33,259 nucleotides of DNA from the NCBI GenBank assembly GCA_039973685.1, contig JBDWKL010000021.1, positions 70,004-103,262 of the forward strand. Reading direction: 5' to 3'. Shown here in pieces: positions 1-33,259 of the stretch; position 1 is the stretch's first letter; each line of letters starts with the position of its first letter. Source of the DNA: Hyphomicrobiales bacterium. GTDB lineage: Bacteria > Pseudomonadota > Alphaproteobacteria > Rhizobiales > JACESI01. The position numbers and the translations under genes are program-made. Under the pieces are notes generated by a model, which was given only the letters and a program-made list of their open reading frames with translations, made no database searches and was not told the DNA's origin.

Positions 1-1
1 C

Positions 2-328
2 CATCAAACAGGCGATTTTATGCTAAAGACGGTTGGCTATCGACTACAAAGGCAAGTTCGTCAATCAGACATCGTGGCCCGATTAGGCGGCGATGAGTTC
101 GCGGTTTTGTTGTGGCATGTCAATCACGAAACAGCCCAAACTCGCGGCGCTAAAATCATGGATGGCATTTGCAAACCGCTTGTAAAAATATCCAAGCAAG
201 TTGAAACGCACATTAAAGCCTCAGCGGGTGTCACTATTTTAGAAAAAAACGATACAGCGGAAACATTGCTAGAGCGTGCCGACCAAGCCATGTACAAAGC
301 AAAGCGCCGATTTAAAAGCGCGGGCTAA
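2..328 (+). CDS. Diguanylate cyclase, C-terminal GGDEF part (5' truncated)
   Basis: This is the 3' end of a cyclic-di-GMP synthase gene. The reading frame is open from the left window edge, so the true start lies outside; the ATG at 20 is internal. The intact GGDEF active-site signature is encoded at 86-100. Five residues before it is an RQSD sequence, which fits the RxxD inhibitory I-site that binds product c-di-GMP, so the enzyme is probably active and feedback-inhibited. The tail with ADQAMYKAK is the usual end of a GGDEF domain, and the protein stops shortly after it, so no EAL domain follows. The N-terminal sensor is not visible. It runs convergent to the next gene with 5 bp between the stops. 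Domain call is firm; the signal it senses is unknown. Confidence 0.93.
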   Translation, partial: HQTGDFMLKTVGYRLQRQVRQSDIVARLGGDEFAVLLWHVNHETAQTRGAKIMDGICKPLVKISKQVETHIKASAGVTILEKNDTAETLLERADQAMYKAKRRFKSAG

Positions 329-333
329 GCTGA

Positions 334-540
334 TTAAGCAATAATATCTGGAAAGAGGCCATCTTCCATCGCTGTGATTTTATCACGCAATCGCAACTTT
401 TGTTTTTTTAAACGCTGGACCCTAAGCGGGTCAGACTTACCCGCTTCCATTAACGCATCAATCGCTGCGTCTAAATCACGGTGCTCTTGTCGCAATTTTC
501 CGATTTCAATTCGGATTTCTTTTTCTTCATCGTCTGTCAC
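334..540 (-). CDS. YdcH/DUF465 family micro-protein
   Basis: A 68-residue, highly charged, all-helical protein matching the DUF465 (YdcH) pattern: an RQEHRDLD helix, a short turn with DPLRVQRLKKQKLRLRD, then a second helix. Such proteins form small helical hairpins or coiled coils, and their function is not established. The start is GTG at 540; the next methionine, about residue 31, would remove half of the domain. The ribosome site is weak. It lies head-to-head with a second DUF465 gene at 870, across a 329-bp gap. Family assignment is good; role unknown. Confidence 0.82.
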   Translation of the reverse strand: MTDDEEKEIRIEIGKLRQEHRDLDAAIDALMEAGKSDPLRVQRLKKQKLRLRDKITAMEDGLFPDIIA

Positions 541-869
541 GCAACAAGCTCGATTCGTTTTTTTGTGATGGCCTTTTAAGGTGGCCCATAAGAATACAGC
601 CTAGCCTTCCCATATTTTACCACGAATTACCGCTTTTTCCACAAATTGACTGTGGAGAACAACTAGAATTTCAATTTCAACAAATTTTTAAAAACTTATC
701 ATTGCGCTTCAGACTTCATTTGCTACGCTATCAGAATTGTCATTGTGTGTTGTAAAACTTGCTGTTGTTTCACTCTTTGTATGGCATCCTTTTCAAACGC
801 ATAAAGACAATAATCTTGTCAGGTTGTCTGACGAGCTTACATTGTTGCCAACTTGAAAGGGATACATGA
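541..869. other. Intergenic region between divergent YdcH genes
   Basis: This 329-bp gap must hold the promoters of the two divergent DUF465 genes. I see no supported coding sequence. It contains an inverted pair of DnaA-box-like 9-mers (635-643 TTTTCCACA; 651-659, reverse strand TTCTCCACA) followed by an AT-rich tract (about 660-740). No clear -35/-10 pair can be picked by eye. Confidence 0.5.
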
Positions 870-1049
870 ATGTCGATGGAATCGCATCTTGAAGAACTAA
901 ACAAACGGCATAGCAACCTAGAACAGCAGATTAAATCTGCTGGTATGCATCCAAGCCAAAATCCGCTGGAAATTGCTGCCCTCAAAAGAAAAAAACTACA
1001 TTTGAAAGATCAAATTCATCGTCTTTCCGTAGAAGAAGTGCACCATTAA
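870..1049 (+). CDS. YdcH/DUF465 family micro-protein (second copy)
   Basis: A 59-residue protein starting at ATG 870 with an AAAGG ribosome site at 856-860. It begins MSMESHLEELNKRHSNLEQQ and continues with a turn and a basic helix (LKRKKLHLKDQI), the same helix-turn-helix layout as the YdcH protein at 334-540. It is therefore a DUF465-type paralogue. In the alphaproteobacteria I know, these small proteins often occur in pairs. A perfect 10-bp terminator hairpin lies 35 bp downstream, so it is probably a single-gene transcript. It is short enough to be missed by length-filtered gene finders. Function unknown. Confidence 0.8.
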   Translation: MSMESHLEELNKRHSNLEQQIKSAGMHPSQNPLEIAALKRKKLHLKDQIHRLSVEEVHH

Positions 1050-1083
1050 GGGTCGAAACCAGTTAGAAATCGATAACCAACAC

Positions 1084-1114
1084 TGAAACCGCAGCGGCAT
1101 GCGGTTTCACTTTA
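1084..1114 (+). terminator. Hairpin terminator after YdcH gene
   Basis: Perfect inverted repeat TGAAACCGCA (1084-1093) and TGCGGTTTCA (1100-1109) with a 6-nt loop, followed by CTTTA. The T-run is short, but the position just after the stop at 1049 fits a terminator. Confidence 0.6.
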
Positions 1115-1145
1115 ATCTTATCGCCTCCCCCCCCAACATCACGCC

Positions 1146-1187
1146 TTACCCAAACACTCATTACCCAAACGCTCATCGCCCAAAGAG
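1146..1187. repeat. 15-bp tandem repeat upstream of prpE
   Basis: Two nearly identical units, TTACCCAAACACTCA (1146-1160) and TTACCCAAACGCTCA (1161-1175), lie head to tail. A degraded third unit begins TCGCCCAAAGAG (1176-1187). The array ends at the inverted repeat at 1188. Confidence 0.7.
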
Positions 1188-1206
1188 TGCAAAGTTACTT
1201 TGCAAA
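1186..1206. promoter_or_regulatory. Candidate short-chain acyl-CoA regulator (ScfR/PccR-type) operator
   Basis: A perfect inverted repeat, TGCAAAGT-T-ACTTTGCA, spans 1188-1204, and a full TTTGCAAA sits at 1199-1206. As I recall the literature, PccR of Rhodobacter sphaeroides binds two TTTGCAAA boxes 4 bp apart. Here the copies are AGTGCAAA and TTTGCAAA, 5 bp apart, so the match is imperfect. The site is about 140 bp upstream of prpE, whose product makes propionyl-CoA, which makes the reading plausible. Confidence 0.4.
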
Positions 1207-1342
1207 CATCCTCAATTGGCGGGTTTTGGCCGTTTCTTCCTGCATTGATCCAACCTCATCCAATTTATTGATTCCTGTATGCGGCTTTATTGGCTATACC
1301 TGCATGGAACTAGGGCGTTAGTAGCGTCTGGAGGAGGATAGA

Positions 1343-3229
1343 ATGTCGGGTACATACCAATCAGTTTATAATCAGTGGAAAGCTGCCCCAGAGAAATTTT
1401 GGGAAGAAGCAGCTCAAGCGATAGAATGGTCAAAACCCTTCGACAAAACCTTTGATCCAGATGCAGGCATTTATGGCCGCTGGTATGTCGGTGGCGAATG
1501 CAACACTTGTTACAATGCCGTCGACAGACAAATAGCTGACGGACGTGGCGAACAAAACGCCATCATCTATGACAGTCCAATGACCGGCAGTCAGAAGAAA
1601 TTCACCTATAACGACCTGCGGAGCGAAGTCTCTGCCATGGCAGCCACCTTGCAAGACCAAGGCGTTGAAAAAGGTGACCGTGTCATCATCTATATGCCAA
1701 TGGTGCCTGAAGCAGCTTTTGCCATGCTCGCTTGCGCCCGCATCGGAGCAGTGCACTCTGTAGTCTTCGGTGGATTTGCTGCGCGCGAACTCGCGATCCG
1801 CATTGATGATGCCAAACCAAAAGCGATCATATCTGCATCATGCGGCTTAGAGCCCGGTCGCACCATTGCCTATAAGCCCCTGCTTGATGAAGCAATTGAA
1901 CTGGCAACAAACAAGCCATCTTATTGCCTGATCTTACAGCGCGAGCAATTGACTTGCGATTTGATTGAAGGCCGTGACGAAGACATGAAAATCGCAATGG
2001 ATGCAACCCGCGGACGCGATGTGCCTTGCGTTCCAGTTAAGGCGACAGATCCGCTTTATGTGCTTTACACCTCCGGCACAACAGGCGAGCCAAAGGGCGT
2101 CATTCGCGACAATGGCGGCCATATGGTCGCGGCCAAATGGTCGATGGAACATATCTACGACATCAAACCAGGTGAAGCCTTTTGGGCGGCATCTGATGTT
2201 GGTTGGGTCGTCGGGCACTCTTACATTGTCTACGCGCCTTTAATGCATGGTTGCACGACTATCTTGTTTGAAGGCAAGCCCGTTGGCACACCCGATGCTG
2301 GCACCTTCTGGCGTGTGATTAGCGACCATAAAGTGGTCGCCCTGTTCACCGCACCAACAGCCTTTCGTGCGATTAAAAGAGATGACCCAAATGGCGATTT
2401 CATCAAAGATTATGACCTCAGCCATTTCAGAACTCTTTTCCTCGCAGGCGAACGCGCTGACCCAGACACGATAGTTTGGGCGCAAGATAAGCTTGGCGTG
2501 CCTGTGATCGATCATTGGTGGCAAACAGAAACAGGCTGGACCATCGCAGGCAACCCAATGGGGATTGAACCACTGCCTGTCGTGCTTGGTTCGCCAACGG
2601 TTCCAATGCCGGGTTACGACCTACAGGTTTTAAACGATGAAGGCGTAGAAGTTAAAACGGGAGAACTTGGCAATATTGTTTTGAAACTCCCCCTACCGCC
2701 TGGTGCGTTTCCAACTCTTTGGGAAAACGACGAACGCTTTAAAGAAAGCTACCTCGCAGAATTCCCAGGCTACTACCAAACATCCGATGCAGGCTATGTT
2801 GATGAAAACGGTTATGTCTACATCATGGCCCGCACCGACGACATCATCAACGTTGCAGGCCACCGCCTTTCAACAGGCGGCATGGAAGAAGTGGTCGCAG
2901 GCCACCCAGATGTGGCTGAATGTGCCGTTGTTGGCATCGCGGATAAATTGAAGGGTCAAATTCCAGCAGGCTTCCTTATCATCAATTCAGGCGTCAATCG
3001 TGACACTTCAGAGATAGAAAAAGAAGTCGTCGCATTGGTGCGTCAAGAAATTGGACCTGTTGCAGCCTTTAAAAAAGTAGTGTCGGTTGCTCGTCTGCCG
3101 AAAACCCGATCAGGCAAAATTTTACGCGCTACAATGCGAGCGATTGCCGATGGTGAAGACGTTGCAATACCTGCCACTATTGACGATCCAGCCATTATTG
3201 ATGAAATACGCGAAGCGCTGTCTAAGTAA
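1343..3229 (+). CDS. prpE: Propionyl-CoA synthetase PrpE
   Basis: An acyl-CoA synthetase of the ANL superfamily that activates propionate with ATP and CoA to propionyl-CoA in the cytoplasm. Its 628 residues match the usual PrpE length. The N-terminal acetyl-CoA-synthetase-type lid region (about 1-60) is followed by the AMP-binding core with the phosphate-binding loop YTSGTTGEPKG (242-252). The C-terminal domain has the PKTRSGKILR motif, whose lysine is residue 592; this lysine is the one needed for adenylation and silenced by acylation in known PrpE proteins. The start ATG has a strong GGAGGAGG site at 1330-1337. It leads a likely operon with an SDR, a flavin amine oxidase and a GNAT gene. 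No prpB/C/D genes are present, so propionyl-CoA may go to the methylmalonyl-CoA route. Acetate activation as a side reaction is possible. Confidence 0.95.
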   Translation: MSGTYQSVYNQWKAAPEKFWEEAAQAIEWSKPFDKTFDPDAGIYGRWYVGGECNTCYNAVDRQIADGRGEQNAIIYDSPMTGSQKKFTYNDLRSEVSAMAATLQDQGVEKGDRVIIYMPMVPEAAFAMLACARIGAVHSVVFGGFAARELAIRIDDAKPKAIISASCGLEPGRTIAYKPLLDEAIELATNKPSYCLILQREQLTCDLIEGRDEDMKIAMDATRGRDVPCVPVKATDPLYVLYTSGTTGEPKGVIRDNGGHMVAAKWSMEHIYDIKPGEAFWAASDVGWVVGHSYIVYAPLMHGCTTILFEGKPVGTPDAGTFWRVISDHKVVALFTAPTAFRAIKRDDPNGDFIKDYDLSHFRTLFLAGERADPDTIVWAQDKLGVPVIDHWWQTETGWTIAGNPMGIEPLPVVLGSPTVPMPGYDLQVLNDEGVEVKTGELGNIVLKLPLPPGAFPTLWENDERFKESYLAEFPGYYQTSDAGYVDENGYVYIMARTDDIINVAGHRLSTGGMEEVVAGHPDVAECAVVGIADKLKGQIPAGFLIINSGVNRDTSEIEKEVVALVRQEIGPVAAFKKVVSVARLPKTRSGKILRATMRAIADGEDVAIPATIDDPAIIDEIREALSK

Positions 3230-3273
3230 TTTGCAAAGCTGCGTGCTGAGTTAAAAACATAAAGGGTTTGAAC

Positions 3274-4068
3274 ATGGCTGAACATCAAAATCGCGTGGCG
3301 ATTGTAACCGGCGGTGCACAGGGCATTGGTTATGCAATTTGTGAGCGTCTTCTTCGTGATGGCGCCCGCGTGGTTATCGCCGACATCAACGATGATCTGG
3401 CAAGCGAAGCCGTTCAAGCCTTGGGCGAATATGGGCCTGTGCGCTATGTCCATTGCAATGTGGCTGAGCGCCTTGATGTTCACAACCTTGTGGCAAGCAC
3501 GCTCGATGCCTACGGCGACATTGATATTCTGGTCAACAATGCAGGCGTTGTGCATGGCGCATCGTTTTTAGAAATTACCGAAGAAGATTTCGACCGTGTA
3601 ATGGACATCAACCTCAAAGGTTCGTTCCTCGTGTCACAAGCCGTTGCAAAACACATGGTGGAGCGCGCGGAAGCAGGTTCTAAACCAGGCTCAATCGTCA
3701 ACATGTCGTCGATCAACTCAGTGGTCGCGATTGAAAACCAAATTCCCTATTCCGTCTCAAAAGGTGGCGTGAACCAACTGACAAAAGTCGCCTCCCTCGC
3801 CCTTGCCAAACATGGCATCCGCGTAAATGCTGTCGGTCCCGGTTCCATCATGACGCCAATGCTAGAGGCCGTGAACCACGACCCAGAAGCCCGCGCGCGC
3901 ATGCTCTCTCGCACTCCAGCATCGAGACTAGGCGACCCGAAAGAAATCGCCTCTGTGGTGTCATTCCTAGCATCCGATGATGCAAGCTATATCACCGGTC
4001 AAACCATCTATGCAGATGGTGGTCGGTTGGGCCTCAACTATGTTGTGCCTGTGCCAGACGAAGCGTAA
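3274..4068 (+). CDS. SDR family NAD(P)-dependent oxidoreductase
   Basis: A 264-residue classical short-chain dehydrogenase. The cofactor loop TGGAQGIG is at 12-19, an aspartate at about 37 after the second strand suggests NAD(H) preference, NNAG is at 88-91, and the catalytic Ser146, Tyr159 and Lys163 (YSVSK) are all present. The end ITGQTIYADGG is typical of the family. I chose ATG 3274 because AAAGGG lies at 3261-3266; an in-frame TTG at 3268 would sit on that site. It follows prpE by 44 bp and precedes the amine oxidase gene by 45 bp, so co-transcription is likely. The substrate cannot be read from the sequence; a hydroxyacyl, polyol or sugar alcohol is possible. Confidence 0.88.
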   Translation: MAEHQNRVAIVTGGAQGIGYAICERLLRDGARVVIADINDDLASEAVQALGEYGPVRYVHCNVAERLDVHNLVASTLDAYGDIDILVNNAGVVHGASFLEITEEDFDRVMDINLKGSFLVSQAVAKHMVERAEAGSKPGSIVNMSSINSVVAIENQIPYSVSKGGVNQLTKVASLALAKHGIRVNAVGPGSIMTPMLEAVNHDPEARARMLSRTPASRLGDPKEIASVVSFLASDDASYITGQTIYADGGRLGLNYVVPVPDEA

Positions 4069-4113
4069 GTTCAAGGCCAATTAAACAGGCAAAAACGGAC
4101 CAATGAGGCAACG

Positions 4114-5169
4114 ATGAAAACCAATATTGCCATCATTGGCGGCGGACTTGCGGGCCTTTCACTGGCGCGTCATTTGCACAAGGCAGGACTTGATTTCCAG
4201 CTTTTTGAAGCGCGCGGCAGGCTTGGTGGTCGCATCAAAACCCATCAATTAGAAGGTGCAAGTTATGATCTTGGTCCTGCATGGTTTTGGTCTGGTCAAA
4301 CAAGAATGGAAGCACTCATTTCTGATCTAGGCCTTACGTGTTTTAATCAATTCGCGACAGGCATGCAGCTTTATGAAACAGAAGATGGCCGTGTCATTCG
4401 GGACCAAGGCTTCGCCTCCATGCAAGGGTCTTGGCGGGTTGATAGCGGCATGGGGAAACTCACTGAAGGTATTGCAGATGCCTTACCCAAAGATCGTATC
4501 CACACGCAATTTATAGCCGAAACGATAGACCATGACGCTGGCATCACCTTCACCAATGGCAACATGTGCCAAGCGCAACAAGTGGTGTTCGCCCTACCCC
4601 CTCGATTGATCCAAGACCTCACGATCGAACCTCCTTTGGATCAAGTTCAAATAGACAGTATGCGTTCCATCTCAACATGGATGGCGGGTCACGCAAAAAT
4701 TTTGGCGCTCTACGAAAAACCGTTTTGGCGGGAAGCGGGCCTTTCAGGAGATGCGTCAAGCAGGCATGGCCCAATGGTTGAAATTCATGATGCATCGCCC
4801 AACACCCCGCAATCCTCTGCTGGATTGTTCGGCTTCCTTGGTGTCTCTGCCCAACATCGGGGAAACAATAAACAAGCAATTTTAGCCGCTGTTCAAGCGC
4901 AGCTCATTCGCCTGTTTGGTGAAAAGGCTGTAAACCCAATTGAGCTGATTTATGAAGATTGGGCATTTGATCCGCACACAGCAAACACCCTTGATCATGC
5001 CCCGCTGATGCACCATCCAGATTATGGATTGCCAGCAGCCCTTAAAACTCTTCCAGACCGCAACATCCACCTCTGTGTCACCGAAGTTGCACCAGAAATG
5101 GGCGGATATTTAGAAGGCGCATTGGCTGCTGCAGAAGCAACCGCAGATGCGTTGATAAAACTTAATTAG
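4114..5169 (+). CDS. FAD-dependent amine-oxidase-family protein
   Basis: A 351-residue flavoprotein with an N-terminal Rossmann FAD site: IIGGGLAGLSLARHL at about 7-21, then an acidic strand end (FEARGRLGGR) that binds the ribose and pyrophosphate. The C-terminal APEMGGYLEGALAAAEATA segment is the second FAD-contact motif of the flavin amine oxidase/protoporphyrinogen oxidase family. It is shorter than monoamine oxidases of about 450 residues and has no signal peptide or membrane anchor. GAGG lies six bases before the ATG. It sits third in the prpE operon. An oxidative deamination delivering an aldehyde or ketone to the neighbouring SDR is possible but is inference; a desaturase-like activity cannot be ruled out. 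Confidence 0.82.
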   Translation: MKTNIAIIGGGLAGLSLARHLHKAGLDFQLFEARGRLGGRIKTHQLEGASYDLGPAWFWSGQTRMEALISDLGLTCFNQFATGMQLYETEDGRVIRDQGFASMQGSWRVDSGMGKLTEGIADALPKDRIHTQFIAETIDHDAGITFTNGNMCQAQQVVFALPPRLIQDLTIEPPLDQVQIDSMRSISTWMAGHAKILALYEKPFWREAGLSGDASSRHGPMVEIHDASPNTPQSSAGLFGFLGVSAQHRGNNKQAILAAVQAQLIRLFGEKAVNPIELIYEDWAFDPHTANTLDHAPLMHHPDYGLPAALKTLPDRNIHLCVTEVAPEMGGYLEGALAAAEATADALIKLN

Positions 5170-5184
5170 AGCAACAAACAAACC

Positions 5185-5811
5185 GTGCCCATCCAGTTCC
5201 ACCCTCTTACCGCCCCAACAAACCAAGCAGCCTTTGATTTGGTAACACAGGTATTTGTAAACGCGAGCACCCTCCACAAAGCACTCAACATTAGTCTGGA
5301 AGAATACCGTCCCTACTTGCAAACCTCCTTTGATGAAATGGTGTTAGAGGGGTTATCGATCGCCGCGATTGATACCAAAACAAACCACGTGATTGGTTGT
5401 TTAATTGCGTGCGATTTTCATCACCACATCCACGCAAAAAGCACCGTACCTGAAAAATTCGCACCACTATCAGCTTTATCAAAAGCGCTTTGCCATTCTT
5501 TCATCAAACAACGCGCACCCAAAGTGGGTGACATTGCCTTTCTGGACATGGCAGCCATCGCACCCGATTATCTTGGTCAAGGCATCTACCAAGAAATGAG
5601 AACATACGCCCATGCTCATGCGAAACAACGGGGCTTCCATTCAGTCATCGGCGAATTATCATCCGCTGTCACACAGCATTTTGTCTTGAATAAAATGGGC
5701 CATACCAAACAAGCTGAAGTCTCGTTTGAGCATTTTGAGTATCAGGGAAAAAAACCGTTTCAATCCATCCAAGAACCCGCAAGCATCATTTTGGCTGAGG
5801 GGCGATTATAG
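5185..5811 (+). CDS. GNAT-fold N-acetyltransferase-like protein
   Basis: A 208-residue protein with a GNAT-like core. A central strand (VGDIAFLDMAAIAPDYL) runs into the acetyl-CoA pyrophosphate loop LGQGIYQEM at about 131-139, followed by a helix and a strand-helix with VLNKMGH. The start is GTG at 5185, 15 bp after the amine oxidase stop; there is no good ribosome site, so translational coupling is likely. It is last in the prpE operon, ahead of a strong terminator. Arylalkylamine-type GNATs share this general look, which would fit an amine substrate next to an amine oxidase, but that is a guess. Confidence 0.68.
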   Translation: MPIQFHPLTAPTNQAAFDLVTQVFVNASTLHKALNISLEEYRPYLQTSFDEMVLEGLSIAAIDTKTNHVIGCLIACDFHHHIHAKSTVPEKFAPLSALSKALCHSFIKQRAPKVGDIAFLDMAAIAPDYLGQGIYQEMRTYAHAHAKQRGFHSVIGELSSAVTQHFVLNKMGHTKQAEVSFEHFEYQGKKPFQSIQEPASIILAEGRL

Positions 5812-5826
5812 ATTGAATGAATAAAA

Positions 5827-5852
5827 AACCCGGCTCAAAAGCCGGGTTCTTA
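5827..5852. terminator. Bidirectional Rho-independent terminator
   Basis: Perfect 9-bp stem AACCCGGCT (5827-5835) and AGCCGGGTT (5840-5848) with a CAAA loop. It has A-runs on the left (T-run for the minus strand) and TTCTT on the right. It separates the convergent GNAT gene and trcR and probably stops both transcripts. Confidence 0.9.
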
Positions 5853-5875
5853 AACATTCAATTTAAAGGCAATAA

Positions 5876-6628
5876 CTAAGCGTCGCCGCCTTCGTCACCT
5901 TTAAGTTCAGCAAGTTTGCCGAAAACGCTGTCCACATCATAATGTGGTTCTACATCTTCTTCTCTCGGCTGCGGAGGCTGCGCTGGTGCACCAAACACAC
6001 TGTCGTGGCTTAGGTCAGGCTGCGGCGCGTCTTGTGGATAAATTGGCGCTGTTTCTGCAACAGGGATCAATGTTTCACCCGCTGGCAATTCAGGCTTAGG
6101 CGGCAGATATTTCTCTGCTTTCGTCACTTCAGCATCAAGCGCGATTTGCGTACACAGACCAAGGATCACAGGATCAGACGGTGTCAAATTAGCTGAATTC
6201 CAATGAGTGCGGTCTTTAATCGCTTGAATGGTTGGCTTGGTTGTACCCACCAATTTGATGATTTGAGAATCTTTCAATTCAGCGTGGTTACGTGTAAGCC
6301 ACAAGATCGCATTTGGGCGGTCTTGGCGACGGGAAACAGGCGTATAGCGCGGCGCTTTCTTCGAGCGTTCTGGCACCAAAACTTTTGGCTTTGATATGGT
6401 AAGCTTGCGGTTTGGGTCTTCTTGCGCTTTTTCGATTTCTTCGCGAGTCAATTGTCCCGTTGAAATCGGGTCCAGGCCTTTAATGCCTTGTGCGCTATCA
6501 CCATCAGCAATCGCTTTCACTTCAAGTGGGTGAATTGTGCAAAATTCAGCAATCTGATCAAACGAAAGACCTGTATTATCAACCAACCAAACGGCAGTCG
6601 CTTTTGGCATTAAAAGAGCTTGAGCCAT
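5876..6628 (-). CDS. trcR: TrcR/DUF1013 family cell-cycle transcriptional regulator
   Basis: A 250-residue cytoplasmic protein of the alphaproteobacterial DUF1013 family, now called TrcR and linked to cell-cycle transcription. The N-terminus MAQALLMPKATAVWLVDN and the following LSFDQIAEFCTIHPLEVKAIADG block are characteristic, as is the helix-turn-helix-like region with RPNAILWLTRNHAELKDSQI around the middle. The last 80 residues are proline- and acid-rich and end in two VDSVFG/HDSVFG repeats, probably disordered. I set the start at 6628 because AAGGAAA precedes it; a frame 84 bp longer exists but lacks a family match. It is convergent to the GNAT gene and shares the terminator at 5827. Family assignment is strong; DNA targets are not visible here. 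Confidence 0.88.
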   Translation of the reverse strand: MAQALLMPKATAVWLVDNTGLSFDQIAEFCTIHPLEVKAIADGDSAQGIKGLDPISTGQLTREEIEKAQEDPNRKLTISKPKVLVPERSKKAPRYTPVSRRQDRPNAILWLTRNHAELKDSQIIKLVGTTKPTIQAIKDRTHWNSANLTPSDPVILGLCTQIALDAEVTKAEKYLPPKPELPAGETLIPVAETAPIYPQDAPQPDLSHDSVFGAPAQPPQPREEDVEPHYDVDSVFGKLAELKGDEGGDA

Positions 6629-6789
6629 GCATAGTTTCCTTGTTCTTTGTCCGCCAGCATTCAAGCTGGGAGCGGGACAGTCTTGTCTTTGACAATGACG
6701 GGAATTGAGCAATGATATACTTGCTTTGCAGCACTATATCAACCGATCATTTTGTTATAGGCGATTAGTGTAGGAACAGACCGCAAAGC
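6629..6789. other. Upstream region of trcR
   Basis: 161 bp between the outer membrane protein stop and the trcR start, both on the minus strand. No hairpin with a T-run was found, so the upstream transcript may read through. A short TTGTC-TTT-GACAA inverted repeat at about 6682-6694 lies in the likely promoter area. Confidence 0.35.
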
Positions 6790-8415
6790 CTAGCGCTCAA
6801 GACGCAAACCAACCGCTATGCTGTTGGATGTAAAGTCACCCAAACCATCTGCTGAAAACTCGCGGGCAAAGGTGTAATCTGCCGTCAACGCAACATTTCG
6901 GTTAAGAGAATAAGCAACGCCTGCATTGGCTGAATAGGTAACGTCAGTTCCACCTGGTCCCCCATCAACCTGCACCAACACGCCGCCGCCAACACTGGCT
7001 TCTAAGTTCTCTTTAACTTGGCGTGTGCCCAAAACCGTGAAGTTATAGGTTGTATCACCAGGCGTTGCGACAGAGGGGAACGCATCAAATGCGGTTGCAG
7101 CGTTGAAAGTGATTGTGGATAGGCGTTGCGGCGACCAAACGAGATTTGCTTCAGCAATAATGCCGCCAAAATCTTCGATACCTGCTGTATCAACGTAGTT
7201 TTGCCCATACCCGATCGAGATCTCACCATTGAGCTTATCGCCACGCGCAATCTCTGTACCAATAACGCCACGGAGTCCGGTAACATCTGGTCCTTCACCA
7301 ACGCCACCTGCACCTTCGTCAAAAAACTCGCGGGATACATCGCCCTCAACAAACGGCGAAAAAGTGCCGCCTCGACGGAGAGTGCCACGGAAGTTAAACC
7401 CAACCAAATACGAGTTTTGATCGTCTTGACTGAACGAAACTCCCGCACCGTCCGTAAACGATCCATTGATATTTCGGCTACCACGCACTTGCGTTCTGGT
7501 GTCAAATTGGCGCAGGCGATGATCAAGCTGAAGGGTACCAATCACGGTGCCTTCCAACGGATCATCCGCGATCCCGTTCAAATCATCTTCGCCGATATTA
7601 ACTGACAACAATCCAGTAACTGACGTGTCATTATCAATATCATAGCGCACGTTACCGTTGATATTGATATCAATATCTAGGGAGTCTTCACCGCTTTCGA
7701 AATGATCAACATTTGCGTCAATTTGCAATCCAGCTGCATGACGCGCCAAATCAGTTTCAATCGCAACGGCTGCCTGATTGCTAATAAAAACAGAACCAGA
7801 CCCACCCGTATCTTGAATGCTGTTACTTGTATAACCAACAGCCGTCTGAAGGGACGGGCGCAGAATGAAACGTCCAGCGCGGATACCTATTGGATCGAAC
7901 GGAGCTGGATCTGCTGTGATACCGCCGCCTTGCTGGGCCACCACAGAACCGACAGTCGCCTGATCAACGCCTTGTGGCGCGACAGGGCCAACAGCTCCTT
8001 GGCTGGTCACTGCGACCCCAGTTCCTGGAAAGAAGGTATTTGCGCCATTTTGTGCAGCCTGCTGTTGCCCACCTAATTGAGATTGCTGGGCTGCGGCTTG
8101 GTTAGCTTGGCGATCTTGATTAAGACCAAACCCTTGGATGCGTGAATTATCCGCTTGGCCTTGGTTGGTCACAGTGTTCTGGCTTTGCGTATTAGCATTT
8201 ACAGAACCAGCCGCTGTGCCTGCTGTACCTTGTGTCCCCAAAAGCGCTGGGTTCAAACCGCCAATGGTTGCCGATTGGCTATAGGCACTTTGGTTGGCTG
8301 AAATACTAACGATGAACGCCGTTGAGGCACAAAGAAGCTGCTTACGCCAAACATTTGTCTGCGCAACATTCCGTTTCATCGGCTGGAATCGCCAGATGGT
8401 TTTGCAAGCTTTCAT
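6790..8415 (-). CDS. Outer membrane beta-barrel protein (BBP2-like)
   Basis: A 541-residue exported protein. A long basic N-terminus leads into a hydrophobic stretch (LLCASTAFIVSIS) and a likely signal cleavage near AYSQ at about residue 47. Residues about 50-165 are a low-complexity Q/N/G/A-rich segment. From about residue 175 (IRAGRFILRPSL) alternating strands with aromatic girdle residues and acidic turns run to the end, and the protein ends in ...VGLRLER. The layout resembles the putative beta-barrel porin 2 family (BBP2_2). It is divergent from kdsD. The start could also be Met13 (8379); neither has a strong ribosome site. Barrel call is good; transport substrate or surface role unknown. 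Confidence 0.75.
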   Translation of the reverse strand: MKACKTIWRFQPMKRNVAQTNVWRKQLLCASTAFIVSISANQSAYSQSATIGGLNPALLGTQGTAGTAAGSVNANTQSQNTVTNQGQADNSRIQGFGLNQDRQANQAAAQQSQLGGQQQAAQNGANTFFPGTGVAVTSQGAVGPVAPQGVDQATVGSVVAQQGGGITADPAPFDPIGIRAGRFILRPSLQTAVGYTSNSIQDTGGSGSVFISNQAAVAIETDLARHAAGLQIDANVDHFESGEDSLDIDININGNVRYDIDNDTSVTGLLSVNIGEDDLNGIADDPLEGTVIGTLQLDHRLRQFDTRTQVRGSRNINGSFTDGAGVSFSQDDQNSYLVGFNFRGTLRRGGTFSPFVEGDVSREFFDEGAGGVGEGPDVTGLRGVIGTEIARGDKLNGEISIGYGQNYVDTAGIEDFGGIIAEANLVWSPQRLSTITFNAATAFDAFPSVATPGDTTYNFTVLGTRQVKENLEASVGGGVLVQVDGGPGGTDVTYSANAGVAYSLNRNVALTADYTFAREFSADGLGDFTSNSIAVGLRLER

Positions 8416-8487
8416 CAGTACCCGCTCAAAATAGGTCTGAAGGGAAAGTAAATTCTTATGGTAAACAAATGGTTGCGATATCTATCT

Positions 8488-8516
8488 TTGACCTTGAGAA
8501 ATAAAGGAATTTTACT
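8488..8516 (+). promoter_or_regulatory. Candidate kdsD promoter
   Basis: TTGACC at 8488-8493 and TTTACT at 8511-8516 are separated by 17 bp, matching a sigma-70-type layout with a good -35 and a weak -10. Transcription would begin near 8523, upstream of both the GTG at 8538 and the ATG at 8556. Confidence 0.35.
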
Positions 8517-8555
8517 CTATTTTTCTAAAGCCTTTGCGTGTTAGAAGCTCTCCCC

Positions 8556-9545
8556 ATGACAAATGTTGACCCAGATACAATCACAGCCTCGGCAATCAAA
8601 ACTCTTTTGAGCGAGAAAAGCGGCATTTTAGAGCTCATAAACGCGCTGGAAAATGACCTAAGCGAGCCTTTTCGTGAGGCCGTTCAAAGCATTTTGAAGG
8701 CGAAAGGCCGTGTGATTGTGACCGGCGTTGGCAAAAGTGGCCATGTAGGCGCCAAAATAGCGGCGACACTAGCGTCAACAGGAACCCCTGCTTTCTTCCT
8801 TCATGCCGCAGAAGCTGGTCATGGTGATTTGGGGATGATCACAAACGAAGACATTATTATCGCGCTTTCTTGGTCAGGAGGTTCGTCAGAGCTTCATTCG
8901 ATCCTCAATTACAAAGCCCGTTTCGCCATTCCATTGATTGCAATCACATCAAAGCAAGCAAGTCCATTGGGTGAACAATCCGACATTTGTCTCACTATGC
9001 CGAGAGCTGCAGAGGCCTGCCCGCACAATCTAGCGCCAACAACCTCGACCACCATGCAGCTTGCAATTGGCGATGCTTTATCGATTTCCCTCTTGGAAGC
9101 ACGCGGGTTCTCGTCAACCGATTACGGCACATTTCATCCAGGCGGTCAGCTTGGCGCACGTCTTAAAACCGTTGGCGATATTATGCACAAAGACGATGCA
9201 TTACCGTTGGCAAAAGACACTGTCAGCATGGCCGACGCGATCATCACTATGAGTGAAAAAGGGTTCGGCTGCCTCGGCATCACCAACGCGAAGGGCGCAC
9301 TTGCAGGCGTCATCACGGACGGAGATCTACGCCGCCACATGGGGACAGACTTACTTTCCAAAGCCACGGGCGATGTAATGACCCCAAATCCTATCACCAC
9401 CACCGCAGAAAAACTCGCCGTTACGGCTCTTGAAACCATGAATAATTCCGGTTTCGGTGGCATCAACGCGCTGTTTGTGGTTGAGGACGAAAAGCCGAGA
9501 GGCATCATTCACATTCACGACCTACTGCGGATAGGCGTTGCGTGA
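8556..9545 (+). CDS. kdsD: D-arabinose-5-phosphate isomerase (KdsD/KpsF)
   Basis: Converts D-ribulose-5-phosphate to D-arabinose-5-phosphate, the first committed step to Kdo in lipopolysaccharide or capsule. At 329 residues it has the normal length. An N-terminal SIS sugar-isomerase domain (about 40-170) carries GVGKSGHVGAKIAATLASTG and the SWSGGSSE loop. Two CBS domains follow (from about GDIMHKDDALPL to the end). I use ATG 8556; a GTG at 8538 adds six residues and cannot be excluded. It is divergent from the outer membrane protein and is followed by an unrelated stator pair. Function is secure at family level. Whether it serves lipid A-linked Kdo or a capsule cannot be told here. Confidence 0.95.
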   Translation: MTNVDPDTITASAIKTLLSEKSGILELINALENDLSEPFREAVQSILKAKGRVIVTGVGKSGHVGAKIAATLASTGTPAFFLHAAEAGHGDLGMITNEDIIIALSWSGGSSELHSILNYKARFAIPLIAITSKQASPLGEQSDICLTMPRAAEACPHNLAPTTSTTMQLAIGDALSISLLEARGFSSTDYGTFHPGGQLGARLKTVGDIMHKDDALPLAKDTVSMADAIITMSEKGFGCLGITNAKGALAGVITDGDLRRHMGTDLLSKATGDVMTPNPITTTAEKLAVTALETMNNSGFGGINALFVVEDEKPRGIIHIHDLLRIGVA

Positions 9546-9617
9546 TTTCACGTAACTAATTGAAATTCATACAAAAACACTCCGACAGCATGGTTATCAA
9601 AACCTTGCATCAATAGT

Positions 9618-9629
9618 CTAAAATTTTAG
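9618..9629. promoter_or_regulatory. 12-bp palindrome upstream of pomA
   Basis: CTAAAATTTTAG is a perfect palindrome about 104 bp before the pomA start, inside a 187-bp gap without a gene. It could be an operator or simply AT-rich sequence. Confidence 0.25.
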
Positions 9630-9732
9630 GCATAGTTTAGCGATATCTTACGCTTCCTCTCGTATGCTTATGAGCAATGGGGAAAGGCTCCAAAGAGGGC
9701 CACAGTGTAATTTTAGCGTCCGGTGGTGGGAT

Positions 9733-10506
9733 ATGGATTTAGCAACTTTAATTGGAATTTTAGCTGGTTTTGGCATTATTGTCGCCGCGATTTTGGTCGG
9801 TGGCGAGCTTGGAACCTTCGTTGATGTGCCTTCTGTGCTCATCGTGTTTGGTGGCGGTATGGCCGCAACACTCATCCGCTTCCCTCTTTCAGGTATTATG
9901 GGTGCCTTTGCGTTAGGCGGTAAAATCGCTTTTACCCATAAAGCAACACCACCTGCAGAAATCATCGAGAAATTGACAGAGATGTCAGAGTTGATGCGTA
10001 AAGAAGGCCCACTTGGTCTCGAGAACGTAGAAATTACAGATGATATGCTCGCGAAGGGCACACAGTTTGTGGCCGATGGTTATGATGCTGATTTCATCAA
10101 AGAGAACCTAGAGCGCGAACGTGACCTTGGTCTTGAACGCCTTGAAGAAGGTCAGCGTGTTTTTAAAGCGCTTGGTGATGCGGCCCCTGCTTTTGGTATG
10201 ATCGGTACACTGGTTGGTCTCGTGCAGATGTTGGCGACAATGGATGATCCAGCAACCATTGGTCCCTCAATGGCGATTGCGCTTTTGACAACTATGTATG
10301 GCGCGGTCATCTCAAACCTTATTTGTCTTCCGATGTCTGATAAAATGGCTGCAAAGTTTGCGGTAGACTCCATGAGACAATCGCTCATCATTGATGGCAT
10401 CCTTCAGCTTCGCGCCAATAAGAGCCCAGCTGTGATGAAAGAAATGCTCATTGCATATCTGCCAGAAAAACAACGTGCGCCATTTATGGAAGAGGCGGTC
10501 GCTTAA
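9733..10506 (+). CDS. pomA: Flagellar motor stator protein, PomA-like (MotA family)
   Basis: A 257-residue inner-membrane stator subunit that, with PomB/MotB, conducts ions to turn the flagellar rotor. The N-terminus MDLATLIGILAGFGIIVAA and the GGELGTFVDVPSVLIVFGG segment resemble Vibrio PomA closely. The second membrane pair contains APAFGMIGTLVGLVQMLATM and IGPSMAIALLTTMYGAVISN. The cytoplasmic loop (about 60-145) is rich in charged residues that contact FliG. The start is ATG 9733 with GGTGG just before it; a frame 69 bp longer has no family match. It is followed 30 bp later by pomB. The sodium coupling is inferred from resemblance to PomA rather than proton-type MotA. Confidence 0.9.
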   Translation: MDLATLIGILAGFGIIVAAILVGGELGTFVDVPSVLIVFGGGMAATLIRFPLSGIMGAFALGGKIAFTHKATPPAEIIEKLTEMSELMRKEGPLGLENVEITDDMLAKGTQFVADGYDADFIKENLERERDLGLERLEEGQRVFKALGDAAPAFGMIGTLVGLVQMLATMDDPATIGPSMAIALLTTMYGAVISNLICLPMSDKMAAKFAVDSMRQSLIIDGILQLRANKSPAVMKEMLIAYLPEKQRAPFMEEAVA

Positions 10507-10536
10507 GCGATCGTTTCCTTCTCAGGAGATTGACCA

Positions 10537-11397
10537 ATGGCTGAAAAATGTAAATGTCCAGAACCAGAAGCAGGCGCACCAGCATGGATGGTGACCTTTG
10601 CGGACTTGATGTCCCTCTTGGTATGCTTCTTCGTTCTTATCGTATCATTTTCAATTCAAGACAAAGAAAAGCTGCAAGTTGTGGCTGGTTCTTTAAAAGA
10701 CGCTTTCGGTGTGGTTGAAGTCAAACGCGTGAACGGTGTTTTAGAACTTGATGGCAACCCAACCCGCGATTGGCTTAAACAAATTGCAATCTTGGATACA
10801 GACCGCGACGCTGACTATGAACCGGTCAAAAACGACGATTCTCGTAAGCAGGGACCAGAAGCTAATACTCACGAATTTGAGAAAGCAGACATTTCACGGC
10901 CTCGTCAATTTGCATCAGCGGCTGCATCATTGCGTCAAGCTTGGCAAGATCTACCGGAAATTTCTGAACTGTCAAAAAGCGTGATCATTGAAGAAACACC
11001 AGATGGTCTCAACATTTCATTCGTAGACCAAGACGGCCGTTCGATGTTCCCAGAAGGTTCAAAGCGCCCCTTTGAAACAACACGTCGCCTTATGGAAGCT
11101 GCCGCCCCAGTTCTACGTCGCATGCCAAATCGCTTGAAGATTACAGGCCATACGACAGCTGGCAGCATTACAACTGATCCAACCTATACTGGATGGGAAT
11201 TATCCGCTGACCGCGCCAATTCAACACGTGCAATCCTTATGGCCTCAGGTCTTGGCCGAGATCGCATCTTCTCTGTGGTTGGCAAGGGTGACGCAGAACC
11301 CCTCTTCCCGAATGATCCGTTCTTGGCTGCAAACCGCCGTATCGAAATTTTATTGATGCACGAAGAGCCGCCAGTATCGCCAGAGCACAGGCTGTAG
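10537..11397 (+). CDS. pomB: Flagellar motor stator protein, PomB-like (MotB family)
   Basis: A 286-residue partner of the PomA-like protein. One transmembrane helix (about 17-38) reads PAWMVTFADLMSLLVCFFVL; its Asp23 is the ion-binding residue that corresponds to Asp24 in Vibrio PomB. The KCKCPEP lead-in also matches PomB. A plug/linker region follows, then a C-terminal OmpA-like peptidoglycan-binding domain (about 145-280) with KITGHT and the ELSADRANSTRAILMASGL helix, which anchors the stator to the wall. AGGAG precedes the ATG by eight bases. It is co-transcribed with pomA and ends at a good terminator. No other flagellar genes are in view. Confidence 0.9.
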   Translation: MAEKCKCPEPEAGAPAWMVTFADLMSLLVCFFVLIVSFSIQDKEKLQVVAGSLKDAFGVVEVKRVNGVLELDGNPTRDWLKQIAILDTDRDADYEPVKNDDSRKQGPEANTHEFEKADISRPRQFASAAASLRQAWQDLPEISELSKSVIIEETPDGLNISFVDQDGRSMFPEGSKRPFETTRRLMEAAAPVLRRMPNRLKITGHTTAGSITTDPTYTGWELSADRANSTRAILMASGLGRDRIFSVVGKGDAEPLFPNDPFLAANRRIEILLMHEEPPVSPEHRL

Positions 11398-11432
11398 TTT
11401 GAGCTGCATGATCTAAATTGGCCTTTGAACAC

Positions 11433-11468
11433 AAAAAGCCGCGCTGGGTTCTCCAACGCGGCTTTTTT
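11433..11468. terminator. Rho-independent terminator between pomB and SH3b gene
   Basis: The stem AAAAAGCCGCG (11433-11443) pairs with CGCGGCTTTTT (11457-11467). An extra TGG/CCA pairing follows inside after one mismatch. A T-run on the right and an A-run on the left let it work for both the plus pomB and the minus SH3b transcripts. Confidence 0.9.
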
Positions 11469-11487
11469 AATGTCGCAATCTCGTTTT

Positions 11488-12327
11488 CTAATTCAACGCT
11501 AAATATTGAACAGGCATCCAACCAGAAAAACCACCACGCTGAACGCGAAGCCAAAGTTCACCACCGCCTCTACTGCGTTCACCAAAATACTCGACCACAT
11601 GGCCACGCGGCACTGTGGTAAGACGTCTTGCAGAGCGGTTTGGAGAAGCGCGCAAGCTTGCCCAATTATTCACGTTCACAATGCGATATTGCCCTGTTGG
11701 GTAAGCGCCATTTCCACCCGTACCAGCCGTTGGTGGATTGTTTTGCGGCACCAAAACACCAGCCTTGCCGAGATATCTGGAAGGCATCCAGCCATGAATA
11801 CCACTGTAAGAAACACTCAACCACGTCAAACCACCTGCTTGCACTTGCTGGCCTGTTGTCACAACAATCGCCCCACGTGGAACCCGCGCTAATCGACGGG
11901 ATTGCGCAGAGTCTCCCTGTCGCAAACTCGCCCAATTATTCACATTGATAACATTATAACTGATGCCGCTTGCGACATTCGTTACCGGGTTCGGTACCCT
12001 GCCTGAATCCTGACGAATGAACCGTTCATCGATCCAACCTACCGCCCCATTATAATTGACTTGTAGATATATCCCCGTCGCTGTGTTCCTAAAACCACTG
12101 GTCGCGGTCATCACGGCGCCTCTTGGAATCGCATTAATTCGTGGAGCCCCCTGTTCAAAAGGGTTGCCCCATAACGGAGTAGATTGGACCACGGTCCACG
12201 ACGTACCAACCGGCGCGTGGCTATCAATAAGATAACCATGAAACCTGTCCTGCGCTGACGCGGATTGAAAACTAGAAATTGCCAAAATAATGGCGAGAAA
12301 AAATAGCGTAAATAGCCGGTGAAACAT
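11488..12327 (-). CDS. Secreted bacterial SH3 (SH3b) triple-repeat protein
   Basis: A 279-residue exported protein. The signal peptide MFHRLFTLFFLAIILAISS ends near ASAQ (about residue 26). Three SH3b-like modules follow, at about 40-115, 125-190 and 210-278. Modules 2 and 3 are close copies, sharing NVNNWASLR, RRL, VPRG and a GWMP-Y end. SH3b domains often bind peptidoglycan or act as targeting modules, so a periplasmic or cell-wall role is likely. No catalytic domain is present. The start at 12327 follows a GGAA site; an upstream in-frame extension lacks a signal-peptide rationale. It converges on pomB. Exact role unknown. Confidence 0.82.
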   Translation of the reverse strand: MFHRLFTLFFLAIILAISSFQSASAQDRFHGYLIDSHAPVGTSWTVVQSTPLWGNPFEQGAPRINAIPRGAVMTATSGFRNTATGIYLQVNYNGAVGWIDERFIRQDSGRVPNPVTNVASGISYNVINVNNWASLRQGDSAQSRRLARVPRGAIVVTTGQQVQAGGLTWLSVSYSGIHGWMPSRYLGKAGVLVPQNNPPTAGTGGNGAYPTGQYRIVNVNNWASLRASPNRSARRLTTVPRGHVVEYFGERSRGGGELWLRVQRGGFSGWMPVQYLALN

Positions 12328-12432
12328 TGTAAGTTCCAATATGTTGTTTAAAAAAAATTTTAATATATTGAAACAGTCACTCAAAAATCACTCAGGATCA
12401 AGCTGTATATTCTTCAGCACCAGCAGCGAAAA

Positions 12433-12455
12433 GCCAAATGACATTGTCATTTGGC
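12433..12455. repeat. 23-bp near-perfect palindrome
   Basis: GCCAAATGACA (12433-12443) and TGTCATTTGGC (12445-12455) are perfect 11-bp arms around one T. It lies about 105 bp upstream of the SH3b gene start, where it could be an operator or, as RNA, a hairpin. It has no T-run. Confidence 0.7.
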
Positions 12456-12503
12456 GGCCTATGATCATCGTAAAATTAGTAGATTTTTTGACCCACATTC
12501 TAA

Positions 12504-12545
12504 CCTATATTCTGGCCACTCCAATTAATGGGGCCAGAATTTAGG
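12504..12545. repeat. 14-bp inverted repeat after nfeD
   Basis: CCTATATTCTGGCC (12504-12517) and GGCCAGAATTTAGG (12532-12545) pair over 13 of 14 positions around a 14-nt spacer. It begins 26 bp past the nfeD stop on the minus strand. It may end the qmcA-nfeD transcript without a clear U-run, or be a dispersed repeat. Confidence 0.65.
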
Positions 12546-12570
12546 CAGACATCAGCTTAAGAGCCGATTT

Positions 12571-13011
12571 TTATATTTTCAGGACTGAACTATCAACGCC
12601 AACAATGTTCACTTCACTGCCCGCCGTTTTGTTCTCTTGTCCTTTGACAATCCAATAGGTATCACCAATTTTAACGCGGCCCTGCCCGCCAACCATATCA
12701 TCGACCAATGTGAATGTTTGACCAATAAATTGGCGACCCCGCTCATTAAGACCTTCATTATCTTCTGGTGTCGAATTCCCAGCATAAAACCTGCGTCCAG
12801 CAATCGCCAGAACAAGCGACAAGCCAGCGAAGATGGCAAATTGAGCAGCCCAACCCATAGGCGCAATAAGAGCGATTGTACCTGTAATAACCGCTGCAAA
12901 ACCGAGCCATAAAAAGAAAACACCAGGCACGACAATTTCAAGCGCTAAAAGGATAAAACCAACAACCCACCAAGACCATGGGCCAAGTTCAACGATTAGT
13001 TTTTCAAACAT
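12571..13011 (-). CDS. nfeD: NfeD-like membrane protein with OB-fold tail
   Basis: A 146-residue short-type NfeD protein. Three or so membrane helices (about 12-75, including PGVFFLWLGFAAVITG) are followed by a soluble OB-fold domain (about 85-146) with LVDDMVGGQGRVKIGDTYW. NfeD proteins are found next to stomatin/SPFH proteins and are thought to work with them in membrane microdomain or membrane-protein quality control. Here the start lies 9 bp after the qmcA stop with GAGG as ribosome site, the classic paired arrangement. No serine-protease domain is present, as expected for this short form. Confidence 0.9.
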   Translation of the reverse strand: MFEKLIVELGPWSWWVVGFILLALEIVVPGVFFLWLGFAAVITGTIALIAPMGWAAQFAIFAGLSLVLAIAGRRFYAGNSTPEDNEGLNERGRQFIGQTFTLVDDMVGGQGRVKIGDTYWIVKGQENKTAGSEVNIVGVDSSVLKI

Positions 13012-13020
13012 GCATACCTC

Positions 13021-14007
13021 CTAGCTGCGGCCTGTAGGTGGCACCATTGGACGAGTGGAACCACGCGGTGGGTTACCACCGTCATCGCCAAAAGTAGCCT
13101 TCGCAATTTCACCAATACCTGAGAGTGAACCGAGCAACGATGTCGCTTCAATTGGCAACATCAAAACCTTCTGGTTCTTCGCTGTAGCAAGCTGTTCGAT
13201 AGCACCAACATATTTATTGGCCACGAAATAGTTGATCGCTTGCACATCGCCCTCAGCAATCGCTTTTGAAACAGACGCTGTTGCCGCCGCTTCAGCTTGC
13301 GCTTCACGCTCACGCGCTTCCGCGTCACGGAAGGCTGCTTCTTTACGACCCTCAGCTGCTAAGATCAGGCCTTGCTTTTCGCCTTCAGCTTTCAAAATTT
13401 CAGACTGACGTAATCCTTCGGCTTCAAGAATAGACGCACGCTTTTCACGTTCAGCCTTCATCTGGCGGCCCATCGCTTCCACAAGGTCACGCGGCGGATT
13501 GATATCTTTAATCTCGATACGGGTGATCTTAACACCCCAAGGTTGAGCCGCTGTATCCACCACAGTCAAAAGCCGGGCGTTAATCTCATCACGATTAGAC
13601 AAAAGCTCATCAAGATCCATAGAGCCCATCACGGTACGAAGGTTCGTCATGGTGAGGTTTAAAATGGCAAGCTCTAGATTGTTCACTTCATAGGTGGCAG
13701 CCGCCGCATTTTGAATTTGGTAAAACGTAACGCCATTGGCTTCAACCGTCGCATTATCACGGGTAATTACCTCTTGGCTTGGCACATCAAGCACCTGTTC
13801 CATCATGTTCAGCTTGTCGCCAACACGATCAATAAACGGCACGAGAATACTTAAACCAGGCCCCAAAGTCCTAGTGTAGCGCCCAAACCGCTCAATCGTG
13901 TAGTTCATACCTTGCGGAACAGTTTTAACCGCAGACAGAACAACAATAAGAAGTAAAAAAGCTAAAAATATTAAAACAACATCTAATGGCTGAACATTTA
14001 AAAACAT
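13021..14007 (-). CDS. qmcA: SPFH/stomatin-like membrane protein QmcA
   Basis: A 328-residue stomatin/band-7 protein. One N-terminal membrane helix (about 8-30, [18 protein letters not shown]) is followed by the SPFH domain ([34 protein letters not shown]) and a long alanine/glutamate-rich helix ([20 protein letters not shown]) that drives oligomerisation. Such proteins form large cage-like rings and often associate with FtsH and NfeD. I chose ATG 14007: the AAAGGGG at 14014-14020 is six bases from it but directly abuts the alternative ATG at 14013. It is first in a two-gene operon with nfeD. Assignment is strong. Confidence 0.92.
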
Positions 14008-14049
14008 CAACATCCCCTTTAATTTTCAATACTATACATGTAGTAACAA

Positions 14050-14104
14050 AATTTTTATTTACAATACCTAGAATTGTATTTTGAGGCACTTACAAATAAA
14101 AATT
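14050..14104. repeat. AT-rich inverted repeat upstream of qmcA
   Basis: AATTTTTATTT (14050-14060) and AAATAAAAATT (14094-14104) are perfect 11-bp arms. A smaller ACAAT...ATTGT repeat (14061-14077) sits inside. The whole lies within 100 bp of the qmcA start, in its promoter or 5' leader. Confidence 0.6.
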
Positions 14105-14179
14105 GATTCGCTTGTTAGGATGATAAAGCAACAATCCGCCAATACAGATGGTAACGACGGCATCGGCGCATCGCTCCAC

Positions 14180-14202
14180 AAAAAAGGCGCTCAATGCGCC
14201 TT
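14180..14202 (-). terminator. Rho-independent terminator of hemH
   Basis: The stem AAGGCGC (14184-14190) and GCGCCTT (14196-14202) has a 5-nt loop. Read on the minus strand it is followed by a six-T run. It lies 33 bp past the hemH stop. Confidence 0.85.
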
Positions 14203-14234
14203 AATTAAATTCGATTAGGTTGGGTCAGGTGTGA

Positions 14235-15299
14235 CTAAATCCAGCCAGCCAACTCGCGCCGCACAAGGTTTTCAATCACATCCATGCCGTAGTCACTATC
14301 GTTGAGGCAAGGAATGACAGCAAATTTCTCGCCACCATTTTCTTCGAAGAATTCACCTGCTTCGCCTGAAAGCTCTTCCAGCGTTTCAACACAATCAGCC
14401 GAAAAGCCCGGTGCAATAATGGCGAGCTTTTTAACGCCATCTCTTGCAAGTTGTTTCACCGTTTCATCGGTATAAGGCTGCAACCATTCTTCCTTACCAA
14501 ATCGAGATTGGAAGGTGATTTTGAGTTTCTCACCATCAGCGCCCCAACCCAAATATTCACGCATCAATCGCGCGGTCTTGTGGCATTGGCAATGATACGG
14601 ATCACCTTTTTGAAGATAGGACAAAGGAACGCCGTGGAAGGATGCTAAAACCAAATCAGGTTCAAAATCCAGATTGGCGATGCCTTCTTTCAAGCTCTCA
14701 CAAACCGCTTTGATGTAGGCTGGATCATCGCCATAAGGGGCCGCAGTCCTAACTGCTGGTTGCCAGCGTTGCTTCATCAAATATTCGAAAACTTTGTCAT
14801 TCACCGTCGCAGTGGTTGCGGCTGCATATTGCGGATAGAGCGGCACAACAACAATACGATCGCAACCCTGCTCTCTCAGATAATCAAGACGAGAATGGAT
14901 AGATGGGTTGCCATAGCGCATGGCCCAATCAAAGACCAAATCTGGATGGCCCTCTCCCATGCGCTCTTTCAAGTTCTCGAACTGTGAACGTGTGATAGTG
15001 CGCAGCGGGGATTCGTCTAGTTCTTTATTCCAAATTTCGTCATAGGCTGCGCCCGACTTCTTAGGCCGCGTTGTCAAAATGATACCGTTCAACAAAGGCC
15101 ACCAAATAAGGCGTGGCACTTCAATAACACGACGATCGGACAAGAACTCTTTGAGATAGCGACGCATAGACCAATAGTCGGTCGCATCAGGTGTTCCCAA
15201 ATTAACAAGCAACACACCCGTGCGACCAAACTTTACGTCTTTGTGGTCTGACGGCAGAGCATCGGTAGAAGATCGCGATTGAGATGCGGAAGTGGTCAT
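14235..15299 (-). CDS. hemH: Ferrochelatase HemH
   Basis: Inserts ferrous iron into protoporphyrin IX, the last step of protoheme synthesis. The 354 residues contain the N-terminal GVLLVNLGTPDAT, the PLYPQYAAATTATV region, the active-site SFHGVPLSYLQKGDPYHCQC (catalytic His; extra cysteines that in some ferrochelatases hold a cluster), and the APGFSADCVETLEE motif with the conserved glutamate. A variable N-terminal tail of about 20 residues is Ser-rich. ATG 15299 is preferred over an in-frame TTG at 15335. It is transcribed alone, with a clear terminator. It would supply heme to the cytochrome bd oxidase further right, but the genes are not linked. Very secure. Confidence 0.97.
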   Translation of the reverse strand: MTTSASQSRSSTDALPSDHKDVKFGRTGVLLVNLGTPDATDYWSMRRYLKEFLSDRRVIEVPRLIWWPLLNGIILTTRPKKSGAAYDEIWNKELDESPLRTITRSQFENLKERMGEGHPDLVFDWAMRYGNPSIHSRLDYLREQGCDRIVVVPLYPQYAAATTATVNDKVFEYLMKQRWQPAVRTAAPYGDDPAYIKAVCESLKEGIANLDFEPDLVLASFHGVPLSYLQKGDPYHCQCHKTARLMREYLGWGADGEKLKITFQSRFGKEEWLQPYTDETVKQLARDGVKKLAIIAPGFSADCVETLEELSGEAGEFFEENGGEKFAVIPCLNDSDYGMDVIENLVRRELAGWI

Positions 15300-15449
15300 A
15301 GGCTCAAACTTTGCTTGATGGGTATTTAAGCGCAATATAGAGCTATTCTAAACAACCGCCAGTGCTTTCACACGCAAGAGTGCTTATTTTAGGTGCGCCG
15401 CGCCATATTCTGAGACAACTTTATTTGAAAAAACGCAAACCGCTCGAAT

Positions 15450-16532
15450 TTAGCCCTGAAAAGAGGCCGCTAAAAGCGTAGCACCAAGCAAAAACACTAA
15501 ACTAGCACCAAGTAATTCGACAGACTTAAACATCCAGCCAGATGAACCGCTAATGGTGAGATAGCGTGTTGCAAGCCCTTTAGCCCACAGCGCAATCGTC
15601 GCCAAAGTTGTCACTGTAATCGCTGTTCCAAGCGCCATCGCAAAGGTAGATGCGACACCAACCAAGAACAAACCTTGAGCGGACGCGAACACCAAAACAA
15701 TCAAAGCGCCAGAACAAGGTCGCAAGCCAACAGACACAATGGCTGCCCAAGCAGAGCGCAAGGATAATGGGGCTTGCATGGTGCTCGGATCAACCGCATG
15801 ACCGCCACAACCACATTCATGATCGTGGTCGTGATGATGGTCGTGGCCATGGTGATCATGATTATGACTGTGTGCATGATCATGGTGATGATGGGCATGT
15901 GCTTCATGGTGGTGACAATCATCTTCATGGACAATCGGCCCAACATTGGTGACCAGTACCGTTTTCGACTTCAAATACGGCTGCACCCCTTTTTGCCACA
16001 ACAGATAAACACCAAGTAGTGCGATGAGCGCATAACTTGCGCGTTCAAACCAATGGGTTGCCTCAGTGATCGCAAAACTCGTCAGGTTGAATACAAAGAC
16101 AGCTGCGCCAATAAGCACAACCGCCACAAGCCCCTGCATAAAAGCCGCAAGGAATGAGATGATCATGCCTCGCTTAGCGCTCTGTTCATTGGCCAGCACA
16201 TAAGAAGAGATCACCACCTTGCCGTGACCGGGACCGGCTGCGTGAAATATGCCGTATAAAAAACTGAAACCCATCAGCAACCAAACGGCACTACCGTCTT
16301 CTTTGGCATCTTTCACAATACCAGTTAGCCTCTTATAAAAAGCAGCCTGCTGCTCATAGACCCAGCTTAAATTCTCGCGAAGGAACCCACCGCCCACTGG
16401 CGTTGGTGCCTGCGGTGCGGTTACACCGAAGGGAGATTTTTGTTGCGCGATGCCGCCTTCATTGAGACTGAAGAACAAAAATAATGTAAGGCAAACGAGC
16501 GTAAGGCTATAAACAAAACGATTTGATATCAT
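15450..16532 (-). CDS. NicO-family Ni/Co (or Zn) transporter with His-rich loop
   Basis: A 360-residue polytopic inner-membrane metal transporter. The NicO signature HAAGPGHGKVVISSY at about 97-111 and GLRPCSGALIVLVFAS near 260 are the metal-path motifs. Between them, at about 202-245, is a cytoplasmic or periplasmic loop with 22 histidines plus Cys and Asp, a metal-buffering segment. A signal-like first helix (VYSLTLVCLTLFLFFSL) precedes. The ATG overlaps the upstream DUF1007 stop as ATGA, showing translational coupling; a TTG 12 bp earlier is possible. NicO proteins include RcnA-type exporters and importers, so direction and metal (Ni, Co or Zn) are not certain. Partner is the DUF1007 protein. 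Confidence 0.88.
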   Translation of the reverse strand: MISNRFVYSLTLVCLTLFLFFSLNEGGIAQQKSPFGVTAPQAPTPVGGGFLRENLSWVYEQQAAFYKRLTGIVKDAKEDGSAVWLLMGFSFLYGIFHAAGPGHGKVVISSYVLANEQSAKRGMIISFLAAFMQGLVAVVLIGAAVFVFNLTSFAITEATHWFERASYALIALLGVYLLWQKGVQPYLKSKTVLVTNVGPIVHEDDCHHHEAHAHHHHDHAHSHNHDHHGHDHHHDHDHECGCGGHAVDPSTMQAPLSLRSAWAAIVSVGLRPCSGALIVLVFASAQGLFLVGVASTFAMALGTAITVTTLATIALWAKGLATRYLTISGSSGWMFKSVELLGASLVFLLGATLLAASFQG

Positions 16533-17209
16533 GAGGTTGGGCAATTAACTCTGATTGTGTTGGAAAGTTCGCCTTCTTGCCAATCGAAATTTTCTGGCAC
16601 AGATTCATCTGGACCAATTTCTGACAAAAGTTGGCTTTTAATTGGATCAATTTCTAGTGGTCGCGTCAAATCCGCCGAGCAATCTGATGCTTCGTCATTA
16701 GGGCCGAAAAGTGCGACTGCTTTTTCTTTTTCAAATTCCACCGCCACAAAAAATGTTGCATCAAACACTTCAATGGTGAGGTCCTTGAAACCAGTTTTTG
16801 GGTCAGGCTTTACAGGTTCAGCCATTGGCAAGGTATAAAACAAGGTCAGCAAACCTTCTTCGTACTCAAGCCAATAATCTTTCGGCTTGCCATACTTCGG
16901 GTCCGCAGCGCCCATTTGAACAAAAGTAAAATATTCAAAGTCAGCAACAGATTCGACATTAACCTGCGCAAGTTCGGCAAGTTCCTCGCGGCTATATTTA
17001 CCGTCACCATTCACGTCCAAGCCTTGGGTTGCAAAAGCGGCAAAGCCCTCGTCAAATTCCCATTTGTGGCGGATGGCAGTAAAATTGTTATTCGCGTCAA
17101 AAATCAGATCAGCTTTGGCTTTAATCCAAACATGCGGGTGAGCTGCGGCAGAATGAATGCCCGCAGCGATTAAAGCTAACAACATGATCGAACGAAACAA
17201 ATTCAGCAT
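16529..17209 (-). CDS. DUF1007 periplasmic protein (metal-associated)
   Basis: A 226-residue exported protein of the DUF1007 family. The signal peptide MLNLFRSIMLLALIAAGIHS ends at AAA, leaving HPHVWI at or near the mature N-terminus; this His-x-His motif is conserved in the family and suits metal binding. An EF-hand-like DVNGDGKYSREEL loop is at about 64-76. DUF1007 genes commonly sit next to NicO transporters, exactly as here (ATGA overlap), so it is probably a periplasmic metal-delivery partner. Its start overlaps the end of the LysR gene by 7 bp. The site near the start has GAGG. The metal is not known. Confidence 0.87.
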   Translation of the reverse strand: MLNLFRSIMLLALIAAGIHSAAAHPHVWIKAKADLIFDANNNFTAIRHKWEFDEGFAAFATQGLDVNGDGKYSREELAELAQVNVESVADFEYFTFVQMGAADPKYGKPKDYWLEYEEGLLTLFYTLPMAEPVKPDPKTGFKDLTIEVFDATFFVAVEFEKEKAVALFGPNDEASDCSADLTRPLEIDPIKSQLLSEIGPDESVPENFDWQEGELSNTIRVNCPTS

Positions 17210-18108
17210 CCCAGCTTTACCTCATTATGCGCGAACCAATCCGCGATAAAATCAACGAACACGCGCGTCTTGTTTGGTAGGTGACGACGATGGGGATAGA
17301 CCACGTGTACCGTGCGATCTTCCTCCACAAATCCTTCTAAAACCTCAACAAGATGCCCTTTTTCCAAATCACTGTTGATAAATATACGCGGAATTCGGGC
17401 AAAACCAAGACCAGCGAGTGCAGCAGCGCGCACCGCATTGGGTGAATTGATCTCTATACGGCTTTTAACCGACACGTTTATTTTTTCACCGTCATCCAAA
17501 AACGACCATGTATTGCGCGGCCTCATATTGAAATCAATAATGCAGGGCTTATCGCTAAGATCTTGAGGAACCTGTGGTTTTCCGTGCGCAGCCAAGACAT
17601 CTGGAGCAGCACAGGTGATCACTTGAAAGGTACCAATCTTGCGGGCAATGAGGCTTGAATCTTCCAAGTTGGCAACGCGAATGGCCACATCAAAACCATC
17701 CTCAACTAAGTTTACAAATCGATCATCCAGCGACACAGATAATTCCACATCTGGATAAGCTTTAGCAAACTCAACCAGCGCATTCCCCACAGAACCATCA
17801 CCCATCGTGCGCGGTAGGCTCACTTTTAATCGTCCACGTGGAGCAGCGTTGGTGTCTTGCACCTGCACCATCAAATCATCGATACGACCCAAAATATCTT
17901 GTGAATCGCGATAATAATGCTCACCCGCCTCCGTCAATGAGATCTGCCGCGTCGTCCGGTTTAACAAACGCACGCCAAGCTCATCTTCAAGCTCACTCAC
18001 ATATTTCGAGACAAGCGCTTTCGAGCGCCCAGCCGTTTTGGCAGCCGCCGTAAATCCACCAGCATCGGCCACCTGCAAAAACGTCCGCATTCGGGTTAAA
18101 GTGTCCAT
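17203..18108 (-). CDS. LysR-family transcriptional regulator
   Basis: A 301-residue regulator: an N-terminal winged helix (about 1-60; FLQVADAGGFTAAAKTAGRSKALVSKYVSELEDELG) and a periplasmic-binding-protein-like effector domain (about 90-295). The ATG at 18108 has AAAGG eight bases upstream, just inside the amidase stop region. It lies in the middle of a minus-strand run: amidase immediately upstream (4-bp gap) and DUF1007 immediately downstream (7-bp overlap). LysR regulators are usually divergent from targets, so its place inside the run is unusual. Targets could be the amidase/creatininase genes or the metal genes. Closest-looking group is the AaeR/DsdC-like subgroup, but I cannot be specific. 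Confidence 0.9.
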   Translation of the reverse strand: MDTLTRMRTFLQVADAGGFTAAAKTAGRSKALVSKYVSELEDELGVRLLNRTTRQISLTEAGEHYYRDSQDILGRIDDLMVQVQDTNAAPRGRLKVSLPRTMGDGSVGNALVEFAKAYPDVELSVSLDDRFVNLVEDGFDVAIRVANLEDSSLIARKIGTFQVITCAAPDVLAAHGKPQVPQDLSDKPCIIDFNMRPRNTWSFLDDGEKINVSVKSRIEINSPNAVRAAALAGLGFARIPRIFINSDLEKGHLVEVLEGFVEEDRTVHVVYPHRRHLPNKTRVFVDFIADWFAHNEVKLGC

Positions 18109-18111
18109 CAA

Positions 18112-19293
18112 CTAACCTTTAAAAGACGCGAACATCTCAAGCGCGACTTGTGTGAGCTGCCTGTCTGTCCCACGCGGTCCAATCAAACTAAGCCCCATCG
18201 GCGCATCGTGAAGGGTTGCCATTGGCAATGTGATTTGCGGCAAACCTGTGAGGCCTGACGTGCAAAGCAACATCAAGGCGCGGTTTCTGAAACTATCCAG
18301 TGTTGAAAAATCAATCTTCTTCAAAGGCGCAACGCTTGGCACGGTTGGTAAAACCAACACACCATCATCACCAAGCAGTTCTTCCACATGACGTGTGATA
18401 GCCGCCCGTTCCGCTGTTCCCTGATTAAATTCTTCGGTGGTGATTTTCGATGAATAATCAAAACGCTCCCGCACACCAGGACCAAGTTCAGGATTACACT
18501 TTGTAATCCAATCACCATGCGCCTGCCATGCCTCATAGGCTTGGCACCGACGGAAGGTCCAATACCAGCTCTCCATATCACCACCAGCAAGCGACACATC
18601 ATCTGTGCTAGCAAATTCAGTTACATGATTGATTGCGGGATCAAGCGCACGAGCTTCATCAATGCCCATTAAAAGGGTGAGGCAATCTTCTGCAACAAGC
18701 ACCCGTTTGGGTTTAAAGGTTGGTTCATCACCATCAAGCATGACATCGCTCACACGTTGATAGAGCTCCGCATTGGGTGTGAACCACCCAAAGGTATCGA
18801 AGCTCTCAGCAAGCGGCATGGTGTTTTCAAGCGAAAGACGGCCATGAGTAGCGCGAAGGCCAATTAGCCCGCAATAGCTGGCAGGCGCCCGCACAGAACC
18901 GCCCGTATCTGACCCTGTTGCAATATCAACCAAACCACCTGCAACAGCAGCAATAGAACCGCTAGACGATCCACCTGTGAGGCGATCAGGGGCTGCAGAA
19001 TTTATCGGCTGCGGATAATGGACATTGTCACCGTTGAGGCTGAAGGCGAGTTCTTCGGTGGTCGTCTTACCAACAAAGCGAGCGCCTGCGTCCAATAGCT
19101 TTTGAACCGAAGGGGCCGTCTTCAACGCAGGCTCTGCTTCAGCCATTTTAACCGGCGACCCACACCCTGTTTTATATCCGGCGACATCATAGATGTCTTT
19201 GACCGCAAGGGTTAGTCCAGCAAGCGGGCCACTTTCAGCATTAGCAACAGGAACGTCGGGATGATCCATGAAGGCATTGACGTGATCTTTCAT
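18112..19293 (-). CDS. Amidase-signature-family hydrolase (AMI1-like)
   Basis: A 393-residue cytoplasmic amide hydrolase. The Ser-cisSer-Lys triad is intact: Lys32 (AVKDIYDVAGY), Ser109 in GGSSSGS, and nucleophile Ser133 in GSDTGGSVRAPASY. The overall sequence resembles plant AMI1/indole-acetamide hydrolase-type enzymes. It follows the creatininase-family gene by 21 bp, with AGGAG seven bases before the start, and precedes the LysR gene by 3 bp, so it is in one transcript. With creatininase-type, 8-oxoguanine deaminase and molybdenum hydroxylase neighbours, a role in breaking down ureides or amides from N-heterocycles is plausible. Real substrate unknown. Confidence 0.9.
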   Translation of the reverse strand: MKDHVNAFMDHPDVPVANAESGPLAGLTLAVKDIYDVAGYKTGCGSPVKMAEAEPALKTAPSVQKLLDAGARFVGKTTTEELAFSLNGDNVHYPQPINSAAPDRLTGGSSSGSIAAVAGGLVDIATGSDTGGSVRAPASYCGLIGLRATHGRLSLENTMPLAESFDTFGWFTPNAELYQRVSDVMLDGDEPTFKPKRVLVAEDCLTLLMGIDEARALDPAINHVTEFASTDDVSLAGGDMESWYWTFRRCQAYEAWQAHGDWITKCNPELGPGVRERFDYSSKITTEEFNQGTAERAAITRHVEELLGDDGVLVLPTVPSVAPLKKIDFSTLDSFRNRALMLLCTSGLTGLPQITLPMATLHDAPMGLSLIGPRGTDRQLTQVALEMFASFKG

Positions 19294-19314
19294 CTTAAAA
19301 CTCCTGTTAGGCCC

Positions 19315-20121
19315 TCAACCTTGGTCCTTCCAAAGTCGGGACACATTGAACCGATTAACATCATCACATAGGGCGACAAAACCCGCTGCTTGATGGGCGA
19401 TCAGCTTGTCGCCTTTTTGCGAGGTTGCAATCGACGCATCGCCGACCGTTCCTTCAACATTCAAGTCTTGCGCTTTCCAGCCAAACGAAACCGGACCATG
19501 TGCTCGCAAGTAGGAAAACTCTTCCATCAAATCAAGTTGTGAAGAATGAAAATCTTTCGCTTCATCCATATCAACAAGATCAGGCCGCAAGGCAAGCATC
19601 AATGAGGTTTCAATGTCGCCGCCATGAATGCCATAGGTTTTTTCATGGTCTGAGAACAGACCGTCAGGCTCTCCAAACTTCGTCCAGCTCGTCGCCACCA
19701 CCAACATGTCAAAGCGCACGCGTAACTCTACAGCAACAATATCAATCAAAGCAGCATTGCCGCCGTGAGAATTGATGATGATCATTTTTTGAATGCCCGC
19801 GCGATGCAAGCTCTCACCAATTTCGATCCAAGCTTTAATGGCCGTTTGCCAATCAAACGTCAGCGTACCGGTTGAGGAAATATGCTCATTTGATTTGCCG
19901 ATCGTCTGCGTGGGCAAAACAGTGACGGGCAACTCGCTTGGCATCACGTTAAGGGCCGCATCAATCAACCCTTCGCCAATCACCGTGTCTGTGCCGAGCG
20001 GCAGGTGCGGTCCATGCTGTTCAATCGCTGCCACTGGCAAAACGGCAATCCAACTGGAGACATCCGACACGGCGAAGTCACCTGTCTTCATATCCTGCCA
20101 TCTTCGCTTTGGTCGCGGCAT
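19315..20121 (-). CDS. Creatininase-family amidohydrolase
   Basis: A 268-residue metal-dependent cyclic-amide hydrolase of the creatininase superfamily (members include creatinine amidohydrolase, MftE and formamide hydrolase FAPy deformylase). The metal-binding EQHGPHLPLGTD (about 35-46), INSHGGN and the GIHGGDIETSLML motif are present. The start at 20121 has AAAGGTG six bases upstream; a longer ATG at 20157 has a poor site. It is first in the creatininase-amidase-LysR-DUF1007-NicO run. The true substrate is unclear: creatinine is one choice, a purine ring-opening product (formamidopyrimidine) is another that fits the neighbouring 8-oxoguanine deaminase. Confidence 0.87.
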   Translation of the reverse strand: MPRPKRRWQDMKTGDFAVSDVSSWIAVLPVAAIEQHGPHLPLGTDTVIGEGLIDAALNVMPSELPVTVLPTQTIGKSNEHISSTGTLTFDWQTAIKAWIEIGESLHRAGIQKMIIINSHGGNAALIDIVAVELRVRFDMLVVATSWTKFGEPDGLFSDHEKTYGIHGGDIETSLMLALRPDLVDMDEAKDFHSSQLDLMEEFSYLRAHGPVSFGWKAQDLNVEGTVGDASIATSQKGDKLIAHQAAGFVALCDDVNRFNVSRLWKDQG

Positions 20122-20254
20122 AGAGCACCTTTTCAAAAAGTCAGCCTTCACCCCCATGATCTAACAGATGCGGGGATAAATACAAATTTGCAACCGCTGC
20201 TTCTCAATACCCCAAACTCAACGGCATTCATGTTACAGTTGGGGAGTAAAAACA

Positions 20255-20494
20255 TTGGATAAAATTTTAAGACGCGGCGACAATGGTGAGAGTGTTCGAG
20301 AACTTCAAGAACGCTTAAAGCGTGAATACATTCCAATTAAACCAGACGGCAATTTTGGGCCTGCGACAGAACTCGCGGTCAAAATTTATCAACTTGGCCA
20401 ACAAATCGACGCTGACGGCGTTGTCGGCTCCAAAACATGGAACCGATTTGATGATAGCAACGGCTACAAACTTCTGGCTACAAGGTATCGATAA
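20255..20494 (+). CDS. Peptidoglycan-binding-domain micro-protein (TTG start)
   Basis: A 79-residue protein made almost only of a PG_binding_1 fold: LRRGDNGESVRELQERLK, PDGNFGPATELAVKIYQ, DADGVVGSKTWNRF. It has no signal peptide or membrane segment. It starts at TTG 20255 with GGGGAG at 20241-20246, an eight-base gap; no ATG in frame exists. Its last 17 bp overlap the end of the deaminase gene on the other strand. It diverges from the creatininase gene. A stand-alone domain without export signal is odd; it may bind a non-peptidoglycan partner or be a remnant of a longer gene. Confidence 0.68.
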   Translation: MDKILRRGDNGESVRELQERLKREYIPIKPDGNFGPATELAVKIYQLGQQIDADGVVGSKTWNRFDDSNGYKLLATRYR

Positions 20495-21815
20495 ATTGCT
20501 TGGCGGCCTCACCGTGTTCTGCGCGTAGACGTGCAACATCAACACCAACGGGCATGCCATCTTCCACGGTCCACTTGCCAGCAACCATCACACGGTCTGC
20601 TGAATGGGCGCCGCATAATACAAGCGCTGCAAGTGGATCGTGAGCACCAGAAAAGCGCAACTCATCAAGCGTGTAAAACGCAAGGTCAGCCTGTTTGCCA
20701 ACCGCGATCTTACCAATATCAGTGCGGTTCAAACAGGCAGCAGATCCTTCTGTCGCCCAGCGATAAGCATCCAAATGCGTCACGCTTTCTGCATCATATG
20801 TCAGGCGGTTGATCATCAAGGCGTGGCGTAAGCTTTCCATCAAATTGGAATTATCGTTAGACGCTGATCCGTCTACACCAAGCCCAACGCGCACACCTGC
20901 TTTTTCCATCTCTTGGGTCCGGCATTGACCAGAGGCAAGCGTCATGTTCGAACTTGGGCAATGGCACACGCCAACTTTTGCTTTGCCAAGCCGCTTAATT
21001 TCATCATCATTGAAATGAATACCGTGGGCCAGCCAAACCCGCTCGTTCATCCAGCCCACATCTTCCAAATAGTCGACGGGGCGGTGGCCATATTTTTCAA
21101 GACAGAAAGCATCTTCATCATAGGTTTCACCCAGATGGGTATGGCAGCAGCAATCATATTTATGCGCCAAATTCATGCTTTCAACCATCAAGTCCTTGGT
21201 GTTGGTGAAGGGAGAACACGGCGCAAGGGCCACTTGCAACATCGCGCCGTCAGAGCGGTCATGGTACTTTTGCAGCACCCGCTCGCTGTCTGCCAAAATT
21301 GTATCCGTATCTTGAACAGCCCCATCAGGCGGCAAGCCACCATCCTTCTCGCTCAGGTTCATCGAACCACGGGTAAGCGTCATGCGGATGCCAAGTTTCG
21401 CTGCTTCTTCCGCCTGCACATCCATCGCATCTTCAATGCCAGCGGGATAAAGATAATGGTGATCTGACGCACATGTGGCGCCCGACATCATCAGTTCGGT
21501 CAAAGCAAGCCGTGTTGCAAGGCGGAACGATTCTGGATTTACATTGCGGGTCCAAATTGGATAGAGCGACACCAACCAAGGAAACAGCTCTTTGTTGATT
21601 GCGCTTGGATGGGCACGGGTCATGGTTTGGAAAAAATGGTGATGGGTATTGATCAAGCCCGGTATCACCACATGGCGTGAGGCGTCCATTACTTGATCAA
21701 CTTCAGGTGTGACACCAGACGCCACGAGTTCAACAATGCGGCTACCTTCAACGACGATACCGTCTTGTGCATCATCAGCCAAAATCGCCAGCGGTTGTTT
21801 AATCCAAGTTCTCAT
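20478..21815 (-). CDS. 8-oxoguanine deaminase (amidohydrolase family)
   Basis: A 445-residue Zn-dependent amidohydrolase that most resembles the Pa0142-type 8-oxoguanine deaminases (EC 3.5.4.32), which turn 8-oxoguanine into uric acid. Metal ligands are visible: LINTHHHFFQT (HxH motif region), CCHTHLGET, WLAHGIH and the aspartate in LGVDGSASND. The N-terminal MRTWIKQPLAI and the ELFPWLVSLYPIW segment are family hallmarks. Start ATG 21815 has GGGA before it; a TTG one codon earlier is unlikely. It follows the molybdenum hydroxylase by 56 bp on the same strand. Related s-triazine or cytosine-type deaminases are less likely. Substrate is inferred from sequence memory. Confidence 0.85.
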   Translation of the reverse strand: MRTWIKQPLAILADDAQDGIVVEGSRIVELVASGVTPEVDQVMDASRHVVIPGLINTHHHFFQTMTRAHPSAINKELFPWLVSLYPIWTRNVNPESFRLATRLALTELMMSGATCASDHHYLYPAGIEDAMDVQAEEAAKLGIRMTLTRGSMNLSEKDGGLPPDGAVQDTDTILADSERVLQKYHDRSDGAMLQVALAPCSPFTNTKDLMVESMNLAHKYDCCCHTHLGETYDEDAFCLEKYGHRPVDYLEDVGWMNERVWLAHGIHFNDDEIKRLGKAKVGVCHCPSSNMTLASGQCRTQEMEKAGVRVGLGVDGSASNDNSNLMESLRHALMINRLTYDAESVTHLDAYRWATEGSAACLNRTDIGKIAVGKQADLAFYTLDELRFSGAHDPLAALVLCGAHSADRVMVAGKWTVEDGMPVGVDVARLRAEHGEAAKQFIDTL

Positions 21816-21871
21816 CAACTATCCCAAACTTTCAATGCTAAATTTTGCTGCAAGCTCTTGGCAATTTCACC

Positions 21872-24178
21872 TTAAACGGTGACAAAGTCTACGCTTTTTC
21901 CAAGAGGTAAAACTCTTTCGCGTTTTCCAAGCAAATCATAAACCGCATTAGCAAGAGCCGGCATGGAAGGCGGCACACCTGGTTCACCGACACCGCCAAT
22001 ATGGCCAGTTGATTGCAAGATTTTCACTTCCACTGGCGGTGCATTACCGATGCGGAGCGCGTCATATTCGTCAAAATTACCTTCAACCACTTCGCCGTCT
22101 TCAAAGGTAATGTCGCCATAAATCGCGGCACTCAAGCCATATAAAATGGCGGATGTCACCTGCGCCTCAATGATGCTTGGATCAAACGCGGTGCCCACAT
22201 CAATCGCACACCAAACTTTGTCGATTTTGACACCGTCTTCTGTCTGGCTCACATCAATAATCTGCGCCGTTGGAGAACCAAAGGAATAACAAAACGCAAC
22301 ACCGCGCCCAAAGCCATCACCCCGACCACGGCCCGCACCTGTTGGCGCACCCCAGCCTGCAATATCGCCGACCGCACGCAATGTATCAAAAGAAGATTTA
22401 TCAACGTCTTGCATAAGTTTCAGGCGCATCGCCAATGGGTCTAACCGTTTCGCAGCAGCCAACTCATCAAGGAAGCTTTCAAGGAAAAAGGAATTATAAG
22501 AATTACCAACCGAGCGCCAAGAACCAACGGGCACATCCACCTCAGATAAATAACCGTTCACTTGGAAATTGGGAATGCCGTAAGGCTGATCGAAAGCTCC
22601 TTCAACCAACAACTTATCTGGACCTGGCGGTGCAATACCCAACACCCGTTTTGCTTGGCTTCGATAAACAGACGGCGCGGCAATATCGAGTTTCAACGCG
22701 CTCGGTCCATCCTCGCTAACCAGACCCTTCATGCGGGCGAGGCTTGCTGGACGATAAAAATCATGGCGGACATCTTCTTCCCGTGTCCATGTCATCTTGA
22801 TGGCACGCCCTGGCATGGCCTTAGCCAATTTTGCGGCTTGCACAGCGCTGTCATATTCTGGCTTACGTCCAAAACCACCACCAAGATAGGGCGTGTGAAC
22901 GCGAACGTTTTCAATGCTCAAGCCAACAGCTTTTGCCACGTGTTCTTGAATAACTGTTGGGGCTTGGTTTCCAACCCATACATCAAGCTCACCGTCTTTG
23001 AGTAAAGCAGTCGCATTCATCGGCTCCATAGGAGTATGGGCGAGATAAGGAACGCGGTAGCTTGCTTCAATCACATCTGGTGCAGCAGCTAATGCCTCAT
23101 CAATAGTGCCATCATTGCGTAGAACCGAATTAGGCTTCGCATCAAATGCTTTTTCAATCTCGGCATAAATGCCATCATTGTCCGAAGGGTAAGGCGCATC
23201 GCCCCACTCAATTTCTACCGCTTCGGCTGCTTGGAAGGCGGTCCATGTATTGTCAGCTATGACGCCAATCCCGTCCCATAAATCGACGATTTTCTCAACG
23301 CCCTTCATCGCCGCTGCTTTTGACCCATCGAAGGATAACATCTTGCCGCCGAGCTTTGGATTGATCCGCACGGTTGCAAACAGCATGTCATCTTGTTTGA
23401 CATCAATGCCGAATTCAGCTGTTCCCGTAACTTTGCCAACCATATCTTTGCGCGGCATGGCTTTGCCGAGATAGCGCCACTGGGATGGATCTTTCAAAGG
23501 CGGATTTTGCTCAACCTTTATCGCGGATGCATCAAGCGCTAAATCTTGATATTTAAGCCTGCTGCCATTGGGCGCGATCACTTCCCCATTGCTGGTTTTA
23601 AGTTCGCTTGCAGGCACATCAAATTCATAGGCTGCAGCTTCCATGATGGCGAGACGGGCCGCCGCACCTGCTTGCCGCATTTTCATAAAGCCATCACGAG
23701 TGGTCGTCGAACCACCCGTAATTTGTTGGCCCAAAATTTTACTCGCAACATCCGTTGCGCCTGAAACAACATTCTTCACCGCGCTTTGCGAATATTCAGC
23801 AAACGGAAGACCGAGTTTCAAAACTTCTTCATTGTAATAGGTGGAACTGGCTGGCCCGTGGATCACCTCAACATCATCCCAAGCAACATCCAATTCTTCA
23901 GCCACCATCGCCGCCAACGTGGTGTGAACGCCCTGCCCCATTTCAGCGCGCGGGGCGATAACTTTGACGCCCGCAGCCGTTATGAACAAATATGGATTAA
24001 GCGTGATTTCATCATCTGAATCGTGAAGCGGATTTTTAAGCGGCTTCTTATAGTGATAAGCGCCGAAGGCCACGCCACCTGCAACGGCCATTGATCCAAG
24101 CATAAAGACACGGCGCGTTAGGCTGCGTTTCTTTTTCGGCTTTTGATCTTCAACGTCCTTAGTATCCTGCTTCGCCAT
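21872..24178 (-). CDS. Molybdenum hydroxylase large subunit (IorB-like), Tat-exported
   Basis: A 768-residue molybdopterin-binding subunit of the xanthine dehydrogenase family, closest in layout to isoquinoline 1-oxidoreductase beta (IorB). A Tat signal (LTRRVFMLGS at about 20-30, then a hydrophobic stretch) suggests export to the periplasm. Mo-domain landmarks are APRAEMGQGVHT, YLGGGFGRK and, near the end, VGEPGVPP with the catalytic glutamate. The start is ATG 24178; a GTG at 24184 overlaps the upstream stop as GTGA. It is coupled with the 2Fe-2S subunit gene. No XdhC-type insertion factor or cytochrome partner is visible here. Substrate may be a purine or other N-heterocycle, or an aldehyde; not decidable. 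Confidence 0.9.
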   Translation of the reverse strand: MAKQDTKDVEDQKPKKKRSLTRRVFMLGSMAVAGGVAFGAYHYKKPLKNPLHDSDDEITLNPYLFITAAGVKVIAPRAEMGQGVHTTLAAMVAEELDVAWDDVEVIHGPASSTYYNEEVLKLGLPFAEYSQSAVKNVVSGATDVASKILGQQITGGSTTTRDGFMKMRQAGAAARLAIMEAAAYEFDVPASELKTSNGEVIAPNGSRLKYQDLALDASAIKVEQNPPLKDPSQWRYLGKAMPRKDMVGKVTGTAEFGIDVKQDDMLFATVRINPKLGGKMLSFDGSKAAAMKGVEKIVDLWDGIGVIADNTWTAFQAAEAVEIEWGDAPYPSDNDGIYAEIEKAFDAKPNSVLRNDGTIDEALAAAPDVIEASYRVPYLAHTPMEPMNATALLKDGELDVWVGNQAPTVIQEHVAKAVGLSIENVRVHTPYLGGGFGRKPEYDSAVQAAKLAKAMPGRAIKMTWTREEDVRHDFYRPASLARMKGLVSEDGPSALKLDIAAPSVYRSQAKRVLGIAPPGPDKLLVEGAFDQPYGIPNFQVNGYLSEVDVPVGSWRSVGNSYNSFFLESFLDELAAAKRLDPLAMRLKLMQDVDKSSFDTLRAVGDIAGWGAPTGAGRGRGDGFGRGVAFCYSFGSPTAQIIDVSQTEDGVKIDKVWCAIDVGTAFDPSIIEAQVTSAILYGLSAAIYGDITFEDGEVVEGNFDEYDALRIGNAPPVEVKILQSTGHIGGVGEPGVPPSMPALANAVYDLLGKRERVLPLGKSVDFVTV

Positions 24179-24180
24179 AA

Positions 24181-24654
24181 TCACGCATCCTCTTTCAGCA
24201 TTTTAGAGGCTTCGTGAATAGCGGCACGAATACGGGGATAGGTGGCGCAGCGACATAGGTTGCCTGACATTGCTTCATCGATATCTGCATCTGTTGGTTC
24301 TGGGTTTTCTTCCAGCAATGCCGATGCGCTCATAATTTGACCGGACTGGCAATAACCACATTGAGCAACTTGGTGTTTCAACCAAGCCTTTTGCACCATA
24401 CCTAAAGAGGCGGGCGTACCCATGCCTTCAATCGTGGTGACCGCACCTTCAACATCGCCAACGGGTGTCACGCAAGAACGAATAGGCTTACCGTCAAGGT
24501 GAACAGTGCAGGCACCACACGCAGCGATGCCGCATCCAAACTTAGTGCCCGTCAAACCGATGACATCCCGCAATACCCACAAAAGAGGCATCTCAGGGTT
24601 CACATCAATTTCGTGCTCAACTTTGTTGACTGTAAGCTTCATGGCTTTCGTCAT
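24181..24654 (-). CDS. [2Fe-2S] small subunit of molybdenum hydroxylase (IorA-like)
   Basis: A 157-residue iron-sulfur electron-transfer subunit. The plant-type cluster uses Cys41, Cys46, Cys49 and Cys61 ([16 protein letters not shown]). The second cluster, near the molybdopterin, uses Cys99, Cys102, Cys134 and Cys136 (QCGYCQSGQ and LCRCATYP). All eight are present. It has no signal peptide, as usual when the small subunit is co-exported with its Tat-tagged partner. It is immediately upstream of the large subunit and probably translationally coupled to it. ATG 24654 is used; ATG 24642 is an alternative. Secure call. Confidence 0.94.
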
Positions 24655-24728
24655 CCCAACCGTTCATTGTTAGAGCGACATGTAATCGTTTAGCAGGGTT
24701 TTACCACCCCAAAAATGAACCAATATTA

Positions 24729-25496
24729 TTAAGTCCTTAAGGCAGGCAATCCAATGCCAACAGCCTCAAACCCGCCATCAGCAGCCAGCGTTTGGCCTGT
24801 AATATAACTTGCCTCTGGGGAACATAGAAAACAAATCGCCTGCGCAATTTCTTGTTCGCTACCATAGCGGTTTAATGGCAAGGCATCGTGATACGCCGCG
24901 CGAATTTCAGGGGTATGAACAGCAAGCGCAAGTTTCGTATCAACCGGGCCGGGTGCCACCGCGTTCGCCCTGATGCCAAGCTCGCCAAGCTCTGCTGCTT
25001 GTTGCAGGGTAAGTTGAATGACCGCCGCTTTTGAGGTGCCGTAAGCAACCCGCAATGTGCTTGCTCGAAGGCCAGAGATGGAGGCAATGTTCACAATCGC
25101 TGCCCCCTCTTTACCCGCTTCCTTCGCGCCTTTAACAAGCAAATCCGTCATGGCTTGCACCATCAAAAACGGACCATCTAAATTGGTCGCCATAACCCGC
25201 CGCCAACGTTCAAAACTGGTTTCTTGAATAGGGCCAAAGTCTGCAACGCCTGCATTATTAACGAGCGCATGAAGCGTGCCAAGTTTTTCTGAAATTTGCC
25301 CAGCAAGTGTTGCCACCTGATCAGGGTCAGAAACATCCGTCACAATCGGCACAACATCTGCAAAACCTTCAGAGGCGAGTGCCAGCTCATCGCCGTCAAT
25401 ATCAACCATTGCAACACGCCAACCTTTGCCCAAAAGCAATTGCGTTGTCGCCAAACCAATACCGCGCGCGGCACCAGTGACCAAAGCTGTTTTCAT
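24729..25496 (-). CDS. SDR family NAD-dependent oxidoreductase
   Basis: A 255-residue classical SDR. TGAARGIG is at 7-14, Asp32 after strand 2 points to NAD, NNAG is at 80-83, and the active-site residues Ser139, Tyr152 and Lys156 (YGTSK) are complete. The start has GAGG eight bases upstream. It lies 29 bp after the EamA gene and 74 bp before the 2Fe-2S gene on the same strand, so it may belong to the same transcript. It is not a near copy of the SDR at 3274. Substrate unknown; a diol, alcohol or 3-oxoacyl compound could fit. Confidence 0.88.
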   Translation of the reverse strand: MKTALVTGAARGIGLATTQLLLGKGWRVAMVDIDGDELALASEGFADVVPIVTDVSDPDQVATLAGQISEKLGTLHALVNNAGVADFGPIQETSFERWRRVMATNLDGPFLMVQAMTDLLVKGAKEAGKEGAAIVNIASISGLRASTLRVAYGTSKAAVIQLTLQQAAELGELGIRANAVAPGPVDTKLALAVHTPEIRAAYHDALPLNRYGSEQEIAQAICFLCSPEASYITGQTLAADGGFEAVGIGLPALRT

Positions 25497-25525
25497 CTGT
25501 CTTACCTCAAAATAAAATTTGGTTG

Positions 25526-26443
25526 TTACTTAGCCCGATTTAACAACCGTCCGTCAATCACGACGAGCGCTAAACCAATGAAGCCCATGCCAATAATATG
25601 CTTGGTTTCCAGGCTCTCATTTAAGAACCAAATTCCCAACAAAATAGCACTTGGTGGAATTAAAAACGTCACCAACGAAAGATTGGTCGCACCCGCGCGC
25701 GCGATAATGTTGAACACAAGCACATAAGCAATCGCCGTTGAAAATACGGCAAGGGCAATAAGAGAAAGCACGGTGAATTGAGATGGCAGGGCAAGTGTCC
25801 ACGGTTGATCAACCAACAACATAACGGGAAACAGCAAAAGGGTAGACGCCGTCACCTGCCCCGTCGCAGACGCCATCGGCTTGATCCCCATCTTGCTAAA
25901 CCGTCGGCCCCAAATACCAGCAAAACCGTAGGAGACACCAGCACCCAAAATGGCGAGTTGTGCGAATAAATTAACGCCCAGTCCGTCCAACGCATCACCA
26001 CCAATCAAGACCACAACACCAATAAGGCCAAGCACCACGCCTATTACTTTAAGCGGCGTCATCTTTTCGTCAGCAGTCAAAAAATGCGCGATAATAATCG
26101 TAAAAACGGGCATCATACTGTTGAAGATTGACGCAAGCCCTGATGCAATATGAGACTGCCCCCACACAATCAGGGTGAAGGGAACGACGTTGTTTAAAAT
26201 TGCCATGCCAAAGAAGGCTTTCCAAGCGCTTCCTGTCATTGGCATTTGCACCTTCAAAAGCGGCAACATTAGCCAAAGCACAACGGCGGCAAGCCCAACC
26301 CGCGCCACCACGACAGTGAATGTGGGCAGCTCTTGTACCGCCACACCTTGGAAAAAGAACGACCCGCCCCAAAGCACCGACAAGATAATAAGCATGCCCC
26401 AAACAAGCGGCGACATGGTTTTCGTGATGGTGTGATCGCTCAT
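25526..26443 (-). CDS. EamA/DMT-family transporter
   Basis: A 305-residue membrane protein with about ten helices in two EamA halves. The first starts with LVWGMLIILSVLWGGSFFFQGVAV, and the second holds GVSYGFAGIWGRRFSKMGI and ends with LLGIWFLNESLETKHIIGMGFIGLALVVIDG. DMT carriers move small metabolites (often export). It is divergent from the iron alcohol dehydrogenase and upstream of the SDR, so it may move a substrate of the downstream enzymes. GGAAA precedes the ATG. Substrate cannot be told. Confidence 0.9.
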   Translation of the reverse strand: MSDHTITKTMSPLVWGMLIILSVLWGGSFFFQGVAVQELPTFTVVVARVGLAAVVLWLMLPLLKVQMPMTGSAWKAFFGMAILNNVVPFTLIVWGQSHIASGLASIFNSMMPVFTIIIAHFLTADEKMTPLKVIGVVLGLIGVVVLIGGDALDGLGVNLFAQLAILGAGVSYGFAGIWGRRFSKMGIKPMASATGQVTASTLLLFPVMLLVDQPWTLALPSQFTVLSLIALAVFSTAIAYVLVFNIIARAGATNLSLVTFLIPPSAILLGIWFLNESLETKHIIGMGFIGLALVVIDGRLLNRAK

Positions 26444-26717
26444 ATGGATTTCCGTTTAATCTGAACGCCTAGCATTGGCGTAAAAATCAACGAAAGACCA
26501 CCTGTTTCTTGCGCCCAATAAACAGCAACAACTGAGACCATTTAACCGACGGGGAACTTTGATGTGGTGGCAATCGCAAAGCTCATTCAAGACCAATCAG
26601 GTTTATATACTCATAAACTTATCTTGTTTAGCGCCGATTCATCCCGATCATCGCTAGGAAATATCTGCAATTAGCCTATAATCTCGGGTGAGATTGCAGC
26701 CATTGGGAGCTCATCAA
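26444..26717. other. Divergent promoter region (EamA / Fe-ADH)
   Basis: A 274-bp gap with no supported gene. It contains a perfect TATAAT at 26677-26682, about 35 bp before the alcohol dehydrogenase start, with no good -35. Just after it is the small hairpin AATCTC-GGGT-GAGATT (26680-26695), which could be an operator or a 5' end stem. A CTGCAAT...ATTGCAG repeat brackets this region. Confidence 0.45.
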
Positions 26718-27875
26718 ATGACACCGTTCACATTTAACACATCAGCGAGCATTCGCTTTGGGAGTGGCATTTTAAGCGATCTTGGCGAGATGAGCCAAAC
26801 AGCGCTTGGGGAGCGCGTTGTGGTTATCACTGACCCTGGCATGATGGCGACTGGTTTGGTTGATCGGGTCATCGAAGCACTCAACTCTGCACAAGTTGAG
26901 CATGTTATTTATACAGATGTAAAAGCAGATCCGCCGGAAGAGATCGTGCTTGCAGCAACGGACTTTGCCCTTGATTATGGCGCGACGGGGATAATCGGGT
27001 TCGGCGGTGGTTCTTCCCTTGATGTGGCAAAACTTGTCGCCGTTCTTGCAAGAGGCGCACAAAATCTCAAAGACATTTACGGCATTGGCAATGTTACAGG
27101 TGGCAGACTGCCTCTTCTCTTGATCCCAACCACTTCTGGCACTGGGTCAGAAGTAACGCCTATTTCTATCATCACCACTGGCACGAACGAAAAGATGGGC
27201 GTTGTCTCCCCCGTCATCATTCCTGATATTGCCTTGCTTGATCCTGACCTCACCATCGGGCTGCCAGCACACATTACAGCTGCAACAGGCATTGATGCGA
27301 TGGTTCATGCCATTGAAGCTTATGCTTCTAAGAGTGCAAACAACAATCCAATTTCTCGCAACCTTGCCAAACAGGCCTTAAGCTTGATGGGCGCATCGCT
27401 GGAGATTGCAGTCCACGAAGGCCACAATGTTAAAGCACGCGGTGACATGTTGTTAGGCTCCATGCTAGCAGGGCAAGCCTTTGCCAATTCACCCGTTGCA
27501 GCAGTTCATGCTCTCGCCTATCCACTTGGTGGTCATTATAAAATCCCACATGGTCTTTCAAACGCTTTAGTCTTGCCGCATGTGCTGCGCTTTAATGCGG
27601 TAACCGCCCCTACCCCATACGCAGAAATTGCCCCTTTCGCCTTTCCTGATTTAGAAGGCTTGGAAAGCCAAGAAGGAGCAGCAGCCTTTGCAGAAGAAAT
27701 GGCTGGCCTATCTAAGCGATGCGGCTTGCCACAATCACTGCGCGAAGTTGAAGTGACAGAAGACAGCCTGCCGATGCTTGCAAAAGACGCGATGAACCAA
27801 ACTCGCCTCTTAGTGAATAATCCACGAGATGTAACTGAGGCGGACGCCCTGCATATTTATAAAGCTGCTTACTAA
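26718..27875 (+). CDS. Iron-containing alcohol dehydrogenase
   Basis: A 385-residue group III (Fe-type) alcohol dehydrogenase. The NAD-binding GFGGGSSLDVAKLVA motif is near residue 95, IPTTSGTGSEVTP follows, and the metal ligands sit in GIDAMVHAIEAYAS and the HALAYPLGGHYKIPHGLSNALV block with its histidines. The start is ATG 26718 with GGGAG nine bases upstream; a 30-bp longer frame is possible. It is transcribed away from the EamA transporter gene. It overlaps the convergent EamA gene by 4 bp. Substrate range of this family is wide (alcohols, lactaldehyde, maleylacetate-like), so no finer call is made. Confidence 0.92.
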   Translation: MTPFTFNTSASIRFGSGILSDLGEMSQTALGERVVVITDPGMMATGLVDRVIEALNSAQVEHVIYTDVKADPPEEIVLAATDFALDYGATGIIGFGGGSSLDVAKLVAVLARGAQNLKDIYGIGNVTGGRLPLLLIPTTSGTGSEVTPISIITTGTNEKMGVVSPVIIPDIALLDPDLTIGLPAHITAATGIDAMVHAIEAYASKSANNNPISRNLAKQALSLMGASLEIAVHEGHNVKARGDMLLGSMLAGQAFANSPVAAVHALAYPLGGHYKIPHGLSNALVLPHVLRFNAVTAPTPYAEIAPFAFPDLEGLESQEGAAAFAEEMAGLSKRCGLPQSLREVEVTEDSLPMLAKDAMNQTRLLVNNPRDVTEADALHIYKAAY

Positions 27876-28747
27876 GCGCTCTTCGTTTTCTTTCGTTCAG
27901 GCGCAAACAAAATGATCGCGACGCCAAATAAGATGATTGCGCCGCCAGCGAGCTTTGTCAGCGTGGGCAGTTCATTTAAAAACAGAACCCCACCTATCAC
28001 CGAGAAAACAGGCAGCAAAAGTAAGAATGGTGCGACCTTGCCAACATCATGCCGCCTAATCAGTGTGTTCCAAAAATAATATCCCAAGGCTGTCATCACG
28101 ACACCCAAGTAGACCACAGCCCACCAAACGATCGGTGCTGCACCTTGAAGGGCTTCAACTTGTCCTTCCTCAAACAGAAACGACATCACCAGCAATTGCG
28201 GAAACGCAAAAACGGCGATCCATGCGGTTACTTGCAGCCCATCAATATCTTTCAACCTTCTGATCATCACCTGCCCCAGCGCCCACGAAAACGCGCCACC
28301 GACAACCAGAAGCATAGAGGTTACACTGCCGCTAAATTCGTCTTGCTGGGTCATGATCGCCACACCACAAAAGGCGATGATGATGCCGAACCATTTGCGC
28401 ATCTGGGGTTTTTCACGAAGTAAGAACACACCAAGAAGAACCAAGAACGGCACTTCAAGCTGAACCACCAAAGCGGCAATTCCTGCCTCTAATCCTTTCA
28501 AGCCAGTGAAGGTCAAACTGTATTGAATGGCGGCGGCAACAATTGCAATCAGGAACAACGCGCGCAAATTACTCTTGGGAGTTTTGACAAAGAAAACCAA
28601 AATGACAGCCGTCAGTGCAAAACGAAGCGCCATCAACAAGATGGGCGGAAAGTGTTCAATCGCGCCTTTGGCAATCACAAATCCCATACCCCAAATCAAG
28701 GGGACAGCAATGCCCATCAAAATTTCAACCGGCGTCAGCTTCGACAT
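27872..28747 (-). CDS. EamA/DMT-family transporter (second)
   Basis: A 291-residue, ten-helix membrane protein of the EamA family. The N-terminus VEILMGIAVPLIWGMGFVIA and the FNxNTLIRRHDVGKVAPFLLLLPVF-type second half (here FWNTLIRRHDVGKVAPF) resemble O-acetylserine/cysteine-type exporters. A basic tail follows the last helix. It converges on the alcohol dehydrogenase gene with a 4-bp stop overlap (TAA/TAG). It diverges from the gbsR gene across a repeat-rich 138-bp promoter. It is not a close copy of the EamA gene at 25526. The repeats in its promoter make control by GbsR conceivable. Confidence 0.9.
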   Translation of the reverse strand: MSKLTPVEILMGIAVPLIWGMGFVIAKGAIEHFPPILLMALRFALTAVILVFFVKTPKSNLRALFLIAIVAAAIQYSLTFTGLKGLEAGIAALVVQLEVPFLVLLGVFLLREKPQMRKWFGIIIAFCGVAIMTQQDEFSGSVTSMLLVVGGAFSWALGQVMIRRLKDIDGLQVTAWIAVFAFPQLLVMSFLFEEGQVEALQGAAPIVWWAVVYLGVVMTALGYYFWNTLIRRHDVGKVAPFLLLLPVFSVIGGVLFLNELPTLTKLAGGAIILFGVAIILFAPERKKTKSA

Positions 28748-28827
28748 ATTCTAATCCTTCATCAACCCAACACCCCTACACCAAAACCGCGCCTCATCAA
28801 TGCCTTGATTACGACCTGCTTGACTTT

Positions 28828-28882
28828 AGTCATTTTCGTTATTACTTTAATTTCAGAAATTACTGAAATAACGGAACTTACG
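28828..28882. repeat. Mirrored 9-bp repeat array before gbsR
   Basis: Three head-to-tail plus-strand 9-mers, GAAATTACT, GAAATAACG and GAACTTACG (28856-28882), face three looser minus-strand 9-mers, GAAATTAAA, GTAATAACG and AAAATGACT (28854 back to 28828). Included are the perfect inverted repeat ATTTCAG/CTGAAAT (28850-28856 and 28863-28869) and CGTTATT/AATAACG (28837-28843 and 28867-28873). It ends 3 bp before the gbsR start. A regulator operator is the simplest reading. Confidence 0.65.
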
Positions 28883-28885
28883 AAC

Positions 28886-29440
28886 ATGACACCGCTGGTC
28901 CAAAAATTTGTCCTACACTTTGGTGAGATGGGATCACGTTGGGGTATCAACCGCACCGTTGGGCAAATCTATGCTTGCTTATTTGTGTCGGCTGATCCGT
29001 TAAACGCGGAAGACATTGTGGAAATGCTTGGCGTCTCCCGCTCCAATGTATCAATGGGCCTGAAAGAACTTCAAGCTTGGAACCTTGTGAGGCTGAAGCA
29101 TTTGCAAGGTGATCGTCGCGATTATTTTACGACGCCTGATGATATTTGGGAAATTGTTCGCACGCTTTCTGAAGAACGAAAGAAGCGGGAAATTGATCCG
29201 ACACTCACCATGCTTCGTGAGGCCTTGCTGGAAGAAACGTCCAACGATGGCGACACCTACGCTCAAAACCGCATGCAAGAAATGCACGATCTCATTGAGC
29301 AACTAACCGGTTGGTATGATGAGGTCAACAAGTTGGAAACGGAACAGCTTATTGGGCTTTTAAGCCTTGGTTCCAAAGTTCAAAAAGTGCTCGCCTTTAA
29401 AGATAAGGTAACTCTTATTCCAGGCGGCAAAAAGAAATAG
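28886..29440 (+). CDS. GbsR/MarR-family transcriptional regulator
   Basis: A 184-residue regulator with a GbsR-type winged helix (about 20-85): MGSRWGINRTVGQIYACLFV, LNAEDIVEMLGVSRSNVSMGLKELQ as the helix-turn-helix, and the wing LVRLKHLQGDRRDYF. A C-terminal helical dimer region follows (about 95-180). ATG 28886 is chosen because the domain begins there; the frame runs 121 codons further upstream only as the antisense of the EamA gene. GGAA is about nine bases before it. It sits 92 bp before cydA on the same strand, a likely regulator of the oxidase. The ligand is unknown. Confidence 0.87.
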   Translation: MTPLVQKFVLHFGEMGSRWGINRTVGQIYACLFVSADPLNAEDIVEMLGVSRSNVSMGLKELQAWNLVRLKHLQGDRRDYFTTPDDIWEIVRTLSEERKKREIDPTLTMLREALLEETSNDGDTYAQNRMQEMHDLIEQLTGWYDEVNKLETEQLIGLLSLGSKVQKVLAFKDKVTLIPGGKKK

Positions 29441-29506
29441 CGCAAAGCCCCTCCCCCCCTGACTTTGCGCCTGCTCTGGTCTGATGGTTCACCACCATCA
29501 GACCAG
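29440..29506 (+). promoter_or_regulatory. Tandem stem-loops in the gbsR-cydA gap
   Basis: Hairpin 1 has perfect 8-bp arms GCGCAAAG (29440-29447) and CTTTGCGC (29463-29470) around a 15-nt C-rich loop. Hairpin 2 has perfect 12-bp arms CTGGTCTGATGG (29476-29487) and CCATCAGACCAG (29495-29506) with a 7-nt loop. Neither is followed by a T-run. They end 26 bp before the cydA ATG, whose ribosome site AAGGA is free. Confidence 0.6.
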
Positions 29507-29532
29507 ACGCTCTCATCAAAAAGGATCTGCAC

Positions 29533-30912
29533 ATGGACACTCTCCTTCTGTCACGCATCCAATTTGGGGCGAATATTTCGTTCCACATTCTCTTTCCCAC
29601 CATCACCATAGCGCTTGGTTGGGTGCTTCTCTTTTTTAAAGCAGCCTATATCCGTTCAAAAAATGAAAAGTGGATGGAAGCTTATTTCTTCTGGGTCAAA
29701 GTCTTCGCCCTAACCTTTGCGCTTGGCGTGGTGTCTGGCATTACCATGAGTTTTCAGTTCGGCACCAACTGGCCAGGTTTCATGGAACGCGTTGGTAATA
29801 TTGCAGGACCCTTGCTTGCCTATGAGGTGATGACGGCGTTTTTCTTAGAAGCCGTCTTTCTGGGCATCATGCTGTTTGGTTATCGCCGCGTATCCAACCG
29901 TGTACATACGCTCGCAACATTCCTTGTCGCCTTCGGTACCACCATGTCTGCCTTTTGGATTATTGTGCTTAATTCTTGGATGCACACGCCCACAGGGTTT
30001 GAAATACGCGACGGTGTAGCCTTTGCAACAGATTGGTGGGCGATCATCTTCAACCCATCTATGCCCTACCGCCTTATCCATGTGTTGCTATCGTCAGGCC
30101 TTACAGTCGCGTTCGTCATTACCGGAATTTCAGCTTATCGCTTGCTCCGCAATGACCGTACTGCGTCTGTTCGTGCGGCTTTGAAGACAGGCACCGTGAT
30201 CGCCGCAGTGCTGATCCCGTTGCAAATTTTCGCCGGAGATTTACACGGCCTCAACACGCTGGAACATCAGCCGCAAAAAGTGGCCGCCATGGAAGGAAAT
30301 TGGGAAACGGGCGGCAATGTACCCCTGCTACTCTTTGCCGTGCCAAACAAAGATACCCGCACCAACGACTTCGCGCTCAAAGTGCCAAACGGGGCGAGCT
30401 TGATTTTAAAGCATGACGTTGAAGGCGTGGTGCCGGGCCTTAATGATTATGTCGCAGCCGATGGAACTGTCCTGCACCCACCTGTCCTGCAGGTCTTTTG
30501 GGCTTTCCGCATCATGGTCGGCACTGGCTTTGCCATGCTGGCGCTATCATGGTTTGCAGCCTTCTTGTTTTGGCGTAAGGGAGAGATTGGCCCTTGGACA
30601 GCGCGCGCCTTTGTCGCCATGACGTTTTCAGGCTGGCTTGCAACGCTTGCAGGTTGGTACACCACCGAGATTGGTCGCCAGCCTTGGTTGGTAAGCGGTG
30701 TGCTTGCGACAAAAGATGCCGTGTCAGATGTTTCAAGCGGCATGGTACTCACCACATTGATTGCCTACCTCGTAATCTATGCAGCGCTCACTTTGGCTTA
30801 TGTGCTGACACTTCTTTTCATCGCGAGAAAAGCAGGACGTTCAGGCCCAATCCGCCCACTTCCCGCTGACCCGCACCCAAATTATAAACCCGCCATCGTA
30901 CCGGCTGAATAG
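29533..30912 (+). CDS. cydA: Cytochrome bd ubiquinol oxidase subunit I (CIO type)
   Basis: A 459-residue multi-helix inner-membrane quinol oxidase subunit that binds hemes b558, b595 and d. Visible ligands are His18 (ISFHILFP), His183 (YRLIHVLLSS), Met328 (FRIMVGTGF), and Glu98 and Glu106 of the proton path (AYEVMTAFFLEA). The Q-loop has QPQKVAAMEGNWETG with the expected Lys249 and Glu254. It lacks the long Q-loop insert of E. coli CydA (about 522 residues), so it is the short cyanide-insensitive (CIO) form. GRQPW is conserved. It is followed by cydB after 10 bp. It reduces oxygen at high affinity without proton pumping. Upstream gbsR is its likely regulator. Confidence 0.96.
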   Translation: MDTLLLSRIQFGANISFHILFPTITIALGWVLLFFKAAYIRSKNEKWMEAYFFWVKVFALTFALGVVSGITMSFQFGTNWPGFMERVGNIAGPLLAYEVMTAFFLEAVFLGIMLFGYRRVSNRVHTLATFLVAFGTTMSAFWIIVLNSWMHTPTGFEIRDGVAFATDWWAIIFNPSMPYRLIHVLLSSGLTVAFVITGISAYRLLRNDRTASVRAALKTGTVIAAVLIPLQIFAGDLHGLNTLEHQPQKVAAMEGNWETGGNVPLLLFAVPNKDTRTNDFALKVPNGASLILKHDVEGVVPGLNDYVAADGTVLHPPVLQVFWAFRIMVGTGFAMLALSWFAAFLFWRKGEIGPWTARAFVAMTFSGWLATLAGWYTTEIGRQPWLVSGVLATKDAVSDVSSGMVLTTLIAYLVIYAALTLAYVLTLLFIARKAGRSGPIRPLPADPHPNYKPAIVPAE

Positions 30913-30922
30913 GAGAAACCCC

Positions 30923-31936
30923 ATGATGACCCTTTTTGGTGATCCAACTATCTGGCTTCCTATCGTCTTTGCAGGGCTGATGGGTTTATCCATCCTCATC
31001 TATGTGGTGCTCGACGGGTTCGACCTTGGTGTCGGCATGTTGGTTTCGCAAGTAGATGATGCGGACAAGGACAAGATGATCTCATCCATCGGCCCGTTTT
31101 GGGATGCCAATGAGACATGGCTGGTGCTTGCCATCGGCTTGTTGCTTGTGGCTTTTCCCATCGCGCATGGTGCGATTTTGACGGCTCTCTACCTTCCCGT
31201 TGCACTGATGCTCTTTGGCCTCATTATGCGCGGCGTTGCTTTCGAATTTCGTGCAAAGGTCGGGCACGTGCAAAAGAAACACTGGAACCGCCTCTTCTTT
31301 CTCGGCTCACTGATCACAGCTTTAACTCAAGGCTTTATGCTGGGCTTTTACATCATGGGCCTTGAATGGAGCGCTCAGAACATTCTCTTCAGTTGCCTCA
31401 TCGCACTTTGTCTCACAGCGGCCTACATCTTAGTTGGTGCTTGCTGGTTGATTTTGAAAATGGAAGGCGAACTTCAACAACGCGCTGTCAGTTGGGCGCA
31501 AAAAACCTTGATGGTGACAATCTCCGGCATGGGCGCTGTGTCCCTTGCCACACCTTTGGTAAGCCCGCGCATATTTGATAAATGGTTCTCATTTCCAGAA
31601 CTTCTCATCCTTGCCCCGCTCCCCGTGGCAACAGGTGCATTGTTTGTGGTGTTGTTCTTTTTGCTGAAACACATGCCGTTTAAAAACGATCACTATGCAT
31701 GGGCGCCGCTTATTTTAACGGCGGGAATATTCGTGATGGGCTTTGCAGGTCTTGCCTATTCGTTCTACCCCTTCGTCGTACCAGAAAAGCTGACAATCTA
31801 TGAGGCCGCCGCAGCGCCTGAAAGCTTGATCATTATTCTGGTTGGAGGCTTGGTGGTAATCCCTGTAATCATCGGGTATTCGATCTTCGCCTATACGGTC
31901 TTCGGTGGAAAAGCACGCACGCTTCGATACGATTGA
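30923..31936 (+). CDS. cydB: Cytochrome bd ubiquinol oxidase subunit II
   Basis: A 337-residue partner subunit with about eight or nine membrane helices. Family landmarks are YVVLDGFDLGVGML near residue 27, IGPFWDANETWLVLAIGLLLVAFP at about 56-79 and the FEFRAK loop. AGGAG (30911-30915) partly overlaps the cydA stop, so the two genes are translated together. ATG 30923 and ATG 30926 are both possible. No cydX-like small gene is visible after it, nor cydDC for assembly. The usual length and features are present, so the oxidase should be functional. It ends near a weak hairpin (31940-31957) shared with the convergent esterase gene. Confidence 0.95.
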   Translation: MMTLFGDPTIWLPIVFAGLMGLSILIYVVLDGFDLGVGMLVSQVDDADKDKMISSIGPFWDANETWLVLAIGLLLVAFPIAHGAILTALYLPVALMLFGLIMRGVAFEFRAKVGHVQKKHWNRLFFLGSLITALTQGFMLGFYIMGLEWSAQNILFSCLIALCLTAAYILVGACWLILKMEGELQQRAVSWAQKTLMVTISGMGAVSLATPLVSPRIFDKWFSFPELLILAPLPVATGALFVVLFFLLKHMPFKNDHYAWAPLILTAGIFVMGFAGLAYSFYPFVVPEKLTIYEAAAAPESLIIILVGGLVVIPVIIGYSIFAYTVFGGKARTLRYD

Positions 31937-31947
31937 TGGGGCAGGCT

Positions 31948-32769
31948 CTAGCTTGCCTCATGTTCTTTTTGCAATCGCTCAAGCTGGCGTTTCATCCACT
32001 CTTTAGGAATGACGTGGCCGCCGTTGTGCAATTCTAATTCAATATCGTGCTGTGTCGTGCAGCCCGTCCAAACACTTTGGTTGAAAGTGGCAACTTGTTT
32101 TGTTTGATCAGGAGCCTCTCGGCAGCCAGCAAGTTGCACCCAAGGGTAAACCGAATGAAGCGGATTGCCATCTTGTCCGACAGGCAAATCCATCACCGTG
32201 TCTTTTAATCCATGAACATGGCGCAGAGTGATCGGTGAGGCACAACTTTCTAATTCTTCCAAGTTCCAAAGCGTTCCGGCTATCGTCAAGAAGCCAGCAA
32301 ACTCCGCGCCACGCTCACACGCCAACCGCCATGCCATTGCAGCGCCATAAGAAAAGCCAGATACATAAATGCGCTCACGATCAATTGGAAAACGCTTGGC
32401 AGCGTCCTCAATCATCGCTTCAACAAACGGCACATCCCGCGACGGTGTATTCCAAAACGACCAAGATTTCCCCAGCCCATTAGGCGCTAACAAGATCACC
32501 CCTGTCTCTTTGGCAGCACCCGCAACCTTTTTATTGTTCGCCACATTCTTACCCGTGCGGCCCCAGCCATGAAAATGAATAAGCAGCGGCATTTTATCTT
32601 TGCCACTCCATTGATCTGGAAGCTGCACTTGATACGAACGTCCACTTTCTAGTGTGCATTCACCAGCCGCATCGCACCCTGATTGTTGATTGTCCGTCGC
32701 ATTGCCATTGAAGGCGAAAAGGGAGCTTGCAACAGAAAGCATGAGAGCGGTAAAGGTGTTTAACTTCAT
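31948..32769 (-). CDS. Secreted PHB-depolymerase/LpqC-like esterase
   Basis: A 273-residue exported alpha/beta-hydrolase. A signal peptide (MKLNTFTALMLSVASSLFAF, cleavage near GNA) is followed by the catalytic domain. IHFHGWGRTG forms the oxyanion region, Ser140 is the nucleophile in SGFSYGAAMAW, Asp is likely in HGLKDTVMD and His in NGGHVIP. Cysteines in the N-terminal region and middle may form disulfides. The family includes polyhydroxybutyrate depolymerases and feruloyl or acetyl-xylan esterases; the sequence does not tell which. It runs convergent to cydB with an 11-bp gap and diverges from a 2-hydroxyacid dehydrogenase. The ribosome site is weak. Confidence 0.85.
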   Translation of the reverse strand: MKLNTFTALMLSVASSLFAFNGNATDNQQSGCDAAGECTLESGRSYQVQLPDQWSGKDKMPLLIHFHGWGRTGKNVANNKKVAGAAKETGVILLAPNGLGKSWSFWNTPSRDVPFVEAMIEDAAKRFPIDRERIYVSGFSYGAAMAWRLACERGAEFAGFLTIAGTLWNLEELESCASPITLRHVHGLKDTVMDLPVGQDGNPLHSVYPWVQLAGCREAPDQTKQVATFNQSVWTGCTTQHDIELELHNGGHVIPKEWMKRQLERLQKEHEAS

Positions 32770-32935
32770 AACAAAAGGCTCGGGTTCGCGAATAATGACC
32801 CATCAATAAAGCGCTAGCCACTCGCTTACAAATAAGAACTTTGCGAGCAGTACGTTAACGCCTCAATATTGCCTCTGGTAATCAAAGGCCCCTTGCCTAT
32901 ACTGCAACGTCCAACATTCATTGCCAGAGCCAAAC

Positions 32936-33259
32936 ATGACCCAACCAACAATCTTGATGCTGTGCCCTCTTCCAGAAGATCAAGACAATCAGCTTGCCCA
33001 ACTCGGCACTGTTCATCGCACTTTTAGCCGCGAAGAAACAGAGGCGCTTGATGCAAGCGTGAAGGAAGACGTCACGATCATCACGACCACTGTTAGCGTT
33101 AGATGTGATGGCGCACTTATGGCAAAATTCCCTAACCTCAAATTGGTCGCAAATTTTGGCGTGGGATATGATAGTGTTGAAACTTCTTATGCCGCAGCAA
33201 ACGGTATCATCGTGACGAATACGCCTGATGTGTTGACCGAGGAAGTGGCCGACACCGCC
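32936..33259 (+). CDS. D-2-hydroxyacid dehydrogenase, N-terminal part (3' truncated)
   Basis: The frame starts at ATG 32936 and is open to the window edge (108 codons visible). It matches the N-terminal catalytic half of the D-isomer 2-hydroxyacid dehydrogenase family (hydroxypyruvate/glyoxylate reductase type): LKLVANFGVGYDSVE and the following GIIVTNTPDVLTEEVADTA are the conserved substrate-side and hinge motifs. The NAD-binding domain and the catalytic His/Glu lie beyond the window. A TATACT at 32898-32903 could be its -10. It diverges from the secreted esterase. Substrate (glyoxylate, hydroxypyruvate, phosphoglycerate) cannot be assigned from this half. Confidence 0.88.
   Translation, partial: MTQPTILMLCPLPEDQDNQLAQLGTVHRTFSREETEALDASVKEDVTIITTTVSVRCDGALMAKFPNLKLVANFGVGYDSVETSYAAANGIIVTNTPDVLTEEVADTA

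Follow-up and report, generated by a model that had tools for sequence, protein, structure and literature searches.

The window, by which we mean the whole 33,259-nucleotide stretch of Hyphomicrobiales DNA that was analysed, encodes a member of the 8-oxoguanine deaminase family and, on the same strand, an HGGN-type metal hydrolase of the creatininase family; loci with the same two genes turn up in many of the order's families. We give an even chance to the reading that the site is a composite one, in which the deaminase and the creatininase act as a functional pair on a 2-amino-4-oxo N-heterocycle, and the molybdenum hydroxylase and EamA transporter encoded nearby are probably passengers. The preliminary description had treated these genes, together with an amidase and an SDR, as one possible locus for purine/N-heterocycle and amide catabolism; the stretch does not look like one pathway.

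Gene content and layout

The features are listed below from the EamA transporter gene downwards.

25526..26443, minus strand: EamA/DMT-family transporter, 305 aa (Pfam PF00892, 125 bits)
24729..25496, minus strand: SDR dehydrogenase, 255 aa (Pfam adh_short_C2)
24181..24654, minus strand: IorA-type [2Fe-2S] subunit, 157 aa, eight Cys (PF01799/PF00111)
21872..24184, minus strand: IorB-type molybdopterin subunit (PF02738/PF20256)
20478..21818, minus strand: 8-oxoguanine-deaminase-family enzyme, 445 aa counted from the codon at 21815 (NF006055)
20255..20494, plus strand: small antisense gene, 79 aa, peptidoglycan-binding domain PG_binding_1 (PF01471, E 3.6e-15)
19315..20157, minus strand: creatininase-family metal hydrolase, HGGN type (PF02633, 231.5 bits)
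18112..19293, minus strand: amidase-signature amidase, 393 aa (NF006169)
17203..18111, minus strand: LysR regulator (Pfam domain)
16529..17209, minus strand: DUF1007 protein (PF06226)
15450..16544, minus strand: NicO-family nickel/cobalt transporter (PF03824)

The minus-strand genes described earlier are present as listed and each is supported by its domain, the Pfam domains of EamA, SDR, IorA, IorB, deaminase, creatininase, amidase, and LysR all scoring above curated cut-offs. The micro-protein at 20255, which had been said to interrupt the run, is indeed a small plus-strand gene between the deaminase and the creatininase; it is found at the same site in all three genus siblings compared (L154, L155, and L156; 50-62% identity), its 3' end overlaps that of the deaminase gene by 17 bp, and it is outside the proposed deaminase-creatininase route. 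Because the gaps within each run are short (≤74 bp from EamA through the deaminase and ≤21 bp from the creatininase through LysR), and because 320 bp and the antisense gene separate the deaminase from the creatininase, two minus-strand transcripts split at this point are a fair reading of the predicted gene arrangement. Scans returned 13 candidate promoters (shuffled mean 8.8, sd 2.9) and 12 candidate terminators (shuffled mean 11.5, sd 3.2), and no reading given here draws on them.

Recurrence of the deaminase-creatininase pair

Among close matches of the deaminase (≥69% identity), 20 of 27 (8 of 12 family codes) are followed on their own strand by a creatininase gene no more than 5 kb away, and 24 of 27 (9 of 12 family codes) when the limit is 12 kb, the 69% line and both distance limits having been set after the rows were seen. 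The corresponding figure for distant matches (56-68% identity) is 2 of 22. The creatininase cluster is present in 32 of the 58 loci with a called deaminase, one representative per cluster number having been used to check its family. Stappia, Prosthecomicrobium, Kaistia, and Oricola are among the named Hyphomicrobiales that have the pair, which is spread over many of the order's families. The neighborhood comparison thus bears out the earlier suggestion in its core, a link between an N-heterocycle deaminase and a creatininase-family enzyme that recurs far above chance in relatives' loci, and fails it for the full gene set, which does not co-occur. No description of this pairing was found in the open-licence literature; the only paper there with both "8-oxoguanine deaminase" and "creatinin", PMC8745165, has them in one table, for different toxins.

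The two enzymes

The type member of 8-oxoguanine deaminase is Pa0142. The window enzyme reaches 645.7 bits against NF006055 (curated cut-off 532) and aligns over most of its length with PDB 3hpa and 7ww2, and this alignment, together with motif location, finds the catalytic Gln, HxH, Glu, His, and Asp all present. In family score and in metal and catalytic residues it resembles 8-oxoguanine deaminase; what sets it and its nearest relatives apart is the accompanying creatininase, and its activity is putative. The creatininase-linked deaminases mostly read APC[AS]PF, where 7ww2 reads APCSPFSVS. The accessible part of PMC13054789 places NdmH, an N2,N2-dimethylguanine hydrolase, and the 8-oxoguanine deaminase of P. 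aeruginosa in the same similarity cluster. We do not identify the window enzyme with NdmH because the CQNN signature differs, C200 being present and S201 and T204 replacing Gln and Asn, with the residues placed by motif from the numbering in that part of the source and not from the poNdmH sequence.

The structure model of the creatininase-family enzyme (258-aa form, pLDDT 85) matches 3lub with VIA Z 22.9 (rmsd 3.2 Å, 234 residues) and the creatininase 3a6j with rmsd 2.5 Å over 218 residues, a fold match (Z 22.9) that places the protein in the creatininase-fold superfamily. In creatininase (creatinine amidohydrolase), E122 is a metal ligand and W174 is on the substrate side. The window enzyme has in common with creatininase (PDB 1j2t, 1q3k) the modelled fold (Z 22.5-22.9) and the invariant EQHG...D motif, and differs in having, in the alignment, Gly where creatininase has E122 (HGGN) and Tyr where it has W174, residue numbers being those of the PDB titles. 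It is not a true creatininase, MftE, IolN, or ArfB, since it falls under all four NCBIfam equivalog cut-offs: TIGR04448 (79.4 vs 235), MftE (102.1 vs 172), IolN (46.1 vs 245), and ArfB (25.2 vs 180). Many genomes, two siblings among them, have the creatininase and lack the deaminase, so its own substrate may differ from the product of the deaminase.

A possible route

In the paired reading, the amidohydrolase-superfamily deaminase would first strip the 2-amino group from a 2-amino-4-oxo N-heterocycle, for which 8-oxoguanine (giving urate) and isocytosine-type and pterin-type compounds are candidates. The creatininase-fold metal hydrolase would then cut an amide or formamide bond, either in that product or in a sister oxidation product. 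The gene identities, the recurring pair, the HGGN motif, and the urate route elsewhere in the genome are observed, and the coupling, the order of the two steps, and the substrate are what we infer.

A second deaminase points in the same direction. A cytosine-deaminase-like enzyme, of which a representative passes PRK07583, has a creatininase no farther than 12 kb away in 33 of 54 rows, and a creatininase is present in 51 of the 52 genomes with this enzyme vs 88 of 150 overall; against this, the window genome gave no match to it at E 1e-80. The wider clusters of relatives also hold an NMT1-type importer, amidohydrolases, an FAD oxidoreductase, and a RidA-like protein. The structure model of the FAD oxidoreductase is poor (pLDDT 35); its close PDB relative (6v42/6v43, 407 bits) bears a generic name, and no paper with either PDB code was found in the open-licence literature. 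It is a tentative possibility that there is a previously undescribed route in Hyphomicrobiales, and partly in Rhodobacterales, in which ring deaminases of the guanine and cytosine types pass their product to a creatininase-fold enzyme of HGGN type for ring opening or deformylation. The NMT1-type ABC importer would bring in the substrate, whether oxidised guanine, a pterin, or another 2-amino-4-oxo heterocycle of this sort, and the FAD oxidoreductase and RidA-like imine hydrolase would take part in processing. Purine clusters with an NMT1-type importer under a xanthine riboswitch are described in the part of PMC7373994 available to us. The importer and amidohydrolases are common to those clusters and to the creatininase clusters of relatives, which differ in that the window and 13 loci gave no Rfam match at gathering score; control by this riboswitch (NMT1-motif RNA) is accordingly rejected for them.

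The locus may have an oxidised-purine role, since urate-degrading enzymes are encoded elsewhere in the genome. Genes for XdhABC, PuuD, HIU hydrolase, allantoinase/OHCU decarboxylase, and guanine deaminase are on contig C43. Were urate the product of the deaminase, however, this canonical route would need no creatininase.

Alternative explanations

The pair might serve to clean up oxidised guanine, the deaminase converting 8-oxoguanine to urate and the creatininase deformylating a formamidopyrimidine or opening an imidazolone from further oxidised guanine. The NF006055 match, the urate route in the genome, and the family member ArfB, named formylamino-pyrimidine nucleotide deformylase by NCBIfam, are in favor of this explanation; however, the ArfB score is far under its cut-off, and relatives have importer genes close to the pair, which points to a nutrient from outside the cell rather than to repair, so that we consider it unlikely.

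Alternatively, the creatininase could belong to zinc or metal homeostasis with COG0523-type GTPase, WD40, and DUF1007/NicO proteins, its link to the deaminase reflecting metal supply or Zur control and no common substrate. S. meliloti pSymB and L077-L079 (representatives checked) have consecutive genes for a creatininase, a GTP-binding protein, and a WD40 protein, and a COG0523-type GTPase or WD40 gene is present in 10 of the 32 pair loci. As far as the accessible part of that study goes, COG0523 subfamily 5 clusters with WD40, znuABC, and "creatinase" genes, and Zur sites are predicted for several of its members (Haas 2009, PMC2770081). Some relatives resemble these zinc-linked clusters in having the GTPase and WD40 genes beside a creatininase-type gene, but neither gene adjoins the creatininase of the window, and neither is found in the fetched stretches of the other 22 pair loci; a metal role is improbable in our judgment.

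Two further neighbors were considered. The amidase (NF006169, 531.7 bits, cut-off 391) has a creatininase no more than 5 kb away in only 4 of 50 amidase rows (G000, G043, G118, and G071), three of them in this genus. Its proposed place in the route is weakly supported, the two genes being kept together mostly inside the genus, and an amidase role is only a possibility. Roughly 2 kb separate LysR from DUF1007 in L042, L044, and L054, and the two adjoin in S. meliloti pSymB (L174), but LysR is absent between the amidase and DUF1007 in L154, L156, and L157 and split in L155, and it is therefore not a fixed member of either unit.

The deaminase and creatininase might also have been neighbors since one ancestor by vertical inheritance, with no functional coupling. 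Most of the linked deaminases group together in the tree, which favors this view, but the neighboring genes vary from one linked locus to the next and the trees of the two enzymes imply different partners: the window and L077-L079 group as sisters for the deaminase (support 95, quick tree) and not in the creatininase trees. Because of this disagreement, partners seem to have been exchanged, and we regard purely vertical inheritance as quite improbable. In favor of the paired reading, the deaminase-adjacent creatininases do not form a single clade (AU p 0.00175, the test having been run after the quick tree was seen; 5 label changes, bootstrap 4-6), where label changes cannot separate gain from loss and one old pairing with repeated loss also breaks a clade. 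The gene caller was home-made and crude and missed the deaminase of L057, whose creatininase was relabelled for the AU test.

A proposed composite site

Comparison with siblings argues against the whole gene set as one unit. Siblings G043 and G118 retain SDR-creatininase-amidase without the IorA-IorB-deaminase block, which in the window takes up 4.2 kb between the SDR and the antisense peptidoglycan-binding gene. An SDR counterpart is upstream of the creatininase in two of the three siblings (L154 and L155, 80% and 78% identity), and the SDR is thus a resident gene; the DUF1007-NicO order is identical in L154-L156 and is the backbone of the site. Neither IorA nor EamA had a match in these three sibling loci (E 1e-4 for EamA). 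We picture a resident site of SDR-creatininase-amidase followed by DUF1007-NicO, with LysR in between in the window, and with an extra IorA-IorB-deaminase block placed immediately upstream of the creatininase.

The molybdenum hydroxylase is of the two-subunit IorAB type, with separate 2Fe-2S and Mo subunits and no adjoining FAD subunit. The best PDB match of IorB is 8gy3_C (249 bits). Its sequence has GEPG at 732 and carries a twin-arginine-like signal, TRRVFMLG (RR at 23), from which export is predicted; the signal pattern matches 11 of 12 IorB homologues, L139 having KR, and in L142 it caught an upstream stretch, the L142 sequence also holding SRRAF. It is not a xanthine dehydrogenase, since the Mo subunit scores under the equivalog cut-offs (164.4 vs 780 for NF043082; 77 vs 849.5 for TIGR02965) and canonical XdhABC is present on contig C43. 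No IorAB orthologue occurs in any of the three siblings, and no deaminase, creatininase, or amidase was found in the 12 IorB homologue loci; in one of these, L138, an SDR gene (33% identity) is within a few kb of IorA/IorB. These observations argue against the place in the route first given to this enzyme, which is probably an unrelated passenger, the molybdenum link in the window probably being a red herring; the same probably holds for EamA as a passenger. The 871-872-aa and 142-aa genes beside the pair in L048 and L052 are unlike molybdenum hydroxylases by their N-termini. A single pathway, in which the molybdenum hydroxylase, deaminase, creatininase, amidase, and SDR would act in sequence on one N-heterocycle and EamA would transport substrate or product, is very unlikely, for although the one-strand gaps from EamA to the deaminase are small and XDH-family genes adjoin the deaminase in L091, L072, and L073 (domains scanned for L091 and L072), those genes are of a type other than IorAB in stretches without creatininase, and the predicted export, the siblings, and the 12 IorB loci all speak against it.

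Significance

To our knowledge, many proteins are annotated as "8-oxoguanine deaminase" or "creatininase family" and few of them have been assayed. The pairing and the wider cluster of importer, oxidoreductase, and RidA-like protein make up a concrete gene set for joint testing, which could reveal the role of HGGN-type creatininase-fold enzymes in alphaproteobacteria.

Gene content and the site across the genus

The preliminary description read this DNA as a possible purine/N-heterocycle and amide catabolism locus. All of the genes it listed are present on the minus strand at their positions, each with the expected Pfam domain, and two of the proteins, deaminase and amidase, also score above the curated NCBIfam cut-offs. 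The micro-protein placed at 20255 is encoded on the plus strand (20255-20494) and has a peptidoglycan-binding domain. All three genus siblings compared carry this small antisense gene at the corresponding site; in the window it shares a 17-bp 3'-end overlap with the deaminase gene. The locus is sound as a gene list. Read as a pathway, it comes apart: there is a resident site, a tail of metal-transport genes, a Mo hydroxylase that is probably a passenger, and one recurring pair, an 8-oxoguanine-deaminase-family enzyme with a creatininase-family (HGGN-type) enzyme downstream.

The genus comparison covered four genomes, that of the window (G000) and its siblings G043, G118, and G083. The order SDR, antisense gene, creatininase, amidase, DUF1007, NicO transporter, and ferrochelatase is kept in G043 and G118, with identities to the window of 80 and 78% (SDR), 68 and 63% (creatininase), and 72 and 71% (amidase), respectively. 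LysR at this site is in two reading-frame pieces in G118 (stretch L155, 11576-12498) and is absent in G043. In G083 the SDR orthologue is missing from the site and the genome gave no creatininase match at E 1e-30, but the antisense gene and those for amidase, DUF1007, NicO, and ferrochelatase are retained. Searches of the three siblings gave no deaminase match (at E 0.001) and, for IorB, weak matches but no orthologue (none at E 1e-80). The window thus carries an extra block, IorA-IorB-deaminase (20495-24728), flanked by SDR and the antisense gene. Three further genes, EamA, Fe-ADH, and a second EamA, are also missing from the sibling sites. The window deaminase is sister to those of stretches L077-L079 (support 95, quick tree) and the window creatininase to the sibling creatininases (support 100/99), and these differing sisters make us lean towards gain of the block in the window rather than loss in the siblings.

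The deaminase-creatininase pair

Of the loci in which a deaminase was called, 32/58 contain the creatininase cluster. In rows covering 150 genomes of the order, deaminase matches of at least 69% identity (a line set after the rows had been seen) have a same-strand downstream creatininase within 5 kb in 20/27 and within 12 kb in 24/27, the linked ones covering 8 and 9 of 12 family codes, respectively; at 56-68% identity only 2/22 have one, both being tandem copies beside a linked deaminase. We estimate chance adjacency in genomes of ~4 Mb at well under 1%. A tree of 54 creatininases includes 33 that neighbour a deaminase, and these do not form one clade (AU p 0.00175, the test following sight of a quick tree and not separating gain from loss), and the label changes 5 times (bootstrap range 4-6) against a shuffled mean of 17. 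No description of the pair was found in the open-licence literature searched.

Tandem deaminase copies lie immediately upstream of the creatininase in L051, L055, and L082-L084, one copy having Asn for the usual Cys (APN vs APC) in all of these except L084. Two different creatininases, one on the opposite strand, flank a RidA-like gene and the deaminase in L048 and L052.

Passages of published work give 8-oxoguanine and isocytosine as substrates of deaminases of this family (PMC6186785), and isoxanthopterin and pterin-6-carboxylate as those of its relatives (PMC5270733). Signature residues rule out NdmH as the identity of the window deaminase. The creatininase structure model is of good quality (pLDDT 85) and matched creatininase structures at Z 22.5-22.9; however, where creatininase has E122 and W174 the alignment shows Gly and Tyr, respectively, which makes creatinine an unlikely substrate. 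The pair would act in two steps, a deamination and then an amide hydrolysis.

Wider neighbourhoods of the creatininases

In 33/54 rows a cytosine-deaminase-like enzyme is encoded no more than 12 kb from a creatininase, and a creatininase is present in 51/52 genomes with this enzyme vs 88/150 overall. A block of RidA-like protein, NMT1-type ABC importer, cytosine-deaminase-like enzyme (PRK07583), FAD oxidoreductase, flavodoxin-fold oxidoreductase, and creatininase, with family names from domain scans of representatives, recurs in L158-L170, L175-L177, and many of L037-L090. It occurs in Hyphomicrobiales and Rhodobacterales, and annotations of Paroceanicella, Pseudooceanicola, and Rhizobium leguminosarum show the same block; we know of no pathway described for it. 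The creatininase (S. meliloti, L077-L079) is followed by a COG0523-type GTP-binding protein and a WD40 protein, a link that Haas et al. (2009; PMC2770081) mention in passing; one or other gene occurs in 10/32 pair loci. The neighbourhood of the window pair contains none of the cytosine-deaminase-like, importer, oxidoreductase, RidA-like, GTPase, or WD40 genes. A creatininase occurs within 5 kb of the amidase in 4/50 rows (G000, G043, G118, and G071), and in L077-L079 the amidase is ~3 kb downstream of it; the association of the amidase is therefore weak beyond the genus.

The molybdenum hydroxylase

The IorA-type small subunit has eight cysteines and the IorB-type large subunit a GEPG motif, the nearest solved relative of the latter being an aldehyde dehydrogenase large subunit (8gy3, 249 bits). 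A twin-arginine-like signal at the large-subunit N-terminus, matched in 11/12 homologue N-termini (the L142 match caught an upstream stretch), suggests that this subunit works in the periplasm. No deaminase, creatininase, or amidase was found in 12 IorB homologue loci (36-60% identity); a distant SDR is present in one (L138). Xanthine-dehydrogenase-type genes, of a different type, adjoin the deaminase in L091, L072, and L073, with no creatininase in the stretch.

Purine genes elsewhere in the genome

A second set on contig C25 (L186, 14000-33900) holds two HIU hydrolase copies, OHCU decarboxylase, adenosine deaminase, an NMT1-like binding protein, and a second candidate of this kind. On contig C43, L147 (78000-97900) holds a fused molybdenum hydroxylase, two PF06684 proteins, and aldehyde ferredoxin oxidoreductase, adjoined by importer-like ORFs read by eye; this cluster might be another N-heterocycle route. 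Separate from L186, the C43 purine cluster encodes XdhABC, urate oxidase PuuD, HIU hydrolase, a fused allantoinase-OHCU decarboxylase, ureidoglycine aminohydrolase, and ureidoglycolate lyase (one subfamily cut-off passed, no others), with guanine deaminase ~6 kb away. If the window deaminase makes urate, the genome would be able to process it onward via these C43 enzymes.
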